A DNA stretch of 64,000 bases from Bacteroidales bacterium. Its GTDB lineage: Bacteria; Bacteroidota; Bacteroidia; Bacteroidales; UBA932. Below, in pieces: positions 1 through 64,000 of this stretch. The position numbers were made by a program, and so were the translations under genes. Where the stretch lies: assembly GCA_017438975.1 (NCBI GenBank), contig JAFRUH010000023.1, forward strand, positions 1 to 64,000. The letters run 5' to 3'. The notes beneath the pieces are model-generated. The model saw nothing but the letters and a program-made list of their open reading frames with translations, searched no databases and had not been told where the DNA came from. Position 1 is the first letter of the stretch. Every line of letters begins with the position of its first letter.

Positions 1-217
1 AATGAATCTTTCAATAAATCACCATGCGATGACTTATGTTACGGGGTATTACGCATCGTTTCCAATGACTATCCCCCTCCTCCGGGCATGTTGCTCACGC
101 GTTACTCACCCTTTCGCCGGTCGCCGACAGGTATTGCTACCCTCGATGCCCCTCGACTTGCATGTGTTAAGCCTGCCGCAAGCGTTCAACCTGAGCCAGG
201 ATCAAACTCTTCATTGT
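1..217 (-). rRNA. rrs: 16S ribosomal RNA, 5' part (continues beyond left edge)
   Basis: The reverse complement contains the universal 5' primer site AGAGTTTGATCCTGGCTCAG at 191-210. It is followed by a Bacteroidota-type start of 16S rRNA (GCGGCAGGCTTAACACATGC and the GTGAGTAACGCGTGAG segment). The mature 5' end is placed about 7 nt before the primer site, by analogy with E. coli. Only about 217 nt of the gene are inside the window, so the rest of the rRNA operon lies to the left. Confidence 0.97.
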
Positions 218-382
218 ATATTCTATTTTACTTAGCTTGATCCGACACTACTCTTTTATTCCTAAAAGAATCGACGCTCGTTTATCGTTTGAAATTGTTG
301 TTACAATCTCTCGGTACTTGCTTGTACTTTCCTTTCAGTCTTTTCAATGATCTTTCCTATTCTTTACAATCCCCAAGGGCGT
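218..382 (-). other. 16S rRNA leader
   Basis: This AT-rich stretch has no gene. It is the transcribed leader between the predicted rRNA start (about 410) and the mature 16S end. A boxA-like stretch, GATCATTGAAAAG on the minus strand at 340-352, resembles the antitermination site found in Bacteroidota rRNA leaders. That reading is tentative. No other promoter box is visible in the leader. Confidence 0.6.
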
Positions 383-410
383 AAAAAATCCCGTCGTTTC
401 CGAACGGGAT
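383..410 (-). terminator. GNRA-capped hairpin with T-run at the predicted rRNA transcript start
   Basis: On the minus strand ATCCCGT (410-404) pairs with ACGGGAT (394-388). Inside, CG-CG closes a GAAA tetraloop, and T6 follows at 388-383. This is a canonical intrinsic terminator shape. It could stop read-through from the infB/alpha-galactosidase operon ending at 469. It also begins within 1-3 nt of the predicted rRNA start, so it would form at the extreme 5' end of the rRNA transcript. Confidence 0.7.
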
Positions 411-412
411 TG

Positions 413-470
413 CAAAGGTACACCTTTTTTCTCAATCTCCAAATTTTTTTTGAAAACTTTTTTAATTTTT
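413..470 (-). promoter_or_regulatory. rRNA operon promoter with A/T-rich upstream region
   Basis: The minus strand reads TTTG at 443-440, a 19-bp spacer, then TACCTTTG at 420-413. This is an exact match to the Bacteroidota -33/-7 consensus. Directly upstream, 444-470 is almost pure A/T in long tracts, which resembles an UP element. The predicted start is around 409-411. The A/T-rich segment begins at the stop codon of the alpha-galactosidase gene. Confidence 0.85.
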
Positions 471-2073
471 ATCGGAACGACCCTGTCAGCCTCTCCCCGG
501 TATGTCCGGGACTGATCCGGAGGAATACCGTACCGTGCGGAGCTACTTCGCTCTCCCAGAGGTCCTTCTGTCCAACCTTCGCGATATCCTGCTGCCGCCA
601 GAGGTCCCGGATGGTCTGTTCACCGATCAGGCCGAGTTTGTGGCAGATGAATCCCATTTTCTTCGGAGCGTCCGTGAAATTGAACAGGGCGACGGCCAGG
701 GACCCGTCCTCGAGGGGCTTGACATAGATCGCTCCTTCCCCGTCCTTTTGCTGCGGGACGCCCTGGAGTCCGAGCGGATCCTGGTTGACGTCGATCACCT
801 CGCTGTTGCAGAGGAGACTGAGCGTGAAATCGTCCAGCGCCCCCATGTCGCACCCGATCAGAAGCGGCGAAGCGAGGATGGACCAGAGCGTAATATGGGT
901 GAACTGCTCGTCCGGGGTCAGCTGCGTCCAATGGATCTTCCTCCCCCATCCCACGCGTCCGACAACGAGCATGTCGGCATCCGGCCAGCGGCCCGGCTCT
1001 TTGTAACCGGCCCAACGGTCCTGGACCCCGAAGCCGATGGACGAGATACTCTCCCAGGTATCGCGGATATCCGTCGAGGTGCGCCAGCATTCGGCGTACC
1101 GGGAAAGGGCCGGTCCGAGAGAGACCCGCGCCTTGTTGGAGATGCTGTAGACGATGTCCCGGCCGGTCGCGGCGAGTGCATCGTGCATGTCCTTCATCCA
1201 CCAGGTATCGTTGAGATTCCAGTCATATTTGAGATAGTCCACACCCCAGTCGGCCCACTGCCGGGCGTCCTGCCGGGCGAAGGAATACTTCCCGAAATAA
1301 CGGATCTCCTCCTTCCCGAGCCTGGTCCGGTCCAGTTTACAGACCGAATCGACCATCCCCTGCTCAATCCACCAGTACTTCCCGTCCGGATCGTCGCAGG
1401 AGGACCCGATATGGGACGCATAGGTCGACACCCAGGGGCCCGAATAGATCCCGAGCTTGAGCCCGCGGGCATGGAGATAATCCGCCAGCCCCTTCATGTC
1501 CGGGAATTTCCGGTTCGGCTGGATGGCGTTGTACCGGCCGCCGCGGATTCCCTGCCAGCCGTCGTCGATATTGACATAGCACCAGCCGTAATCCGCCAAT
1601 CCCTTTTCGAGGAGGGCGTCCGCCGAAGAACGGACCAGTTCCTCCGTCACGGTATTGCCCCAGCAGTTCCACGAGTTCCATCCCATCGGCGGGGTCAGGG
1701 CGATCCTGTCGCCGATGACGATCCTCAGTTCCCGTTCCGTCTCTCCACGGGCGTTCCGGGCCCGGAGGGTGACGGAATAAGTCCCGGCTTTCCGGGCTTT
1801 TCCCGTTATGATTCCGGTTTCCCGGTCCAGCTTGAGCCCTCTCGGAAGACCTTCCGCGGACCAGGTCATCGGCCGTGCGCCGGTCGTCGGGATCCGGAAG
1901 AGGAAATCGGCGCCGGGACGGGCCCCGTAGACCCTGGGTCCATTGATGCGCGGCGTCTCCGGCGCGGCCGGGGTCAGGATGCGGGAAGAATAATCAGGCG
2001 GGTCCTGAGCCCAAACTGTCAGCCCGGCGAGCGTCAGGCTGACAGTTGCGAAGAGGATAAAAAGTTTCTTCAT
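469..2073 (-). CDS. Secreted GH27 alpha-galactosidase with N-terminal Ig-like domain
   Basis: This 534-residue protein should hydrolyse terminal alpha-galactosides in the periplasm or at the cell surface. Residues 1-22 are a signal peptide ending in VWAQ. Residues about 45-120 resemble a putative-Ig (He_PIG) domain. The catalytic barrel starts at TPPMGWNSWN and contains NIDDGWQ, the nucleophile motif YLKYDWN and the acid/base region RTSTDIRDTW, all typical of GH27. The gene starts 6 nt after the infB stop, so it probably shares the rimP-nusA-infB transcript, which is an odd place for a glycosidase. An rRNA promoter follows directly. Confidence 0.92.
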   Translation of the reverse strand: MKKLFILFATVSLTLAGLTVWAQDPPDYSSRILTPAAPETPRINGPRVYGARPGADFLFRIPTTGARPMTWSAEGLPRGLKLDRETGIITGKARKAGTYSVTLRARNARGETERELRIVIGDRIALTPPMGWNSWNCWGNTVTEELVRSSADALLEKGLADYGWCYVNIDDGWQGIRGGRYNAIQPNRKFPDMKGLADYLHARGLKLGIYSGPWVSTYASHIGSSCDDPDGKYWWIEQGMVDSVCKLDRTRLGKEEIRYFGKYSFARQDARQWADWGVDYLKYDWNLNDTWWMKDMHDALAATGRDIVYSISNKARVSLGPALSRYAECWRTSTDIRDTWESISSIGFGVQDRWAGYKEPGRWPDADMLVVGRVGWGRKIHWTQLTPDEQFTHITLWSILASPLLIGCDMGALDDFTLSLLCNSEVIDVNQDPLGLQGVPQQKDGEGAIYVKPLEDGSLAVALFNFTDAPKKMGFICHKLGLIGEQTIRDLWRQQDIAKVGQKDLWESEVAPHGTVFLRISPGHTGERLTGSFR

Positions 2074-2079
2074 ATATTA

Positions 2080-4893
2080 TTATAAGGACTGTTTGATCTC
2101 GATGATCGTAAAGGCTTCGATGAGGTCTCCCGGATGGATATCGTTGTACTTCTCGAGGCTGCAGCCGCATTCCATGCCGGCGGGGACTTCTTTCGCGTCG
2201 TCCTTGCCGCGCTGGAGGGATGCGAGGGCACCCGTGTAAACCACGATGCCGTCGCGGATGAGGCGCACCTGGGCCTTGTTCGTCAGCTTGCCTTCCTTGA
2301 CGAGACAGCCGGCGACGGTCCCGACCTTGGAGATCTTGAACGTCTGCTTGACCTCGGCGGTGGCGGTAACCTCCTCCTTCTTCTCCGGCTCGAGCATACC
2401 CTCGATACCTTCCTTGACGTCGTTGATGGCGTCGTAGATGACCGAGTACAGGCGGATTTCGATACCTTCCTTTTCGGCGGCCTTGCGGGCCTCGGTAGAA
2501 GGACGGACCTGGAATCCAATGATGACGGCGTCGGAAGCCTCGGCAAGGAGGATGTCAGACTCGGAGATCGCACCGACCGCCTTGTGGATGACGTTGACCC
2601 GGACCTGCTCGGTGGAGAGCTTGATGAGGGAATCGGAGAGGGCCTCGACGGAACCGTCGACATCGCCCTTGACGATGACGTTGAGTTCCTTGAAGTTGCC
2701 GATGGCGATGCGCCGTCCGATCTCCTCGAGGGTAAGGTGCTTCTGCGTCTTGATGCCCTGGATGCGGATCAGCTGTTCACGCCGGTTGGCGATGGACTTG
2801 GCTTCCTTCTCATCCGTCATGACGTTGAACTTCTCGCCCGCGGAGGGAGCACCGTTCAGGCCGAGCATGGAAACCGGAGTCGACGGACCCGCTTCCTTGA
2901 CCTTCTGGCCGCGCTCGTTGAACATCGCCTTGACCCTTCCGTAATAGCTTCCGCTGATGATCACGTCGCCGACATGGACCGTGCCGTCCTGGACCAGGAC
3001 CGTCGCGAGATAGCCGCGGCCCTTGTCGAGGGAAGACTCGATGACGGCGCCGCTTCCGAGCTTGTGCGGATTGGCCTTCAGCTCCAGGAGGTCGGTTTCG
3101 AAGAGGACCTTGTCGAGCAGTTTGTCGACATTGATGCCCTTCTTCGCGGAGATTTCCTGGCACTGGTACTTACCTCCCCAATCCTCGACGAGGATGTTCA
3201 TTTCGGAGAGCTGGCGGCGGATCGTATCCGGCTGGGCGCCGGGCTTGTCGATCTTGTTGATAGCGAAGACCATCGGGACGCCGGCGGCCTGGGCATGGCT
3301 GATCGCTTCCTTGGTCTGCGGCATCACGGCGTCGTCGGCGGCGACGATAATGATCGCCAGGTCGGTCATCTGTGCGCCTCGGGCACGCATGGCGGTGAAG
3401 GCCTCGTGGCCTGGAGTATCCAGGAAGGTGATGTGGCGGCCGTTGTGGAGGGTGACGTTGTAGGCACCGATATGCTGGGTGATGCCGCCCGCCTCGCCGG
3501 CGATGACGTTGGTGTTCCGGATATTGTCCAGGAGGGAGGTCTTACCGTGGTCGACATGGCCCATGACCGTGATGACCGGCGGACGCTCGACGAGCATGGC
3601 CTCGTCGTCTTCCTCCTGGTTCTGGTTGATTTCTTCGGTCAGTTCCGCAGTGACGAACTCGACCTTGTAGCCGAATTCCTCGGCGACGAGGACGAGGGTC
3701 TCCGCATCGAGACGCTGGTTGATCGAGACCATCAGGCCGAGGCTCATGCAGGCGCCGATGACCTTTACGACCGGCGTATTGTTCATCAGGGTGGCCAGAT
3801 CGTTGACCGTCACGAACTCGGTGACTTTCAGGACCTTGTTCTCGGCCATCGCCGCTTCCATCTCCTCCTGGGAACGGAGTGACGCCAGTTCCCGCTTCTC
3901 TTTGCGGTGCTTCGCGCCGAAGTTGTTCTTCGACTCGTTCATCTTGGCGTATGTCTCCTTGACCTGCTTCTGGATCTCCTTCTGCATCTCTTCCTGCTCG
4001 GCCTCGGTCATCGCAGGCTTGAACCGCTCGGAGCCTCTCTGGCGCTTGCCCTTTCCGGCGACATCCTTCTTGGGGGCGTCCTTGCGGCTGTCTTTCTTGG
4101 CGGCTTCTCCCTTCTTGGCGGGAGTGTTCTTCGTCTCCGTGCCGACCTTGTTGACGTCGACTTTCTGGGATCCTTTGATCCGCTCGCGTTTCTTTCCGGA
4201 TTTCTTGTGCTCGAACTGGGAAAGGTCGATCTTGCCGACGATTTTCAGTTCGCCGGCTCCGGAAGAAGGCTGGGCGGGAGCTTCGGCCGGCTGTTCAGGC
4301 TCTGCCGCAGGGGTCGGGGCGGCTTCCTGGACGGGAACGGTCGACGGCTCGGGCGCGGCGACAGGCTCCTCTTTCCGGGGAGCGACGGGTTCGGGAACAG
4401 GCTCCGGTTCCGGAGCGGGGGCCGGGGCAGGCTCGGGTTCCGGGACGGGAACGGGTTCCGGTTCCGGAGCAGGTGCGGGTACGGGGGCCGGTTCGGGAAC
4501 GGGCTCCGGTTCCGGCTCCGGCTTGGGTGCGGGTTCCGGTTTCGGCGCGGGAGCCGGCTCGTTCTGGACGGGAACCGTGCGGGAGAGGTTGTTGTTCTTG
4601 ATGATCGTTTCCCTGACGGGCTCGAAATCATCCTCCTCCGCCTCTTCCCGCTGCCTGCGGGAGGCCTTGTCCAGGATCTCGGTCATCTTCACGTCGACCT
4701 TGTCGGCCTCTTCCTTGTGCTTGAGGTCGGCGCCGAACTTGTTCTGGATCTTGCCCATGTACTCGTCCGAGACCTTCATGTTCGGATTCGCGTCCTCGCC
4801 GATGCCGGCGCCGAGCGAATTCAGGAAGTCCACGAGGGTCCCGAGTCCGATGTTGTATTGCTTGATGATTTTACTCAGTCTTATTTCTGCCAT
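2080..4893 (-). CDS. infB: Translation initiation factor IF-2
   Basis: IF-2 is the GTPase that places initiator tRNA on the 30S subunit. The protein has 937 residues. An N-terminal IF2_N-like segment is followed by a long low-complexity linker (about residues 112-200) of Pro-Glu-Pro-Ala repeats and then a Lys-rich region. The G domain shows G1 GHVDHGKT, G3 DTPGHEAF and G4 NKIDKPGA. Domains II to IV follow to the C-terminus. It lies 23 nt downstream of nusA in the usual Bacteroidota order. The repetitive linker creates long GC-rich antisense open frames that are not genes. Confidence 0.99.
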
Positions 4894-4916
4894 ATTAACC
4901 CCTTTTCAATGTTCAA

Positions 4917-6188
4917 TTATTCTTCTTCGAATTCGGAACGGAGGATCTGGATCACATCCGCTACGGTCTCATCCTCGAGATCGGCCCTGCGGGCGATATC
5001 GGCGGGAGAGAGGGCGAGGACACTCTTGGCGGTATCGCATCCGATCGACTCGAGACGGTCGATGACCCACTGGTCGATCTCGTTGGAGAATTCGCTCAGG
5101 AGAACGTCTTCCTCATCCGCCTCATCCTTCGGAAGCTCCCTCCAGACCTCGATTTCGCGGCCGACGAGCATGCCGGCGAGCTTGATGTTGCATCCGCCCT
5201 TGCCGATACCCTTCTTGACCTCTTCGGACTGCATGTAGACCTTGATCTTCTCATCCGGGGAATCGCCCAGGTCGATCGAGGAGATGCGGGCCGGATTGAG
5301 GGCGCGCTGGATGAGCAGGGAGGTGTTGGACGTCCACTGGAGCACGTCGATGTTCTCGTTCCGGAGCTCCCGGACGATGCCCATGATACGGGATCCCTTG
5401 ACGCCGATGCAGGCGCCGATCGGATCGATGCGCTCGTCGTAGGACTCGACGGCGACCTTGGCCCTTTCGCCCGGGACGCGGACGACCTTCTTGATCGTGA
5501 TCAGGCCGTCGTAGATCTCGGGGACCTCCATCTCGAACAGCTTCTCGAGGAACTCGTCCGAGGTACGGGAAAGGACGATGTAGGGCGTCGTGTTGTTCTT
5601 CATCTCGACGCTCTTGATGATCGCACGGACCGTCTCGTTCTTCTTGAAACGCTCGCCCGGGATCTGCTCGTTCTTCGGCAGGCGGAGTTCGTTGCCGTCC
5701 TCGTCGAGAATCAGGACCTCGTTCTTCCAGGTCTGGTAGACCTCTCCGGAGAAGATTTCGCCGACTTTCTCGGAGTATTTCTTGAAGACGTTGGCCTTTT
5801 CGATGTCCATGATGCGGCCCTGCAGGTTCTGGCGGATGTTCAGGATGCCGCGGCGGCCGAAGGAGGAGAGGCTGAGCTTGCGGGTATAGGTATCGCCGAT
5901 CTCATAGTCGTCGTCTCCGGTCTCCGCCGCGATCTCGGCGACGGTAATCTCGGTCGCGGGATTCTCGACTTCCTCGACGACCTCGAAGTTCTGGTAGATC
6001 TCACAGTCTCCCTTGTCGACGTTGATGATGACGTCGAAATTGTCCGAACTGCCGTACGTCTTTGCGATCTGGGTCAGGAACACATCCTTGAGCACACCCA
6101 TCATGACCGGTCTGTCGATGTTCTTCTCGCTCTTGAAATCCTTGAACGCATCGATCAGGGTGATCACGTTTTCTTTTTCTTTAGCCAT
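4917..6188 (-). CDS. nusA: Transcription termination/antitermination factor NusA
   Basis: NusA binds RNA polymerase and modulates pausing, termination and rRNA antitermination. The 423-residue product has the NusA N-terminal domain, an S1 domain around residues 135-200 (GEVYQTWKNEVLILDEDG) and tandem KH domains with GACIGVKGSRI and GIGKGGCNIKLA motifs. It lacks the acidic repeats of enterobacterial NusA but ends in a short helix-hairpin-helix-like segment (LSPADIARRADLEDETV). It lies 12 nt after rimP and 23 nt before infB, with no internal promoter visible. Confidence 0.98.
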   Translation of the reverse strand: MAKEKENVITLIDAFKDFKSEKNIDRPVMMGVLKDVFLTQIAKTYGSSDNFDVIINVDKGDCEIYQNFEVVEEVENPATEITVAEIAAETGDDDYEIGDTYTRKLSLSSFGRRGILNIRQNLQGRIMDIEKANVFKKYSEKVGEIFSGEVYQTWKNEVLILDEDGNELRLPKNEQIPGERFKKNETVRAIIKSVEMKNNTTPYIVLSRTSDEFLEKLFEMEVPEIYDGLITIKKVVRVPGERAKVAVESYDERIDPIGACIGVKGSRIMGIVRELRNENIDVLQWTSNTSLLIQRALNPARISSIDLGDSPDEKIKVYMQSEEVKKGIGKGGCNIKLAGMLVGREIEVWRELPKDEADEEDVLLSEFSNEIDQWVIDRLESIGCDTAKSVLALSPADIARRADLEDETVADVIQILRSEFEEE

Positions 6189-6200
6189 TTCTTATGTGTT

Positions 6201-6677
6201 TTATTTATCGAATTCAATGAATGGAGTCACGGAGTTGATCTCTTCCAGCGAGAAGGTATCCTCGTGGTCGACTTTTTCCTTCTTTTTCTTGCCCTCGACG
6301 GCTTCCAGGGCCGTATACCGCAGGGTCACGGTCCCCTCGCCGACGGCGGTCAGCAGGGCGGCGAGACGCCGTCCGCCCTTGAACTTGACGTCGACTTTCG
6401 TCCCCACGGCCTTCCGGAACTGTTTCTCTACCTTGAAGGGACGGTCGAGGCCGGCGGAGGAGACGGTCAGGGCGTAGTCTTCCACGTCCTGGTCGAAGCG
6501 GGCATGGACGAACGCGTCGATTGCGGCGCAGTCATCCCAGTCCACGCTCCCCTCTTCCTTCTCGATTACGATTTCGATGTCGTTGGAAGCGGAAACGGTC
6601 ACGTCCACGAGGAAGCATCCCCGTTCCAGAACGGCCGGTTCGACGGCCTGCATGATTACTTTTTTATCCATACTCAT
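6201..6677 (-). CDS. rimP: Ribosome maturation factor RimP
   Basis: RimP assists late 30S subunit maturation and is the usual first gene of the nusA-infB operon. The 158-residue product carries an N-terminal alpha/beta domain (GCFLVDVTVSASNDIEIVIE), the family signature around VSSAGLDRPF and a C-terminal SH3-like domain. The frame is open much further upstream, into lpxD on the other strand. The start at 6677 (or the second ATG at 6671) is chosen because the predicted promoter box lies at 6724-6731, leaving a leader of about 40 nt. Confidence 0.93.
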   Translation of the reverse strand: MSMDKKVIMQAVEPAVLERGCFLVDVTVSASNDIEIVIEKEEGSVDWDDCAAIDAFVHARFDQDVEDYALTVSSAGLDRPFKVEKQFRKAVGTKVDVKFKGGRRLAALLTAVGEGTVTLRYTALEAVEGKKKKEKVDHEDTFSLEEINSVTPFIEFDK

Positions 6678-6723
6678 ATAAAAAAGATAGGGGACCCGCC
6701 GTCCTCTATCTCGATCACGGGTG

Positions 6724-6751
6724 CAAAGGTAAGAAAAATTCGTTATCTTTG
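6724..6751. promoter_or_regulatory. Divergent -7 boxes for rimP (minus) and lpxD (plus)
   Basis: The minus strand has TACCTTTG at 6731-6724, driving rimP-nusA-infB. The plus strand has TATCTTTG at 6744-6751, about 20 nt before the lpxD start. The boxes are 12 bp apart, so the two -33 regions overlap the opposing promoter. Neither -33 element is a perfect TTTG; rimP has CTTG at the right distance. Confidence 0.75.
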
Positions 6752-6771
6752 CAAGCGAAATATAAAATACC

Positions 6772-7761
6772 ATGGAATTTACAGCCAAACAGCTTGCCCA
6801 GATATTAAAAGGAACGGTAGACGGAGACGAGAACGCGACCGCGACCCGCTTTTCCAAGATCGAACACGGAAAACCGGGATCCCTCTGTTTCTTCGCGAAC
6901 CCCAAATACGAACAGTACGTCTACACCTCGAAAGCGACCATCATCCTGGTAAACAACGACTTCCAGCCCAAGGAGTCCGTCGGGGCCACCCTCATCCGCG
7001 TCGAGAACGCCTACACGGCCATCGCCGACCTCCTCAAATATGTTTCCTCGAAGAAGCGGAAGACCGGCCGTCACCGCAGCCTCCGGGCCAGGTTCTATCC
7101 GACGACCCGCTTCGGGAAGGACGTCTATGTCGGCGCTTTCGCCTTCGTTGGGCACCACACCGAGGTTGGTGACGGGACCGTGATCCATGAGCACGTCTAC
7201 ATCGGCGACGACTGCAAGATCGGAAAGAACTGCATCTTCTATCCCGGTGTCCGGATCTATCCCGGGATGGTCATCGGAGACAATGTCATCATCCACGCCA
7301 ACGCGGTCATCGGGGCGGACGGCTTCGGCAATGTTCCCCAGCCGGACGGCACCTGGGAGAAAATCGAACACCTCGGGAACGTCATCATCGGCAACAACGT
7401 CGAAATCGGCGCCAACACGACGATCGACCGGGCCCAGATGGAATCGACCGTGATCGGAAACGGAGTCAAGATCGACAACCTCTGCCAGATCGCGCACAAC
7501 GTGCAGATCGGCGACAATACCGTCATGGCCGCCCAGTGCGGCATCGCGGGCTCGACCATCATCGGCAAGAACTGCATCTTCGGCGGCCAGGTCGGCATCG
7601 CCGGCCATATCAAGATCGCGGACCATACGACCCTCGGGGCCCAAGCGGGCGTCATCGGCAACATCCGCAAGAGCGGAGAAGTCCTGATCGGTTCCCCGGT
7701 CATTCCCGTTCGGCAGTACATGAAGGCCTACGCCAAGTTCAAACAGGCCGCCGAGGAATAG
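6772..7761 (+). CDS. lpxD: UDP-3-O-acylglucosamine N-acyltransferase
   Basis: LpxD adds the second hydroxyacyl chain to UDP-3-O-acylglucosamine in lipid A synthesis. The 329-residue protein has the N-terminal uridine-binding domain (about 1-95) and then a left-handed beta-helix of hexapeptide repeats (for example [10 protein letters not shown]). The catalytic His sits in the [10 protein letters not shown] motif, and a C-terminal helix follows. The length matches the family. The start is the ATG 20 nt after the TATCTTTG box. lpxC and lpxA follow on the same strand. Confidence 0.97.
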
Positions 7762-7767
7762 AATAAT

Positions 7768-7797
7768 TTTGAATACCGATTTAATTTGCTATCTTTG
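7768..7797 (+). promoter_or_regulatory. lpxC-lpxA promoter
   Basis: TTTG at 7768-7771 and TATCTTTG at 7790-7797 are separated by 18 bp, a good Bacteroidota promoter. The lpxC ATG lies 24 nt downstream at 7821. lpxC, lpxA and the WbqC-like gene can therefore be transcribed independently of lpxD. Confidence 0.8.
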
Positions 7798-7820
7798 CAG
7801 CCCTTAACGAAGATAGCAAC

Positions 7821-8732
7821 ATGTTTTGTAACCAACACACGCTCGCTGCCGCCCATTCCTTCCAAGGCAAGGGACTGCATACGGGCGTATACACGAAAAT
7901 GACCGTCAGGCCCGCTCCCGCGGGAACCGGGATCCGTTTCCACAGGACGGACCTCGGTGAAAACGCATTCGTAGACGCCTTGGCGGAAAACGTTTCGAAC
8001 ACGGCGAGAAGCACCACGATCTCTTCCGGAGAAGTTTCCGTCGCGACCGTCGAGCACCTGCTCTCCGCGCTGACGGGAATGGGCGTGGACAACGCCCTCG
8101 TCGAGGTCGACAACCTGGAAGTCCCGATCCTGGACGGAAGCGCCCGATTCTATGTCGAAGCGTTCCGTGAGGACGGACTCGTGGACCAGGGAGTTCCCCG
8201 GAAGTATCTCACGCTCCCCCGTCCGGTCGAAATCAAAGACGAAAAAAGCGGATCCTGGGTCCGGATCGAACCTGCGGACACCCCGTCCTACGAGGTGACC
8301 GTCGATTTCAACTCCAGGGTTCTCGGCATACAGAAAGCAAACTGGGAAGATGGCATAAATTATGCAGATGAAATCGGTGTCTGCAGGACCTTCGTGTTCT
8401 TCCATGAGATCGAGTTCCTTTTCAAGAACAACCTCATCAAGGGCGGCGATGTCGACAATGCGATTGTCATCGTGGAGTATCCGGTCAAGCCTGAGCAGCT
8501 GGACGAACTGTCCCGCCTCTTCGGCCATGAGGAACTCCAGATAGTCGGGAACGGGTATCTGAACAATCTGCACCTCTATTTCGACAACGAATGCGGAAGG
8601 CACAAGCTCCTCGACCTGATCGGCGACATGCGGCTTTCCGGCGGCTGGCTGAACGCGCGGATCACTGCTTACAAGCCGGGACATACGATTAACACCCAGG
8701 CGGCGAAAGCCCTGCGGCAGCTGCTGAAATAA
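7821..8732 (+). CDS. lpxC: UDP-3-O-acyl-N-acetylglucosamine deacetylase, single-domain form
   Basis: LpxC catalyses the committed, zinc-dependent deacetylation of lipid A synthesis. The 303-residue product has the N-terminal His ligand motif TVEHLLSAL, the second zinc motif GRHKLLDLIGD and the catalytic region YKPGHTINTQ close to the C-terminus. Its length matches stand-alone LpxC of proteobacteria. In many Bacteroidota LpxC is instead fused to a C-terminal FabZ dehydratase of about 150 residues. Here the protein stops directly after the LpxC domain and lpxA begins 8 nt later, so no fabZ lies here. Confidence 0.97.
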   Translation: MFCNQHTLAAAHSFQGKGLHTGVYTKMTVRPAPAGTGIRFHRTDLGENAFVDALAENVSNTARSTTISSGEVSVATVEHLLSALTGMGVDNALVEVDNLEVPILDGSARFYVEAFREDGLVDQGVPRKYLTLPRPVEIKDEKSGSWVRIEPADTPSYEVTVDFNSRVLGIQKANWEDGINYADEIGVCRTFVFFHEIEFLFKNNLIKGGDVDNAIVIVEYPVKPEQLDELSRLFGHEELQIVGNGYLNNLHLYFDNECGRHKLLDLIGDMRLSGGWLNARITAYKPGHTINTQAAKALRQLLK

Positions 8733-8740
8733 AAAGAATT

Positions 8741-9553
8741 ATGGCCAAAATCCATCCCCTCGCGACCGTGAGTCCGAACGCAAAGCTCGGAGAGAACGTA
8801 GAAGTCGGTCCCTTCGCTTTCATTGACGACAATGTCGAAATCGGAGACGGTTGCAAGATCCTTCCCCACGCGACGATCTTCTCTTATGTAAAAATGGGCA
8901 AAGACTGCACCGTCTTTCCCGGCGCCGTCGTCGGTGCCATCCCCCAGGACCTCAAATTCGAAGGGGAAGTCTCCTGGGTCGAGATCGGGGACCGCGTCAA
9001 CATCCGTGAGTGCGCCACCATCAACCGCGGCACCAAGGCCAGCGGAAAGGGCGTGACCCGGATCGGAAACGATACCCTCCTGATGTCCTATACCCACGTC
9101 GCCCATGACTGCCGGGTCGGCAACCACTGCATCCTGGTCAGCTACGTCGGCATCGCCGGCGAGACCGACGTGGATGACTGGGCCATCATCGGCGGCGGTT
9201 CCGTCGTCCACCAGTTCTCCCGCATCGGCGCCCACGCCATGATCGGAGGCGGCTCGAAGATCAACAAGGACATCCCGCCGTACGCCCTCGTCGGCCGGGA
9301 TCCCGTCTGCTACGTAGGCATCAATCTCGTCGGCCTGCGCCGCCGCGGTTTCACCACGGACCAGATCCACAACATCAAGGACATCTACGATACCATCTAT
9401 TTCCAGGGGATGAACATCTCCGACGGCCTGGCCAAGGTCGAACTGGGGTTCCCGCAGAGCGAGGAGCGGGATGTCATCGTCAACTTTATCCGGAATTCCA
9501 AGCGCGGCATCATCCGCGCCATCAAGCCGGGCGAGAAAACCGATGTAGATTAG
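8741..9553 (+). CDS. lpxA: Acyl-ACP:UDP-N-acetylglucosamine O-acyltransferase
   Basis: LpxA performs the first step of lipid A synthesis, transferring a 3-hydroxyacyl chain to UDP-GlcNAc. The 270-residue protein is a left-handed beta-helix of hexapeptide repeats with the catalytic His in SYTHVAHDC. The GGGSVVHQFSRIG and RIGAHAMIGGGSKI segments are typical of LpxA. It starts 8 nt after lpxC, and its stop codon overlaps the GTG start of the next gene by one base, which indicates translational coupling. Confidence 0.97.
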   Translation: MAKIHPLATVSPNAKLGENVEVGPFAFIDDNVEIGDGCKILPHATIFSYVKMGKDCTVFPGAVVGAIPQDLKFEGEVSWVEIGDRVNIRECATINRGTKASGKGVTRIGNDTLLMSYTHVAHDCRVGNHCILVSYVGIAGETDVDDWAIIGGGSVVHQFSRIGAHAMIGGGSKINKDIPPYALVGRDPVCYVGINLVGLRRRGFTTDQIHNIKDIYDTIYFQGMNISDGLAKVELGFPQSEERDVIVNFIRNSKRGIIRAIKPGEKTDVD

Positions 9554-10194
9554 TGCTCCTCAGTACGGCATACTGCCCTCCCGTGGAATATTTTGCCTTG
9601 CTGGCAAAGGATTTTACCCTGTCTCCGGACGGGGTAATTCCGTCTGTGGCGAGCCTGGAAGCCTGCGAGAACTACCAGAAGCAATCCTACCGGACCCGGT
9701 GCCGGATCGCCGCGGCGGAAGGGGTCGAGGACCTCTCCGTCCCGATCGTCCACGGTGAGGACCGCCGGATCACTTCCGTCCGGGTCGACTATTCCGTTCC
9801 CTGGGTTCTGAGGACTTGCCGGGCCATCGATTCCGCCTATTATTCCTCCCCCTATTTCGAACACTACCGGGACGACCTTTTTGCCGTTCTCGAGGATCGG
9901 AGGGAGACCCTTTTCGACCTCAACCTGTCCCTGATCCGCTTCTTTCTCGACAAGACCGGGATTGCCTGCAATCTCCTCCAGACGGAAAGCTACGCGCCTC
10001 CGGGATCGGTTCCAGACGACTACCGGGAGGTCATCCATCCCAAACGGAACAATACGATTCTTCGCGACCTTTCCCTGGAAAGGCCTTACTATCAGGTATT
10101 TTCCCGTAAGTACGGATTTGTGGGAGGACTTTCCATCATGGACCTTCTCTTCAACGAGGGGCCCGATTCGATCCTTTACCTCAAACGCCTCTGA
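9553..10194 (+). CDS. WbqC-like family protein
   Basis: The 213-residue protein matches the WbqC-like family, whose members often sit in O-antigen or capsule loci and have no firmly established reaction. Typical features are the N-terminal YCPPVEYFALL segment, the early ENYQKQSYRTRCRI motif and the VDYSVPWVLRTCRAIDSAYYSSPYFEHY region (shown in two parts: VDYSVPWVL and AYYSSPYFEHY). It starts with GTG overlapping the lpxA stop codon by one base. Its position behind the lipid A genes supports a cell-surface glycan role, but that is inference. Confidence 0.85.
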   Translation: MLLSTAYCPPVEYFALLAKDFTLSPDGVIPSVASLEACENYQKQSYRTRCRIAAAEGVEDLSVPIVHGEDRRITSVRVDYSVPWVLRTCRAIDSAYYSSPYFEHYRDDLFAVLEDRRETLFDLNLSLIRFFLDKTGIACNLLQTESYAPPGSVPDDYREVIHPKRNNTILRDLSLERPYYQVFSRKYGFVGGLSIMDLLFNEGPDSILYLKRL

Positions 10195-10284
10195 CCTTTT
10201 CCCACAGTCCCCGTTTCTCCCGGAGAAGAGTCTTGGCGTCTCTCAATTCTTTCCATTCCCCGATATAGACTTCTCGAGGGCGCG

Positions 10285-10376
10285 GGTGCGCCTATGGGTC
10301 CAGCACAAGGACCCTTAAGCGCATTTAGTGGCTTTTTTGCTCCTATCGGTACAGTCCGTGGACCCATAGGAGCACC
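10285..10376. repeat. Long imperfect inverted repeat in a convergent gap (element C)
   Basis: GGTGCGCCTATGGGTCC (10285-10301) pairs with GGACCCATAGGAGCACC (10360-10376) at 16 of 17 positions. Alternative local pairings compete with this: GGGTCC 10296-10301 with GGACCC 10309-10314, and TGCTCCTAT 10338-10346 with ATAGGAGCA 10366-10374. Between them an AGC(G)CA/TGGCT stem runs into T6 at 10333-10338, a plausible plus-strand terminator for the WbqC-like gene. The remainder of the 237-nt gap 10195-10431 shows no gene. Confidence 0.8.
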
Positions 10377-10431
10377 AGCCCTCCCGGACGATAATCTTCT
10401 CCGGGAAGAGAGGGGGGGAACGGATGGAAAT

Positions 10432-11619
10432 TTACAGGATAATCAGGACGGCCAGGAGATAGAGAAGGAATCCCTGGGCGCGCAGGCGGGAACGAGTGAC
10501 CGTCGCTACCGTCGCGTCGACCGGATCCGTCCCGGCCAGTTTGTCGAGGCCTTCGAAGTCCGGGAGATCACGCAGGTGCCATTTCCTGATGATCATGCCG
10601 TTGTCCAGATAGGTTGCTCCTCCGTTGCTCCGGTTCAGCGTGATGAGGGTCTTGTAATCCGAGAAATAGGCGTACGGCTGGAGCAGGGCAGGGACCGCGG
10701 TTTCCACGGGAGTCCCTTCCGTAACGAGGAGGAGCGGATTGATTCCGCTCTTTTCCGCGTCATCCTTCAGGGTAACCAGGGCGTCCCAGGCCTCCGGGTC
10801 CATCTTCTCATGAGCGGGGACGGAAAGGATGAGGACCTTCCCGAGGACCGCCAGCTCATCCTGGTATCCGCCCATGTCGTCCTTGAAGGAAAGGGAGGGG
10901 GTTTTCTCTTCGAAACGGATGCCGTTCCGGTCGAGCGTGTCGATCCGGACGAAGGCCCATGTCGAGTCGGGAAGGCGGTTCTCCGTAAAGAAACCCTCCT
11001 GGTCCCCCCGCTTATAGACATGGACGCGGACCTTGTCGTCGAACTCCTCATAGTCGTTGTCCAGGGAGGTGAGCAGCTCGTTTCCGGGCGCGAAATCCGT
11101 AAAATCTACCGTCGGGAGATGCCGCTGGTTGTACACCGCCGCTACCGCGAGGCCTGCGACAGCGACCCAGAAGGCCAGTTTTCCCTTCTTCTTCGCATCG
11201 CCGAGGTTCTTCATCGGAAGGAAGGCGACGGCGAGGAGGGCCAGCAGGACGAGGTTCTTGAGGAAGCTCTGCAGATGGCTCAGATGGACGGCTTCTCCGA
11301 AACAGCCGCAATCCATCTCCGGGTTCTTGACAAGCAGGGCCAGGGTCACGCCCGTGAACAGCAGGGTCAGGATACCGCTGAGGATCCCGGTCAGTTTCCG
11401 GAAAACGCCCGTCACGAGGGCCGTTCCGAGCAGGGATTCCAGCAGGGCGAGGGCGACGCCGGCCGCCTGGGACGTCCCTTCCAGGAACTTCAGTCCGAAG
11501 AACTGGTAATAGGCCGATACGATCAGCCCCGTCCCGACGGGATCCAGCAACTTCAGCAAGCCGGAAATCAGGAAAACGAGTCCGCAGAGGATTGCGGCGA
11601 AACGTCTGAACTTATTCAT
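10432..11619 (-). CDS. DoxX/MauE-like membrane protein (BT_3928-type)
   Basis: This 395-residue protein starts with a hydrophobic four-helix bundle typical of DoxX/MauE-like membrane proteins. It contains a MDCGCFGE motif with two closely spaced cysteines, as in MauE-type proteins linked to thiol redox chemistry. A fifth transmembrane stretch (about 155-175) precedes a soluble domain of about 200 residues, and a hydrophobic segment ends the protein. It resembles the BT_3928 family of Bacteroidota. The redox role is inference. It overlaps tmk by 8 nt and is convergent with the WbqC-like gene. Confidence 0.75.
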   Translation of the reverse strand: MNKFRRFAAILCGLVFLISGLLKLLDPVGTGLIVSAYYQFFGLKFLEGTSQAAGVALALLESLLGTALVTGVFRKLTGILSGILTLLFTGVTLALLVKNPEMDCGCFGEAVHLSHLQSFLKNLVLLALLAVAFLPMKNLGDAKKKGKLAFWVAVAGLAVAAVYNQRHLPTVDFTDFAPGNELLTSLDNDYEEFDDKVRVHVYKRGDQEGFFTENRLPDSTWAFVRIDTLDRNGIRFEEKTPSLSFKDDMGGYQDELAVLGKVLILSVPAHEKMDPEAWDALVTLKDDAEKSGINPLLLVTEGTPVETAVPALLQPYAYFSDYKTLITLNRSNGGATYLDNGMIIRKWHLRDLPDFEGLDKLAGTDPVDATVATVTRSRLRAQGFLLYLLAVLIIL

Positions 11620-12307
11620 GGTCCTGTTCTTTTATCAGAGGGTCGACGACCGTACGGATACGGCTGAATATGGCATCCGGGGGGAGCATTTCCCCGCTCT
11701 CGGAGGAGCAGTCGATCCGAAGGAACTTCGCATCGAGCGCGACCTGGCGGAGATACAGGCTCCGGACGGTTTCCTGGAATGAAATATCCGCTTCGTGGAT
11801 GTCCCGAGCCCCGGATAGATAATCCCGGTCATGGCCCTGCCGCTGGGCGGAAAGCCGCTCCTTGACGAATCCGATCGGGACGTCCAGAAACAGGTTCAGG
11901 TCCGGGCGGGGCAGGTCGAACTCTCCGAATTCGGTATTCAGGATCCATTCCCGGAGTTCCTCCCGCTCCTCCGGCCGTGCAAGCTTGGCGCACTGGTAGG
12001 CCACGTTCGAGTAGACATACCGGTCGAGGAGGAGGGTTTTCCCCTCTGCGAGGACCCGCTTCATCCAGGGACCCGCGCCGTGGCGGTCTTCCGCGAAAAG
12101 AAGGGCCACGAGTTGGGGATGGACCGTATCGTTCGATCCGAAATCCCCACGCAGGAAACGGCTGATAAGCCCCCCGTAGACGGGAGCGTCATATCGGGGG
12201 AAATGGATATACTCCAGATTCCCGCAGCGCTCGGCGAGATATTGTTTCAACCTGGCGACCTGGGTCGACTTCCCGGCCCCGTCCAATCCTTCCACGACTA
12301 CCAGCAT
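11612..12307 (-). CDS. tmk: Thymidylate kinase
   Basis: Tmk phosphorylates dTMP to dTDP. The 231-residue protein begins with the P-loop EGLDGAGKST. It has the DRYVYSNVAYQ motif (DRY type) that binds dTMP and the Mg2+ site, followed by an LDVPIGF strand and an Arg-containing LID region (ERLSAQRQGHDRD). Its length is slightly above the usual 210. The downstream DoxX-like gene overlaps by 8 nt, and folP is divergent upstream. The minus-strand box TATATTTG at 12341-12334 drives it. Confidence 0.95.
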   Translation of the reverse strand: MLVVVEGLDGAGKSTQVARLKQYLAERCGNLEYIHFPRYDAPVYGGLISRFLRGDFGSNDTVHPQLVALLFAEDRHGAGPWMKRVLAEGKTLLLDRYVYSNVAYQCAKLARPEEREELREWILNTEFGEFDLPRPDLNLFLDVPIGFVKERLSAQRQGHDRDYLSGARDIHEADISFQETVRSLYLRQVALDAKFLRIDCSSESGEMLPPDAIFSRIRTVVDPLIKEQDHE

Positions 12308-12333
12308 ATCTTTCTATTTCTTGTCAGAGTTTA

Positions 12334-12351
12334 CAAATATAATTATTTTTG
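12334..12351. promoter_or_regulatory. Adjacent divergent -7 boxes for tmk and folP
   Basis: TATATTTG on the minus strand (12341-12334) and TATTTTTG on the plus strand (12344-12351) are only 2 bp apart. Each promoter's -33 region lies within the other's initially transcribed region, so simultaneous occupancy by two polymerases seems impossible. Confidence 0.7.
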
Positions 12352-12372
12352 TGCGGTTCAAGAGAGAAAAAG

Positions 12373-13182
12373 ATGGATAGCGGCAGAAAAATATCGGTCA
12401 TGGGAATCCTCAACCTGACGGACGATTCCTTCTATTCGGGCAGCCGGATCGGGACCGCCGACACGGCCCGTGCTGTCCGGAAGGCGGAGGAAATGGTGGC
12501 AGAGGGTGCGGATATCCTCGACTTCGGAGCCTGCTCGACACGCCCCGGGTCCATTCCCGTCGACCCCGGGACCGAATGGAAACGCCTCTCCCCGGCCCTC
12601 AGGGCCGTCCGTGACGCGTTTCCCGGGATCCGGATTTCCGTCGACACCTTCCGCTCGGAAGTCGTCCGGCGGGTCCACGACCTCATCGGGGACTTCCTCG
12701 TCAACGACATCTCCGCCGGGGAAGATGATCCCGCAATGTTGGAAACCGTCGGGGAACTTTCCCTATCCTATGTCGCGATGCACAAAAGAGGCACCCCGGC
12801 GACGATGGACTCCCTCGCAATCTATGATGACGTCACGGCGGAGGTCCTCCGGTATTTCCGGGAATTCGCCGCCAAGGCGGAACGCGCCGGGATCACCGAC
12901 TGGATCGCAGATCCCGGGTTCGGCTTCGCCAAGACGGCTGCACAAAACTATGAACTCCTCCAGAACCTTCCCGCCTTCGGCGTCCTCGGGAAGCCGGTCC
13001 TTGTCGGGATCTCCCGGAAAAGCATGATTTACAAGCCTCTCGGGATTACACCGGAAGAAGCCCTTCCGGCGACGTCGGCTCTCCATTTGGAGGCGCTTCG
13101 CGGAGGGGCTTCCATTCTCAGGGTACACGATGTCGCGGCGGCCGTCCAGGTCGTCGGACTGTACCGGCTTCTCAATCCGTAA
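12373..13182 (+). CDS. folP: Dihydropteroate synthase
   Basis: FolP condenses p-aminobenzoate with dihydropterin pyrophosphate in folate synthesis and is the sulfonamide target. The 269-residue protein shows the family motifs in order: GILNLTDDSFY, DFGACSTRPGS, SVDTFRSEV, NDISAG, MHKRGTP, DPGFGFAKT and GISRKSMI. The frame is open to a TTG at 12349, but that overlaps the promoter box. The ATG at 12373, about 20 nt after the box, is therefore chosen. Its 3' end overlaps the convergent CPBP protease gene by 11 nt. Confidence 0.96.
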   Translation: MDSGRKISVMGILNLTDDSFYSGSRIGTADTARAVRKAEEMVAEGADILDFGACSTRPGSIPVDPGTEWKRLSPALRAVRDAFPGIRISVDTFRSEVVRRVHDLIGDFLVNDISAGEDDPAMLETVGELSLSYVAMHKRGTPATMDSLAIYDDVTAEVLRYFREFAAKAERAGITDWIADPGFGFAKTAAQNYELLQNLPAFGVLGKPVLVGISRKSMIYKPLGITPEEALPATSALHLEALRGGASILRVHDVAAAVQVVGLYRLLNP

Positions 13183-14104
13183 CCTGTTCCCGGACCCGGT
13201 GCAGGTTCCCGCGACGGTCCGTCAGCGGGATGCTCTTGTAGATGAAGAGGATTCCGGCCACGACGGCGATGCTCGCAAGGGTCGCGAGCAGATAGGACGG
13301 GGCGGACATGATCTCCTTGAAATACTCGACATCCTTGAGGGAGTCGATATTCGCCATGACGACCGCAAGGCCGTTGTTCGTGGCGTGCATGATCATCGTC
13401 AGGATCAGCGAACCGGTCTTGTAATAGACGTAGCCGAGGATGCAGCCGATGATGAACGCGTTGAGCGCCTGCCAGGGGTTCATATGGATCACGGCGAAGA
13501 AGATGGCCGAAACGACGATCGCCCAGCCGGGTTTCATCTTCTGGAGAAGCCCCCGGAGGACCTCGCCGCGGCAGAGCCACTCTTCGAATAACGGAGCCAT
13601 GACGGCGACGGTCAGGACCGAGACCCAGACGGGACCGCCGGTCAGTTCCTTCATGACTTTCATGATGAGGTCATAGAATTTCTCCATCCCGGGAGTAAGG
13701 GTCGTCAGCCGGTAGTTCCAGTAATTGATCCAGTCGGTCGCGAAGGCGAGGGAGGCGGTCAGCACGACCGCAAGCAAGGCCAGGAGCCAGCCCGAATACG
13801 GTTTGAAATGGGAGCTCTCCAGCATGATCCCTTCCTCGAAGAGAGCGTTCCGGCGGCTCTTCAGCGAGCAATAGACCATCGGAGGGAGGAACTGGGCGGG
13901 ATAGGCGATCAGCGTGCCGTAGGTGGCGGCTGAATCAGGGGTCATGAAGAGGGCGAAAATCGCGGTCAGGATCCCTCCCAGGACGTTGCCGAGGAGGAGA
14001 AGGGCGAACAGGATGAACATTCCCCTTACATCGGGAGCGTAATAGGCATATCCCTTAAAGAGGTCATAGTCCTTCCGGGCCGCGCGGCGGAGTTTGAGAG
14101 CCAT
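13172..14104 (-). CDS. CPBP family intramembrane metalloprotease
   Basis: This 310-residue membrane protein has about eight hydrophobic segments. It carries the conserved CPBP (CAAX protease/bacteriocin-processing) motifs: the EEWLCRGEVLRGLL stretch (EExxxR), a first His in FFAVIHMNPW and a second in MIMHATNNG. In this family these residues form the metal-dependent active site within the membrane. The substrate is unknown. It lies 3 nt downstream of a nucleotidyltransferase gene and is probably co-transcribed with it. Confidence 0.9.
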   Translation of the reverse strand: MALKLRRAARKDYDLFKGYAYYAPDVRGMFILFALLLLGNVLGGILTAIFALFMTPDSAATYGTLIAYPAQFLPPMVYCSLKSRRNALFEEGIMLESSHFKPYSGWLLALLAVVLTASLAFATDWINYWNYRLTTLTPGMEKFYDLIMKVMKELTGGPVWVSVLTVAVMAPLFEEWLCRGEVLRGLLQKMKPGWAIVVSAIFFAVIHMNPWQALNAFIIGCILGYVYYKTGSLILTMIMHATNNGLAVVMANIDSLKDVEYFKEIMSAPSYLLATLASIAVVAGILFIYKSIPLTDRRGNLHRVREQVTD

Positions 14105-14107
14105 GGT

Positions 14108-15043
14108 TTACTGGTATAAAGGACTGGGATAAACACCGTCGGCGACGAGTTCCGCAAACTTGGCGACAACGCCCGGCCGGTCTTCCTTGAAGGTCACACC
14201 GAACCAGTGGGAAGGCGTCGAAACGAGGTCGCAGGCCGCCTTTCCGGAGTTGATCAGCGTATCGATGGCATACGGGATATAGAATTCCTTCTTGGGATCA
14301 TTCCCGAAAGCGGTCATGAAAGAGAGGAAGACATCGGCGCTCATCCCGAAATAATCCGGGGTGAATCCCCACATGTTCATCGAGCAGAGGGCTTTCTTGT
14401 CCAGGGGGACGTGGGTCTCCCCGCTGACACTGTTGTCTCCGTAGACGACCCCGTCCGCGTCGAGGGCGATGTTGTGGTGCTCGACGATGCCCGTCAGAAG
14501 GCCTTCCTCATCGTAGGAACAGATGCCGCGGGATACGCCGCCGGACTCGGAAAGGGTATTCTCGAGCTGGAATCCGACGAGGCAGTACTGGCCCTCGGTT
14601 TCCTCATGGTTCCGACACCATTCCGCCGCGATATGGAAAGAGGCCTTTCCGTAGAAATCATCCCCGTTGATGACGACGAAGGGCTCGTGGATCACTTCAC
14701 GGGCCATCAGGACGGCATGGGCGGTTCCCCAGGGTTTCTTCCGTTCGGGATTGAGGGTGAATCCTTCGGGGATCTTGTCCAGTTCCTGGGTGACGAAGAC
14801 GAACTTGAGCGGTTCGCCGTCAACCGTCCTGACACCGGCGTACTTTTCCTTGACGGCGGCTTCCATGGCTTCGCGGAACGACTCGCGGACGATATAGACG
14901 ACTTTTCCGAATCCCGCTTCGACGGCATCGTGGATAGAATAATCGATAATGGTTTCACCATTGGGGCCGAGGCCGTCCATCTGCTTGAGGCCTCCATAGC
15001 GGCTGCCCATTCCGGCTGCAAGGACAAGAAGTGTAGGTTTCAT
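14108..15043 (-). CDS. Sugar-1-phosphate nucleotidyltransferase-like protein
   Basis: The 311-residue protein has an N-terminal nucleotide-binding signature LVLAAGMGSRYGGLKQ, a VINGDDFYGKASF metal-binding loop and a WGTAHAVLMA segment. These place it in the NTP-transferase superfamily that makes NDP-sugars. It most resembles GalU/RmlA-like enzymes, but the substrate cannot be read from the sequence. It is divergent from the FtsB/DivIC-like gene, with a TAAATTTG box at 15085-15078, and is followed after 3 nt by the CPBP protease. Confidence 0.85.
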   Translation of the reverse strand: MKPTLLVLAAGMGSRYGGLKQMDGLGPNGETIIDYSIHDAVEAGFGKVVYIVRESFREAMEAAVKEKYAGVRTVDGEPLKFVFVTQELDKIPEGFTLNPERKKPWGTAHAVLMAREVIHEPFVVINGDDFYGKASFHIAAEWCRNHEETEGQYCLVGFQLENTLSESGGVSRGICSYDEEGLLTGIVEHHNIALDADGVVYGDNSVSGETHVPLDKKALCSMNMWGFTPDYFGMSADVFLSFMTAFGNDPKKEFYIPYAIDTLINSGKAACDLVSTPSHWFGVTFKEDRPGVVAKFAELVADGVYPSPLYQ

Positions 15044-15077
15044 GAAAATCTTGGTTTTAATTACATTTTATGTCATG

Positions 15078-15094
15078 CAAATTTAGTAATTTTG
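15078..15094. promoter_or_regulatory. Divergent -7 boxes 1 bp apart; leaderless start for the ftsB-like gene
   Basis: TAAATTTG on the minus strand (15085-15078) and TAATTTTG on the plus strand (15087-15094) almost touch. The plus-strand ATG begins at 15100, 6 nt after its box, so the transcript is predicted to start at or within a few bases of the start codon. Confidence 0.65.
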
Positions 15095-15099
15095 CGACA

Positions 15100-15399
15100 A
15101 TGAAAAAAGAATCTGCGTTTTGGAATGACAAGCACCACGGTTTCGTCAAATTCGCCGTGGTGACAAGCCTTGTCGTCCTGCTTTTCCTCCTCTTCCGGAG
15201 CAACGGGGTGATCAACTGGATCCGCTCGGGGCATGAGATCCGCCGCCAGGAGAAGATGATCAGGGAATACCGCAGGGATATCGAGAAGATGGACAGGACG
15301 ATCTACGACCTGACCCACGACAAGGATTCCCTTGAAAAGCACGCCCGGGAACTCTTCCACATGACGGCTCCGGGCGAAGATGTCTACATCGAGGAATAA
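15100..15399 (+). CDS. Septum formation initiator family protein (FtsB/DivIC-like)
   Basis: This small bitopic membrane protein of 99 residues has a short cytoplasmic N-terminus, one transmembrane helix (about 20-38, VVTSLVVLLFLLF) and a periplasmic coiled coil (about 45-85, rich in Arg, Glu and Lys heptads). It ends in the typical LFHMTAPGEDVYIEE tail. FtsB/DivIC proteins link the divisome to septal peptidoglycan synthesis. The frame is open upstream to 15070, but the promoter box lies there, so the ATG at 15100 is chosen. Its end overlaps the convergent MurU-like gene by 16 nt. Confidence 0.88.
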   Translation: MKKESAFWNDKHHGFVKFAVVTSLVVLLFLLFRSNGVINWIRSGHEIRRQEKMIREYRRDIEKMDRTIYDLTHDKDSLEKHARELFHMTAPGEDVYIEE

Positions 15400-16118
15400 A
15401 GCCGCTCCGCTTCCGCAAGGGAGTCCATCTTTCCCACATCGATCAGCCGCAGCTTTTCCGGGACGATCCCATAGACGGGATGGTCCGCGCAGGCTTTGAG
15501 ATAGAAATCGACGATGGGGAACCGCTCCCCGAAACCATACTCTTCAAAGGCCCGGAAGATTGCCTGGGACTGCAGGTGGATTCCTGCGAAGGCATATTTC
15601 CGGCAGGCGGAGGGATCGAGGCCGGGATAGGGACTCCGGATCTCTCCGGTCTTCACATTCGTCCATCCGACAAGCCGCATCGCATCGTCGAACAGGAAAT
15701 AGCGGGATGTCTCCCGGTCGCTGACGAGAATGTTCGCAAGGGCGTCCGGACGGGCCTCGGAGCGGAACCAGTCCAGGTCCAGGTCGGACAGGATATCGAC
15801 ATTATGGATCAGGAAGGGGCCATCCCCCTCCAGCAGGGGCCGGGCATGGCGGACGGCTCCCCCGGTTTCCCGGAGCAGGTCCGTTTCGTCCGAAACCCGG
15901 ATCCGCACGCCGAACTCCGCATCGGCGAGATATTCCCGGATCTGACGGGCGAAATGATGGACGTTGACGATGATGTCGTCATAGCCGTAGGAGGCGAGTT
16001 TCCGGATTACATGGGCCAGAAGAGGCTCCCCGCCCACCGGGACGAGGGCCTTCGGGAGGGTATCCGTCAAGGGTTTCAGCCGGGTTCCGAGACCGGCCGC
16101 AAAAACCATCGCCTTCAT
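15384..16118 (-). CDS. MurU-like sugar-1-phosphate nucleotidyltransferase
   Basis: The 244-residue protein shows the signature FAAGLGTRLKPLT, the PKALVPVGGEPLL loop and an HNVDILSDLDL metal-site segment. It is close in size and motifs to MurU, which makes UDP-MurNAc from MurNAc-1-phosphate in peptidoglycan recycling. It also resembles mannose-1-phosphate guanylyltransferases. The gene directly upstream (3 nt away) encodes an AmgK-like sugar kinase fused to RapZ-C. In pseudomonads amgK and murU form a recycling pair, so the context favours MurU. The activity itself is inferred. Confidence 0.8.
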   Translation of the reverse strand: MKAMVFAAGLGTRLKPLTDTLPKALVPVGGEPLLAHVIRKLASYGYDDIIVNVHHFARQIREYLADAEFGVRIRVSDETDLLRETGGAVRHARPLLEGDGPFLIHNVDILSDLDLDWFRSEARPDALANILVSDRETSRYFLFDDAMRLVGWTNVKTGEIRSPYPGLDPSACRKYAFAGIHLQSQAIFRAFEEYGFGERFPIVDFYLKACADHPVYGIVPEKLRLIDVGKMDSLAEAERLYSSM

Positions 16119-16121
16119 CCC

Positions 16122-17543
16122 CTACAGAATCTTTTCGATGTCCAGTTCCCGGTGGGTCACCGTCACCTTGATATCGAACTTGCCGGAGAGGTGGCTGGCC
16201 AGATGCTCGGCGCAGTAGACGGAGCGGTGCTGGCCGCCGGTACATCCGAAGCAGACCTGGAGATGGGTGAACTTCCGCTGGATGAACCGGTTGACATGGG
16301 CGTCGACAAGCTTGTAGACGCTGTCCAGGAAGACCATGACCTCCCCGTCATCCTCCAGGAAGCGGATGACCTCGGGATCGTTGCCGTTGAACTGCCGGTA
16401 GTGCTCGTACTTGCCGGGATTGTTGATTGATCGGCAGTCGAAGACATAGCCGCCGCCGTTGCCGGTGCGGTCCACGGGAATGCCTTTCTTGTAGGCGAAA
16501 CTGTAGATATGGACCTCGAGCCGCTTGTCCTCGACGATCTCGTTGAACTGCGGCATCGTCGTCAGGCGGGTCAGGATCGAATTGAGGTAGGGATAGTCGT
16601 CGAAAGGCTTCTGGAGCAGCCGGCGCAGGTTCCCGAGGGCATAGGGGACGCTGGCGAGGAAGTGCGGCTTCTTCTCGAAATAACCGCGGAAACCGTAGGC
16701 GCCGAGCACCTGCAGGCTGCGGAAGAGGACGAAGAGCCTCAGGCGTTCGTTGAACGCCTTCTCGTCGACCGGCATGTACCCTTTCAGGGCCCGCAGATAG
16801 GTCCGCACCAGTTCCTTCTTCAGATCCTCCGGATAGCGGGAGCGGGCCTGCCAGATGAAGGATGCCACGTCATAGTAGATCGGGCCCTTGCGGCCGCCCT
16901 GGTAGTCGATGAAATACGGGACGCCGTCCCGGAACATGACGTTGCGGGCCTGGAAATCCCGGTACATGAAGGTATCGCCCATGTCCTCGAGCAGGTCGGC
17001 TTTCAGCCTTTCGAAGTCCTTCTGGAGGGTCACTTCGTTGAATTCCAGTCCGGTCGCCTTGAGGAAACAGTATTTGAAATAATTCAGGTCGAAATCGACC
17101 ATCTGGCCGTCGAAGGCCGGCTGGGGATAGCAGACGCTGAAATCGAGTCCCTCGGCCCCCTTGAACTGGATCTTCGGGAGCTGCTCGATCGTCCGGCAGA
17201 GCAGGTCGCACTCATAGGAGCTGTAGCTGCCGGTTTCCCGTCCCTGGGAGACCATCTGGTAGAGGATCTGGTCTCCGAGGTCCTCCTGGATATAGGACAT
17301 CCCGTCTTCGCTCACGGAAAGGACGGTCGGGACATGGAGTCCCTTCCCTTTGAAATGCTGGGAAAGCGTGATGAATGCCCGGTTTTCCTCGAAACTGGTC
17401 CCGACGACGCCGATGACGGAAATGTTTCCGCCCTTGAGCCGGAAGTAGCGGCGGTTGCTGCCGGAGGTCGAAAGTTCGTTCTTTTCCGCAAGTTTCTGTC
17501 CGGTATAGGACTCGAACAGGGTCTGGAGGATATCTTCTGCCAT
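16122..17543 (-). CDS. AmgK-like sugar kinase fused to a RapZ C-terminal domain
   Basis: This 473-residue fusion has an N-terminal aminoglycoside-phosphotransferase fold (about 1-310). It includes the catalytic MYRDFQARNVMF loop and FIDYQGG (DFG-like) metal site, as in AmgK amino-sugar kinases. Residues about 330-473 match the C-terminal domain of RapZ, with FGCTGGQHRSVYCAEHLA; in enterobacteria that domain binds small RNA and senses glucosamine-6-phosphate. The RapZ N-terminal P-loop domain is absent. The neighbouring MurU-like gene suggests MurNAc/GlcNAc recycling. The start at 17543 is preferred over an upstream TTG because of the promoter box at 17569-17562. Confidence 0.88.
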   Translation of the reverse strand: MAEDILQTLFESYTGQKLAEKNELSTSGSNRRYFRLKGGNISVIGVVGTSFEENRAFITLSQHFKGKGLHVPTVLSVSEDGMSYIQEDLGDQILYQMVSQGRETGSYSSYECDLLCRTIEQLPKIQFKGAEGLDFSVCYPQPAFDGQMVDFDLNYFKYCFLKATGLEFNEVTLQKDFERLKADLLEDMGDTFMYRDFQARNVMFRDGVPYFIDYQGGRKGPIYYDVASFIWQARSRYPEDLKKELVRTYLRALKGYMPVDEKAFNERLRLFVLFRSLQVLGAYGFRGYFEKKPHFLASVPYALGNLRRLLQKPFDDYPYLNSILTRLTTMPQFNEIVEDKRLEVHIYSFAYKKGIPVDRTGNGGGYVFDCRSINNPGKYEHYRQFNGNDPEVIRFLEDDGEVMVFLDSVYKLVDAHVNRFIQRKFTHLQVCFGCTGGQHRSVYCAEHLASHLSGKFDIKVTVTHRELDIEKIL

Positions 17544-17561
17544 TTCAGTGTGTTTAGCTTT

Positions 17562-17600
17562 CAAATTTAATCATTCTTCCCGAATAAAGTGCTATTTTTG
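17562..17600. promoter_or_regulatory. Divergent promoters for the kinase-RapZ gene and the GNAT gene
   Basis: TAAATTTG (minus, 17569-17562) lies 19 nt before the kinase-RapZ start. TATTTTTG (plus, 17593-17600) lies 20 nt before the GNAT-like start at 17620. The boxes are 23 bp apart, so each occupies the other's -33 neighbourhood. Confidence 0.7.
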
Positions 17601-17619
17601 TGAGTGAAATGCAAATTCC

Positions 17620-18744
17620 ATGAAAAAGTACGCCGTCCGGGAAATCCTGTCCCGAAAAGAGATCAAAACCTTCATCCGCTTCCCTGAAGAACTCTACCGG
17701 GACTGCCCGCAATACGTGCCCGCCCTCCGGGGAGACCAGATGCATTCCCTGACGAAGGCCGCCCCGCTCGCCTACTGCAAGCGGAAACTGTGGCTCGCCT
17801 TCGACGGCGACGGAAAGGTTGTCGGAAGGATCTGCGGCATGATCAACCCCCGCTACAACGAGCTCTACGGTACGAAACGGGCACGGTTCGGGTGGTTCGA
17901 CATGATCGATGACTTCGAGGTCGCCCGCCTCCTTCTGGAGACGGCGGAGGAATGGGCCAGGAGCGAAGGAATGACCGAGATCCATGGACCCCTCTACTAC
18001 AACACCCTCGGGAAACAGGGCATGCTCGTAGAGGGATTCGGCAACGTCCCGGTCTTCAATACGCTCTACAACTTTCCCTATTACAATGATTTCGTCCAGA
18101 GGCTCGGGTACGCCAAGGAATGCGACTGGGTGGAGAACAAGATGGTCGCGAACATGGACACTCCGGAAAAGGTCCACCGGATCGCCGGGATGCTGATGGA
18201 AAAGTACCGTCTCCACGAAGGGAGCATCGACCGACTGAAAAAGGATCCCGAACGGGTCCGGAATTTCTTCCGGGTCTACAGCGACAGTTTCTCGCAGACC
18301 GTCCATAATTTCATCCCCTTCACGGAGGAAGAGATCGAGGAAGAGGCCTCTTCGGTCATGCGCTTCCTGTCCGACAAGGTCAGCTGCATCGTTCTGGATG
18401 AGAATGAGGAACTCGTCGCCTTCGGCATCGCCTTCCCGGACATCTCCCGGGCGCTCCAGAAATGCCGCGGGCGGCTCTTCCCCTTCGGTTGGATCCATCT
18501 TCTCCGCGCGTTGAAAGACTTCCGGACCGTGGACCTGATGATCAACGGAGCGGTCCCGGAGTGGCAGAACCGGGGCATCTCGGCCGTCTATCACAGCATC
18601 CTGGCGCGGAAATACATGGAAACGGGCACGGAATGGGCCCTGTCCAATCCCCAGATCGAAACCAACGGCGCCGCCGTCAACGTCTGGAACAAATACGGGC
18701 ATGAACTCTACATGCGCCGCCGCTGCTATATCAAGGCGCTATAG
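17620..18744 (+). CDS. GNAT-like acetyltransferase family protein
   Basis: This 374-residue protein belongs to a Bacteroidota family annotated as GNAT N-acetyltransferases. It shows two GNAT-like halves. The first (about 50-150) contains KLWLAFDGDGKVVGRICGMI, a typical strand pair. The second (about 255-374) contains CIVLDENEELVAFGIAF and a C-terminal NPQIETNGAAVNVWNKYGH acceptor-like helix. No substrate is known. It stands alone behind its own promoter, and its 3' end overlaps the convergent mazG gene by 6 nt. Confidence 0.7.
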   Translation: MKKYAVREILSRKEIKTFIRFPEELYRDCPQYVPALRGDQMHSLTKAAPLAYCKRKLWLAFDGDGKVVGRICGMINPRYNELYGTKRARFGWFDMIDDFEVARLLLETAEEWARSEGMTEIHGPLYYNTLGKQGMLVEGFGNVPVFNTLYNFPYYNDFVQRLGYAKECDWVENKMVANMDTPEKVHRIAGMLMEKYRLHEGSIDRLKKDPERVRNFFRVYSDSFSQTVHNFIPFTEEEIEEEASSVMRFLSDKVSCIVLDENEELVAFGIAFPDISRALQKCRGRLFPFGWIHLLRALKDFRTVDLMINGAVPEWQNRGISAVYHSILARKYMETGTEWALSNPQIETNGAAVNVWNKYGHELYMRRRCYIKAL

Positions 18745-19596
18745 GCCTTTCGCCTTCCCCTCGTCCCAGATTTCGTCCATCTCCGCAAGGGTCATGTCCG
18801 TCAGCATGCGCCCTTTCCGGATCGTCTGCTCCTCGAGATAAGTGAAGCGGCGGCGGAACTTGTCGCAGGCCCGGTTCAGGGCGGTGTCGGGGTTGAGTCC
18901 GTAGAGGCGGGCGGCATTGATCACGGCGAAAAGGAAGTCACCAAGTTCCTCTTCCGCACGCACATACGCAGCCTTGAATCCATCTGAAGAGCCCTCGGCC
19001 GGGGCGAACTGGGACGGTTCGACATGGCCGTCTTCTGCGTCCATCGCCTCCAGCTCGGCCTGATACTCCCCAAGTTCTTCCTTGACCTTGTCCCAGACCT
19101 GGGATTTCTCCTCCCAGTCGAAACCTACCCCGCGGGCCTTGTCCTGCATGAAATAGGCTTTCAGGATCGAAGGAAGGGACTCGGGAACGCCGGAGAGGAC
19201 ACGCTTGTTTCCGCCTTTCTCTTTGGTTTTCAGCATTTCCCAATTGTGGGAGACTTCGTCGGCATCGGCGACCTCGACGGTCGAAAAGACATGGGGATGG
19301 CGGTAGACCATCTTGTCCGAAACCTTTTCGGCCACGTCCGCGATGTCGTATTTTCCCTGTTCCTCCGCAATCCTGGAATAGAAGACGATATGCAGGAGCA
19401 CGTCGCCGAGTTCCTTCTTCAGGTCCTCGTCGTCTTTCTTGAGGACGGCGTCACTGAGTTCATAAACCTCTTCGAGGGTCATCGGACGCAGGGAATCGAT
19501 TGTCTGCGCCGCATTCCAGGGACATTTCGCCCGGAGTTCTTCCATGATATCGAGCAGGCGGCCGAACGCCGCCAGTTTCTCTTCTTTCGTATGCAT
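18739..19596 (-). CDS. mazG: Nucleoside triphosphate pyrophosphohydrolase MazG
   Basis: MazG hydrolyses NTPs to NMPs and pyrophosphate and protects against aberrant nucleotides. The 285-residue protein has the first MazG domain with CPWNAAQTIDSLRPMTLEE and the EExxE-type metal motif (KKELGDVLLHIVFYSRIAEE, across two helices). A second MazG-like domain contains RAEEELGDFLFAVINAARL. The length suits the two-domain enzyme. The ATG at 19596, 18 nt after the promoter box, is chosen over an upstream in-frame start that overlaps the divergent gene. Confidence 0.95.
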   Translation of the reverse strand: MHTKEEKLAAFGRLLDIMEELRAKCPWNAAQTIDSLRPMTLEEVYELSDAVLKKDDEDLKKELGDVLLHIVFYSRIAEEQGKYDIADVAEKVSDKMVYRHPHVFSTVEVADADEVSHNWEMLKTKEKGGNKRVLSGVPESLPSILKAYFMQDKARGVGFDWEEKSQVWDKVKEELGEYQAELEAMDAEDGHVEPSQFAPAEGSSDGFKAAYVRAEEELGDFLFAVINAARLYGLNPDTALNRACDKFRRRFTYLEEQTIRKGRMLTDMTLAEMDEIWDEGKAKGL

Positions 19597-19614
19597 GCGT
19601 CGTGTTTTACCTTG

Positions 19615-19643
19615 CAAAGATACGAAGAAAATCCGTATCTTTG
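19615..19643. promoter_or_regulatory. Divergent -7 boxes for mazG and the CoA-transferase gene
   Basis: TATCTTTG occurs on the minus strand (19622-19615, toward mazG) and again on the plus strand (19636-19643, toward the CoA transferase). They are 13 bp apart. Both are exact matches to the -7 consensus. Confidence 0.75.
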
Positions 19644-19672
19644 TGGAATCGAACTTATCTGTAAGCATCCCC

Positions 19673-20974
19673 ATGAAAGAAATCAGATACGTCAGCGCAG
19701 ATGAAGCGGTCCGGGCCGTCCGGACCGGAGACCATATCCACCTCGGCAGTGTCGCGAGCGTGCCTCACGTCCTGATCGAAGCCCTCTGCCGGAGGGCGGA
19801 CGCAGGCGAAATCGAAGATGTCCATTTCCACCATTTCCATACAGAGGGTCCCGCTCCGTACAGTGAGCCCCGCTATGAGGGCATCTTCTTCGACCAGGGG
19901 TTCTTCGTCGGTCCGAACGTCCGCGCCAACGTGAACGCCGGCTACGCCGATTATCTTCCGGTCCATCTTTTTGATTCCCAACGGCTTTATCGCTGCGGCG
20001 CCCTCCGGTGCGACGTCGCTATGGTCCAGGTCTCCCTCCCCGACGAAGCGGGACGGGTCTCCCTCGGCACCTCGGTCGACTGCTCCCCCGCCGCCATCGA
20101 AGTCGCCCGGAACGCCATCGCCGTCGTCAACCCGCACGTCCCCTTCGCCTATGGGGATACGCTTCCCCTAGAGGATTTTGACGCCTTCGTCTATGACGAG
20201 ACGCCCCTTTTCACCAAACCCTCCCCCGCCCCGTCCAAAGAAGAGATCATCATCGGGCGGCGCTGTGCGGAACTGGTCGACGACGGGGCCTGCATCCAGG
20301 TCGGCATCGGTTCCCTCACCAATGCCCTCGCACCCCAGCTGGAAACCCACCGGGACCTCGGACTGCATACGGAAATGTTCGGGGACGGGATCCTCGGGCT
20401 GATTGAAAAAGGGGTCATCAACGGCGCCTGCAAGAAGATCGACACGGGGAAGATCGTCGCCTCCTTCCTGCTCGGTTCCGACCGGGTCTACCGCTTTGTC
20501 GACCGGAATCCCGAAGTCCTGATGAAGGACATCGCCTATACCAACGATCCCTGGGTCATCGCCCGGAATCCCCGGATGGTCGCCATCAATTCCGCGACGG
20601 AGGTGGACTTGACAGGCCAGATCTGCGCCGACTCCATCGGAACCCGGATCTTCTCCGGGACCGGCGGCCAGCTGGATTTCGTCAAGGGAGCCAATCTGTC
20701 GCAAGACGGAAAGTCGATCACGGCCTTCGCTTCCCGCACCAACAAGGGGAAGAACAAGATCGTCCCGATCCTGAATCCCGGCGCCGGAGTGGTCACCCCC
20801 CGGGCCGACGCCCACTGGATGGTCACGGAATTCGGCGCCGTGGACCTCTTCGGCAAATCCATACAAGAAAGGGCGAAACTGATGATCAGCATCGCCCATC
20901 CCGAGGATCGTGAAGCCCTTGACAGGGCCGCTTTCGAAAGGTTCGGTCCCCACTGGAGGAACCTCTCTGTCTAG
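19673..20974 (+). CDS. Acetyl-CoA hydrolase/transferase family protein (4-hydroxybutyrate CoA-transferase-like)
   Basis: The 433-residue protein is a family I-type CoA transferase. It has the N-terminal GDHIHLGSVASVPHVLIEAL segment, a QVGIGSLTNALAPQL loop and the catalytic-region motif GLHTEMFGDGILGLIEKG, whose Glu would form the CoA thioester. The C-terminal half carries the GGQLDFVKGA loop. Related enzymes exchange CoA between acetate, butyrate or 4-hydroxybutyrate, so a role in fermentation end-product metabolism is likely. The start follows its promoter box by 29 nt. It overlaps the next convergent gene by 4 nt. Confidence 0.88.
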   Translation: MKEIRYVSADEAVRAVRTGDHIHLGSVASVPHVLIEALCRRADAGEIEDVHFHHFHTEGPAPYSEPRYEGIFFDQGFFVGPNVRANVNAGYADYLPVHLFDSQRLYRCGALRCDVAMVQVSLPDEAGRVSLGTSVDCSPAAIEVARNAIAVVNPHVPFAYGDTLPLEDFDAFVYDETPLFTKPSPAPSKEEIIIGRRCAELVDDGACIQVGIGSLTNALAPQLETHRDLGLHTEMFGDGILGLIEKGVINGACKKIDTGKIVASFLLGSDRVYRFVDRNPEVLMKDIAYTNDPWVIARNPRMVAINSATEVDLTGQICADSIGTRIFSGTGGQLDFVKGANLSQDGKSITAFASRTNKGKNKIVPILNPGAGVVTPRADAHWMVTEFGAVDLFGKSIQERAKLMISIAHPEDREALDRAAFERFGPHWRNLSV

Positions 20975-21444
20975 AAATTCAGCGCCAGGCCCATTCCGTT
21001 GCGGGTCGGACCGACCGTCAGCGAGGAATGCGGCCGCGGTGCGTACCGGCGTACGTAATCGTCCATCATCCAGTCCAGTTCGTGCCGTCCCCGGACCCAG
21101 AGCGGGATTCCGAATCCAAGCCCGCCGAGAACACCGGCGAGTCCGATAACGGCCGGCGCGGTTTCATCCTCTCCGATTCCGTTAGCCGCAAGCAGTCCGC
21201 TGATCGGGGCGACGACCGTAGCCAGGAAGATGCCCCAGTTCCGGTCGCTCTTGGCCCGGCGGTAACGGCTGCCGTAGATGGAATAGCCGACATGGTCCCC
21301 GAAGGGCTCCAGATAATAATAATCGTGTTCGACGACGGGTCCCTGGTATTCGGGATCGAAAAGAACGCGTTCAGGGGGATTTTGTGCGGAGAGGCTTCCC
21401 GACAGCGCCAGGAGAGCCACCAGTATTACGATGATCTTTTTCAT
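20971..21444 (-). CDS. Exported protein, paralogue of the divergent neighbour
   Basis: I do not recognise this 157-residue family. A signal peptide (MKKIIVILVALLALSGSLSA) precedes a Tyr-rich stretch. Two hydrophobic segments (about 75-90 and 98-115) and a C-terminus ending in MGLALNF follow; a final Phe is typical of outer-membrane strands. It shares blocks with the divergently transcribed gene at 21552: YSIYGSRYRRAK versus ISLYGSEYLRAR, GIPLWVRGRHEL versus GIPLWVSGNRRL, and the C-terminal GxGLxLxF. The pair is a diverged duplication. Confidence 0.75.
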   Translation of the reverse strand: MKKIIVILVALLALSGSLSAQNPPERVLFDPEYQGPVVEHDYYYLEPFGDHVGYSIYGSRYRRAKSDRNWGIFLATVVAPISGLLAANGIGEDETAPAVIGLAGVLGGLGFGIPLWVRGRHELDWMMDDYVRRYAPRPHSSLTVGPTRNGMGLALNF

Positions 21445-21551
21445 ATGCAGAAGATTTGATTCAAATCCTTTCACTGCACATTCCATGCCCGTCCCGGAGC
21501 CCGGCATATTATTTGTGACGAACCTGGCATTGAACATAAAACTGTTGGATT

Positions 21552-22124
21552 ATGAAAACGAGAATCATACTTGTCACCGTGCTCCTGGCACTCTGCACCA
21601 CGGCTTTCGCCCAGTACGGCAGATATCCCTATCATCACCACCATCACGGTCCCTATGGAGGTCCCTACGGACCGATCGAGTACCGCTGGGGCCATTATTA
21701 TGACCAGTACGGATACCCCGTCTCGCCCGACTATCTCGGAATCTCGCTTTATGGAAGCGAATACCTGAGGGCCCGGCGCCAGGTGGGATGGGGCAGCACC
21801 CTGACGCTGACCGGATCCGGATTGCTCCTCGGCGGGATCCTCGGCGCAGCCATGCAATCGGATTTCGACCGAAGGGTCAGGGCGGATTATTCCCGCATGG
21901 GAAGCGACTATCAGTCCGAAGGCATCCACTCCCTGTCCATCGTCTCGGGGGTCATCGGGGCGGCTTTCCTGGGAGCGGGGATACCTCTCTGGGTCAGCGG
22001 CAACCGCAGGCTCTACCGGATCGCCGACGACTACAATCACCGGTATGGCGGCGGCTACGGCTACGCTCCTTCGCTCTCGCTCGGCTCTTCTGCGAACGGC
22101 GTCGGACTCTCCCTCCGCTTCTGA
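21552..22124 (+). CDS. Exported His/Tyr/Gly-rich protein, paralogue of the divergent neighbour
   Basis: This 190-residue exported protein starts with a signal peptide (MKTRIILVTVLLALCTTAFA). A His/Tyr/Pro/Gly-rich segment with five consecutive His residues follows. Two hydrophobic segments flank a region ending GIPLWVSGNRRLYRI, and the C-terminus is VGLSLRF. It aligns with the product of the divergent gene at 20971-21444 over the central and C-terminal parts but has an extra His-rich insert near the N-terminus. The function is unknown. The His cluster could bind metal, which is speculation. Confidence 0.75.
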   Translation: MKTRIILVTVLLALCTTAFAQYGRYPYHHHHHGPYGGPYGPIEYRWGHYYDQYGYPVSPDYLGISLYGSEYLRARRQVGWGSTLTLTGSGLLLGGILGAAMQSDFDRRVRADYSRMGSDYQSEGIHSLSIVSGVIGAAFLGAGIPLWVSGNRRLYRIADDYNHRYGGGYGYAPSLSLGSSANGVGLSLRF

Positions 22125-22139
22125 TTATAAGACACCGTC

Positions 22140-22291
22140 GGAAAGGAAGGGGTGTTGCTCCTGAAACCGCCTTCGGCCCCTCCCTGACAGCACCCCAAGA
22201 ATCAGAGATTCTCGGGGACCCCGCTTAGGGCCCCTCCCTCTTACATTGCCGAGGGTGGCATGGGTTTCAGGGGCAACACCCCTTCCTTTCC
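22140..22291 (-). repeat. Structured inverted-repeat element, copy A
   Basis: Arms 22140-22168 and 22263-22291 pair over 29 positions with one mismatch, which would be a G-U pair in RNA. The core carries the conserved block 22227-22269 (minus strand), identical at 42 of 43 positions to copy B at 27417-27459. That block forms its own stem, CC(A)CCCTC with GAGGG(A)GG. A second, copy-specific hairpin (AGAATC-AGA-GATTCT) is present. The element fills the gap between two convergent genes. Confidence 0.9.
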
Positions 22292-22298
22292 ATTGTCC

Positions 22299-24188
22299 TT
22301 ATTTCAGCGCCTCGATGACACTGCGGTTGATCTCGCGGACGCGGGCTTCATCGATCTTGATTACGGCCCGGTCATAGGTCATGAGGCCGTTGACCTCGAT
22401 CTCGACATCCGTCGTCTGCGTATAGACGGCGCCGGAGGTTCCGCGGCCGACCAAGTCGATCAGCTGCCTGGCATACCGCTCATAGGCATCCGTCACATCC
22501 TTGGAATTCTTGTACTGGATATACCCCCAGTTCTTGTCCGGCTGCCAGAGATGGCCCTCGAGCGGCAGGCCGATGCCGCCGTACTCGCCGACGACGTTCG
22601 CGACGGTCGGGCTCCAGAGGTACTGGGCGGGATTCGGGTAGTTGTGGCAGTCGAGGATGTCCCCGCAGTTCTCATTGTGATTGCCGCCGGAAGCCGGATT
22701 GATCAGGCGGGTCGGGTCCTTTGCGCGGGTGAAAGCCACGGCATCCGGGGTGTCGAACTGGCACCAGGCCTCGTTGAAGGGCACCCAGACAGTGATGCAG
22801 TTGAAGACCCGGCGGGCGTCCATGATCTCAGCCCATTCCTTATAGAAATTCTCCTTCGTCCAGGCGCTCACCTCCGAATCCTTGCCCTGGAACGGCTGGT
22901 AATCGCGGTACTTCCACTGACCGTGACGGCTGTCGGTCGGGCTCGGCATGTCCTGCCAGACCATGATCCCGAGCCGGTCGCAGTGATAATACCAGCGGGC
23001 GGGCTCGACCTTGATATGTTTCCGGATCATGTTGAACCCGAAGTCGCGGGTCTTGACGACGTCATAGGCGAGGGCCTCGTCGGTCGGGGCCGTATAGAGG
23101 CCGTCCGGCCACCAGCCCTGGTCGAGGGGGCCATAGTTGAAGCAGGGTTTCCCGTTGAGTCCGAGGGACTTGAAGCCCTTGACGTCCTCGACGACGGAAA
23201 CGCTCCGGACCGAGGTGTAGCCGCAGACCTCGTCGAGGACCTTCCCTTTCCGGAGGACCTTGATGCGGAGGCCGTAGAGATAGGGATCGTCCGGGGACCA
23301 AAGATGCGGGGCAGGGACCTTGAGAAGGGCCTTTCCGCCGACAGCCGAAGCGCTGGAAACGACGGGAACTCCCTGGAAATCAGCCTTGTCCATATCCAGT
23401 CCCGCCTTACCCTCGAGCAGTTCGACGAGAACTTCGTCGCCGGGAACGAGGCCGGCCGAAGCGACCTGGACGGAGACCGTTTCAGCGGCCGGATCCGGGA
23501 CGGTATAGAAACTCTCGATATGCGATGAGGCGACCGGCTCGATCCAGACGCTCTGCCAGATGCCCGTCACGGCCGTGTACCAGATTCCGTGCGGGTTCAT
23601 GACCTGCTTGCCGCGGGGGACGTAGGTATGGTCCCCCTTCGTATCGATGTCGGTGGGATCTGTCACCCTGAGGGTCAGCACCTGCGGGCCCTTCTTGCGG
23701 AGAAGGTCGGTGATATCAAAGCTGAAAGGCGCATAGCCGCCGGTATGGGAACCGGCTTTCTTTCCGTTGACCCAGACCTCCGCGGCCCAGTCGACCGCTT
23801 CGAAATGGAGGAGGATCCGCTGCTTCTTCCAGTCCTTCGGGACGGTGAACGCCGTCTCATACCAAAGGGCCTCTTTCTCGCTCACCATCTTTCCGACTCC
23901 CGAAAGGGAGGATTGGATCGCGAACGGGACGAGGATCTTTCCGTCGCCGATGACGGGCTTGGCCGCCTCTTCCCGGGTCACGGCATAGTTCCAGAGGCCG
24001 TTCAGAGACTGCCAGCGGGGACGGACCATCTGGGGACGGGGATATTCGGGATGGGCATTCTGCGGTGAAACTTCCGCCGCCCAGCGGGTCTTGATCCTGT
24101 CCCCCGCGGGGGCATATTCCTGGGCTGACGCCCAGATGACGGAAAAGGAAAAAGCGGCGAGAATCGCCAAAATCAGATTTTTTCGCAT
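22299..24188 (-). CDS. Secreted GH2 family glycoside hydrolase (beta-galactosidase/glucuronidase-like)
   Basis: The 629-residue enzyme begins with a signal peptide ending in IWASAQ. It has the three-domain GH2 layout: sugar-binding jelly roll (about 60-230, with HFEAVDWAAEVWVNGKKAG), Ig-like domain, and TIM barrel from about 330. The acid/base Glu is in WVPFNEAWCQFD and the nucleophile Glu in VVGEYGGIG. The substrate cannot be fixed from the sequence; beta-galactosides or beta-glucuronides are most likely. The start at 24188 lies 29 nt after the TATATTTG box. It is divergent from cstA. Confidence 0.92.
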   Translation of the reverse strand: MRKNLILAILAAFSFSVIWASAQEYAPAGDRIKTRWAAEVSPQNAHPEYPRPQMVRPRWQSLNGLWNYAVTREEAAKPVIGDGKILVPFAIQSSLSGVGKMVSEKEALWYETAFTVPKDWKKQRILLHFEAVDWAAEVWVNGKKAGSHTGGYAPFSFDITDLLRKKGPQVLTLRVTDPTDIDTKGDHTYVPRGKQVMNPHGIWYTAVTGIWQSVWIEPVASSHIESFYTVPDPAAETVSVQVASAGLVPGDEVLVELLEGKAGLDMDKADFQGVPVVSSASAVGGKALLKVPAPHLWSPDDPYLYGLRIKVLRKGKVLDEVCGYTSVRSVSVVEDVKGFKSLGLNGKPCFNYGPLDQGWWPDGLYTAPTDEALAYDVVKTRDFGFNMIRKHIKVEPARWYYHCDRLGIMVWQDMPSPTDSRHGQWKYRDYQPFQGKDSEVSAWTKENFYKEWAEIMDARRVFNCITVWVPFNEAWCQFDTPDAVAFTRAKDPTRLINPASGGNHNENCGDILDCHNYPNPAQYLWSPTVANVVGEYGGIGLPLEGHLWQPDKNWGYIQYKNSKDVTDAYERYARQLIDLVGRGTSGAVYTQTTDVEIEVNGLMTYDRAVIKIDEARVREINRSVIEALK

Positions 24189-24217
24189 AGAGTATGGAAT
24201 TACATGATTAACGTACG

Positions 24218-24256
24218 CAAATATATCTAAAAAGTGCGGATATTTTTCTATTTTTG
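24218..24256. promoter_or_regulatory. Divergent promoters for the GH2 gene and cstA
   Basis: TATATTTG (minus, 24225-24218) points to the GH2 gene. TATTTTTG (plus, 24249-24256) lies 23 nt before the cstA ATG at 24280. The boxes are 23 bp apart, the same spacing as between the promoters at 17562-17600. Confidence 0.7.
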
Positions 24257-24279
24257 CAAAGGAAAAAACCTGCAGAACC

Positions 24280-25734
24280 ATGTATTCATTCCTCCTTAGC
24301 CTCCTGGCCCTTCTTCTCGGATATCTCGTGTACGGAGCGTTCGTGGAAAAAGTGTTTGCACCGGACCCTGACCGGAAAACACCTGCCATTACCAAAGCGG
24401 ACGGCGTCGACTACATCGCCATGCCCTCCTGGAAGGTTTTCATGATCCAGTTCCTCAACATCGCCGGCACCGGTCCGATCTTCGGAGCCATCATGGGCGC
24501 CAAGTTCGGTCCTTCCGCCTACCTCTGGATCGTTTTCGGATGCATCTTCGCAGGTGCCGTCCACGATTACATGAGCGGAATGCTCTCCATCCGGAACGGC
24601 GGGGCCGGACTTCCCGAACTGATCGGGAAATACCTCGGAATGACGACCAAGAAGGTCATGCTGGTTTTCTCGATCCTGCTCCTGCTGCTGGTCGGAGCCG
24701 TTTTCGTATACTCCCCGGCCCTGATTCTCGGAGATATCGCGGGAAACGGGAGCTCCACGGCCGTCATGATCTGGATCGGTGTCATCTTCGCCTATTATAT
24801 CGTCGCGACCCTCCTTCCGGTCGACAAGATTATCGGCAAGATCTATCCCCTCTTCGCCTTCGCCCTCCTTTTCATGGCCGCAGCCCTGCTGGTCTGCCTG
24901 TTCGTCAAATGGCCCTCGATCCCTGAGATCTGGGACGGGCTCGGCAACCGGACCTCGGCGGCGACGCCGATCTTCCCCTGCCTGTTCATCACGATCGCCT
25001 GCGGGGCGATCAGCGGCTTCCATGCGACCCAGAGCCCGATGATGGCCCGGTGCATGCAGAATGAGAAGCTCGGACGCCCGATTTTCTACGGGTCCATGAT
25101 CACGGAAGGCCTTGTCGCCCTCGTCTGGGCGGCCGTCGCCTCGTATTTCTTCTATGACGGAGGCGCCGCTGCCGTCGGTTCCGAAGTGACCGCCGCCGCT
25201 CCGACCGTCGTCACGAAAGTCGCGGGCAGCTGGCTCGGCGTCGTCGGCGGCATCCTGGCCGTCCTCGGTGTCGTCGCCGCTCCGATCACAAGCGGAGATA
25301 CCGCTTTCCGGAGCTCGAGGCTCATCATCGCCGACTTCCTGAAATATGACCAGCGTCCCATGAAAAACCGCCTCGCAATCGCGGTGCCCCTCTTCGTAAT
25401 CGCCGCCGGCCTGCTCTGGTTCAACGTCGCCAACGAAGACGGTTTCAATATCGTCTGGCGGTACTTCGGATGGGCGAACCAGACCTTGTCGGTCTTTACG
25501 CTCTGGGCCATCACGGCCTACCTGGCCGGTGCCCGGAAGGGAGCCTGGTACCTGATCACGCTCCTTCCCGCCTGCTTCATGACCTCGGTCTGCACGACCT
25601 ACATCTGTATCGCGAAGATCGGTTTCAACCTTCCCCCGAGCTGGAACTTCTGGATCGGCGGATCGGTTTTCCTCCTCTCGCTGGTGCTGTTCTTCATCCT
25701 GAAAAGACGCATCCATCCTTCGGAAACTAATTAA
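24280..25734 (+). CDS. cstA: Carbon starvation protein A family transporter
   Basis: CstA proteins take up pyruvate or peptides during starvation. The 484-residue protein has about 13 hydrophobic segments. It shows the family motifs FLNIAGTGPIFGAIMGA, AVHDYMSGMLSIRNGG, FHATQSPMMARCM and APITSGDTAFRSSR. It is the short form, compared with about 700 residues in E. coli. It starts behind its own promoter box. A HerA-like ATPase gene follows after 9 nt and is probably co-transcribed. Confidence 0.93.
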   Translation: MYSFLLSLLALLLGYLVYGAFVEKVFAPDPDRKTPAITKADGVDYIAMPSWKVFMIQFLNIAGTGPIFGAIMGAKFGPSAYLWIVFGCIFAGAVHDYMSGMLSIRNGGAGLPELIGKYLGMTTKKVMLVFSILLLLLVGAVFVYSPALILGDIAGNGSSTAVMIWIGVIFAYYIVATLLPVDKIIGKIYPLFAFALLFMAAALLVCLFVKWPSIPEIWDGLGNRTSAATPIFPCLFITIACGAISGFHATQSPMMARCMQNEKLGRPIFYGSMITEGLVALVWAAVASYFFYDGGAAAVGSEVTAAAPTVVTKVAGSWLGVVGGILAVLGVVAAPITSGDTAFRSSRLIIADFLKYDQRPMKNRLAIAVPLFVIAAGLLWFNVANEDGFNIVWRYFGWANQTLSVFTLWAITAYLAGARKGAWYLITLLPACFMTSVCTTYICIAKIGFNLPPSWNFWIGGSVFLLSLVLFFILKRRIHPSETN

Positions 25735-25743
25735 GAGAACCAT

Positions 25744-27384
25744 ATGCTTGACAAAGAAAGAGGGCTGTATGTAGCCCATTGTGCAAACGGCCCCATCAGC
25801 CTCTGCGGGAAGATGGCGAACCGTCACGGACTCATCGCCGGCGCGACCGGTACCGGCAAGACCGTTACCCTCCAGGTCCTTGCGGAAACATTCTGCCAGG
25901 CCGGTGTCCCCTGTTTCATGGCCGATATGAAAGGCGACCTTTCCGGCATCAGCCAGGTCGGCCGCCTGTCCGGATTCATCCAGAAACGCCTTCCGGAATT
26001 CGGGATTGAAGATCCCCAGTTCCAGAGCTGCCCGGTCCGCTTCTTCGACGTCTTCGGGGAGCAGGGCCATCCGATGCGCTCCACGATCTCGGCTATGGGC
26101 CCCGACCTGCTGGGCCGCCTGATGGAACTGAACGAGACCCAGACGGGCGTCCTGCATATCGTCTTCCGCATCGCTGACGAGAACGGGCTCCTTCTGATCG
26201 ACGTGAAGGACCTGAGGGCCATGCTGAACTTCGTCGCCCAGAACGCGGCCGAATTCACCACGACCTACGGAAACGTCTCTCCCGCATCGGTCGGTGCGAT
26301 CCAGCGCGCCCTCCTCGCCCTTGAGAGCCAGGGCGCGGACAAGTTCTTCGGGGAACCCTCCTTCGACATCTACGACCTTCTCCAGTGCGAGGGCGGAAAG
26401 GGCGTTATGAACGTCCTGGCGGCGGACAAGCTCATGCTCAAGCCGAAACTCTATTCCACCTTCCTCCTCTGGCTCCTCTCCGAACTCTACGCCACCCTCC
26501 CGGAAGTCGGCGACCTCGACCTCCCGAAACTGGTCTTCTTTTTCGACGAGGCCCATATGCTTTTCGACGGCACCTCCAGGGCCCTCACCTCGAAGATCGA
26601 GCAGGTCATCCGGCTGATCCGAAGCAAGGGCGTCGGCATCTATTTCATCACCCAGTCCCCGACCGACATTCCCGAGGACATCCTCGGCCAGCTCGGGAAC
26701 CGGGTCCAGCACGCCCTCCGCGCCTATACCCCGAAGGACCAGAAAGCCGTGAAGACCGCTGCGGAGACCTTCCGTTCCAATCCCTCTTTCGACACCTACG
26801 AAGCCATCCTCAGCCTGGAGACCGGCGAAGCCCTCGTCTCCTTCCTGGACGAGAAGGGCGCCCCTTCGGTCGTCGAACGGGCCAAGATCCTCTTCCCGCT
26901 CAGCCAGATCGGGGCCATCACCGAGGACGAGCGGCGGCAGATCATCAACCGCTCCCGCCTGTTCGGACGGTACGACAATCCCGTGGACCGGGAGAGCGCC
27001 TATGAAATCCTGGTAGCCGCAACGGCGGAAGCGGAACGGCAGAAAGCCGAACTGGAAGCCCAGCAGGAGGCCGAGAAACAGGCCGCCCTGGAAGAGAAGC
27101 AGAAAGCGAAAGAAGAAAAAGAAGCCGCCAAGGCGGAACGGGAAGCCAAGAAGAAAGCGAAGAACAGCATCGCCTCCAAGGTCCTCAAGTCCGTCATCAC
27201 GGCCGTTACGGGCGTGGTTGCCGCCAGCGTGGCGGACACTGTCTCCGGCAAGGTGACCGGTGCGAAGAAATCGACGAAAAAGACGTCGACGACCAGCACC
27301 GCCGTGAAGAAAGCCACGAACGCCGCTACGAAGACCATCACGAGGGAACTCACCCGCAGCATCCTCGGCAACCTGGTCAAATAA
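25744..27384 (+). CDS. HerA-like (DUF853) ATPase
   Basis: This 546-residue P-loop ATPase has Walker [10 protein letters not shown] near residue 35 and Walker [12 protein letters not shown] around residue 265. A sensor-like [20 protein letters not shown] segment follows. These are typical of the DUF853/HerA-FtsK branch of helicase-like ATPases. Residues about 420-490 form an Ala/Glu/Lys-rich coiled coil, and the tail is Lys/Thr-rich. The cellular role of DUF853 proteins is not established; DNA translocation is inferred from the fold. It lies 9 nt after cstA. Confidence 0.88.
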
Positions 27385-27396
27385 CGCGTATACTAT

Positions 27397-27509
27397 ATAC
27401 TGAGAGGATTCTCTCTTGAAACCCATGCCACCCTCGGCAATGTAAGAGGGAGGTGCCCTTTAGGGGGGGGTCGCGAAGCGACGGTTTCAAGAGAGAATCC
27501 TCTCAGTAT
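27397..27509 (+). repeat. Structured inverted-repeat element, copy B
   Basis: Arms 27397-27423 and 27483-27509 are perfectly complementary over 27 bp. The core holds the conserved block 27417-27459 shared with copy A in opposite orientation, and a copy-specific hairpin GTCGC-GAA-GCGAC. Outside the shared TGAAACC/GGTTTCA ends, the arms have no similarity to those of copy A. The element fills the gap between two convergent genes. No T-run follows either arm. Confidence 0.92.
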
Positions 27510-27531
27510 CTATGTATGGTGTTGATATGTA

Positions 27532-29154
27532 TCAGAACCGCAGGCCGAGGGTCAGCAGGACGTCGAACATCGTAACCTTGTTGACGATCTCGGGAGACAG
27601 GATCGAGCTGCCGGAAGCATCGTAGGCATAGTCGTCATACGCCAGGAAATAATCGTCCGGGAGGAAATTCACCCGGAAACCGAGATCGGCGAAGAAAGAA
27701 CTCTTCGAGCTGTATCCCAGACCGAACGAAGCGCTTTCGCGGTTGGACTTGATGTATTTTCCGTAGTCATCCTTTTCGGGATTCGTGGTCAGGTTGTAAC
27801 CGGCACGGATGGCCAGCTCCGGCATCGGACGGATCTCGGTTCCGACGCGCAACATGTGCGAAACGCCCATGAAATCGCTGATATCCGCATTGACGCCCTC
27901 GAACTCGCTGTCATTCCGAGACATGAAGGATTTGAAATGCATCATGCCGTAATTGCACATCTCGTAATCCGCGCTGACAAGGCCGATCGGGCCGAAGGTA
28001 TAGGCGACACCGGCATTGACGCGCATCGGGGTCCTCAGGTCATACTCCCACTCCCCTTCCGGAGACTTGGAGTATCCGTCGAAAGTGGAATCGAGGAATC
28101 TCGTCTGGGCGTCATAGGCATAGTACTCCCTGATGTTCAGGACGGTCGGCGTGGTGATGGCCGCACCGATCCGGAGACCCGCGACGGGAGTGGTCAGGAA
28201 ACCGGCCTTGAGATAGGCCCCGTTGCCTTCCATATTATAGGAATAGCGCAGACGCAGGTTGTCGAAGAAAGTCTCCTGGAACTGGCCGTCGCCAATCACG
28301 TACTGGATGGCGAATTTCTTCGGGTTCATCGCCTCCTCCGCCCAGTACTCGTCGGAGTTCATGGAAAGGGAGGTAATTCCGATATTGGCCCCGAAGTAGA
28401 AGACGTCGGAGATATTGAAGCCGAAGTTGAAGAGCAGGTCCTGCTTGCTGCCGGTCCGGAGCCAGCCGTAGCGCTGGTTCAGCCCGTCCGCGAGCCGGAT
28501 CACGTCCCCGTCGGTCTTCTCGGTCACGCCGATATAACGGTCGTCCATCCCGCCGTAGGTGGCGATCATGTTCGAATTGTAGGCGGCCACCGGGCGCCAG
28601 GAAGCGTTGTCATAAGGATTGTCGCCACCGAACACGGAAGACGGGGTTCCGTCCGCGAGGGCTGCCATGCAACCGGCGAAAGACGTATTGTAGTTCGAAC
28701 CGCTCGCATAAACCTCGTTCAGGAAATTGTTGGTCGTATGGCCGACGAAGCCGAAGGTCCAGTTTTTCAGGCCGTGGCTCTTCCGGTTCGTCTTGAAATT
28801 CATGACGAAACCGTAGTTCGGGACCGCAAAGCGGGTATGGCCCGTGATGTTCGGATCCTCGAATCCATAGGGCTCGGTCTGGCCGCTGAGCGGCGTCCCG
28901 TGCGCATCGGCGGAGGTGATTACCAGGCCGGGAGTCACGGAAAACTGCGAATAGCTGTTCACGGCGGATCCGGCAGGGTTGAAATACAGCGTGCCGATGT
29001 CTCCGCCGACGGCGGTGACGGCATTGCCCATACCCACGGTACGCGCCGTGCCGATGTAGTTGTTCTGGCTGAAAAGATAGGCATCGTTCATGCTCTGGGC
29101 GCCCGCGAGGGCGGCCGAAAAGAGGAAGACGACGACTGCTGCATGCTTTTTCAT
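27532..29154 (-). CDS. OmpP1/FadL-like outer membrane protein
   Basis: The 540-residue protein has a signal peptide ending in LAGAQ. Its N-terminus is rich in small residues (NNYIGTARTVGMGNAVTAVGGD, then LYFNPAG), characteristic of OmpP1/FadL/TodX-type outer-membrane channels for hydrophobic compounds. Alternating beta-strand patterns continue to the C-terminal FDVLLTLGLRF, which ends in Phe as expected for a barrel. In Bacteroidota such proteins are often labelled hemin receptors, but the substrate is unknown. A Ser/Tyr-rich lipoprotein gene lies 81 nt upstream on the same strand. Confidence 0.85.
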   Translation of the reverse strand: MKKHAAVVVFLFSAALAGAQSMNDAYLFSQNNYIGTARTVGMGNAVTAVGGDIGTLYFNPAGSAVNSYSQFSVTPGLVITSADAHGTPLSGQTEPYGFEDPNITGHTRFAVPNYGFVMNFKTNRKSHGLKNWTFGFVGHTTNNFLNEVYASGSNYNTSFAGCMAALADGTPSSVFGGDNPYDNASWRPVAAYNSNMIATYGGMDDRYIGVTEKTDGDVIRLADGLNQRYGWLRTGSKQDLLFNFGFNISDVFYFGANIGITSLSMNSDEYWAEEAMNPKKFAIQYVIGDGQFQETFFDNLRLRYSYNMEGNGAYLKAGFLTTPVAGLRIGAAITTPTVLNIREYYAYDAQTRFLDSTFDGYSKSPEGEWEYDLRTPMRVNAGVAYTFGPIGLVSADYEMCNYGMMHFKSFMSRNDSEFEGVNADISDFMGVSHMLRVGTEIRPMPELAIRAGYNLTTNPEKDDYGKYIKSNRESASFGLGYSSKSSFFADLGFRVNFLPDDYFLAYDDYAYDASGSSILSPEIVNKVTMFDVLLTLGLRF

Positions 29155-29235
29155 ATCGTGTTTTTCGTTAAGTTGTTCGTGAATGACTGGAATATGGCAG
29201 ATAGAAGGAAAGGGACCGGAAGTCCCTTTCGTTCC

Positions 29236-30540
29236 TTACCTTCTGCCGCCGGAAGAATGGCTGCTGCCGGAGGAGTGGCTGCTGCTCGAGGAGTGGCTGC
29301 TGCCACCGCCGGAGTATCCGCCGCCACCGCTGCTGTGGGAAGAAGAGCCGCCGGAGTAGCTTCCGGAAGAAGAACTGCGGTAGCTTCCGCCGGAGCTCGA
29401 ACCGGAAGAGTAACCGGAGCCGGAGCTGCGGTAGGATCCGGAGGAAGAGCGGGAAGACGAGCCGCTGGAATAGGACCCGCGGGAAGAGGATGCGCTGCCG
29501 CTCGAGGAACGGACGGCTCCGGAAGAGGAGGACGAAGGCATCCTGTAGTTCACGGTGCCGGAAGAAACGCCCTGGGAAGAGCGGGATCCGGAAACGGTGC
29601 GGGAAGGACTGACGGCCGAGGTCGCCCTCGAAGGAGTCGTCGCCCTGCCGACGTTACGGGTCACGGTACTGCCGGTACGGGAAGTCGCACCCCGGACGGA
29701 GGAGATGGAGTTCCTGGACACGGCGGTCGTGGAAGGACGGCGGGTCATCGTCGTCGCCCGGGAGGCGGGAGCGCCCGATGTCACACGGGATGCCGTGCGG
29801 GCAGCGGTGGACGTCTTGCCGGGCATGCCTCCTACGAGACCGTCGGCGCGGGAATACTGGTTGCTGATCCGGGTGACACCGGAACGGGGTCCGTGAGCGG
29901 GATCCATCGCACCGCGCCAGAGGTGACCGTGACGGGGACCTCCCCAGCCGTGATAGTGATGGTATCCGTAGTAGCCGCCCCACCCGTAATAAGGGCTGTA
30001 GGCATAATACCAGGGATCATAATAGAAAGGATCGTAGTACCAGGGATCCCAGAATCCGGAATACCAGCCGTAACGGGGGCCCCAGGCGCCCCAATAACCC
30101 CAGTAGCTGTAGGGATTGCCCCACGTAAAGGAGCGGAACCAGGGATCGTAATACCAGGGATCGAACCAGGGACGGTATCCGTACCAGCCTCTCATGTACC
30201 AGGGTGACCAGGCCCAGGAATAGTTCCAGTACAGGTCATCATTGTCGAAGAAGTTGTACGTTACGGTGTTGTCCTTATTATAAGAAATCGATGCCGTCTT
30301 CCCCTTCGGGATGACGATGGTATCACGCTGGCCGTCCGTCAGGAACAACTCGGAACTCAATGTCTCTGCAACAAGGGCGTCCATTTCCTCCTGGGAGGCG
30401 GCTTCCGCGACCTTGTCAACTGCAGGCTTATAGTAGATTCCGTCCTTGTACTGCTGGGACGAGGAGGAGAACTGCGCTCCCGTTCCGCACGAAGTCAGTG
30501 CGATGAGCGCCGCAAGGAAGAGTGCAATGTTCTTTTTCAT
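29236..30540 (-). CDS. Low-complexity lipoprotein (Tyr/Trp/Pro-rich, then Ser/Arg-rich)
   Basis: The 434-residue protein carries a lipobox (ALTSC) after an 18-residue signal peptide. Residues about 100-230 are dominated by Tyr, Trp, Pro, Gly and Asp, with repeated WYYDPW-like units. Residues about 240-434 are mainly Ser, Arg, Gly and Thr, ending in Ser-Gly and Ser-His runs. An AGGAG ribosome-binding site lies shortly before the ATG, which is uncommon in this phylum. The family is unknown to me. A surface-exposed, adhesive or intrinsically disordered protein is plausible. Confidence 0.8.
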   Translation of the reverse strand: MKKNIALFLAALIALTSCGTGAQFSSSSQQYKDGIYYKPAVDKVAEAASQEEMDALVAETLSSELFLTDGQRDTIVIPKGKTASISYNKDNTVTYNFFDNDDLYWNYSWAWSPWYMRGWYGYRPWFDPWYYDPWFRSFTWGNPYSYWGYWGAWGPRYGWYSGFWDPWYYDPFYYDPWYYAYSPYYGWGGYYGYHHYHGWGGPRHGHLWRGAMDPAHGPRSGVTRISNQYSRADGLVGGMPGKTSTAARTASRVTSGAPASRATTMTRRPSTTAVSRNSISSVRGATSRTGSTVTRNVGRATTPSRATSAVSPSRTVSGSRSSQGVSSGTVNYRMPSSSSSGAVRSSSGSASSSRGSYSSGSSSRSSSGSYRSSGSGYSSGSSSGGSYRSSSSGSYSGGSSSHSSGGGGYSGGGSSHSSSSSHSSGSSHSSGGRR

Positions 30541-30574
30541 GTATAGAATCTCCTATAATTGATAAAAAAATAAG

Positions 30575-30582
30575 TATCTTTG
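30575..30582 (+). promoter_or_regulatory. proS -7 box
   Basis: TATCTTTG at 30575-30582 is an exact -7 consensus. It leaves a leader of roughly 100 nt before the proS ATG at 30688. No TTTG occurs at the matching -33 distance. The stretch between the box and the gene is AT-rich near its end and holds no other recognised element. Confidence 0.6.
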
Positions 30583-30687
30583 TCCCGGAAAACCGGTTTG
30601 GTGCAATAAATGCAATATCCGTACCGTCCCGATATTTCAATGTTTCGTAAGGGCAAAATTAGAAAAAAATCAATAAAATTCAATAAT

Positions 30688-32166
30688 ATGGCAAAAGAGG
30701 TAACAAAAAGAGAGGATAATTATTCCCAGTGGTATGACAATCTGGTCGTGAAGGCGGACCTGGCAGAACGTTCCGCCGTCCGCGGCTGCATGGTCATCAA
30801 GCCCTACGGCTATGCGATCTGGGAAAAGATGCAGCAGATCCTGGACGGAATGTTCAAGGAGACCGGCGTGAAAAACGCCTATTTCCCGCTGTTTATCCCG
30901 AAATCGTTCCTCAGCCGCGAAGCCGAGCACGTGGAAGGATTCGCCAAGGAATGCGCCGTCGTGACCCACCACCGTCTCATGGCCAACCCGGACGGTCCCG
31001 GCGTCGTCGTCGACCCCGAAGCGAAGCTGGAGGAGGAACTGGTCGTCCGCCCGACCTCCGAGACCATCATCTGGAGCACCTACAAGAACTGGATCCAGTC
31101 CTGGAGAGACCTCCCCATCCTGTGCAACCAGTGGTGCAACGTCGTCCGCTGGGAGATGCGTACCCGCCTCTTCCTGAGGACCGCCGAATTCCTCTGGCAG
31201 GAAGGCCATACCGCCCACGCCACTTCCCAGGAAGCCTATGAAGAGGCCGAACGGATGGTCGGCGTCTATGCCAAATTCGCCCGCGAGACGATGGCCCTTC
31301 CGGTCGTCGTCGGCCACAAGAGTCCGAACGAGCGTTTCGCCGGCGCCCTCGATACCCTGACCATCGAAGCCATGATGCAGGACGGCAAGGCCCTCCAGGC
31401 CGGCACGTCCCACTTCCTCGGCCAGAACTTCGCCAAGTCCTTCGACGTCACCTTCACCAACAAGGAAGGCAAGCAGGAATATGTCTGGGCCTCGTCCTGG
31501 GGTGTTTCGACCCGCCTGATGGGCGCCCTGATCATGGCCCACGGCGACGACAACGGACTCGTCCTTCCGCCTGCCCTCGCCCCGATCCAGGTCGTCATGG
31601 TCCCGATCTACAAGACCGATGAAGAGCGCGAATCCGTACTCGACAAGCTCTATTCCCTCAAGAAATCCCTCGAGGCGAAGGGCCACAGCGTCGAGGTCGA
31701 TGACCGCGACACCCTGCGTCCGGGCTTCAAGTTCGCCGAATGGGAGCTCAAGGGCGTCCCGGTCCGGCTGGCCATGGGTCCCCGCGACCTGCAGAACGGA
31801 ACCGTGGAAGTCCACCGCCGCGATACCCTCGAGAAAGTGACCGAGCCGATCGACGGACTTGAGGACCGGATCATCGACCTGCTCGACGACATCCAGAAGT
31901 CGATCTACAACAAGGCCCTCGCTTTCCGTGACGCTTCGATCCGGAAAGTCGACACCTGGGAAGAGTTCAAGGTCGAAATCGAGAAGGGCGGTTTCCTGCT
32001 CTGCCACTGGGACGGCACCGCCGAAACCGAGCAGCGGATCCAGGAAGAGACCAAGGCGACGATCCGATGCATCCCTGTCGACAGCGCCGTCTGCATGGAG
32101 GAAGGCACCTGCGTCTATTCCGGCAAGCCTTCCCACCAGCGGGTCCTTTTCGCCCGTTCCTATTAA
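30688..32166 (+). CDS. proS: Prolyl-tRNA synthetase (archaeal/eukaryote-type, short form)
   Basis: ProS attaches proline to tRNA-Pro. The 492-residue protein has class II motif 1 near residues 30-60, motif 2 in [18 protein letters not shown] and the substrate-binding motif RPTSETI. The anticodon-binding domain and a Zn-domain-like C-terminus end in FARSY, the conserved Tyr tail of the archaeal/eukaryotic ProRS class. The bacterial editing insertion is absent. The frame is open to 30610, but the ATG at 30688 gives the normal N-terminus (MAKEVTKRE). DUF3078 and tilS genes follow. Confidence 0.97.
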
Positions 32167-32183
32167 TCTGAATCCCCACCGAT

Positions 32184-33212
32184 ATGAAACGACTGATTAT
32201 CCTCGCCATCGCCGTCCTGGCCACCGTCCCGCTCTTTGCGCAGGATCCCCAGACTGCAGCCGCGGAAGCCGCGGCCGCCCTGACCGCAGCCCCCGACGCC
32301 CCGAAGGCGGTCGCAAAACCCGTCCATTGGAAGAAATGGGCGAAGACCGACCTCAAATTTACCCAGACCAGTCTTACCAACTGGGCAAAAGGTGGTTTCA
32401 ATCAGTTCACCTTCGCAACCTATATCGATGCGAACGCCAATTACGCCAAGGACAAGACGACCTGGACCAACCGCCTCCAGATGGACTACGGCTTCCTCTA
32501 CTCCGCCGACAAGCCCATCGTGCAGAAGAACCTGGACCGGATCTACTTCAAGTCCGATTACGGCTACAAGACGAACGTCAAGAACCTGACCTACAGCGTC
32601 AACTTCGACTTCAAGACCCAGTTCGACAACAACTACACCTACGGAACGCCGAAAAGCAACGGCGAGACCGAGCCGACGAAAGAGGACTGGCTGAACGCCC
32701 GGAAACTGAAATCCGGCTTCCTCTCCCCGGGCACTTCGCAGCTCGGTATCGGTATCAAGTGGGTCCCCAAGAAATGGCTGACGGTCAACGCTTCCCCGCT
32801 GACCGGTGGTTTCGTCATAGTACGGGAGGAAACCCTGAGGAAGACCAACGGTATGGAACTCCGGAAAGAGGGGCTCGACCCCAAGGATGGGAGCAACTAC
32901 CGTCCGGCCCGGTTCGAACTCGGTGCCAAGGTGGTGACTGAAATCAAGCTGAAAGTCAATGACAATATCAGTTACGAGACCCAGCTCATCCTCTTCTCCA
33001 ACTACCTGAAGAATCCGCAGAACATCCGGGTCAACTGGGACAACCGCCTCGAATGGAAGATGGCCAAGTACCTGACGATGACCTTCAATACCTTCCTCAT
33101 CTACGACGATACGATCCGCATCGTCGATGCCGACCATCCGGACGGCTTCCGTGCCATCCAGTTCAAGGAATTCCTCCAGTTCGGCTTCACCTATACTTTC
33201 GGAAAGAAGTAA
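32184..33212 (+). CDS. DUF3078 domain-containing exported protein
   Basis: This 342-residue protein has a signal peptide (MKRLIILAIAVLATVPLFAQ) followed by an Ala-rich spacer. It then shows the pattern of the Bacteroidota DUF3078 family: TSLTNWAKGGFNQFTFATYIDANANY (about residues 65-90), repeated aromatic beta strands and a C-terminal FGFTYTFGKK. The barrel-like strand pattern and the terminal strand suggest an outer-membrane or periplasmic location. No reaction is known. It lies 17 nt after proS and 5 nt before tilS. Confidence 0.88.
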   Translation: MKRLIILAIAVLATVPLFAQDPQTAAAEAAAALTAAPDAPKAVAKPVHWKKWAKTDLKFTQTSLTNWAKGGFNQFTFATYIDANANYAKDKTTWTNRLQMDYGFLYSADKPIVQKNLDRIYFKSDYGYKTNVKNLTYSVNFDFKTQFDNNYTYGTPKSNGETEPTKEDWLNARKLKSGFLSPGTSQLGIGIKWVPKKWLTVNASPLTGGFVIVREETLRKTNGMELRKEGLDPKDGSNYRPARFELGAKVVTEIKLKVNDNISYETQLILFSNYLKNPQNIRVNWDNRLEWKMAKYLTMTFNTFLIYDDTIRIVDADHPDGFRAIQFKEFLQFGFTYTFGKK

Positions 33213-33217
33213 CGGCC

Positions 33218-34348
33218 ATGCAACGGAGGTTCGACGCCATTCTACCGGAGCTTGCCGGTCCCCTCGGGACCCCGGAGGCTCCGGTTTCCGTCCTTCTCGG
33301 CGTCAGCGGAGGGATGGACTCGATGGCGATGGCCAGTCTGTTCCTCCGCAGCGGGACTCCTATCGGAATCGCCCACTGCAACTTCCGGCTCCGCGGGGAA
33401 GACAGCGAAGCGGACGCCTCCTTGGTCAGATCCTGGGCCATGGACAAGGGAATCGCCTGTCACACAGCCGCTTTCGACACGGAAGATTATGCACGGACGA
33501 AGGGAATCAGCATCGAGATGGCCGCACGGGAACTGCGGTACCGCTTCTTCGCCGAGGTCGCTCGGGAGTCCGGATACGGGGCAGTCGCCGTAGCCCACCA
33601 TGCGGACGACAATGCCGAAACCCTCCTCCTCAACCTGCTGAGAGGCACCGGGGTGAAGGGACTCTGCGGCATGAAAGCCTCCGGTTACCTGCCGCTTCCG
33701 GACGTACGGATTCCCCTCCTCCGCCCCCTGCTGTCCTTCACGCGGGAAGAAATCGCCCGCTACGTCGAAGAGGAGGGCATCCCCTACCGGGAGGACCGGA
33801 CCAACGGGGAAAACACGAATAAAAGGAATATAATCCGGAACCGGGTCTTTCCCATCTTCAAGGAAATCAATCCATCCTTTCTCCGCACCCTGACCCGGGA
33901 CATGGCCCGTTTCGAAGCGGCGGAGGAGATCCTGGAGGAATGGACGCGGGAGCATCCGGAAGAGGCCGTCCCTCCCGTAGCGGAGCCCATCCGGTACAAG
34001 GTCATCGAAGAGCCCTGGGACGGGACGGAATGCGTCATCCAGCCTTCCGGAATCCTGATCCTGGACGCGGACCGGGTCCATGGAGAGCTGGCGGAGCGGG
34101 GATGGGAACCCGGGGACTGGATCCGCCCGCTGGGGATGCGGGGCCGGAAGAAACTGCAGGATTGGTTCACCGACCATCATGTCCCGGTGCCCGCAAAAAA
34201 AGCGGCCGTGCTTTTCTATGACACGGCCGCGGAAGATTCCCGCCATATTATCGCGATCGCCGGAGGCTGCATCGACGATTCCGTCAAAGTCACCGCCTCC
34301 ACCCGCCGCATCTGGCGCATCGCTCCGGCGATGGATCCCGAGGTGTAA
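33218..34348 (+). CDS. tilS: tRNA(Ile)-lysidine synthetase
   Basis: TilS converts C34 of tRNA-Ile(CAU) to lysidine, which changes its codon recognition from AUG to AUA. The 376-residue enzyme has the PP-loop LGVSGGMDSMAM near residue 28 and the family segment AHCNFRLRGEDSEADA. The AVAHHADDNAETLLLNLLRGTG motif follows in two adjoining pieces, and then REDRTNGENTNKRNIIRNRVFP. A C-terminal TilS substrate domain contains GRKKLQDWFTDHHVP. The ATG at 33218 lies 5 nt after the DUF3078 stop. The gene ends 3 nt from the convergent serpin gene. Confidence 0.96.
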   Translation: MQRRFDAILPELAGPLGTPEAPVSVLLGVSGGMDSMAMASLFLRSGTPIGIAHCNFRLRGEDSEADASLVRSWAMDKGIACHTAAFDTEDYARTKGISIEMAARELRYRFFAEVARESGYGAVAVAHHADDNAETLLLNLLRGTGVKGLCGMKASGYLPLPDVRIPLLRPLLSFTREEIARYVEEEGIPYREDRTNGENTNKRNIIRNRVFPIFKEINPSFLRTLTRDMARFEAAEEILEEWTREHPEEAVPPVAEPIRYKVIEEPWDGTECVIQPSGILILDADRVHGELAERGWEPGDWIRPLGMRGRKKLQDWFTDHHVPVPAKKAAVLFYDTAAEDSRHIIAIAGGCIDDSVKVTASTRRIWRIAPAMDPEV

Positions 34349-34351
34349 GGT

Positions 34352-35608
34352 TTACTCACCCCGATAGACGCCGGCGAAGAGGATGGCACCGGTCGAACTC
34401 TCCGAAATGGTGAAGATAAACGGATGGTCGGCATGGAAAACCAGAGGACCGGACATCCCGGGACCGGGCGAGGTGATCTTCACCGTTATGACCGTCACGG
34501 CCGCCGCCTCCGTTCCGCTCTCGTCCACATCGATCGTAGCGGTCTGGAAGACCTTGCTGATCGTAGACTCCGCCCCGCCGCCGTCCAGAAGATCCAGCCA
34601 GGTCGCGTAGAACGCATCTCTCATCCCCATATCGGACAGGATATCATTCAGTTCCGTCCGCATCGGGGACAATTTGAATTTCGGAAGCCAAAGGTCTGTC
34701 TTGACCGCGCTGCAGTCAGAAAGCCAGGAGCGGTCCTTCGCCAGCCTCGCGACCATTCCATCGACACCGACACCCTCGTTCGGAAGGATGACCGTCATCT
34801 CGAAAGCCTTGTTTCCATAGGGCAGACGAAGCGCCGTCCCCTCCTTGCACGTGGCTGCGGAAAAGGTCTCTTCCTGCTTCATCATGTCGACCTTGACCCT
34901 CTTCCCGCCTTCCCGGGTGAAATCCTCCTTCGCCGTATCCGATTTCCGGAACCGGTTCGTCCATTTTCCATTGAAATACAGCGCATTGGCCAGCACCGCA
35001 GTCGTTTGGGGATTCAAGTCGCTTTCCTTGATCGCCTCCGGGATCATCCCTTCCGTCTTTTCCGACGCCCAGGCGTTCACCAAGTCGACGATGACCTTCG
35101 GCTGCCCGAAAGAGAGATTCTTGACGAGAGCGTCATAATAATCCAGCGCCATCTGTTCGAAAGCGGCATTCGTCTTGCCGAAATCCCGGTTCGTCAGGAC
35201 CAGATTGGCGAGACGGACCTTCGATAGCTTGTCCATCTCCGGCAGCCTTTCCATCATCGTACTGCAATAGGCGCGGATGTTTTCCCGTCCGCCCTTGCCG
35301 AAGCCGAGCGTCTCCGTCACCGCGTCCAGGACGGCTCCTTCTTCAGCCGATTCGACCAGCAGGCCGAAAGCCATCCCGACACTCAGCGGCGAGATCAGGA
35401 AACTGCCCTCCGTACCTTTCTCAACCCTTTGCAAGAGATTGAAAGCGAAGTCATTCCCGCCCTCGACAAAACTCCGGGTCCCCGCAGGGAGCTCTATCGG
35501 GACAAGGTCATTGTCCGTAACTTCCGGGGTAGGATCGTCCGTAGAGGGAATCACGGCGCAGGAAAGCATCAGCCCTCCCGCAGCCATCATCAAAAGAATC
35601 TTTTTCAT
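34352..35608 (-). CDS. Serpin family lipoprotein
   Basis: Serpins are suicide inhibitors of serine or cysteine proteases. The 418-residue protein has a lipobox (GLMLSC) and a 30-residue spacer. The complete serpin fold follows: FAFNLLQRVEKGTEGSFLISP at the start, NALYFNGKWTNRF in the middle and HPFIFTI near the end. The reactive-loop hinge DESGTEAAAVT fits the inhibitory consensus. Counting as in alpha-1-antitrypsin, P1 would be Thr and P1' Ser in VKITSP. The likely target is a host or microbial protease outside the cell; this is inference. Confidence 0.92.
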   Translation of the reverse strand: MKKILLMMAAGGLMLSCAVIPSTDDPTPEVTDNDLVPIELPAGTRSFVEGGNDFAFNLLQRVEKGTEGSFLISPLSVGMAFGLLVESAEEGAVLDAVTETLGFGKGGRENIRAYCSTMMERLPEMDKLSKVRLANLVLTNRDFGKTNAAFEQMALDYYDALVKNLSFGQPKVIVDLVNAWASEKTEGMIPEAIKESDLNPQTTAVLANALYFNGKWTNRFRKSDTAKEDFTREGGKRVKVDMMKQEETFSAATCKEGTALRLPYGNKAFEMTVILPNEGVGVDGMVARLAKDRSWLSDCSAVKTDLWLPKFKLSPMRTELNDILSDMGMRDAFYATWLDLLDGGGAESTISKVFQTATIDVDESGTEAAAVTVITVKITSPGPGMSGPLVFHADHPFIFTISESSTGAILFAGVYRGE

Positions 35609-35663
35609 ACGCTTCTGGATTGATCAACTACCCTTTAAATCCGCTCCTCCCCGAAATCTTGCA

Positions 35664-36374
35664 TCACAACAGGAAAGAAAGGACCTCCGGAGTCTTCGTA
35701 TAATCCTCGATCCAGATGTAATCCATCCCCTTCAGACGGATGTGGCTGTCCCCGCCTCCGTCGTCGAAATCATCCCCGATGAAAAGAACCTCATCCTTCG
35801 TGTAACCATGCTCGGAGGCGTATTTCATCGTCGCATCGTACTTATTGTACTGTTTCGGAGCGAAATCGAAGGAAGAGGAGCCTCCGATGTAGACCGCGTA
35901 ATCCCTGAAAATCTCCAGGACCTCGGGGTACAACACCCTCCGCTTGGAACGGTCCGGATCGAAAGCGAGTTTGTCCGCCTGGTCCGCTTTCGTCCCGAGG
36001 AGACCGAAGGTGACCATGCCGCTCGCATGGAACTCGACCGGGTCTCCCTTGTATTCGGTATACCCGTATTTCTTCCGGAGATAGTCCGTCTTTTCCAGGA
36101 AGAATACCTTGTCAGGCAGGGAGGTATCCTCCCGGACGATCCGGAATTCCCCGTCTACGATGTGGCTCTCCTGCATCCCGTAGTTTCCGATGATGACGAT
36201 GGGATAATCGTTCATCTGGTGATAGATGCGGGGGCAGTTGCCCGCCCCCACCATAATCAGTTCATATCGTTTCCCGAGCGCGTCCAGCAGGGCCGTAGCC
36301 TCCGGAGAGAGCGGTGTCTTGTGCTGGGTCAGGGTTCCGTCGAGATCGAATGCAAGCAGTCTTTTCATCTCCAT
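35664..36374 (-). CDS. HAD-superfamily phosphatase
   Basis: The 236-residue protein has the HAD motif I FDLDGTLTQ (nucleophile Asp), a type IIB-like cap region (about 85-180) and motif IV GDDFDDGGGD near the C-terminus. Substrates of such enzymes are commonly sugar phosphates. It is the last gene of a ten-gene operon. Its ATG overlaps the stop codon of the nucleoside hydrolase gene by one base, and a second ATG at 36368 is also possible. In this context a phosphorylated pentose is a plausible substrate. Confidence 0.85.
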   Translation of the reverse strand: MEMKRLLAFDLDGTLTQHKTPLSPEATALLDALGKRYELIMVGAGNCPRIYHQMNDYPIVIIGNYGMQESHIVDGEFRIVREDTSLPDKVFFLEKTDYLRKKYGYTEYKGDPVEFHASGMVTFGLLGTKADQADKLAFDPDRSKRRVLYPEVLEIFRDYAVYIGGSSSFDFAPKQYNKYDATMKYASEHGYTKDEVLFIGDDFDDGGGDSHIRLKGMDYIWIEDYTKTPEVLSFLL

Positions 36375-37405
36375 CAGTCGAACGAGGCCGTCTCGACCGT
36401 CTCATATTCGGTCAGGGCGGCGATCTGGTCGCGGGTCAGCGTCAGGATCCGGTGGTTGCCGCCCGGAACGACGTTCGTATAGCCCTTCTCGTCCACGGAC
36501 ACGGTGACGGGATCGCTGACCGTGAAAAGGTCCGGACGCAGCACGAAAGCGACCGACAGGACATCCCAGGAAGGACGGTCATAGCATTCCGGCTTGTATG
36601 CACGGTAAGAGTCCGCCAGGACTCCCGGCCGGGTCCAGATGGCCTCTCCCGGATAGAGAACCTTGATTCCCAGTTGGAAAGGATTCTGATAGATCGGCGA
36701 GGGCCACTCTGCAAAGACCTTCTGCATGGCCGGAATGTCATTCCTGACATTGTATTCCACGGATTTCTTGGTCGCGTCGAAAAGGGTGTCGCGGACTCCG
36801 CCTACGGGAATGTCGTCCTCCGGGCCGTAGCTGCCCGCCATGATCGAAAGATACTTGACTTTCTTCTTGACGAGATCGCGGCCACTCAGGCGGCTGAACT
36901 CGTCCGGACCGCTCTCCAGGAGCTGCGCAAGGGCCGTTCCGAAACCGAGGGAAACGACCACGACGGAACGGTTCGGACTGGAAGAAAGGATCCTGCGGTA
37001 CTCCACGACCGGGTCCGGATAGGATCCGTCGTAATGGCCGCTCACGGGATAGGAGACCTCTTCCTGACGGACCACGGGCTCGGTATAATCCCGGGTCTTG
37101 TTGACGACCGGAGTCGTGCACTTGGCGACCGGGACATCCGGGTAACCGTAACGGGTATTCATCATATCGATAAAGGCGGAAGCCGTCTCGCTAGCCTTGT
37201 GGTTCGAGACGAGGGCGAGGTTGATCTTTCCGTCGTTCGTCCCCTTGTAGCAGAGCGCCAGGGCGAGGGCATCGTCGATGTCATTGCCCATATCGGTCTC
37301 GAGAATCAGGGTCTGGGGCCCCTCCGGAGCTTTTTTGCAGGAAGAAAGGGCGAAGGCCGCCGCAAGCAGAAGGGCGGCCGGGAGAAGGAGGATATTCGCT
37401 TTCAT
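36374..37405 (-). CDS. Exported nucleoside hydrolase (RusNH-like)
   Basis: The 343-residue lipoprotein (lipobox ALSSCKK) has an inosine/uridine-preferring nucleoside hydrolase-type N-terminal metal motif, LETDMGNDIDDALALAL. A Glu replaces the first Asp of the usual DTDxGxDD. Such enzymes split nucleosides into base and ribose. The ribokinase and transporter genes directly upstream match the ribose-scavenging rus locus described in Bacteroides thetaiotaomicron, which includes a periplasmic nucleoside hydrolase. The ATG at 37405 is chosen because it begins the signal peptide. Confidence 0.85.
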   Translation of the reverse strand: MKANILLLPAALLLAAAFALSSCKKAPEGPQTLILETDMGNDIDDALALALCYKGTNDGKINLALVSNHKASETASAFIDMMNTRYGYPDVPVAKCTTPVVNKTRDYTEPVVRQEEVSYPVSGHYDGSYPDPVVEYRRILSSSPNRSVVVVSLGFGTALAQLLESGPDEFSRLSGRDLVKKKVKYLSIMAGSYGPEDDIPVGGVRDTLFDATKKSVEYNVRNDIPAMQKVFAEWPSPIYQNPFQLGIKVLYPGEAIWTRPGVLADSYRAYKPECYDRPSWDVLSVAFVLRPDLFTVSDPVTVSVDEKGYTNVVPGGNHRILTLTRDQIAALTEYETVETASFD

Positions 37406-37416
37406 GTCACACAGGT

Positions 37417-38418
37417 TTAACGGGCCATGACGATAAGGGCGAGACCGGCGATGAAGAAGACGAACATCAGGGCGAGGAGACCGCCGACCGGCTTCTTCGA
37501 GCCCTTGAACTCCTTCCAGATGAAGATGCCCCAGATGGCGGCGATCATCGGAGCCCCCTGGCCGAGGGCATAGGAAATGGCAGCGCCGGCCCGGCCGGAA
37601 GCCAGGTAGCTCAGTGCTGTACCAAGGCACCAGATCGCTCCGCCCAGCATGCCGACGAGGTGCGTCTTGGCGTCTCCTGCGAAATACTGCTTATACGTAA
37701 CCGGCTCTCCGACAAAGGGTTTCCGCATCACGACAGTGTTGAAGCAGAAATTCGACACCAGGACGCCCAGCGTGAAGAGTACGATTGCGGTATACGGGGT
37801 GACCATGCCCGGATCCGGGTTGTTCAGGTTCAGGGACATACCCCGCACGACAAAGGAATAGAACAGGGACATCAGCACGCCGGCGCAGATGGCAAGGATG
37901 ATTCCCTTCTTCTGGGAAGGGTTCTTCTCCCCTGCGCCGCGGCGGCCGGACGCGATTCCGTTGCAGACCAGGGCGACCACCACGAGGGCAACCCCGAGGA
38001 ACAGCAGGAAGGCGTTCTCATCCTTCGCACCCCCGATATAATTGAAGAACACACCCAGTACCAGCGCCAGTCCGACTCCGAGCGGGAAAGCGACGGACAT
38101 GCCCGCCAGCGAGGTCGAGGCGCTCAGCAGGATGTTGGAGGCGTTGAAAATGATGCCTCCGACCATGATCCAGAGCACGCTCTCGAGCGAAGCCTGACGG
38201 AGGTCGGCGAGGAACGGACGTCCTTCCGTCCCGATGGACCCGGCCGTAAAGGCCAGCAACAGGGCAAAAAGGACCATTCCGATGACATAGTCCCAGTAGA
38301 ACAGTTCGTAGCGCCAGCTTTTGGCGGCCAGTTTCTGGGTATTGCCCCAGGAGCCCCAGCAGAGCATCGTCACCACACAGAGGACGACGGCGAGGGCATA
38401 GGTATTGACGATAAACAT
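37417..38418 (-). CDS. GRP/DMT-type sugar permease (RusT-like)
   Basis: This 333-residue membrane protein has ten hydrophobic segments and matches the glucose/ribose porter (GRP, Sugar_transport) branch of the drug/metabolite superfamily. Examples are the N-terminal VTMLCWGSWGNTQKL and the GIIFNASNILLSAS and GAAISYALGQGAPMIAAIWG helices. It probably imports a monosaccharide across the inner membrane. It lies 2 nt downstream of the ribokinase gene and 11 nt upstream of the nucleoside hydrolase gene, so ribose is the most likely substrate. Confidence 0.85.
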   Translation of the reverse strand: MFIVNTYALAVVLCVVTMLCWGSWGNTQKLAAKSWRYELFYWDYVIGMVLFALLLAFTAGSIGTEGRPFLADLRQASLESVLWIMVGGIIFNASNILLSASTSLAGMSVAFPLGVGLALVLGVFFNYIGGAKDENAFLLFLGVALVVVALVCNGIASGRRGAGEKNPSQKKGIILAICAGVLMSLFYSFVVRGMSLNLNNPDPGMVTPYTAIVLFTLGVLVSNFCFNTVVMRKPFVGEPVTYKQYFAGDAKTHLVGMLGGAIWCLGTALSYLASGRAGAAISYALGQGAPMIAAIWGIFIWKEFKGSKKPVGGLLALMFVFFIAGLALIVMAR

Positions 38419-38420
38419 AG

Positions 38421-39332
38421 CTATGAAAGATTAATTAATTCTTCTCTGCCCGGCATGGACGACTGCGCCCCCATGCGGGTCACGGAAAGGGCGGCCGCAC
38501 GGCTCGCGAAATTCGCCGCGCTGACAAGGTCCTCCCCCTCGGAAAGGGCCACGCAAAGAGCCCCGCAATAGGTATCCCCCGCCGCTGTGGAATCCACGGC
38601 CTTGACCGGCACCGGATCGATATGGATCGGATTCACCCCGTCATAGATCAGGGAGCCCTGCGAACCGAGGGTGACGATCAGTTTCGAGACGCCCTTGTCC
38701 ATCATGACCCGGCATGCCCGGACGGCGGAAGCCTCGTCCGTGACCTCGACGCCCGAGAAGGACGAAAGTTCGGTCTCGTTGGGGATGAAGAGGGTGACAT
38801 GGCGGAACAGTTCCTCCGGGACCTCGGCGTACGGGGCCGGGTTCAGGACCACGCAGACGCCTGCCTCGGACGCGATTTCAGCGGCCCTCAAAACAGAAGC
38901 GACCGGTATCTCGAGCTGGAGCAGCAGGATGTCCGCTTCCCGGATCCGGTCGGCCGAGCGCTCCACATCATCGACCGTAAGGTCCATATTGGCCCCCGGT
39001 GCGACCACGATGCAGTTCTCTCCCTTTTCGTCGACCGTGATGAGGGCGACGCCGGAAGGCTGGGCGGACCGGAGGACGCCGGACGTGTCGAGGCCTTCCG
39101 CCTCATATCCTTTGACGGCATTGTCGCCGAAGACATCGCGGCCAACCTTGCAGACGAGGGAGACGTCACCCCCGAGACGCGCGGCAGCCACGGCCTGGTT
39201 CGCACCCTTCCCGCCGGCTCCGGAGGTGAATACACCCCCGACGACCGTTTCGCCCGGCTTGGGCATGGACCGTGTCTTGACTGTCATATCGGTATTGCTG
39301 CTGCCGATAACGAGTATCTTTCTTCTTTCCAT
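38421..39332 (-). CDS. rbsK: Ribokinase
   Basis: RbsK phosphorylates ribose to ribose-5-phosphate. The 303-residue protein has the PfkB-family signatures GGKGANQAVAAARLG at the N-terminus and DSTAAGDTYCGALCVAL with the catalytic Asp near the C-terminus. NPAPYAEVP and NETELSSFSG fit ribokinase better than fructokinase. It lies in the operon between a mutarotase-like gene and a sugar permease. Together with the nucleoside hydrolase it would feed ribose from nucleosides into the pentose phosphate pathway. Confidence 0.93.
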   Translation of the reverse strand: MERRKILVIGSSNTDMTVKTRSMPKPGETVVGGVFTSGAGGKGANQAVAAARLGGDVSLVCKVGRDVFGDNAVKGYEAEGLDTSGVLRSAQPSGVALITVDEKGENCIVVAPGANMDLTVDDVERSADRIREADILLLQLEIPVASVLRAAEIASEAGVCVVLNPAPYAEVPEELFRHVTLFIPNETELSSFSGVEVTDEASAVRACRVMMDKGVSKLIVTLGSQGSLIYDGVNPIHIDPVPVKAVDSTAAGDTYCGALCVALSEGEDLVSAANFASRAAALSVTRMGAQSSMPGREELINLS

Positions 39333-39343
39333 AAGTTAAGGGA

Positions 39344-40252
39344 TTAGATGAATTCATATTTGAGGGTCCAGGCGAAGGTCTCTCCCGGGGCCGAGTCGAA
39401 GGGAGTGAACGGTTCCACACAGAGGACACGGTGGTTGCCCCAGACCTTGAGGCGGCAGAGGGGGGCTTCCGAGGAGACGGCAACGCCGAGTTCCGCCTTT
39501 CCGCTGCGGACCGTGAACCGGTACGGCAGGGCCGAACCGTCCGCCGGCACGATGGACTCGATGCAGACTTTCTCCCCGGGGACGAGGTCCCCGTCCAGCC
39601 GGACTCCTTCCGGAGAGAGTCTCGCGGCCGGCGAATCCCCGGGCCAGCGGCGCCACTCCCCCGTCGGAACGAACGGGAGGTCTACGGCCGTACCGGTTCC
39701 CGTCCCGGCACCCGCGAAAGGGAAGAAATTATGGTTGTAGACCGTTCCGGAAAGGGAAACGGTGCCCGTATTGCAAAGCCGGTGTTTCAAAAAGAGACAG
39801 CCGTCCTCCTCCCAGAGGACTTCCTTCTCATAATCATACCCCCACTTTCCATCCCGGAGGCAATGCCGGAAAAGCACCCCGTCTTCCCGGATCCGGAGAG
39901 ACCTCTCTCCCGGGTTATGGACCTGATAAAGGGAGGTAAAGGCATACGGGGCGTCGTCAGCCTTCAAAAGGGTTCCGACCCCGATTTTCAGGAAAGGACT
40001 CCCGGGGGCGGCTTCGTCATAGCCGATTTCGGAAAACTCTTCCGCCGGGCCGGTCACATTGTCGTGCCGGTACGGGTCCTCTTCTCCCTCCAGCCAGCGG
40101 TCGGAATAGACCCTGCCTCCGCACCGGATCTCCCGGAAGACACCGGAATGATCGAAGCGGACGCCCCGGTACAGCCCGTCCCGGAGATCCGGGAGGACCA
40201 GTTCGGCGAGGGATCCGCCCTTCGAGATAATTACGGTTTTCTCAGCCTCCAT
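39344..40252 (-). CDS. Aldose epimerase/mutarotase-like protein
   Basis: The 302-residue protein has no signal peptide. Its beta-rich sequence resembles the galactose-mutarotase superfamily, with RGVRFDHSGVF at the N-terminus, FLKIGVGTLLKAD, YNHNFFPFAG containing a His typical of the sugar-binding site, and a C-terminal VEPFTPFDSAPGETFAWTLKYEF. The family normally interconverts anomers of aldoses. Between an oxidoreductase and a ribokinase it may prepare or recognise an unusual sugar. The exact reaction is not clear. Confidence 0.7.
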   Translation of the reverse strand: MEAEKTVIISKGGSLAELVLPDLRDGLYRGVRFDHSGVFREIRCGGRVYSDRWLEGEEDPYRHDNVTGPAEEFSEIGYDEAAPGSPFLKIGVGTLLKADDAPYAFTSLYQVHNPGERSLRIREDGVLFRHCLRDGKWGYDYEKEVLWEEDGCLFLKHRLCNTGTVSLSGTVYNHNFFPFAGAGTGTGTAVDLPFVPTGEWRRWPGDSPAARLSPEGVRLDGDLVPGEKVCIESIVPADGSALPYRFTVRSGKAELGVAVSSEAPLCRLKVWGNHRVLCVEPFTPFDSAPGETFAWTLKYEFI

Positions 40253-40263
40253 CGTATTCTTGT

Positions 40264-41553
40264 TTATGAGAGTTCGTCCAGGGACCTCGGAATTTCCACG
40301 CGTCCGCCTTCCCGGGTCGCGCGGTCGCCGAGAAGAGCCAGCAGGGTCGACCAGCAGGCCTCTTCGACGATGGTTTCCGGCTGGACGCCGGTAATTACGG
40401 CCTGGCAGAAGGCATGGATAAGTTCGACGGACCCGTCGCCGGCTGCGCCGACGGAACTGGCTCCGTCATTGACGGTTACATTGTCGATGAAGCGGATGCC
40501 CTTGTCGGTCGAGGCCTCTTCCGTCGCCCAGGACGTCCCCGCGAAAGCGGAGTTGGAAAGGACCCCCTGCTCGATCTGGTCGAGGAGCTGGCGGATGCCG
40601 GAACGGCGCCTGGGGGCTTCGCTGTACATCACGCCCCGGACGAGGTCGATCGTTCCCTCGGAGCCCAGGATCTGCTCGCCCATCCCGAAATGCTTGTTGG
40701 AGATGATGGACTCGAAGGTCATATGGACCCCGTTCGGATACTGGTAGATTGCGGCGACGTTGTCGAAGACCTCCCTGCCGTCTTTCCAGAACCGGATGCT
40801 GCCGGTTCCGGTCACGAACTCCGGCTGGATGCCTCCCATCGCCCAGGAACCGTTCTGGAGCTGGTGGCAGGCCAGTTCCGTCATCAATCCCCTCGAATAG
40901 GCGTGGTAGAGCCGCCAGTTGATTCTGCGCTCGAACTCCGGCGAAGGGACTTCCCGGCGCCAGTCATTGTTCCGGTACCAGTAGTTCCGGATTCCGACGA
41001 CCTCCCCGATCGCACCCCCGCGGACCAGTTCCATGGCGCGGACGTACTTGGGGTCATACAGGCGCTGCTGCCCGACCATCAGGACCCGGTTCCCCGCCTT
41101 CCAGGCGTCGTACATGGACTTGAGCTCTTCCGGGGAATGGGCCATCGCCTTCTCGCAGAAAACGTGTTTCCCCGCTGCGAGGGCGTCGAGGGTCATCGTG
41201 GCGTGGAAGGAGAGCGGAGTGCAGATGATGACTCCCTCTACCTCCTTGTCTTCCAAAAGTTTCCGGTAATCGGCATAACGTTTCGCCCCGGGGCACATCG
41301 CCGACGCTTCGTCGAGGTGCGGCTCGAAATCATCGCAGAGCGCGACGACCTCAGCCGAAGGATCCAGCAGCAGGTTGGCCAGATGGAATCTACCCCGCGA
41401 ACCCGTTCCGATGATGCCGAGACGGGCTTTTTCCCCCGCCGTCTGTTTCCGCGCTTCGGGCGTACAGGCCGCCAGCCAGGGGAAAAGGGCGAGGGTCGTC
41501 CCGCCGAAGGCGAGGCCGGACAAAAAATCCTTGCGTGTCATTGTATCTTTCAT
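40264..41553 (-). CDS. Gfo/Idh/MocA oxidoreductase, predicted exported lipoprotein
   Basis: The 429-residue protein has an NAD(P)-binding Rossmann motif GIIGTGSRGRFHLANLLL near residue 45 and the EKAMAHS motif (EKP type) near residue 135. The C-terminal alpha/beta sugar-binding domain is present. The leader has TRKDFLSGL, a weak twin-arginine-like motif, and a lipobox WLAAC, so Tat-like export of the folded, cofactor-loaded enzyme is possible. The gene overlaps the ApbE-like gene by 4 nt. Related exported enzymes act in 3-keto-glycoside metabolism. Confidence 0.87.
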   Translation of the reverse strand: MKDTMTRKDFLSGLAFGGTTLALFPWLAACTPEARKQTAGEKARLGIIGTGSRGRFHLANLLLDPSAEVVALCDDFEPHLDEASAMCPGAKRYADYRKLLEDKEVEGVIICTPLSFHATMTLDALAAGKHVFCEKAMAHSPEELKSMYDAWKAGNRVLMVGQQRLYDPKYVRAMELVRGGAIGEVVGIRNYWYRNNDWRREVPSPEFERRINWRLYHAYSRGLMTELACHQLQNGSWAMGGIQPEFVTGTGSIRFWKDGREVFDNVAAIYQYPNGVHMTFESIISNKHFGMGEQILGSEGTIDLVRGVMYSEAPRRRSGIRQLLDQIEQGVLSNSAFAGTSWATEEASTDKGIRFIDNVTVNDGASSVGAAGDGSVELIHAFCQAVITGVQPETIVEEACWSTLLALLGDRATREGGRVEIPRSLDELS

Positions 41554-42407
41554 ATCTTCATAATCCTCGTATTGCCGTCAGTCAGGCACAGGATGTCCCA
41601 GGCCTGATATCCTTCGAAACCGGACAGGATCTCGCCCCTCCGCACCTCGGGAGCCACCCAGAGGGCGGTCGAAAGGACTTCCGTAACCATGGCGGAGGGT
41701 CCCGTGACGGCGACGAACCCTTCTTTCTCCACAGTATTGCCGGTCGAAGGATCGATGATGTGCCCCCTTCCCCGCGGATCCTTGCCGGAAACCGACAGGC
41801 TCCCGTCCTGCAGGCGGAAGGTATGGGCCGTCCTCCCGGGATAGTACGGATGGGCGACCGATACCGGCCAGGGCTCTCCGAGCGGATGGATCCCGACGGC
41901 GGCCGTGGAACTGCCACCGAAGGACAGGATGGCGCAGCCGGTTTCCACGGCGACGGCCCTGGCGGCCTGTTCCAGGACGAACCCCTTGGCGAATCCCCCG
42001 AGATCCAGCGACATCCCTTCCCGCGGGAAACGGACGGTATGCCGGGCAGGATCCAGGATCCAGGAACCGCCTCCCGAACGCGAAGCGGAATGGACAGAGA
42101 CATCGAAATAGCCCAGCGTCGCCTTCCGGAACGTATCGCAGAGTTCCAGGATGAGGAACATCTCCTCATCCACCTCGACTTCCTCTTTTCCGGCGGTCCG
42201 GTTCAGACGGGAAAGGACGCTCCCGGGAGCGAACCGGTTGTACCGCTCATCCGCTTTCCGGACCATCTCCCAGACAGCCTCGGCCAGGGCGCGTGCGTCG
42301 TTCTCCGCCATCCGCGGCAGGAGGATCTCACAGCGCGTATGCATGGCATCGATCCGGGAATAACCCGTCGGGATATCCGGATTCCGGGTGCTGTAGATCC
42401 ACTCCAT
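41550..42407 (-). CDS. ApbE-like FAD:protein FMN transferase (divergent, no signal peptide)
   Basis: ApbE enzymes attach FMN covalently to target proteins. The 285-residue product has the recognisable motifs SLDLGGFAKGFVLE and GHIIDPSTG. It departs from the usual pattern in two places: FGGSS replaces the expected LGGN, and TEVLSTAL has Glu where the Mg2+-binding Asp normally stands. No signal peptide or lipobox is visible, unlike most ApbE. The operon contains no obvious flavinylated target, so it may have a diverged activity. Confidence 0.85.
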   Translation of the reverse strand: MEWIYSTRNPDIPTGYSRIDAMHTRCEILLPRMAENDARALAEAVWEMVRKADERYNRFAPGSVLSRLNRTAGKEEVEVDEEMFLILELCDTFRKATLGYFDVSVHSASRSGGGSWILDPARHTVRFPREGMSLDLGGFAKGFVLEQAARAVAVETGCAILSFGGSSTAAVGIHPLGEPWPVSVAHPYYPGRTAHTFRLQDGSLSVSGKDPRGRGHIIDPSTGNTVEKEGFVAVTGPSAMVTEVLSTALWVAPEVRRGEILSGFEGYQAWDILCLTDGNTRIMKI

Positions 42408-42414
42408 TTTCTCT

Positions 42415-42639
42415 CTACTTCCTCCTGAATAGCCAGATTATCAGCCGGATACCGGTCCAGATCAGATAGAACGCAACCGCGATGACCGTCACATACCCGA
42501 GCTGGGACCCCAGCTCGGAGAAGGAAGTCCCGTAATACAGGATGCAGCCCAGGTTCAGCAGGAAAGCCAGCAGGAAACAGACCCCCAGCGTCACCAGCTC
42601 TATTTTTTTCCGACGGGCGGTAATCAGCGTGTCTTTCAT
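42415..42639 (-). CDS. Small two-helix membrane protein
   Basis: This 74-residue protein has a basic N-terminus (TARRKKIE), two transmembrane helices (about 15-35 and 45-68) separated by a short SELGSQ loop, and a basic C-terminus (FRRK), so both ends are predicted in the cytoplasm. I do not recognise the family. It sits 2 nt after the DUF1080 gene and 7 nt before the ApbE-like gene, so it is clearly an operon member and may anchor a partner at the membrane. Confidence 0.75.
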   Translation of the reverse strand: MKDTLITARRKKIELVTLGVCFLLAFLLNLGCILYYGTSFSELGSQLGYVTVIAVAFYLIWTGIRLIIWLFRRK

Positions 42640-42641
42640 CG

Positions 42642-43991
42642 CTACAGGACTTTAATCTTGATATTCTTGTAGGAGACTTTGAAACCGTGGTCCTGCAGGA
42701 GGATGTAACCGTCTTCCGCATTGCCGAAGTTCGGCCAGTTCTTATACTTGCTATAGGCGACAAGCGCGTCCCACATCTGTGTATTACGCTCGTACTCAAG
42801 CAGTTTATGCCCGTTCAGCCAATGCTCGACGTGATTCCCGTCGACAACGATCATCGCCGTGCTCCACCCGTCGATCGTATCCTTCTCCCAATCTCCGTGC
42901 GGGGCCGGGATCAGGTCGTAGAGCGAACCCAGGGTTCGGTTGCCCTTGACGCCGAGTTTGGCATCGGGATGGCGCTCGTCGTCCAGGATCTGGAACTCGC
43001 AGCCGATGGCCGACCCGGGACCCGTGTTCATGAACGGATCGACGAAGTACTTGATTCCGCTGTTGGCGCCTTCCGTAATCTTGAAATCGACCTTGAGGAT
43101 GAAATTGCGGTACTTGCGGGTCGTGATGATATCCCCGCCGTTGACGCTCTCGCCACCGTCGCCCTGGTGGACGAAGAGGACGCCGTCCTCGATGCTCCAG
43201 CCTTCATGCGGGAACTTTCCGTTCATCTTCGGGCGGGCGCTCTGCCAGCCGTTCGCGGTCTTTCCGTCGAAGAGCAGGGTCCATCCTTCCGCGACCTCCT
43301 GGGGCGTCAGGGTATTGGCCACACAGTTCACGACCGGTGCCGGGCTGGGGGTAGCATATTTTTCAACATCTTTGGTGAGAATCCGGATATTCTTCCAGCA
43401 GACCCGGGCGCCGATCAATTCGGCCTTGACTTTATGGACCTGAAGGGCGATGAACCCATCCTGGTCAAGGTCATCGATCAGATTCGCGCAGGGAACTCCG
43501 TTGACCCAGGTCCGGATCCGGTCTCCGACACACTCGATACGGGCGGAGTTCCATCCGTCCCGGTACGCGGCCATCGCAGATTCGTTCTTGGAAAGCCGGT
43601 AGAGCCACTTGCGACGGGCCTCGTCATAGATTCCTCCGGTCCATGCCCGGTCCGAAGGATCGATCTCGAACTGGTAGCCATAGACCCGGCCTTTCTCCGT
43701 ATTGAGATGGCTGCGCAGCTGGACGCCGGAGTTGATACCTTCTGTCGCGAAATCGAATTCCAGGATAAAATCACCATACTCTTTCTTCGTTGCGAGGAAG
43801 GAGTTGACCTTACTGTCCGTAGCGGTACCGATAATCATTCCGTCTCTGGCCGTGAATTTAGCGGTGCCGGCAACCTGCTTCCAGCCCTTGAGATTCTTTC
43901 CGTTGAAAAGGTTTTCCCACTCCTGGGCGGAAGCGGGAGCAAAGGATGCCGCCAGGGCGATCCCAAGCATCAAGATATATTTTCTCATCAT
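42642..43991 (-). CDS. Exported protein with two DUF1080 (3-keto-glycoside hydrolase-type) domains
   Basis: The 449-residue protein has a signal peptide ending in APASAQ and two tandem DUF1080 concanavalin-like domains. The first (about 25-210) begins [13 protein letters not shown]. The second (about 235-449) begins [16 protein letters not shown]1080 proteins of Bacteroides (BT2157 type) hydrolyse 3-keto-glycosides made by Gfo/Idh oxidoreductases encoded alongside, and such an oxidoreductase lies directly upstream here. The ATG overlaps the stop codon of that gene (TAATG). Two domains in one chain is unusual. Confidence 0.88.
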
Positions 43992-45439
43992 TATCGGAGG
44001 GTATAGTATTCTTCCCATCCCTTTCTCGGCGGCATGCCGACGAGAAGGGCATTGGCGAACGGATCGTTGACGATGGTCTTGGTTCCACGGTCGAAGGTGA
44101 ACTTGTGGCCGGTGCGGATGGCGATGACGCCGAGGGCGAAGGTCTGGCACATCGGACCGAAAAGTTCGAACGGGGAACGGGTCTTCTCGAGGCCCTGGCA
44201 GGCAAGGAGGAAGTTCGCGAAGTGGTTGGACGGGCTCTTGGGAACTTCGGGAAGCTTCGAGGCCATCTCGAGGGCCTTCTCCTTCGGAATGATCTCGAGG
44301 GTCGCCGCATGGCTTCCGCCCCGGAAGGTCAGTTCCTTGCTGTAGATGATCTTGCCCGGGGAGAGCTTGGAGGGAACGAAGGTACCGTCCATGTTCGTCG
44401 CAGGCACATCCTCACCTCCCTTGTGGGTCGGACCGTATCCGGCCGGGAGCGGCGGGAAGTTCTTCTGCCCGTCATACCAGGTCAGTTCGATCGGAGGCAT
44501 CTCGCCCCGGCTCGGGAACTTGAAGCGAAGGGTCGTCTCCATCGGGAAGAAGTAGTCGTTCTTGCCCGTAAGCTTCAGCGGCTCTACCTCATAGGGCAGC
44601 CCCATGTCGAGGAACTGGTGGCAGGTATCGATGATATGGGCCGCCCAGTCGCCGATGGCGCCCATGCCGAAATCGAACCAGCCCCGCCAGTTGCCGGGAT
44701 GATATTTCCCATTATAATCATGCCACTGCGCGGTCGTGAGCCAGGTATCCCAGTCCATCCCCTCGGGCAGGGGCTCCGCCTCCGGATAACGGGTAATCGC
44801 AGGGTCGTAAGGATGCCAGCGGCGCCAGTCGTTGTGGTGGGCCGTAATGGCGTATACGTCCTTGATGATTCCGGCCTCTTTCCAAGCTTTGAACTGGAAA
44901 TAGTTGGCTTCAGAATGCCCCTGGTTGCCGACCTGGGTCGCCAGTTCAGGGTGACGGCGGGCCATATCCATCAACAGCTCGCATTCGTAGAAAGTCCGCG
45001 CCATCGGTTTCTCGACATAGACATGCTTGCCGCAGTGAAGGGCCAGCATGGCGACCGGGAAATGGGCGAAATCCGGGATGGCGATGCAGACGGCTTCGAA
45101 ATGGTCCCCATACTCTTCAAACAGTTTCCGGAAGTCCTGGAAAACTTTCGCCTTCGGGTGGTCGGCGATGGTTTTCTGACTGCCCTCGCTCTTGGGGTCC
45201 ACATCGCAGAGGGCGACGAACTCGCAAAGCCCGGTTTTGTCGAATTCCTTGATAATCTGGGCTCCGCGGTTAGCGATACCAATCGCGGCCATGCGGACTT
45301 TTTCGCCCTTGGCCTTGCCCGGAGCCGGCATCCCCGCGAAATTCGCAGCGTTCGCGGGCAGTCCCTGGAGACCGAGGATGGCGCCGGCCGTCCCCAGCCC
45401 TGCGGTCTTGATGAAATTGCGTCTGGAAAGAGGGTCCAT
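43991..45439 (-). CDS. Tat-exported Gfo/Idh/MocA family oxidoreductase
   Basis: The 482-residue protein begins with a clear twin-arginine signal, [13 protein letters not shown], with cleavage after PANA. The Rossmann domain follows ([18 protein letters not shown]) with [12 protein letters not shown], the EKP motif of the family. The C-terminal domain is long and includes [20 protein letters not shown]. Homologues in Bacteroides (BT2158/BT2159 type) oxidise glycosides to 3-keto forms in the periplasm. It is the first gene of the ten-gene operon. The ATG at 45439 is chosen because it starts the Tat signal. Confidence 0.92.
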
Positions 45440-45495
45440 ATCAATCAATTGGTTTAGTGTAACTTCAAATAGTGATTCAGTCAAATCTTAACATG

Positions 45496-45527
45496 TAAAG
45501 ATACTGACTTCCTCTCAAAAGTCCAAA
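45496..45527 (-). promoter_or_regulatory. Candidate promoter of the keto-glycoside/ribose operon
   Basis: On the minus strand TTTG (45527-45524), a 20-bp spacer and TATCTTTA (45503-45496) give a promoter with one mismatch in the -7 box. The leader before the ATG at 45439 would be about 50 nt. No other candidate is visible between 45440 and 45556. Confidence 0.45.
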
Positions 45528-45556
45528 AAAATCAATCGATAAGCAGTCCTGGATCC

Positions 45557-46339
45557 CTATTCCGCCGCGGAAGCACTCCATTCGGCGTAACGGCAGTTCT
45601 CGACGAGATAGTTGATCTGTTCCTGGGACAGGAGCGGGGAAGGTAATTTCGGCTTCCGGCGGATGACATCCTCATACTCCCGCTGCAGGTCCTCCTGGGA
45701 ATAGTAATGATTCGCTTCCCGAGCAAGAGCATTGTAGTAAAGTGGAATCCATACACCATCCTGGATCCGGTAGGTCCCTATCGAGTTATGATTCGGATAA
45801 GCCAGATAAGTCCTGACTCCATTCCGGAAAGTTCCACTGGAATAATATCCGTCACAGAATAGAAAAACATAGGGTTCGTCTATACAGAGTTTACGGACCG
45901 ATGCCTTCTGCGGACGGCGTACAGACCGCCAAAGCTTCATTCCTTTCCCCTGGGGCTTTTTATCCACCATTGAACCGATATAGACTGAATTGTCTTTGTA
46001 GTACAGCGTATCCTGACCGGTCGCCGTATTGTCCATAAAATCCCCCGCAATGACATTTCCGGCCAGGCTGAAGTACCTTCCATTACCGAAGTAATGTCCG
46101 TCCGTCATCTCCCCTTCGTAAATGCTTCCGCTGCGGCGATAATGGACACAATGCCCGTTGGGGATCCCCTCTCTGAAAGTCCCGATGATCATCCCGTCTT
46201 CTTCCGAATACAGCACGCCCTTTCCCTCAGGGAACTGCCCCACATACGTATCTCCCCCGCACACAATCACCGTATCCCGCTGCGCATGGCAGAGAACAGG
46301 AAGACAAATCATGAAAACCGAAAACAGAATTCGTCTCAT
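45557..46339 (-). CDS. Exported MORN-repeat protein
   Basis: The 260-residue protein has a signal peptide ending in LCHAQ. Several MORN-like repeats follow (about residues 30-130), with units such as GTFREGIPNGHCVHY, YEGEMTDGHYFGNGRY and IGSMVDKKPQGKGMKLW. The C-terminal half has no recognised domain. MORN repeats form elongated beta sheets that can bind lipids or proteins; a specific role is unknown. It has its own near-ideal promoter. The intergenic sequence on its downstream side (45485-45556) holds only the promoter of the next operon. Confidence 0.85.
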   Translation of the reverse strand: MRRILFSVFMICLPVLCHAQRDTVIVCGGDTYVGQFPEGKGVLYSEEDGMIIGTFREGIPNGHCVHYRRSGSIYEGEMTDGHYFGNGRYFSLAGNVIAGDFMDNTATGQDTLYYKDNSVYIGSMVDKKPQGKGMKLWRSVRRPQKASVRKLCIDEPYVFLFCDGYYSSGTFRNGVRTYLAYPNHNSIGTYRIQDGVWIPLYYNALAREANHYYSQEDLQREYEDVIRRKPKLPSPLLSQEQINYLVENCRYAEWSASAAE

Positions 46340-46373
46340 TATAGACTATTGCATTTGAAATGGTTATACTTGA

Positions 46374-46404
46374 CAAATATATCGAAAAAAAAAATGCAGT
46401 CAAA
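46374..46404 (-). promoter_or_regulatory. Promoter of the MORN-repeat gene
   Basis: TTTG (46404-46401), a 19-bp spacer and TATATTTG (46381-46374) on the minus strand fit the Bacteroidota consensus exactly. The start codon lies about 35 nt downstream. Confidence 0.8.
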
Positions 46405-46469
46405 ATAATTGCACTATTTATAAAATAATTGGTCTCTCCGGTTACAGTTTATAATCTTCAGCCCAAGTC

Positions 46470-46500
46470 TTTGCCGTGTTAAAATTATTCCGTAACTTTG
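46470..46500 (+). promoter_or_regulatory. Promoter of the GH109-like gene
   Basis: TTTG (46470-46473), a 19-bp spacer and TAACTTTG (46493-46500) fit the consensus exactly. The ATG follows at 46526. The AT-rich 130 nt between the MORN and GH109-like genes contains no other feature that I can see besides the two promoters. Confidence 0.8.
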
Positions 46501-46525
46501 AACTATCCTTAAAGAGTTCATTCTT

Positions 46526-47881
46526 ATGAAAAAGTCCCTGTACCTTCTCCTGATCTGCCTTCTGGCAGCGGTTTCCTGCGGAAAGAAAGTCCCGGCATCC
46601 GTGCCGGCCGTCATCAAGAACGGAGTCATCGAGCTCAAGACCCCGCCCCGGGCCCCCGGACAGCAGAGCGCCCTCGGGCTCAAATGCGACCCGATCGATA
46701 CGGTCCGGATCGCCTTTGTCGGAGTCGGCGGAAGAGGAGCCGGCGCCGTCAGGAGATATACCTTCATCGACGGAGTCAAGGTCGTCGCGGTCTGTGACGA
46801 AAGACAGGAACGGGTCGACTATTGCAACCGGATACTCAAGAAGGCAGGACTGCCGGAGGCCGACACCTATGTCGGTTCCGAAGCATATAGGGAGGTCTGC
46901 GAACGGGACGACATCGACCTCGTATACATTGCAACGGACTGGCTGGACCATGTTCCGATCGCCCTCTGTGCCATGGAGCACGGCCATCATGTAGCGATCG
47001 AGGTTCCGGCGGCCCTGACGATAGACGAATGCTGGCAGCTGGTCAACACCTGCGAAAAGACCCGGCGCCACTGCATGATGCTCGAGAACTGCTGCTACGA
47101 TTTCTTCGAGATGTCGGCCCTGAACATGGCCCAGCAGGGACTCTTCGGGGAGATCTACCACGTTGAAGGCGCTTATATCCACTTCCTGTCCGAGAATTGG
47201 GACAGGAGCGAAACCTGGCGCGTAGACTACAACATCGACCACCGGGGAGACAACTATCCGACCCACGGTCTGGGGCCCATCTGCCAGGTGCTCAACATCC
47301 ACCGGGGTGACCGGATGGATTACCTGGTGGCCATGGACACGCCGTCCTACAACGGCAAAGTGGCGGCCAAGAAGTTCCGGGACAAGGACTATTGCCTGGA
47401 CGGGGACCATACGATCAGCCTGATCCAGACTGAAAAGAAGAAACTCATCGAGGTCCAGCACAATGTCTATGCATACCGGCCGTACTCCCGGATGTACCAG
47501 CTGACCGGCTCGGAAGGCTTCGCCAACAAATATCCCCAGCAGGGCATCTCCGTCAAGGGAATGAACGGTCACAACTATGTTCCGGATGAGGTCCGGGACT
47601 CCCTGCTGAAGGCCTACAGGCCGGACTTCGCGAAAGCGATCGAAGAGAAAGCCAAGTCCGTCGGCGGCCACGGCGGGATGGACTACATCATGGATTACCG
47701 GCTGATTTACTGCCTTCGGAACGGCCTTCCGCTGGATGAGGACGTATATGACGCCGCCGAGTGGTCCGCGGTCCAGGAACTCAGCCGGATTTCGCTTGAG
47801 AACGGGTCCATGCCGGTCCGTTTCCCGGACTTCACCCGCGGCGACTGGGACGTCGTCAAAGGCTTCAGCTACGCCCAGTAA
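46526..47881 (+). CDS. GH109-like Gfo/Idh/MocA lipoprotein
   Basis: The 451-residue lipoprotein (lipobox LAAVSC) has a Rossmann motif FVGVGGRGAGAVRRY and the GH109 pattern, including NYPTHGLGPICQVLNIHRGD, GGHGGMDYIMDYRLIY and GLPLDEDVYDAAEWSA. GH109 enzymes use tightly bound NAD to cleave alpha-N-acetylgalactosamine or related glycosides by an oxidation-elimination route. It is a single gene with its own promoter, between two minus-strand operons, and ends exactly where lutC ends. Specificity for GalNAc is not certain. Confidence 0.88.
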   Translation: MKKSLYLLLICLLAAVSCGKKVPASVPAVIKNGVIELKTPPRAPGQQSALGLKCDPIDTVRIAFVGVGGRGAGAVRRYTFIDGVKVVAVCDERQERVDYCNRILKKAGLPEADTYVGSEAYREVCERDDIDLVYIATDWLDHVPIALCAMEHGHHVAIEVPAALTIDECWQLVNTCEKTRRHCMMLENCCYDFFEMSALNMAQQGLFGEIYHVEGAYIHFLSENWDRSETWRVDYNIDHRGDNYPTHGLGPICQVLNIHRGDRMDYLVAMDTPSYNGKVAAKKFRDKDYCLDGDHTISLIQTEKKKLIEVQHNVYAYRPYSRMYQLTGSEGFANKYPQQGISVKGMNGHNYVPDEVRDSLLKAYRPDFAKAIEEKAKSVGGHGGMDYIMDYRLIYCLRNGLPLDEDVYDAAEWSAVQELSRISLENGSMPVRFPDFTRGDWDVVKGFSYAQ

Positions 47882-48382
47882 TCACTTCAGAAGGATTCCG
47901 ACCTCGCGGGCGCCGTGGGCGCCGAAGACGAGGGCCTGTTCGATATCGGCCGTCTTCGACGGACCCGAGATGAAGATACCGTAACCCGTCACGGTCTCCC
48001 CGATCCGGTCATAAGCATCGTGCATGTTGGCGACGATCTCCTTTCGGTCCAGGACAATCACGAGTGCCTCATGGACGAAATAATCCAGCCTGCGGCCCTC
48101 TTCAGGCTCTTCCAGATAGACGCAGCCGTTCTCCGCGACCCCGAATCGGCCGGGGACGACGGCGATATCGTCCGTATCCGGAAAGAGCGCCTTCGCCGCC
48201 GCTTCCGGATTCCCCTCCAGGAAAGCCGTCTTTCCCCCGCTCGCCGCAACGGCCTTGCAGAAACCTTCCAGGAGATCCCCGCAGCGCAGGGAGTCTGCCT
48301 TCAGGGCGGACAGATCCGGCTTCGGATATGACTGCGGCGCGGCAGAGCGCAGCGCCTGGATGATCGATTCTTTACTTCCCAT
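47882..48382 (-). CDS. lutC: LutC-type lactate utilisation protein
   Basis: LutC (YkgG) is a LUD-domain subunit of the LutABC complex that oxidises L-lactate to pyruvate. The 166-residue protein has the LUD-domain segments VPGRFGVAENGCVYLEE, HEALVIVLDRKEIV and GYGIFISGPSKTADIEQALVFGAHG (last shown as GPSKTADIEQAL). The ATG at 48382 overlaps the lutB stop region, and an in-frame TTG at 48397 is less likely. It is the last gene of a long minus-strand operon. Confidence 0.9.
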   Translation of the reverse strand: MGSKESIIQALRSAAPQSYPKPDLSALKADSLRCGDLLEGFCKAVAASGGKTAFLEGNPEAAAKALFPDTDDIAVVPGRFGVAENGCVYLEEPEEGRRLDYFVHEALVIVLDRKEIVANMHDAYDRIGETVTGYGIFISGPSKTADIEQALVFGAHGAREVGILLK

Positions 48383-49721
48383 GGTCTTGCTTTTCAATTG
48401 ATTCCAGATTCTTGGAAGAAACGATATCCGGGAATTCCCGTCCCTTTCCCCAATGCCCGCCGACGGCCTTGAGAGCCTTCATCGCCCCCGGGCCTACGGT
48501 AAGGCCGGCTCCGAAGCGGCCGGGACCGCCCATCAGGAAGGCCATTCCGTCGGAGATCGCTTTCTTGCCAGCCGAAGTATGGTAATGCTGGCGCCAGCGG
48601 TAAATCTGCTCCGCGAGGTCGACCTTCGCGGGACAGACCATCTCGCAGGAGTGGCAGAGCGTGCAGGCGGAAAGGTTCCCCTTATGCCGGTCGGGATCCG
48701 AGGCCATGCCGAGGTTGACACCGACGGGGCCCGGGATGAAATGCGAATAGGAATAGCCGCCGCTCCGCCGGTAGACCGGACAGGTATTCATGCAGCCGCC
48801 ACAGCGGATGCAGTTCAGGAGGCGGAAATGCTCCCGGTCCGCGAGGATCCGGCTCCGGCCGTTATCCACGATGACGATATGGAACTCCGTCCCTTTCCGG
48901 GGCGCGGAATAATGGGTCGTATAGGTCGTTACGGGCTGGCCCGTCGCCGTCCGGGCGAGCAGGCGGGTGAATACCCCGAGGCTCTCCCGGTCCGGAACGA
49001 TCTTGTCAATGCCGAAGGCGGCGATCTGCAGCGGGGCGGCGGAAGTGCCCATATCGGCATTCCCCTCGTTCGTGCAGACGACGACCTCGCCGGTCGAAGC
49101 CACGGCGAAATTGCCGCCCGTCATCGCGGCGTCGGCCTTCAGGAAATATTGCCTAAGATTGCGCCTCGCCGCGTGGGTCAGGTAGGTCGGATCGCTGTTG
49201 CCCGGTTCCGTTCCCATCTCCTTCTCGAAAAGCCGGCCCACCTCTTCCCGCTTGATGTGGACGGCGGGGAGGACGATATGGCTCGGTTTGAGCCCCATGA
49301 GCTGGATGATCCGTTCCCCGAGATCCGTCTCAACCGCCTCGATGCCAAGACCTTCCAGGTAGGGAACGAGGCCGCACTCCTCGGAAAGCATGGACTTGCT
49401 CTTGACGAAAAGCCGGACGCCATGGCCGGTCAGGAGACCTCCGATGATATCCCGGTACTCCCCGGCATCCTTCGCCCAATGGACGATCGCCCCGTTTGCA
49501 ACGGCATGGGACTCGAATTGTTCCAGCAGTTCCGGCAGGTGAGAATTGCTGTAGAGCTTGATCCGGGAAGCCGCATCCCGGAGCGCCTCCCACTCGGGGA
49601 TCTGCTTGGACAGGCGGTCCCGCTTGCCCCTCACGAGCCACAGGGTCTCGTCCTGCCAGTCGACTTTCGCCGTGTCTTTCAGATACTTCCGCGCAGCGGC
49701 GGCATGTTTTTCCGTACTCAT
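48372..49721 (-). CDS. lutB: LutB-type iron-sulfur lactate oxidation protein
   Basis: The 449-residue protein has an N-terminal LUD domain (about 60-290) and two [4Fe-4S] binding motifs, CIRCGGCMNTCPVYR and CTLCHSCEMVCPAKVDL, near residues 305 and 355. The C-terminal tail completes the LutB pattern. It would pass electrons from lactate towards the respiratory chain or fumarate reduction. It overlaps lutA by 4 nt and lutC by 11 nt, so the three proteins are translationally coupled. Confidence 0.93.
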   Translation of the reverse strand: MSTEKHAAAARKYLKDTAKVDWQDETLWLVRGKRDRLSKQIPEWEALRDAASRIKLYSNSHLPELLEQFESHAVANGAIVHWAKDAGEYRDIIGGLLTGHGVRLFVKSKSMLSEECGLVPYLEGLGIEAVETDLGERIIQLMGLKPSHIVLPAVHIKREEVGRLFEKEMGTEPGNSDPTYLTHAARRNLRQYFLKADAAMTGGNFAVASTGEVVVCTNEGNADMGTSAAPLQIAAFGIDKIVPDRESLGVFTRLLARTATGQPVTTYTTHYSAPRKGTEFHIVIVDNGRSRILADREHFRLLNCIRCGGCMNTCPVYRRSGGYSYSHFIPGPVGVNLGMASDPDRHKGNLSACTLCHSCEMVCPAKVDLAEQIYRWRQHYHTSAGKKAISDGMAFLMGGPGRFGAGLTVGPGAMKALKAVGGHWGKGREFPDIVSSKNLESIEKQDHGK

Positions 49722-50431
49722 AGGCCAGATGCAAGGATTTCAACGATATGGATGGTTTTGAGGGGCAGTTTCTGCGCGGCGATGATCCCGCCCTGATGCA
49801 TCAGGCAGGAGGAATCCGCCGCGGTGACGTATTCCGCCCCGGTCGCGAGATGGCGCCGAACCTTGTCCTCCCCCATCTTGACGGAAACGGCGCTCTCTTC
49901 TATGGAAAAGAGCCCCCCGAATCCGCAGCATTCGTCCGGACGTTCCGGTTCCACGACCTCGATCCCCTCGACGAGAGAGAGCAGGTCCTTGAGCTTGTTG
50001 AAATAAGGGACATTCAGCTCCGAAGGTGCTGCGAGGCCCTCCAAACGCGTTCCATGGCAGTTGTTGTGCAGGGATACCCGGTGCGGGAAACGGCCGGGAA
50101 GCGAGGTCGGCTTCAGGACGTCATGGACATACTCGCAGATCTCATAGATCCTTCCCCGGAAGAGTTCCCCGTACCGCTCCCTGACATAGACGACGCAACT
50201 GGGGGAAGGTCCCACGATGACATCGTACTCCTCGAAGATCTTCTCGAAACGCTTCTTCAGGTGTTCGGCCTCATCCTCGTATCCGGCGTTTCCCATCGGC
50301 TGGCCGCAGCAGGTCTGCCCCTCCGGAACGGCGACGTCGACGCCAAGGTAGCGGAGAAGCTTATAGGACGCCTCGATGACCGATGGGGCGACGGCCCTGA
50401 CATAGCAGGGAATGAACAGAGCGACTTTCAT
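49718..50431 (-). CDS. lutA: LutA-type (Fe-S)-binding protein
   Basis: The 237-residue protein has two cysteine-rich CCG domains: a first with CCGQPMGNAGY and GPSPSCVVYVRERY, and a second with CHGTRLEGL, DECCGFGGLFS and DSSCLMHQGG. This is the pattern of LutA and the related glycolate oxidase GlcF C-terminal domains. It starts at the ATG at 50431, one base after the stop codon of the upstream glycan-active gene, so lactate oxidation is co-transcribed with glycan hydrolases. Confidence 0.93.
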   Translation of the reverse strand: MKVALFIPCYVRAVAPSVIEASYKLLRYLGVDVAVPEGQTCCGQPMGNAGYEDEAEHLKKRFEKIFEEYDVIVGPSPSCVVYVRERYGELFRGRIYEICEYVHDVLKPTSLPGRFPHRVSLHNNCHGTRLEGLAAPSELNVPYFNKLKDLLSLVEGIEVVEPERPDECCGFGGLFSIEESAVSVKMGEDKVRRHLATGAEYVTAADSSCLMHQGGIIAAQKLPLKTIHIVEILASGL

Positions 50432-50432
50432 A

Positions 50433-52250
50433 TCATTCTTTCCCCTTGATCGTCCGCCAGTCTTCCGCCGGGACGGAGACATCGCCATAGGCGAACGGTT
50501 CTTTCGAGTAATTGCAGATGGTGACGGTTCCGTCCGAGAAGGTGGTCTTGAACACATCCGGGGCGATCTCCTCGTGATCGTCCATCGTCAGGTACTGGAT
50601 ATACCCGTACTCTTTCATGTATTCCCAGCCCTTCCGGATGGCGTCGACCGAAGCGCGGACCTCTTCCGGGGTAGCGGCCAGGAGGTCGCAGTCCGGCGTA
50701 CCGATCCAGTTCCGGTCGTCGTGGCGGTGGGCCGAATAGAAATAGAAAGTCGGATGGCATCCGTACTCCTGCATCTTCATGGCGAAGGCGGGCTCCTTGA
50801 TGGTATAGTTCACCGAGCGGGAGAAGGGGCAGGAATAGATGTAGCCGTTATAGACGATGTGCCAGATCGGGACATATTCGTCGCGGAGCCCGTTGAAAAC
50901 GAGCGTTCCGGGGCCCAGCATGGAGATATAGAGGGCGAAATCGAGATCGGAGGAGAGATGGTCGTATCCGCCTTCCGAGGCCGCGCCTCCCATCTTGGCC
51001 GTGAACTCCCGGAGGGTCTTCCGTGCCCATTCAGCCGCCTGTTCGGGATTGTTCTTGTGGGCGGGATCCGTGCAGGCGTGGGGTGCGACGATCGAATAGA
51101 CGTCGTTATAGGCGATGCCCTTGAATCCCATCCGGGCGAGGGAATCACAGTAAGGCACGACGAATTTCTTGTAGGACTGTTCATAGCAGAGCTCGAACAT
51201 CCGGCCTCCGCCATATGTGAACCTCGAGAAGCGCTTCCCGTTCGGGAGGAGGGCCACGTCGCCCAAGTCGAAGTCCGGCGAAATCTCATAGGCGTCCCCG
51301 GTGCAGATATGCGGAACGATCTGGAAACCATTCTCCTGCGCATAGGAAATCAGGTGCTTCAGACCCTCTTCCCCACCCAACTCGGGATCCGGGGGGAAGA
51401 TTGTCGGGAAACGGCCGTCATGGCCCCGGATGTTCCATCCGACAAGGGTCAGCTGGGCCCCGGGAACCCCCTGGGCCTTCATTTCGTCGATGATCTCGCA
51501 AACCCTGTCGAAGGTCACGGCGACCCGCATCGGAGGTTCATTCTCCAGGGTCTGGTGGGGCACGCTGCAGGGCACCGGTTTCCATCCCTGCCGGATCCGG
51601 ATCTCCGGATAATCCACGGCATACTTCAGGAGCGGACGATCCTTCACCTTCTCCCGGAGCGGAACGAGTCCGCCCTGGGCGAGACGCATCTTCCGGTAAA
51701 GCCTGCCCATGCCCGCATAGGTCGCTTCCTTCCCTTCCAGGGGATACCACTGGAAGAGGAGGTCCGCATAGGGTTCATGGTTGAACGGGACGACGCTGAG
51801 GGTCTGGGAGTATTTCCCGTCCTGGCACCGGACGGTCACGCCCGTATCGAAGCGGTAATTCGGGAAATAGGCCAGCCAGCATCCCTGAGGGGTCTTCGCT
51901 CCCGCAATCGGCATCGGATGGCGGTGGAAAAGGGCATACTGCCCGCTCCGGCCTTCCAGGAAACGGGTGAGGATTCCCCCGGAATTGACATAGAAACCTT
52001 CATCCCCGGCTTTCGCGAAGGTGAATTCCGGCGTGACGGAGAGCGTGTCGACGCCTTCCAGTTTCTCCTGAGGGAGACGGTACTCCAATACCCCCTTCCG
52101 GGAGGAAAGGACGATGGTATCGGTCGTGACGGTGCCGTCCGTACGGACGATCCGAACGAAAGCCCGGCGGCCGGCGGGGTTACAGGCTGAAAGCAGCAGG
52201 ACGAGCAGCAGGAAAGCCGGCTTTAGGAATAGTTTAAAAGTTGGTTTCAT
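50433..52250 (-). CDS. Lipoprotein with glycosidase-like TIM barrel (DUF5696-like)
   Basis: The 605-residue lipoprotein (lipobox LLLSAC) appears to have an N-terminal beta domain and a glycosidase-like barrel from about residue 235. Its LVGWNIRGHDGRFPTIFPPD segment parallels the FGWTVGGHDRFYPDYD segment of the DUF6259-like proteins in the same cluster. GIAYNDVYSIVAPHAC and YLTMDDHEEIAPD supply conserved acidic residues. It seems distantly related to the GH101/GH129-type barrels, but this needs profile searches. It lies 1 nt before lutA. Confidence 0.65.
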   Translation of the reverse strand: MKPTFKLFLKPAFLLLVLLLSACNPAGRRAFVRIVRTDGTVTTDTIVLSSRKGVLEYRLPQEKLEGVDTLSVTPEFTFAKAGDEGFYVNSGGILTRFLEGRSGQYALFHRHPMPIAGAKTPQGCWLAYFPNYRFDTGVTVRCQDGKYSQTLSVVPFNHEPYADLLFQWYPLEGKEATYAGMGRLYRKMRLAQGGLVPLREKVKDRPLLKYAVDYPEIRIRQGWKPVPCSVPHQTLENEPPMRVAVTFDRVCEIIDEMKAQGVPGAQLTLVGWNIRGHDGRFPTIFPPDPELGGEEGLKHLISYAQENGFQIVPHICTGDAYEISPDFDLGDVALLPNGKRFSRFTYGGGRMFELCYEQSYKKFVVPYCDSLARMGFKGIAYNDVYSIVAPHACTDPAHKNNPEQAAEWARKTLREFTAKMGGAASEGGYDHLSSDLDFALYISMLGPGTLVFNGLRDEYVPIWHIVYNGYIYSCPFSRSVNYTIKEPAFAMKMQEYGCHPTFYFYSAHRHDDRNWIGTPDCDLLAATPEEVRASVDAIRKGWEYMKEYGYIQYLTMDDHEEIAPDVFKTTFSDGTVTICNYSKEPFAYGDVSVPAEDWRTIKGKE

Positions 52251-52297
52251 TTCTATCAGGTTTCGGCAAGCAGTTTATTACTTACCAGGATAATTCA

Positions 52298-54163
52298 TTA
52301 TTTCGCAGCATCGTTGCCCTTTAGGAAGGTAACGCGTTCCTCCATCCTCGCCGGAGCCTGCTCCGCGGTGCATTCACGAGGCGTCACCACGCCGAAAGCC
52401 TGGCAGTCATCCGCCCATTTCTGGGTGGCCTCCGCCACAGTATCGCCCCAGGTCCATGGAATTTTCTGTGCCATGCAATATTCCCGGCAGGCTGCCCAGT
52501 GGAAGAGCAGGAGCTGACGCGGAGAGAGGGTCTCCTTGCGGACGCGGGTCGCATACGGCTCGCCCGCCCGGGCTGCAGCCTGTGCAGCCGCATCCATCGC
52601 CTGCGCGGCGGCGACCATCGTCGCCGGCAAGATCCAGCCTTCCCCGTCCCGATGGTAGCAGCGCACCGGAATGTTTCCGGCGATAACAGGTTCGTGGATC
52701 AGGGAAATGTACCGCTGGATATGCGGAGCGGCGGCCTCACCGTAATATCCGCGGATGAATTCGTCAATCAGGGCCTTGTCGTCGGCATAGGGATCCCAGA
52801 GCAGGTGCGACAGGAGCCACAGGCGAAGCGGATCCAGGTCGCCGACCCGGGCGCAGGTGTTTCCCTGTTCAAAAACGCCTACGGCTCCGTTTTTCGCGAA
52901 GTACTGCATGTTCGGCCCATAGGAAAGCAGGTTCGGATGCGGAAGTTGATACGACCGGAAGTTCGTCACATAGTCCCAGATGAAAACCTGTCCGGGAGCC
53001 AGGGCGGCCCAGTCCGCCAAGTCTTTCTTGAAAGACTTGGCAACGGGAAGATCCGAGGACTCGAACGGAATGGAGAACGGGCATTCGATGTCACAAAGGC
53101 GGATCAGCACGTTGTGCCGCGGCTTGACATTCTTCGGGGCGGGACGGGTGTACTGGTAGGCAAACGTCTCGACCGTGACATGCGGGAATTCCTTTTCGAC
53201 GGCTTCGGCGACCCGGTTGACAAATTGCAGGACCGGGCCGGAATGGACCCCGCCCGTCTGTTCCTCCACAGCTTTACAGGCATCGCAGGTACAAGGGTCC
53301 CGCCAGTCATTCTGGCTGACGGAGAGGAAGTCGACTTCGGGATGCTCACGCAGCAGGCGAAGCGTCTCCTGGATGAAGGCTTTTTCCATCTCGGCGTTAG
53401 TCAGGCAGAGCTGCCGGGGCTCCCGTTTGCCGTTGATGAGGGAATACCATTCCGGATGGCTTTCGAAGTGTTCCTTCGGCGGAAGGATCTCGAAGAAGGA
53501 ATGGAAGGCGCTCTTCCGCCCCTCGAAGAAAAGCAGCCGGTGGCAGCCGCCCTTCTCAGCGGGGATATATCCGATCTGCTCGGTGCACCAGCGGATGCGG
53601 GAGGCGAAATTTCCCTTGAGGCGGAGGCGGAAATCGGCGTCATAGGCATCCAGGCAGGAAGCTTCGCGGTATTTCAGCGGCGGAGCATAGCTCAGGTCCA
53701 TCTCCGGAACGGGAAGGATCTCCCGCGAGGGGTAATCCGACTCCTTCGAAGTCCACCAGCGGACTCCGTATCCGTCTTCCAGCAGGGTGATGACCGCGTA
53801 AATCGGGCCGCGCGTCGGATGGCCGGTCAGGACCATGCCTCCCTTCACGGGCCGGATCAGGATTTCGTCATCAGACCAGTCTGCCTTATGCAGTTTGACG
53901 GCGGCCTTCGTTGCTCCGACCTGGAAGAGGAAGGCGCCCTTGTGCCTGCTGCGCGCATCGGATTCCGTTACGACCGGAACGGTCTGTCCGGAGATGTGGA
54001 GAAGTCCGTCCGCCAGTTCCCTGGCGGCACTTTGTTCGACGGGGGTCGCGTTATCCGGAATCACAATGGCAGCGTTGGAGGCAGCGTGGCAGCCGACCGT
54101 CATCAACGCAAACAGGCAACAGACAAGGAGAAAAAAGCGAGTCCTCATAGATTTCATATACAA
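52298..54163 (-). CDS. DUF4838 lipoprotein, GH67/GH115-like
   Basis: The 621-residue lipoprotein (lipobox MTVGC) begins with a small alpha/beta domain (about 30-120) like that preceding the barrel in GH20, GH67 and GH115 enzymes. A TIM-barrel-like DUF4838 region follows, with PEWYSLINGKR, FLSVSQNDWRDPCTCDACKAV and VETFAYQYTRPAP. The C-terminal helical region is also characteristic. Members occur in polysaccharide clusters, and their substrate is mostly unknown. In-frame ATGs at 54157 and 54148 are alternative starts. Confidence 0.85.
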   Translation of the reverse strand: MYMKSMRTRFFLLVCCLFALMTVGCHAASNAAIVIPDNATPVEQSAARELADGLLHISGQTVPVVTESDARSRHKGAFLFQVGATKAAVKLHKADWSDDEILIRPVKGGMVLTGHPTRGPIYAVITLLEDGYGVRWWTSKESDYPSREILPVPEMDLSYAPPLKYREASCLDAYDADFRLRLKGNFASRIRWCTEQIGYIPAEKGGCHRLLFFEGRKSAFHSFFEILPPKEHFESHPEWYSLINGKREPRQLCLTNAEMEKAFIQETLRLLREHPEVDFLSVSQNDWRDPCTCDACKAVEEQTGGVHSGPVLQFVNRVAEAVEKEFPHVTVETFAYQYTRPAPKNVKPRHNVLIRLCDIECPFSIPFESSDLPVAKSFKKDLADWAALAPGQVFIWDYVTNFRSYQLPHPNLLSYGPNMQYFAKNGAVGVFEQGNTCARVGDLDPLRLWLLSHLLWDPYADDKALIDEFIRGYYGEAAAPHIQRYISLIHEPVIAGNIPVRCYHRDGEGWILPATMVAAAQAMDAAAQAAARAGEPYATRVRKETLSPRQLLLFHWAACREYCMAQKIPWTWGDTVAEATQKWADDCQAFGVVTPRECTAEQAPARMEERVTFLKGNDAAK

Positions 54164-54184
54164 TATCTTAATTCACAAAAAAAC

Positions 54185-56269
54185 TCAATTGTTCTTCCGG
54201 TACTCATACATGCCGTAACCCACCTTGCGGATGCCGGCGATCGTCTCGGGATATGGCGTGTCGCAGACATCGGTGAAGCCGACCTGGAGGTTTTCCCCGT
54301 CAAAGCGGCCGGTCGTCGCCTGGTCGGAGAACTGATGCCAGTGTACCCCGATGACATTCGGGTGGTGCAGGGCGGATTCCACATAGTGGACATAAGCTTC
54401 GGCACGCCGCTCCTGGCTGCCGACATCGATCAGGCCGCTGTGGAACATGCCGCGGTCAAGCGCGCCGAAGTGGTATTCCCCGACCATGACCGGTTTGTCC
54501 ACGCTCTCCGGCAGATTGATGGGATTGACCGTAAATCCGTAGCGGTTGAAGCTGATGACATCGCAGTACCTGGCCCCGATGGAAATCAGGTCTTCGGTAT
54601 AGCCGGCAAAACGGCAGCCCATGTAAAGCACGCCAGGGGCCAGCTTGTCGAACGCCTGGCGGATGTTGCTGAAATACTTGTGGATGACCGCGTGGTTGAA
54701 CGCGAGTAAATCCGCGCGGTTTTTCTCCGTCGTGCCCACATTTTTCCGATTCTGCAGGAGGGCGTCCCAGGAAGCAAAGCTGCTGCCCCAGGCATCGTTC
54801 AGCCCGGCAATGGTGCCGTACTTCACTTTCAGGTCGGCAAGGAACTGCTTTTTCGCCGCCTGCGTGGCCGGGGCCTTCAGGACGACTTCGGCCAGGTAGG
54901 TCTCATGGCCCCACTTGATCTCGTTATCCACGAAGAAACCCAGGCACCAGGGATCTTCCACTTCCCGCCTTCGGTCGGTCAGCTGTTTCTCGACCGAAGC
55001 CGTGAAGCTCGGATCGAACGGATCCATGAACGGCCACCAGCCCGTGGTCCCGGCAATCGGCTCGGAAACGACTTCGAGCCGGTCCATGTACGGGGTCCGG
55101 TCCATCAGGCAGATGTCCTTGTCGGAGGAATTGGCGATGGTGTTGAGCCCCCAGCTGCGCAGCCGCCGGTGGCAGATGTCACCGAAGGAGGCCAGGTAGT
55201 CTTTTCCGTACTTGCGGTAGAGGTTCGCCGATGAGAAATCGTAAGTCGAATCAATGCCGCGGGCCGTGTAATACGGCTTCAGCAGGGCGTCATACGTCCG
55301 GTAGAAAGGAGCGAATTCGGAGCCTTCCGCCGGCAGTTCCTCGAAGTAATGGCAGCGGTTCTTCAGGTTCTTTCCCTCAAGCGGGGTGACGGCGCAGGAG
55401 TGCGACACGCGCACGACACCATGCGACCAGAAGAGATAACCTTCCGGATCGACCATCCACCACTTTCCGTCAATCTTTTCCACGCGGAAATGACCGGTCG
55501 CTTCCAGTTTCGGACCGGCTGCCCATCCGCCGTATTTGGAACGGTCCTTCGGTCCGGGATAGGCCGCCAGGTCTTTCTCTTCGGCTTCGCGGGCCTTCTG
55601 CAGATCGGCATCCTCATGCACCTTGCCCGGCCACTCGGCATACTTGAACTGGCCGTACTTGTCGATGAACGGGAAGAACTCGTCGGGCGTCATGCTGAAG
55701 AGTTTGTCCCGCGGGGCCTTCTTTCCCGGGACCAGTTCGACATCGGAAACGGTCCATTCCGCATCCGGGTAACCGCGCCCGTTGAAGAACGTCACTTTTT
55801 CGACATGGGCATAATCGAGATTGTCGGCATACAGCCCGGAGATCCGTCCGTACGGAGAGTTTCGGATGAACGGGAATTCCTTGTAAATCTCCGGATAAGG
55901 CATCGGCTCCGGCAGTTCCAGCGTGAGGGTCTGGCGGCTGCCCGGCTCCAGGACATAGCGCTTGAAGAGGCCTGGCTGGTTATTCCCGTCATTGTAAACC
56001 CGCACATACAGGGGCATCGGCTCTGCGGAATGGTTTTCTGCCGTCCAGCGGAGGGCCTTGTACGGCGTCCAGTCGGCCACGGAATGATAAATGCCGAATC
56101 CGGCGTTCCTGTTCTCGTTATGGATGCGGACAGCGGAAGGAGCTGTCGTCAAGGAAGCCTGATGGGCATTGAGTTTGACCCCTTCCCTATCCAGGAGACT
56201 GACACTCTTGGGGCCGCAGGAGGCCAGAAAGAGAAGAGTCGGAATTATCAGGAGGAAAAAGTGTCTCAT
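54185..56269 (-). CDS. GH50-like (agarase-type) clan GH-A glycosidase lipoprotein
   Basis: The 694-residue lipoprotein (lipobox LFLASC) has an N-terminal carbohydrate-binding-like beta domain (about 25-190) and a clan GH-A barrel. GFFVDNEIKWG would supply the acid/base Glu, and VMVGEYHFGALDRGMFHSG the nucleophile Glu. Both segments resemble GH50 beta-agarases, which release neoagarobiose from agarose. In a gut organism the true substrate may be another galactan. It starts 3 nt after the GH42-like gene. Confidence in the family is moderate. Confidence 0.72.
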   Translation of the reverse strand: MRHFFLLIIPTLLFLASCGPKSVSLLDREGVKLNAHQASLTTAPSAVRIHNENRNAGFGIYHSVADWTPYKALRWTAENHSAEPMPLYVRVYNDGNNQPGLFKRYVLEPGSRQTLTLELPEPMPYPEIYKEFPFIRNSPYGRISGLYADNLDYAHVEKVTFFNGRGYPDAEWTVSDVELVPGKKAPRDKLFSMTPDEFFPFIDKYGQFKYAEWPGKVHEDADLQKAREAEEKDLAAYPGPKDRSKYGGWAAGPKLEATGHFRVEKIDGKWWMVDPEGYLFWSHGVVRVSHSCAVTPLEGKNLKNRCHYFEELPAEGSEFAPFYRTYDALLKPYYTARGIDSTYDFSSANLYRKYGKDYLASFGDICHRRLRSWGLNTIANSSDKDICLMDRTPYMDRLEVVSEPIAGTTGWWPFMDPFDPSFTASVEKQLTDRRREVEDPWCLGFFVDNEIKWGHETYLAEVVLKAPATQAAKKQFLADLKVKYGTIAGLNDAWGSSFASWDALLQNRKNVGTTEKNRADLLAFNHAVIHKYFSNIRQAFDKLAPGVLYMGCRFAGYTEDLISIGARYCDVISFNRYGFTVNPINLPESVDKPVMVGEYHFGALDRGMFHSGLIDVGSQERRAEAYVHYVESALHHPNVIGVHWHQFSDQATTGRFDGENLQVGFTDVCDTPYPETIAGIRKVGYGMYEYRKNN

Positions 56270-56272
56270 AAA

Positions 56273-58192
56273 CTATTTCCAAATAATCTCATATAAACGG
56301 GTGTCCGGGGAGGCGAATTCTACCTTGAAGGATTTCGCACGCTTGGCGACGACTTCACCGCTGAAAAGGTCCACGACCTTCGCCGCCTTCCGGGGCAGGG
56401 AGACGGTCCTCATCCCGCCCTCCATGCAATGGATCGAAAGCAGGCGCTCGTTGGCGAAGACAGGGTTGCAGTCCTCCGTATAGAAATGGACCCCGGCCCG
56501 CTCACAGATCCCCCGGAGGACCTCGGTCGTGAACGCATTGGGATCATAGGCATAGGCGGAAGTCCATCCTCCCATCGGCGTCTCCGTGAAGTCGGCGGCG
56601 CCGCTGACGAAGGGAACTCCGGCCCAGGCGCTGACCCGCTCCGGATCCAGGGTCTTCCCGTCGATGATGCCCGGGGCGTACGAGAAGAGCACCGTCCTCC
56701 CCTCCGCGCAGACCTTTTCCCGAAGGAAGCGGGCGCGGGCCTCGTCGATCAGGAACACCTGCGGAAGCATGATCACCTTGTACCTCGAAAGGTCCAGTTT
56801 CTCCATGTCGTTGAAAGAATAGCAGTCGATTGGGGCTCCGATCTGGGAAAGGCGGTTCCGGAGCGATTCCGCTCCCGCACTGCAGAGGGGATCCTGTTCC
56901 CGGAGATAGTATACGCTCTGGGGATCCCCGATGAAAAGGATTTCGGCCGCAGAGGGAGAAAGGTCGTCCCGGAAACGCTCCTGGATCTTTTCCATCTCCC
57001 CGATCCGTTCCCTGAGGTGCGGATCGTCGTAGAAGCCGCCCCACATGTCGAACCACCAGTAGCTGGCGTGGTTGATAAGGGCGAAACAGGCCTCCCGCAT
57101 ATTCCCGGCGATATCTTCCTCCACGGAATTCCAGGCCTTGATATCGGACATCTTCCCTTTCATCTTCTGCCCGAAATCATGCGGACGGAAATCGATTTCG
57201 TGGAGGAAACGCTTCCCGTTCAGCATGGCCGTCCCGAACATCGTCTGCGAGCCGCTGCCGCCTCCGATCTTCCGGTTCGAATAGGAACCGGGCGAGACGA
57301 AGAAATCCAGGTCCGGACTGGCATAGACACGCTCATACTCCAGATGGCCGTCGGCGACAACGGTATTGCCGCCGCCCCAGAAGTAACCGAAGAAGGCACC
57401 GATCTGCTTCCCTTCCGGGAGCATGGCCCTGGCCTCGCGCGCAAAGTCCAGGAGGGCATCGGCGACCACGTCGTTGGTGAACCGCCACCAGTCGACCTTC
57501 ACCTGTTCCGTCGCCGGATCGTAGATCTTGTTCTCGAAGGCGGCTTGATGCAGGGCGGCGAAGGTCGGGCCGGACGGCCCGTAATCCAGCCCCCGTTCCT
57601 TGCACCAATTCGGCCAGAGCATTTCCTTTTCCATCGTCGGATAGCCATGCCGGTGGTCCAGCCATTCCGTCGTACTGCCCGCACAAAGGAGATAAGCGGC
57701 GATCCGGTCCCCGTAATGGGCCTCGCTGTAGGCAAGGAAATCCTTCATCCACTGCATCGTCATTTTCTTCCAGCGGGGACTGCAGCAGGCCGAAACGATG
57801 TCCGTGAAGGAATCGAAGCGGAAGAGTTTCCGCGACAGCCACCAGGGCGTATTCAGGTCGACCATGCAGATCAGGTTCCCGTCGGGGAAAGTCGCGTTCA
57901 TCTCCTCCATCTGTTCGTCGAGATGCTCGAACTCATACTCCCCTTCCCCGGTCCAGATCGGCGGATACTCGCAGTATCCACCTCCCAAGCGGTTGATCGT
58001 ATTCGAGGCGAAGAAACAACGGGTCTTTACGCCGAGTTCCTGCGAGAAAATCTTTCCCATCTCCGGTTGTTTCACGAACGAACGGTAGCAGCCGAAGGCC
58101 GGTGGAAGGGCATCCTGGGCCTGAGCAGCCAGCGGGGACAGCATAGCAGCGAGAAAGACGGCGTGTTTGATAAAGTGCTTAAAATCAATCAT
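56273..58192 (-). CDS. GH42-like beta-galactosidase-type hydrolase
   Basis: The 639-residue secreted protein has a signal peptide ending in AAQAQ, then a barrel with LLCAGSTTEWLDH (candidate acid/base Glu) and RFLHEIDFRPHD (candidate nucleophile). A Rossmann-like trimerisation domain (about 400-540, containing YKVIMLPQVFLIDEARA) follows, as in GH42. A beta domain ends the protein. The ATG at 58192 follows a strong GGAGG ribosome-binding site by 10 nt, which is unusual in this phylum. The 5' leader and first 11 codons match those of the GH28 gene at 61963. Confidence 0.8.
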   Translation of the reverse strand: MIDFKHFIKHAVFLAAMLSPLAAQAQDALPPAFGCYRSFVKQPEMGKIFSQELGVKTRCFFASNTINRLGGGYCEYPPIWTGEGEYEFEHLDEQMEEMNATFPDGNLICMVDLNTPWWLSRKLFRFDSFTDIVSACCSPRWKKMTMQWMKDFLAYSEAHYGDRIAAYLLCAGSTTEWLDHRHGYPTMEKEMLWPNWCKERGLDYGPSGPTFAALHQAAFENKIYDPATEQVKVDWWRFTNDVVADALLDFAREARAMLPEGKQIGAFFGYFWGGGNTVVADGHLEYERVYASPDLDFFVSPGSYSNRKIGGGSGSQTMFGTAMLNGKRFLHEIDFRPHDFGQKMKGKMSDIKAWNSVEEDIAGNMREACFALINHASYWWFDMWGGFYDDPHLRERIGEMEKIQERFRDDLSPSAAEILFIGDPQSVYYLREQDPLCSAGAESLRNRLSQIGAPIDCYSFNDMEKLDLSRYKVIMLPQVFLIDEARARFLREKVCAEGRTVLFSYAPGIIDGKTLDPERVSAWAGVPFVSGAADFTETPMGGWTSAYAYDPNAFTTEVLRGICERAGVHFYTEDCNPVFANERLLSIHCMEGGMRTVSLPRKAAKVVDLFSGEVVAKRAKSFKVEFASPDTRLYEIIWK

Positions 58193-58251
58193 TTCTTTTA
58201 TTCCTCCTACCCCCAATCTCAGGGGAGAAATCTATTAATTTATTCAGTTTC
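58160..58251 (-). repeat. Duplicated leader and start-codon cassette, copy 1
   Basis: This 92-nt stretch covers 59 nt of leader and the first 11 codons of the GH42-like gene. It aligns without gaps to 61931-62022 at 64 of 92 positions. The leader contains the GGAGG site at 58207-58203, and the coding part gives MIDFKHFIKHA versus MIDLKNIMGHA in copy 2. Outside this stretch the two downstream proteins are unrelated. Confidence 0.8.
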
Positions 58252-58257
58252 AATCAA

Positions 58258-60432
58258 TTACAAATCACGCTCAAAAACCAGCAGCCGGATGCTCTGGGCT
58301 CCGAGCGGGCCTTCCTTCGGTTCTCCTTCGGGGACGTCGGTCGCCGTCAGTTTCCACCCCTTTTCCGGAGTGACGGTGAACGAGGCCGGAGCATCGTCAG
58401 AGACATTCCAGACGACAACCCCCATCCTCTTCCCGTTGACGAAGGCCCGGGCAAGGACATAGGGACCTTCCGTCTGCAGCGAGAAACCATCGTCCGAGAC
58501 GAACGAACCGGCATAGAGCAGGTCCTCATGCCTCCGGCGAAGGTCCATGACCGCCTTGCTGTAGCGCACGACCGCCGCGGGATCTTGGTTCACCATGGTG
58601 GAGATGTCCGGCTTGAGCCGGATGTCGTCATATTCCGCCGGGACCGGGATACGTCCGTCGATCAGGTAATTCTTGTCAGGGACGTAACGGCACTCGATCT
58701 CATGCTTGTACCCGAAGGCTGTGCTGAAATTCACGCTTCCGCGCGTCGATGCGGGCGTCGCGGAGCGGACGCACAAAATGGCCTCCGGGAAGGTATAGCG
58801 GTACATGTCCGGGAACGGGGTCCAGAAGGATCCGCCGTCGAAGGCGGCCCGGACATAGACCGGATCCGGGCACTGCTCGGAGGTCGGGGAATAACCCCAA
58901 TAAAATTGAATCCCTTCCATCGCGCAGTCCTGAAGGCCTTCCGCGGCGATCATGAAACCGGGATGGATTGCCTCCATGGCCTCGTGGATATGCTCGAAAA
59001 TAGCCATGCGGTCCCGTTCATAGACAACGGCCGGGATGCTGTGTCCGTGTCCTTCCCCGTAGCAATAGTACGAAGGAGCGACCGTGACCTGGTCGTACAG
59101 CAGGCCGTCGGCCCCGAGCTCATGCGCTTCCATCGCCAGGTCCATGAGGCGGTTGCACCATGCCTCGCTCCGATAGCAGCCCTTGCCGAAGAAGCGCTTG
59201 GGCCCGTCGCTGAAGAACTTCCCGTAACGCATGATAACGAATTCCCCGTCTCTCCGCACCGTCGAAACGAAACGGCCCGTATCCGGCCAGTACTGCGTTC
59301 CGACAGTGTCGATGAGCTGGCCGTTCGTGTAAAGAACGACCTTCTTCGCCTTTCCATGGGCCTTCCGGATGGCTTCCTTCAGGGCTTCTTCTCCCCCCAT
59401 GTCCTCTGCGGCGTCGTAGTCGGGATAGAAACGGTCATGGCCGCCGACCGTCCAGCCGAAAAGCGAGAGGATATCCAAGCCGCGCCGTTCCGCCTCGTCG
59501 GAAAGGGTCGTCCCGACTTCCGGATAGGTCCAGATGGGCACCCCGTTCTGGTTCTTCAGGATCGTCATCAGCCAGCCGGAACTCCGGCGCATCCAGTCGG
59601 CATTCTCCGGGACGGGACGGACGGACCGGAACCAGCTCCGATAGGTTTTGGCACCCTCTTTCCAGGAGCCCCGGGTCCATGCCTTCCGGGTCGGCGGGCC
59701 TTCCCAGCTTTCTCCCGGGAAGCAGGTGAAATGGTTGATCTGCAGGAAACTGACCCGTTTCTCGTCCGGATAATACCGGAAGCGGAACTCTTTCCAGCGG
59801 AAAAGGGGATCGTGACTGGCAAGATAGAGGTTTTCCGTGCCGGAAGAAAATTCCGCCCACTGCATGGACAGCTGCCGGCTCTGCGGATAGTTCCAGGAGG
59901 ATTCGAAATAGCCCTCATCGCATGCTTTCCAGCCCACGGCTTCGTCGAGATGGGCGAAAGAACGGCCTTCGGCCTTTTCCACATCCGCACCGACATCCCG
60001 CCCCCGCGTATCTTCGATAAGGGTCAGGTCGTGCCGGAAACCGGCCCCGTTGGGCATGAGCAATTTCATCCGGGAGACATCGACCCCGAGATCCCGGAAC
60101 TCCGGTGTCGTCAGGGCGAGGACGACCCAGCCTTCCTCCCGGTTGGTCACGGACGGGAGGATCTCCAGGGATTTCGCGGTTCCGCTGTAAATGAAACGGA
60201 CTTCGATGGCTTTCCCTCCGACCGACGGATAGGTTACTACCGTCTTTCCGCCCTGACGACTCACAAGGGGCGCAGCGGCTTCCGCCGAAGGAATGACGAG
60301 GGTCGTCCTCGCCGCATCCGTGGTTTCAACGGTCAGTTCCCAATCCGCATTCAGATCGGGTTCATAAGGTCTTGTGCAGGAAAACGCGAGGGTCATCCCG
60401 GCCAGCATGGCGGTCCATAAGATTCTTTTCAT
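58258..60432 (-). CDS. DUF6259-like exported protein (glycosidase-like barrel)
   Basis: The 724-residue lipoprotein (lipobox LAFSC) has an N-terminal beta-sandwich (about 25-290) with VTNREEGWVVLAL, followed by a TIM-barrel-like region with WTVGGHDRFYPDYD, VVLYTNGQLID, LGADGLLYDQV and MIAAEGLQD. A C-terminal beta domain ends the protein. This pattern fits the DUF6259 family, probably retaining glycosidases, with Asp and Glu in the last two motifs as candidate catalytic residues. It is paralogous to the partial gene at 62052. It starts 4 nt after the GH28 gene. Confidence 0.75.
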   Translation of the reverse strand: MKRILWTAMLAGMTLAFSCTRPYEPDLNADWELTVETTDAARTTLVIPSAEAAAPLVSRQGGKTVVTYPSVGGKAIEVRFIYSGTAKSLEILPSVTNREEGWVVLALTTPEFRDLGVDVSRMKLLMPNGAGFRHDLTLIEDTRGRDVGADVEKAEGRSFAHLDEAVGWKACDEGYFESSWNYPQSRQLSMQWAEFSSGTENLYLASHDPLFRWKEFRFRYYPDEKRVSFLQINHFTCFPGESWEGPPTRKAWTRGSWKEGAKTYRSWFRSVRPVPENADWMRRSSGWLMTILKNQNGVPIWTYPEVGTTLSDEAERRGLDILSLFGWTVGGHDRFYPDYDAAEDMGGEEALKEAIRKAHGKAKKVVLYTNGQLIDTVGTQYWPDTGRFVSTVRRDGEFVIMRYGKFFSDGPKRFFGKGCYRSEAWCNRLMDLAMEAHELGADGLLYDQVTVAPSYYCYGEGHGHSIPAVVYERDRMAIFEHIHEAMEAIHPGFMIAAEGLQDCAMEGIQFYWGYSPTSEQCPDPVYVRAAFDGGSFWTPFPDMYRYTFPEAILCVRSATPASTRGSVNFSTAFGYKHEIECRYVPDKNYLIDGRIPVPAEYDDIRLKPDISTMVNQDPAAVVRYSKAVMDLRRRHEDLLYAGSFVSDDGFSLQTEGPYVLARAFVNGKRMGVVVWNVSDDAPASFTVTPEKGWKLTATDVPEGEPKEGPLGAQSIRLLVFERDL

Positions 60433-60436
60433 ACGG

Positions 60437-61963
60437 CTATTCCAGATGGGTTGGGTTCAAGGTCAGGTTCTTGACATCCTCCTGCAGGATGAGCGGACGG
60501 GAATCCGGCGCGTCAAAGGTGAAGCGGACGTCGTCCAGGACGAGTCCGTCCACATGGCGGAGGTACATCCCCTTCGCCGGCATCGGACCGCCGAACATCC
60601 AGGGATCCGGATACTTCTTTTCTCCCTCCGGGACCTCTTTCAGCGCGGCTTCCGGGGTCAGGCCCCCGGTTGCATGCACGTGCAGGCACCGGATCGAAAT
60701 GTCCTCGACGGGGTGGCCGGGAATGCCCGCAATGATGATACCGAATAAAGGCGGCGTGTCATAAACGGCGTTGACGTCATGGATACGGACCCGCCGGATA
60801 TGGCCGGTCTCGCGGCCCTCCGGACTCCGCATCCGGGCGCCGAGCCGGATGAACAGCGGCGCTCCGACGACCCGCCGCATGGTCAGGTTCCCGATCACGA
60901 CGTCTTCCAGGTCTCCCCCGTCCATGGACTCGAGGAGCACGCCTCCGCTGAGATCGAAGGTGCAGTTGGTGATGGCCACGTTCTTGAAACCACCGCTCGA
61001 CTCGGTGCCGAACTTGATGCGGCCCGCCGCCCGGCGATCCAGCCTGCCCGGCTTGTTCCGAGACCCGGAAAGGACCGGCAGGGCCCTCGTCCCGTCCAAC
61101 AGGGCGCCGGTTTCATAGCCGCTCAGGGCACAGTCCGAAATAACGACATTCTCCGTATCGCGGTAATACCCGAGCGCATAGGACGCCTTCAGCACGATCC
61201 CGTCGTCCCAGGGCGTATTGACAAGACACCCCGTCACGCGGACGTTCCTGCAGGCGTCGATGTCGAGGCCGTCCCGGTTCGAATCGATGACAAGGTCATG
61301 GATATTGAGATTGTCCACACCGGTCGCAAGGAGCGCGAAATGGCCGCAGCGGTAGAGCGTGAGATCCCGGATCGTGACCCCGCGGCAATTCTTGAGCGAA
61401 ATCGCCTTGTTGCCCTGGCCGGCCGGGAGGGCGAGGTCGCCGAGCTTGTTGCGGAGTCGGAACACCTCGGGGACGTTGAAATTCCCGTCCAGGAGCCCTT
61501 CCCCGTCAATCATTCCGTCTCCCCCGATCGTGATGTCCTCGAGACCGATCCCCCAGATCAGGGAATTCTTCCAGTGGCTGTGCCCGAAATCCTGATAGTC
61601 ATCGTAGGGGCAGGGTTCCGGAGCGTCATATCCCTCCGTGGCAGAAGGCTTCGCGGCCAGCAGGACCGCTCCCTTCTCCAGATAGAGCGTGATATGGCTT
61701 TCCAGACGGATGGAATAGCTGGCATAGGTCCCGGCGGGGAAATAGACGGTCCCCCCACCCGCTTTTACCGCGGCGCCGATGGCCGCGTTGATGGCCGGGG
61801 AATCAATGGCTTTTCCATCCCCCTTGGCACCGTAATCCCGGACGTTATGGACAGCGGCCCGGCTCCCGACAGGGAGGAGCAGCAGGAATCCCAACAGCCA
61901 AGCTCCGGACAACCGGGAATCCCGTCTTCGGGCGTGCCCCATAATGTTCTTTAAATCAATCAT
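60437..61963 (-). CDS. GH28 family polygalacturonase-like enzyme
   Basis: The 508-residue protein has a signal or membrane-anchor segment (about 20-38) and the pectinase start VRDYGAKGDGKAIDSPAINAAI. A right-handed beta-helix follows, with the GH28 active-site motifs NRDGLDIDACRN (NxDG-type) and the DDGIVLKAS segment (DD pair). GH28 enzymes cleave polygalacturonan or rhamnogalacturonan. The ATG at 61963 is preceded by GGAGG with 10-nt spacing. It sits between the two DUF6259-like genes. Confidence 0.9.
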   Translation of the reverse strand: MIDLKNIMGHARRRDSRLSGAWLLGFLLLLPVGSRAAVHNVRDYGAKGDGKAIDSPAINAAIGAAVKAGGGTVYFPAGTYASYSIRLESHITLYLEKGAVLLAAKPSATEGYDAPEPCPYDDYQDFGHSHWKNSLIWGIGLEDITIGGDGMIDGEGLLDGNFNVPEVFRLRNKLGDLALPAGQGNKAISLKNCRGVTIRDLTLYRCGHFALLATGVDNLNIHDLVIDSNRDGLDIDACRNVRVTGCLVNTPWDDGIVLKASYALGYYRDTENVVISDCALSGYETGALLDGTRALPVLSGSRNKPGRLDRRAAGRIKFGTESSGGFKNVAITNCTFDLSGGVLLESMDGGDLEDVVIGNLTMRRVVGAPLFIRLGARMRSPEGRETGHIRRVRIHDVNAVYDTPPLFGIIIAGIPGHPVEDISIRCLHVHATGGLTPEAALKEVPEGEKKYPDPWMFGGPMPAKGMYLRHVDGLVLDDVRFTFDAPDSRPLILQEDVKNLTLNPTHLE

Positions 61964-62022
61964 TTCCGCATTTCCTCCTATCCCAAATTGCACAGGAACA
62001 ATCTTTTAAATCGCTAAGAATC
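61931..62022 (-). repeat. Duplicated leader and start-codon cassette, copy 2
   Basis: This is the counterpart of 58160-58251. The GGAGG site is at 61978-61974, exactly 10 nt before the ATG as in copy 1. The upstream gene in both cases encodes a DUF6259-like protein, which suggests that a unit consisting of that gene, the leader and the next start codon was duplicated in tandem. Confidence 0.8.
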
Positions 62023-62051
62023 AATCATTTACCGGTCACGGCCGAAATCTT

Positions 62052-64000
62052 TTACCGGCCTCCGCGCCCGTAAATCAGCAACCGGAGGCTCCTCGCAGGC
62101 AGCGGTCCCTCGACGGCCTCCCCTTCCGGAGCCGCGGTCTCCAGGAGTTCCCACCCCTTCTCCGGGGTCACCGTAAAGGTCGCGGGAGCCTCGCCGGAAA
62201 CGTTCCAGACCAGTACGCCCAACTTCCCGCCATCCGCCGAAGCAAAGGCGTTGGCGAGGACGAAAGGAGAGGCGCAATCCAACTGTACACCCTTCCCGCC
62301 AAGGAAACGGCCTTCCATCAACAGGTCGCCGTGCTCCTTCTGGAAGGTGAGGACCTTTCCGGTATAGGCCTTCGCCTCGTCCGGATCTCCGGCCTCCTCG
62401 ACGTAAACGAGGTTGGGCGGACTGAGCACATTGCCATAATCCGCCTTGACGGGGATCTTCCCTTCCTCAACATAGGCCCGGTCGGCCGCATAGCGCAGCT
62501 CAAGCTCGCTCCGGAAACCGAAAGCGACCCCATAATTGACCGAGAAGCGGCTGTGGGCCGGATTGGGATGCCGGATCGTCGTCACCAGCTCCGGGAAGGT
62601 GTACCGGAAGAGTTCCGGATAATACTGCTGGGACGCCTCGTCCGTGAAGCGCTTCAGGAAAGCGGTCTCGAGCGGAATGCCCGCTGCCTGGCTGCAGCCA
62701 TGGAACATGCCGATCACATTCATCTCGGCATCCACCAGGCCCTCGGTCATGACAATGAAATCCGGATCGATTTTCGCCATCTCCCGGCGCACGTAGTCCA
62801 TGTTGTCGTTGCGGTCGTTCTCATAGACGATGGCTGGAACGGTATGGCCGTGGTCCGGGCTGTAGCAGAGCATCGGCCTCCGGGTCGCCAGCTGGTCGTA
62901 CAGCAGGCCGTCGGCACCGAGGTCCTTCGCCTGCCGGGCGAGCCGCAGCATGATGTCCCGCCAGGTATCGCTCCGCTGGCAGGCCATCCCATGGATCCTC
63001 GCAGGCGCGTCGGCGTATTTGTGCCATTTCTGGTAATCCAGGGTCCCGTCCTTGCGGACGACGGTGATGAACCGCCCCGTATCGGGCCAGAACTGCGTTC
63101 CTTCCTGGTCCAGGAGCTGGCCGTTCGTATAGACGATGACCTTCCGGCCCCTTTCATGGGCCTTGGAGATGCCGTCCCGGAAAGCCTGGTCGCCGCCCAG
63201 TTTCGGATCGGAGGAATAATCGGGATAGAAGCGGTCATGACCGCCGATGCCGCGCCCGAAGACGCCGAGGACATCGATGCCCCGCTCCTCCGCTACGTCA
63301 GAGAGCAGGCCGCCGAGGTCCGAATACGGGAAAATGACCTCGTCGTTCTGCTGTTTCATGATCGCAAGGAGCCAGCCCGTGTTGCGCCGCACCCATTCCG
63401 GTTTTTCGAGGATCTCCCGGTGCTGCAGGAACCAGGTACGATAGAGGTCGGCGGCCTTGTGCCAGCTTCCTTCATAGCGGTAGACCAGATCGGACGGGAC
63501 CTGGACGGTCTCTCCCGGGAAGCAGGTCATGTGGTGACAGAAACGGAACGCCGCCTCTCCGGTCTCCGGCCGGTAGACGGCCGTCATATTCTTCCAGGAA
63601 AAGGAGGTATCGTGACTGGCGAAATACCAGCCCCCCGTTTCACCCTGGAGAGCCGCCCACTGCATGGAACATCTCAGGGAAGGATAATCCTGCCCATAGG
63701 AATAGATTCTCTCCGCTTTGTTCCATTTCCACGGCGAGGGCGCCTTCGCTCCCTTTCCCGGAGCCTCCGCGACGGCTTTCAGCGGGAGGCGCCAACCCGT
63801 ACCGGTCGGCATGAAGAAAGCATCCCCCTCCGCCGTCGGCAGGCCCTTTACCGTCGGGGTCTCCAGGGAGAGGACGACCCAGCCTTCCTCCCGGTTGGTA
63901 ACCGTGGAAGCGATTTCCAGTGCGCCGGGAACATCCTTCGACGCCGAATAGGTAATGGTCAGGTCGATGGCCTTCCCCCCGACGCCCTCATAGCGGAGGG
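62052..64000 (-). CDS. DUF6259-like exported protein, N-terminus beyond right edge
   Basis: The reading frame is open to the window edge (at least 649 codons without a stop in view), so the gene is partial at its 5' end. Translation up to 64000 gives VGGKAIDLTI and VTNREEGWVVLSL, matching the N-terminal sandwich of the paralogue at 58258-60432. The barrel region has FGRGIGGHDRFYPDYSS, VIVYTNGQLLDQEGTQFWP, LGADGLLYDQLATRR and VMTEGLVDAEM. The C-terminus ends in a Gly/Arg-rich tail. Substrate unknown; glycosidase activity is inferred. Confidence 0.75.
   Translation of the reverse strand, partial: LRYEGVGGKAIDLTITYSASKDVPGALEIASTVTNREEGWVVLSLETPTVKGLPTAEGDAFFMPTGTGWRLPLKAVAEAPGKGAKAPSPWKWNKAERIYSYGQDYPSLRCSMQWAALQGETGGWYFASHDTSFSWKNMTAVYRPETGEAAFRFCHHMTCFPGETVQVPSDLVYRYEGSWHKAADLYRTWFLQHREILEKPEWVRRNTGWLLAIMKQQNDEVIFPYSDLGGLLSDVAEERGIDVLGVFGRGIGGHDRFYPDYSSDPKLGGDQAFRDGISKAHERGRKVIVYTNGQLLDQEGTQFWPDTGRFITVVRKDGTLDYQKWHKYADAPARIHGMACQRSDTWRDIMLRLARQAKDLGADGLLYDQLATRRPMLCYSPDHGHTVPAIVYENDRNDNMDYVRREMAKIDPDFIVMTEGLVDAEMNVIGMFHGCSQAAGIPLETAFLKRFTDEASQQYYPELFRYTFPELVTTIRHPNPAHSRFSVNYGVAFGFRSELELRYAADRAYVEEGKIPVKADYGNVLSPPNLVYVEEAGDPDEAKAYTGKVLTFQKEHGDLLMEGRFLGGKGVQLDCASPFVLANAFASADGGKLGVLVWNVSGEAPATFTVTPEKGWELLETAAPEGEAVEGPLPARSLRLLIYGRGGR

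Follow-up and report, generated by a model that had tools for sequence, protein, structure and literature searches.

Structure and distribution of the repeat

The DNA analysed here (referred to as the window) is a stretch of 64,000 nucleotides from a Bacteroidales bacterium (contig JAFRUH010000023.1, positions 1 to 64,000) and contains two copies of a structured element, at 22140-22291 and 27397-27509, in opposite orientation and each between convergent ORFs, as the first-pass annotation had described. How can the outer arms differ between copies and be complementary within each copy? Two explanations had been offered: a mobile element inserting into the tip of existing terminator hairpins, or a structured RNA whose outer stem evolves by compensatory change.

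In copy 1 (plus strand), the 5' arm (22140-22168; 29 nt, ending with TGAAACC) and the 3' arm (22263-22291; 29 nt, starting with GGTTTCA) paired over 29 positions (28 Watson-Crick and one G-T) around a long version of the core (22169-22262; 94 nt), which contains an extra hairpin at the variable P3 position (CCCC-AAGAATC...GATTCTC-GGGG; 22193-22217) and a conserved block with the hairpin P4 (CCCTC...GAGGG; 22236-22261). Closely similar long versions were found in four other copies of the genome of the window (referred to as G000) and a relative (G119). Copy 2 (minus strand) consists of a 5' arm (27483-27509) and a 3' arm (27397-27423) of 27 nt each, pairing at 27 of 27 positions, and a short version of the core (27424-27482; 59 nt) with the hairpins P2 (GTCGC-TTC-GCGAC; 27470-27482) and P3 (CCC-TAAA-GGG; 27456-27465), followed by the conserved 34-nt block with P4 (27417-27450), 7 nt of which lie inside the 3' arm. 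This 34-nt version gave two matches in the window (up to three mismatches), and none in 100 shuffles. Pieces of copy 1 (starting at 22150) and copy 2 (starting at 27400) folded far more stably than shuffled sequences: z values of -4.6 and -9.7, respectively, as DNA (one strand each), and -4.4 to -9.4 as RNA on both strands.

Searches with the core in its own and related genomes revealed many more copies, that is, a wider family than the two window copies. G000 gave 22 pattern matches and 36 model matches, the latter reduced to 32 by the removal of both-strand doubles; thus, the window holds two of approximately 32 copies. Of the 100 genomes sampled in the genus, 69 carried the family, with 1-32 copies each. 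The family was seen here only in Bacteroidales; the host group comprises Bacteroidales known largely from ruminant guts. No match was found in viral contigs (using one exact pattern) or in plasmids and phages (using window copy 2 alone as the query in distant mode), and the parsed copies included no extended form that carries a gene itself. Among 142 parsed copies, nine repeated G119 copies, and 104 of the remaining 133 had a stem of at least 20; the shorter stems include decayed copies as well as copies with a bulge, which ungapped pairing does not capture. Among the 65 copies of G000 and G119, parsing lost six without the core pattern and four others at contig edges.

The general layout was a core of 52-116 nt, as parsed, inside arms usually paired over 25-32 bp. 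P3 was hypervariable, yet often self-complementary, many copies, but not all, had the motif CGTC within the core, at the foot of P2, and the inner arm ends were fixed as ACC/GGT. Copies were close to stop codons, mostly a few nucleotides after them; by a simple ORF heuristic, 27 of the 65 copies lay between convergent and 25 between co-directional genes. One copy (G119_C5_147241) was inserted in frame inside a murE-like reading frame and was absent from G000, and further copies sat in long open frames. We found no description of such a repeat family in the literature, as judged from listings, and a search of published text for the core letters returned nothing relevant by title and abstract start. 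The family is best read as dispersed palindromic repeats without their own gene, similar to REP sequences or MITEs.

Paired change in the arms

For the analysis of arm pairing, 23 of 26 loci were parsed (22 from G000 and one from G003; three G017 loci were lost). Their arms paired over 25-40 positions, 28.8 on average; the longest contained five mismatches, and four of the 23 were quasi-palindromic at p<0.05. The view that the arms are unrelated between copies was correct in part: arms taken from different copies paired with each other at a median of only 8 positions (45 of 506 cross-copy pairings reached at least 16), whereas a weak consensus was recognizable, also in other species, as C/T-rich sequence beside GAAACC, GG(G)TAT in the middle, and purine-rich sequence outside.

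The claim that the arms change on both sides was borne out among copies and at orthologous loci. In an alignment of 16 copies, selected out of the 26 loci because their lengths were similar, 98.8% of the pairing cells were complementary versus 82.4% after shuffling and approximately 55% after sliding by one column, a test that favours the structure over its slid versions because it was named from the same sequences. Two-sided changes occurred in 16 of the 20 arm pairs, and indels were mirrored between the arms (TGAACC/GGTTCA and TGAAAACC/GGTTTTCA). At loci shared by G000 and G119, 22 of 30 changed arm positions were compensated on both sides; the other eight comprised four one-sided changes that still paired, three one-sided breaks, and one other. 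These positions come from the seven pairs with arms alignable without gaps, one of which was unchanged; the arms of 10 of the 17 G000/G119 pairs were not alignable in this manner and, therefore, are uninformative on paired change. Between other species, 10 pairs out of 14 exceeded an arm identity of 0.6; their 34 changed positions consisted of 19 two-sided, 12 one-sided, and three other changes.

Such covariation and the conserved core are what a structured RNA at mRNA 3' ends (a terminator, stabiliser, or protein-binding site) would show if selection keeps its stem paired, and a P3 that varies and often remains self-complementary, together with the location near stop codons of convergent and co-directional genes, is also consistent with this function. 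On the other hand, the core can face either way at a given locus (see below), and at co-directional sites it runs with the transcript in 14 cases and against it in 11; thus, the transcribed strand does not seem to matter. U-tracts were rare: in the 8 nt beyond the stem, the mean was 2.05 T, and at least five T were present at only 13 of 224 ends, a total that includes 16 from G119 copies counted twice. The succession of a GC-rich stem and a U-tract that marks intrinsic terminators is, accordingly, not a feature of the family. A terminator scan of the window between 18001 and 38000 yielded 22 sites versus 18.6 expected, from which the frequency of U-tract terminators in this genome cannot be read. 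Furthermore, some of the same gene ends in relatives were without the element, and no Rfam 15 covariance model matched the window between 21000 and 28500 at E ≤5. We consider an RNA function of this type rather unlikely as the explanation.

Core orientation at shared loci

Among the 22 loci common to G000 and G119, the core had the same direction in 12 and the opposite direction in 10. All comparable pairs gave 34 same and 30 opposite, or 31 and 30 when three repeats from a doubly retrieved locus are left out, with several pairs still having a locus in common. In two opposite pairs, G000_C23_59670/G119_C5_160610 and L188/L224, both partners carried the same core version, with lengths (105 and 107 nt) found in no other copy among the 142 parsed, and their arms were 0.93 and 0.86 identical, respectively. 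The two closest independent pairs (flank identities of 95.8 and 96.7%) showed no flip. A core flip at the same locus points to DNA copying rather than RNA function alone.

Identity at the shared loci (14 of 22 compared) was 0.85 for the core and 0.68 for the arms, and 0.72 and 0.58, respectively, between non-orthologous copies. When limited to young cores, the orthologous and non-orthologous values were 0.914 (7 pairs) and 0.895 (173 pairs), so that the core alone is no proof of vertical descent. Since the core was approximately 0.90 identical within and between the G000 and G119 species, selection or concerted evolution is needed as well.

Opposite directions could also arise without any flip if certain gene ends are insertion hot spots and were occupied in separate events, each of random direction. 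The nearly equal numbers of same and opposite pairs fit this assumption, as do the different core classes at some shared loci (C8_15154/C10_39013), the 10 pairs with arms unalignable without gaps, and a copy of G247 adjoining a homologue of one insertion site; however, opposite pairs whose partners agree in a rare long core and have similar arms speak against independent filling, and we regard it as highly improbable. The same low probability is assigned to an invertible switch in which a site-specific recombinase flips the core. Promoter inversions in Bacteroides are known switches of this kind, and opposite directions at many loci and the fixed inner ends would suit such an enzyme, but the arms share just a weak motif outside their inner 5-6 nt, and the copies are located at gene ends.

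Filled and empty sites

Six sites of G000 copies were sought in G119 and both flanks were found together in three (three G000 copies are not among them); eight sites of G119 copies were sought in G000 and both flanks were found together in six (two G119 copies are not among them). Of 24 other loci that have the two genes side by side, 20 showed no more than a bare gap of 2-20 nt at the site of C5_7847, and, therefore, this copy arrived together with its arms. Judged from one relative, it seems to have entered between CT and AG with no duplication. With approximately 32 copies and both filled and empty sites, the proposal of a mobile element held.

The idea that the element enters the loop of a terminator hairpin already present, with the arms as the old stem, did not hold in general. 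In addition to the bare gap at C5_7847, the site of C33_138580 in a relative had no hairpin and that of C12_51614 at most a 6-bp palindrome (both by eye), that of C9_76535 was within a gene, and the hairpins at C5_74834 and C11_78412 differed in sequence. A part of the proposal found a counterpart in plain hairpins: the G000 site of G119_C17_18154 is TTATCGGAGAGGG-GTCA-CCCTCTCCGATAA, which resembles the arms of the filled site in their outer half; C4_104070 has, more weakly, a shorter plain hairpin like the outer arms (by eye; unranked by script); and G119 carries, at C20_229349, a hairpin that has related arms but no core. These plain hairpins could equally be deletion products, because some arms are quasi-palindromic, and such insertion is an improbable origin for the family. 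Among the matches listed from 200 genomes for the G119_C17_18154 site, besides G000 and G119, the two genes matched separately.

An origin of the arms from a duplicated palindromic target was rejected because the arm middle at C20_229349 is inverted (GTA vs TAC), not repeated. A genome-wide search for core-less hairpins (AACCGN{2,10}CGGTT) gave 47 and 59 matches per strand versus 6 and 15 in the reversed control, and was uninformative because the listed matches look unrelated. In 27 distant relatives, no core pattern was found within the first 330 nt past the stop codon of homologues of the window gene 25744-27384; these loci are not true empty sites because the neighbours differ. Ordinary hairpins were located downstream of this homologue in several of them.

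A proposed model of insertion and template switching

We somewhat favour the reading of a REP/MITE-like repeat in which arm matching and core flips result from polymerase template switching. The hairpin would insert in its entirety, in most cases shortly (a few nucleotides) past a stop codon and sometimes in frame in a gene. Its two arms would then make up an inverted repeat, where the replication fork may switch template, so that one arm is recopied from the other: changes would become two-sided, and the arms would drift yet stay complementary. At times, the spacer (the core) would be copied in reverse and flip in place, whereas P2, P3, and the block around P4 may be kept by selection or recognition, perhaps by the moving enzyme. 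Homogenised arms and inverted spacers, described as effects of template switching between inverted repeats in PMC8604942 and PMC8794818, were both observed at orthologous loci, as a pattern and not as a process; template switching is a plausible cause of the paired drift and flips. Inverted spacers in yeast were described as short, with substitutions of 2-5 bp (PMC8604942), and spacers of 52-116 nt would be unusual for template switching, though the core can fold. The lesser dominance of two-sided change between other species (19/34) is a counterpoint, as are the persistence of copies with decayed arms and the absence of a flip in the two closest independent pairs.

A bolder version, which we find doubtful, is a mobile palindrome living from template switching, with single-strand hairpins serving as the vehicle (HUH transposase, lagging strand) and for upkeep, in which arms are recopied and the core flips over evolutionary time; only the core would be inherited as sequence, and the arms as pairing.

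RAYT-like genes and known repeats

A RAYT-like HUH transposase is a candidate mover. G000, G119, and G247 encode RAYT-like proteins, with NF047646 as the best NCBIfam match (35-45 bits; cut-off of 80), and such proteins were found in 66 of the 69 carrier genomes versus 12 of the 31 others (p=1e-9, uncorrected for phylogeny). No copy was found in the 8 kb around three RAYT-like genes (L387-L389) of G000 and G119, a second RAYT-like match of G119 was 5.2 kb from a copy, and, among 20 loci that gave a Y1 match, six had a model match at E ≤0.5 (one at 0.1), two of the 20 having been picked for a nearby copy. The RAYT unit of G247 was flanked by another palindrome; Bacteroidetes RAYTs (subclass 2.6) are described as flanked by 'atypical secondary structures' (PMC6006769).

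As in the descriptions of REP sequences (PMC3733652, PMC6006769), the family is palindromic, dispersed, located after gene ends, and sometimes in frame, and co-occurs with RAYT-like proteins, but its units of approximately 110-170 nt are longer than the 20-40 nt given there, conserved inside and variable outside, and without a common tag at the outer ends, unlike REP sequences of the GTAG/CGTC type, which share an unpaired GTAG or CGTC at one end. Rickettsia palindromic elements are similar in size (approximately 100-150 nt) and in-frame insertion in genes, also seen here in G119_C5_147241; the passages on them in PMC10969869 and PMC3733652 mention neither free arms nor a flipping core. A short length, inverted ends, and tens of copies resemble MITEs (PMC10969869), although the inverted ends differ between copies, with a weak consensus, rather than being conserved, and no clear target duplication was read at C5_7847. 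Arm homogenisation and spacer inversion are shared with the template-switch cases in PMC8604942 and PMC8794818, which concern RNA genes or short-spacer repeats within the genes of yeast, in contrast to the whole dispersed family here.

When a stem shows compensatory change, RNA function is usually taken as proven. The combination seen here at many loci in several species, paired change of the arms and flips of the spacer, is predicted by template switching and not by selection on RNA; it warns that mutation can by itself produce covariation. With its replicate loci, the family could serve to measure how often template switching occurs in bacteria, up to which spacer length, and with what strand bias, and it provides a candidate, testable substrate for RAYT-like proteins of Bacteroidales; a benefit to the host is conceivable. 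If the bolder version is true, the element would keep its shape, not its sequence, and the orientation of its core would record template switching.

Family range and anatomy of the element

The two copies in the window, at 22140-22291 (plus strand) and 27397-27509 (minus strand), were borne out as the first-pass annotation had described them: in opposite orientation, with arms that differ between the copies and pair within each. They belong to a dispersed repeat family. In the genome holding the window (G000), the block of one copy gave 14 matches with up to 3 mismatches (the reversed block pattern, used as a control: 0 matches), a degenerate pattern gave 22, and a covariance model gave 36, or 32 once both-strand doubles were removed. 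The degenerate pattern was positive in 3 of 61 genomes of the genus and order, including G000. Of 100 genomes of the genus searched with the covariance model (E up to 1e-5, with filters that drop weak matches), 69 carry the family, at 1 to 32 copies each. A scan with one genome per species found at least 109 stretches carrying the family; all 80 stretches listed have record titles of Bacteroidales or Bacteroidia, and every host named in these titles is a ruminant.

The outer stem (P1) usually comprises 25-32 pairs and encloses P2 (GTCGC-TTC-GCGAC and variants), P3, and the near-invariant block CCCTCCCTCTTAYANNGCCGAGGGTGGC, which contains P4. P3 is a hairpin of hypervariable, often self-complementary sequence flanked by CCCTCCC and GGG, and is replaced by about 25-60 nt in some copies. 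In an older subfamily, ATGGCC...GGCCAT surrounds GAGGGT (by eye), and GAGGGT could form a putative pseudoknot with P4. Since a weak arm consensus is common to copies across species, the arms may derive from common ancestral arms.

Insertion sites and relation to terminators

The copy C5_7847 of G000 (named by contig and position) lies between a gene end, which we take from the protein letters to be uvrB-like, and a convergent gene. A match was found in 104 of 250 genomes; 29 loci were fetched besides that of G000, and the two genes were adjacent in 24. The element was absent, with a gap of 2-20 nt, in 20 of these 24; two others had longer gaps (97 and 349 nt) with no core by eye, and in the remaining two the aligned gene ends overlap. 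CTAG is common to both stop codons in the related genome G119. From the short element-free gaps in relatives it follows that C5_7847 was gained together with both arms.

It had also been proposed that the element inserts into pre-existing terminator hairpins. As a requirement this failed, both at the bare C5_7847 gaps and at the C33_138580 site in G119, where the element is absent and no hairpin is visible; hairpin-bearing sites do exist, and the picture is mixed. When six G119 copies were compared with their G000 sites, a plain hairpin similar to the outer half of the filled arms stood at the C17_18154 site and a weaker one at C4_104070; the hairpins at C5_74834 and C11_78412 are of other sequence, C12_51614 has a 6-bp palindrome at most, and the C9_76535 site falls within a gene. 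The C20_229349 site in G119 has a hairpin without the core and with related arms, and the empty murE-like site in G000 a 12-nt palindrome, CTCTCCGGAGAG (by eye). A plain hairpin could be a deletion remnant.

Other observations concern single loci. G119 lacks both copy 1 and the adjacent 190-aa ORF (window 21552-22124; no Pfam match), and the flank matches end 2 nt apart. A copy in another related genome, G247 (C48:11338-11451), directly adjoins a homologue of the gene end that serves as an insertion site in G000, possibly a second, independent insertion. In two relatives (loci L071 and L072), other repeats stand in tandem behind the homologue of the window gene 25744-27384, at the same gene end.

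By a simple ORF heuristic, 65 copies were located between convergent ORFs (27), between co-directional ORFs (25: 14 along the transcript and 11 against it), between divergent ORFs (1), or within an open frame (12); the reading frame stays open at the murE-like copy of G119. Because U-tracts rarely follow the stems, most copies are not ordinary intrinsic terminators. At C11:78412 of G119 (L128), the element has beside it a hairpin with a T-run after it, and is therefore unlikely to be what terminates that gene.

RAYT-like genes

Of the 69 genomes that carry the family, 66 also have matches to Y1-transposase (PF01797), vs 12 of the 31 that lack the family (Fisher p = 1e-9, a value that is too good because the genomes share ancestry). 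The best match of four Y1 proteins was the REP-associated tyrosine transposase, below the cut-off of the model. In G000 and G119, the fetched surroundings (8 kb) of three RAYT-like genes hold no copy; a second Y1-transposase match in G119 lies 5.2 kb from a family copy. In G247 (L390), a different palindrome, GGGATTACC/GGTAATCCC, at 3381-3488 and 5123-5182, flanks the RAYT-like gene together with a small ORF, perhaps as a REPtron of its own. The RAYT-like transposase is a lead as candidate mover of the family.

Paired arm change and core orientation

In an alignment of 16 copies, both sides had changed in 16 of the 20 arm pairs, and 98.8% of the cells were pairing vs 82.4% after shuffling and about 55% after sliding by one. 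Of 22 orthologous pairs between G000 and G119, 17 met the stem filter, and in the seven of these alignable without gaps in the arms, 22 of 30 changed arm positions were compensated on both sides. In other species pairs (10 of 14 examined), 19 changes were two-sided and 12 one-sided, with 3 of other kinds. Paired change is the prevailing mode, with exceptions.

Opposite core directions occur at shared loci: at 22 G000/G119 loci with both flanks matching (identity of 69-97% across the matched pieces), the direction was the same in 12 and opposite in 10. All comparable pairs gave 34 same (three being repeats of one locus fetched twice) and 30 opposite, with loci shared among other pairs also. The pair with a flank identity of 91.6% is opposite, and no flip is seen in the two independent pairs with 95.8% and 96.7%. 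In two opposite pairs, both sides have a common core version, of a length unique among the parsed copies, and similar arms (identity of 0.93 and 0.86), so that in-place inversion is the simplest account there; in-place core flips are well supported. Among the 22 G000/G119 loci, flips were fewer where arms are short (ungapped pairing, at least one species), 1 of 5 vs 9 of the remaining 17, which is suggestive only. Separately, three shared G000/G119 loci (C8_15154/C10_39013, C20_292275/C7_96576, and C23_22915/C5_123943) differ in core class, or in long vs short P3, as if cores had been exchanged between copies.

Selection on a structured RNA accounts for the arm pairing, but leaves the core flips unexplained. 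Template switching between inverted repeats is described as homogenizing arms and inverting spacers (PMC8604942), and as creating and maintaining RNA hairpins (PMC8794818). Since both peculiarities would be covered by this one process, template switching is the likely cause of the paired arms and the flipped cores.
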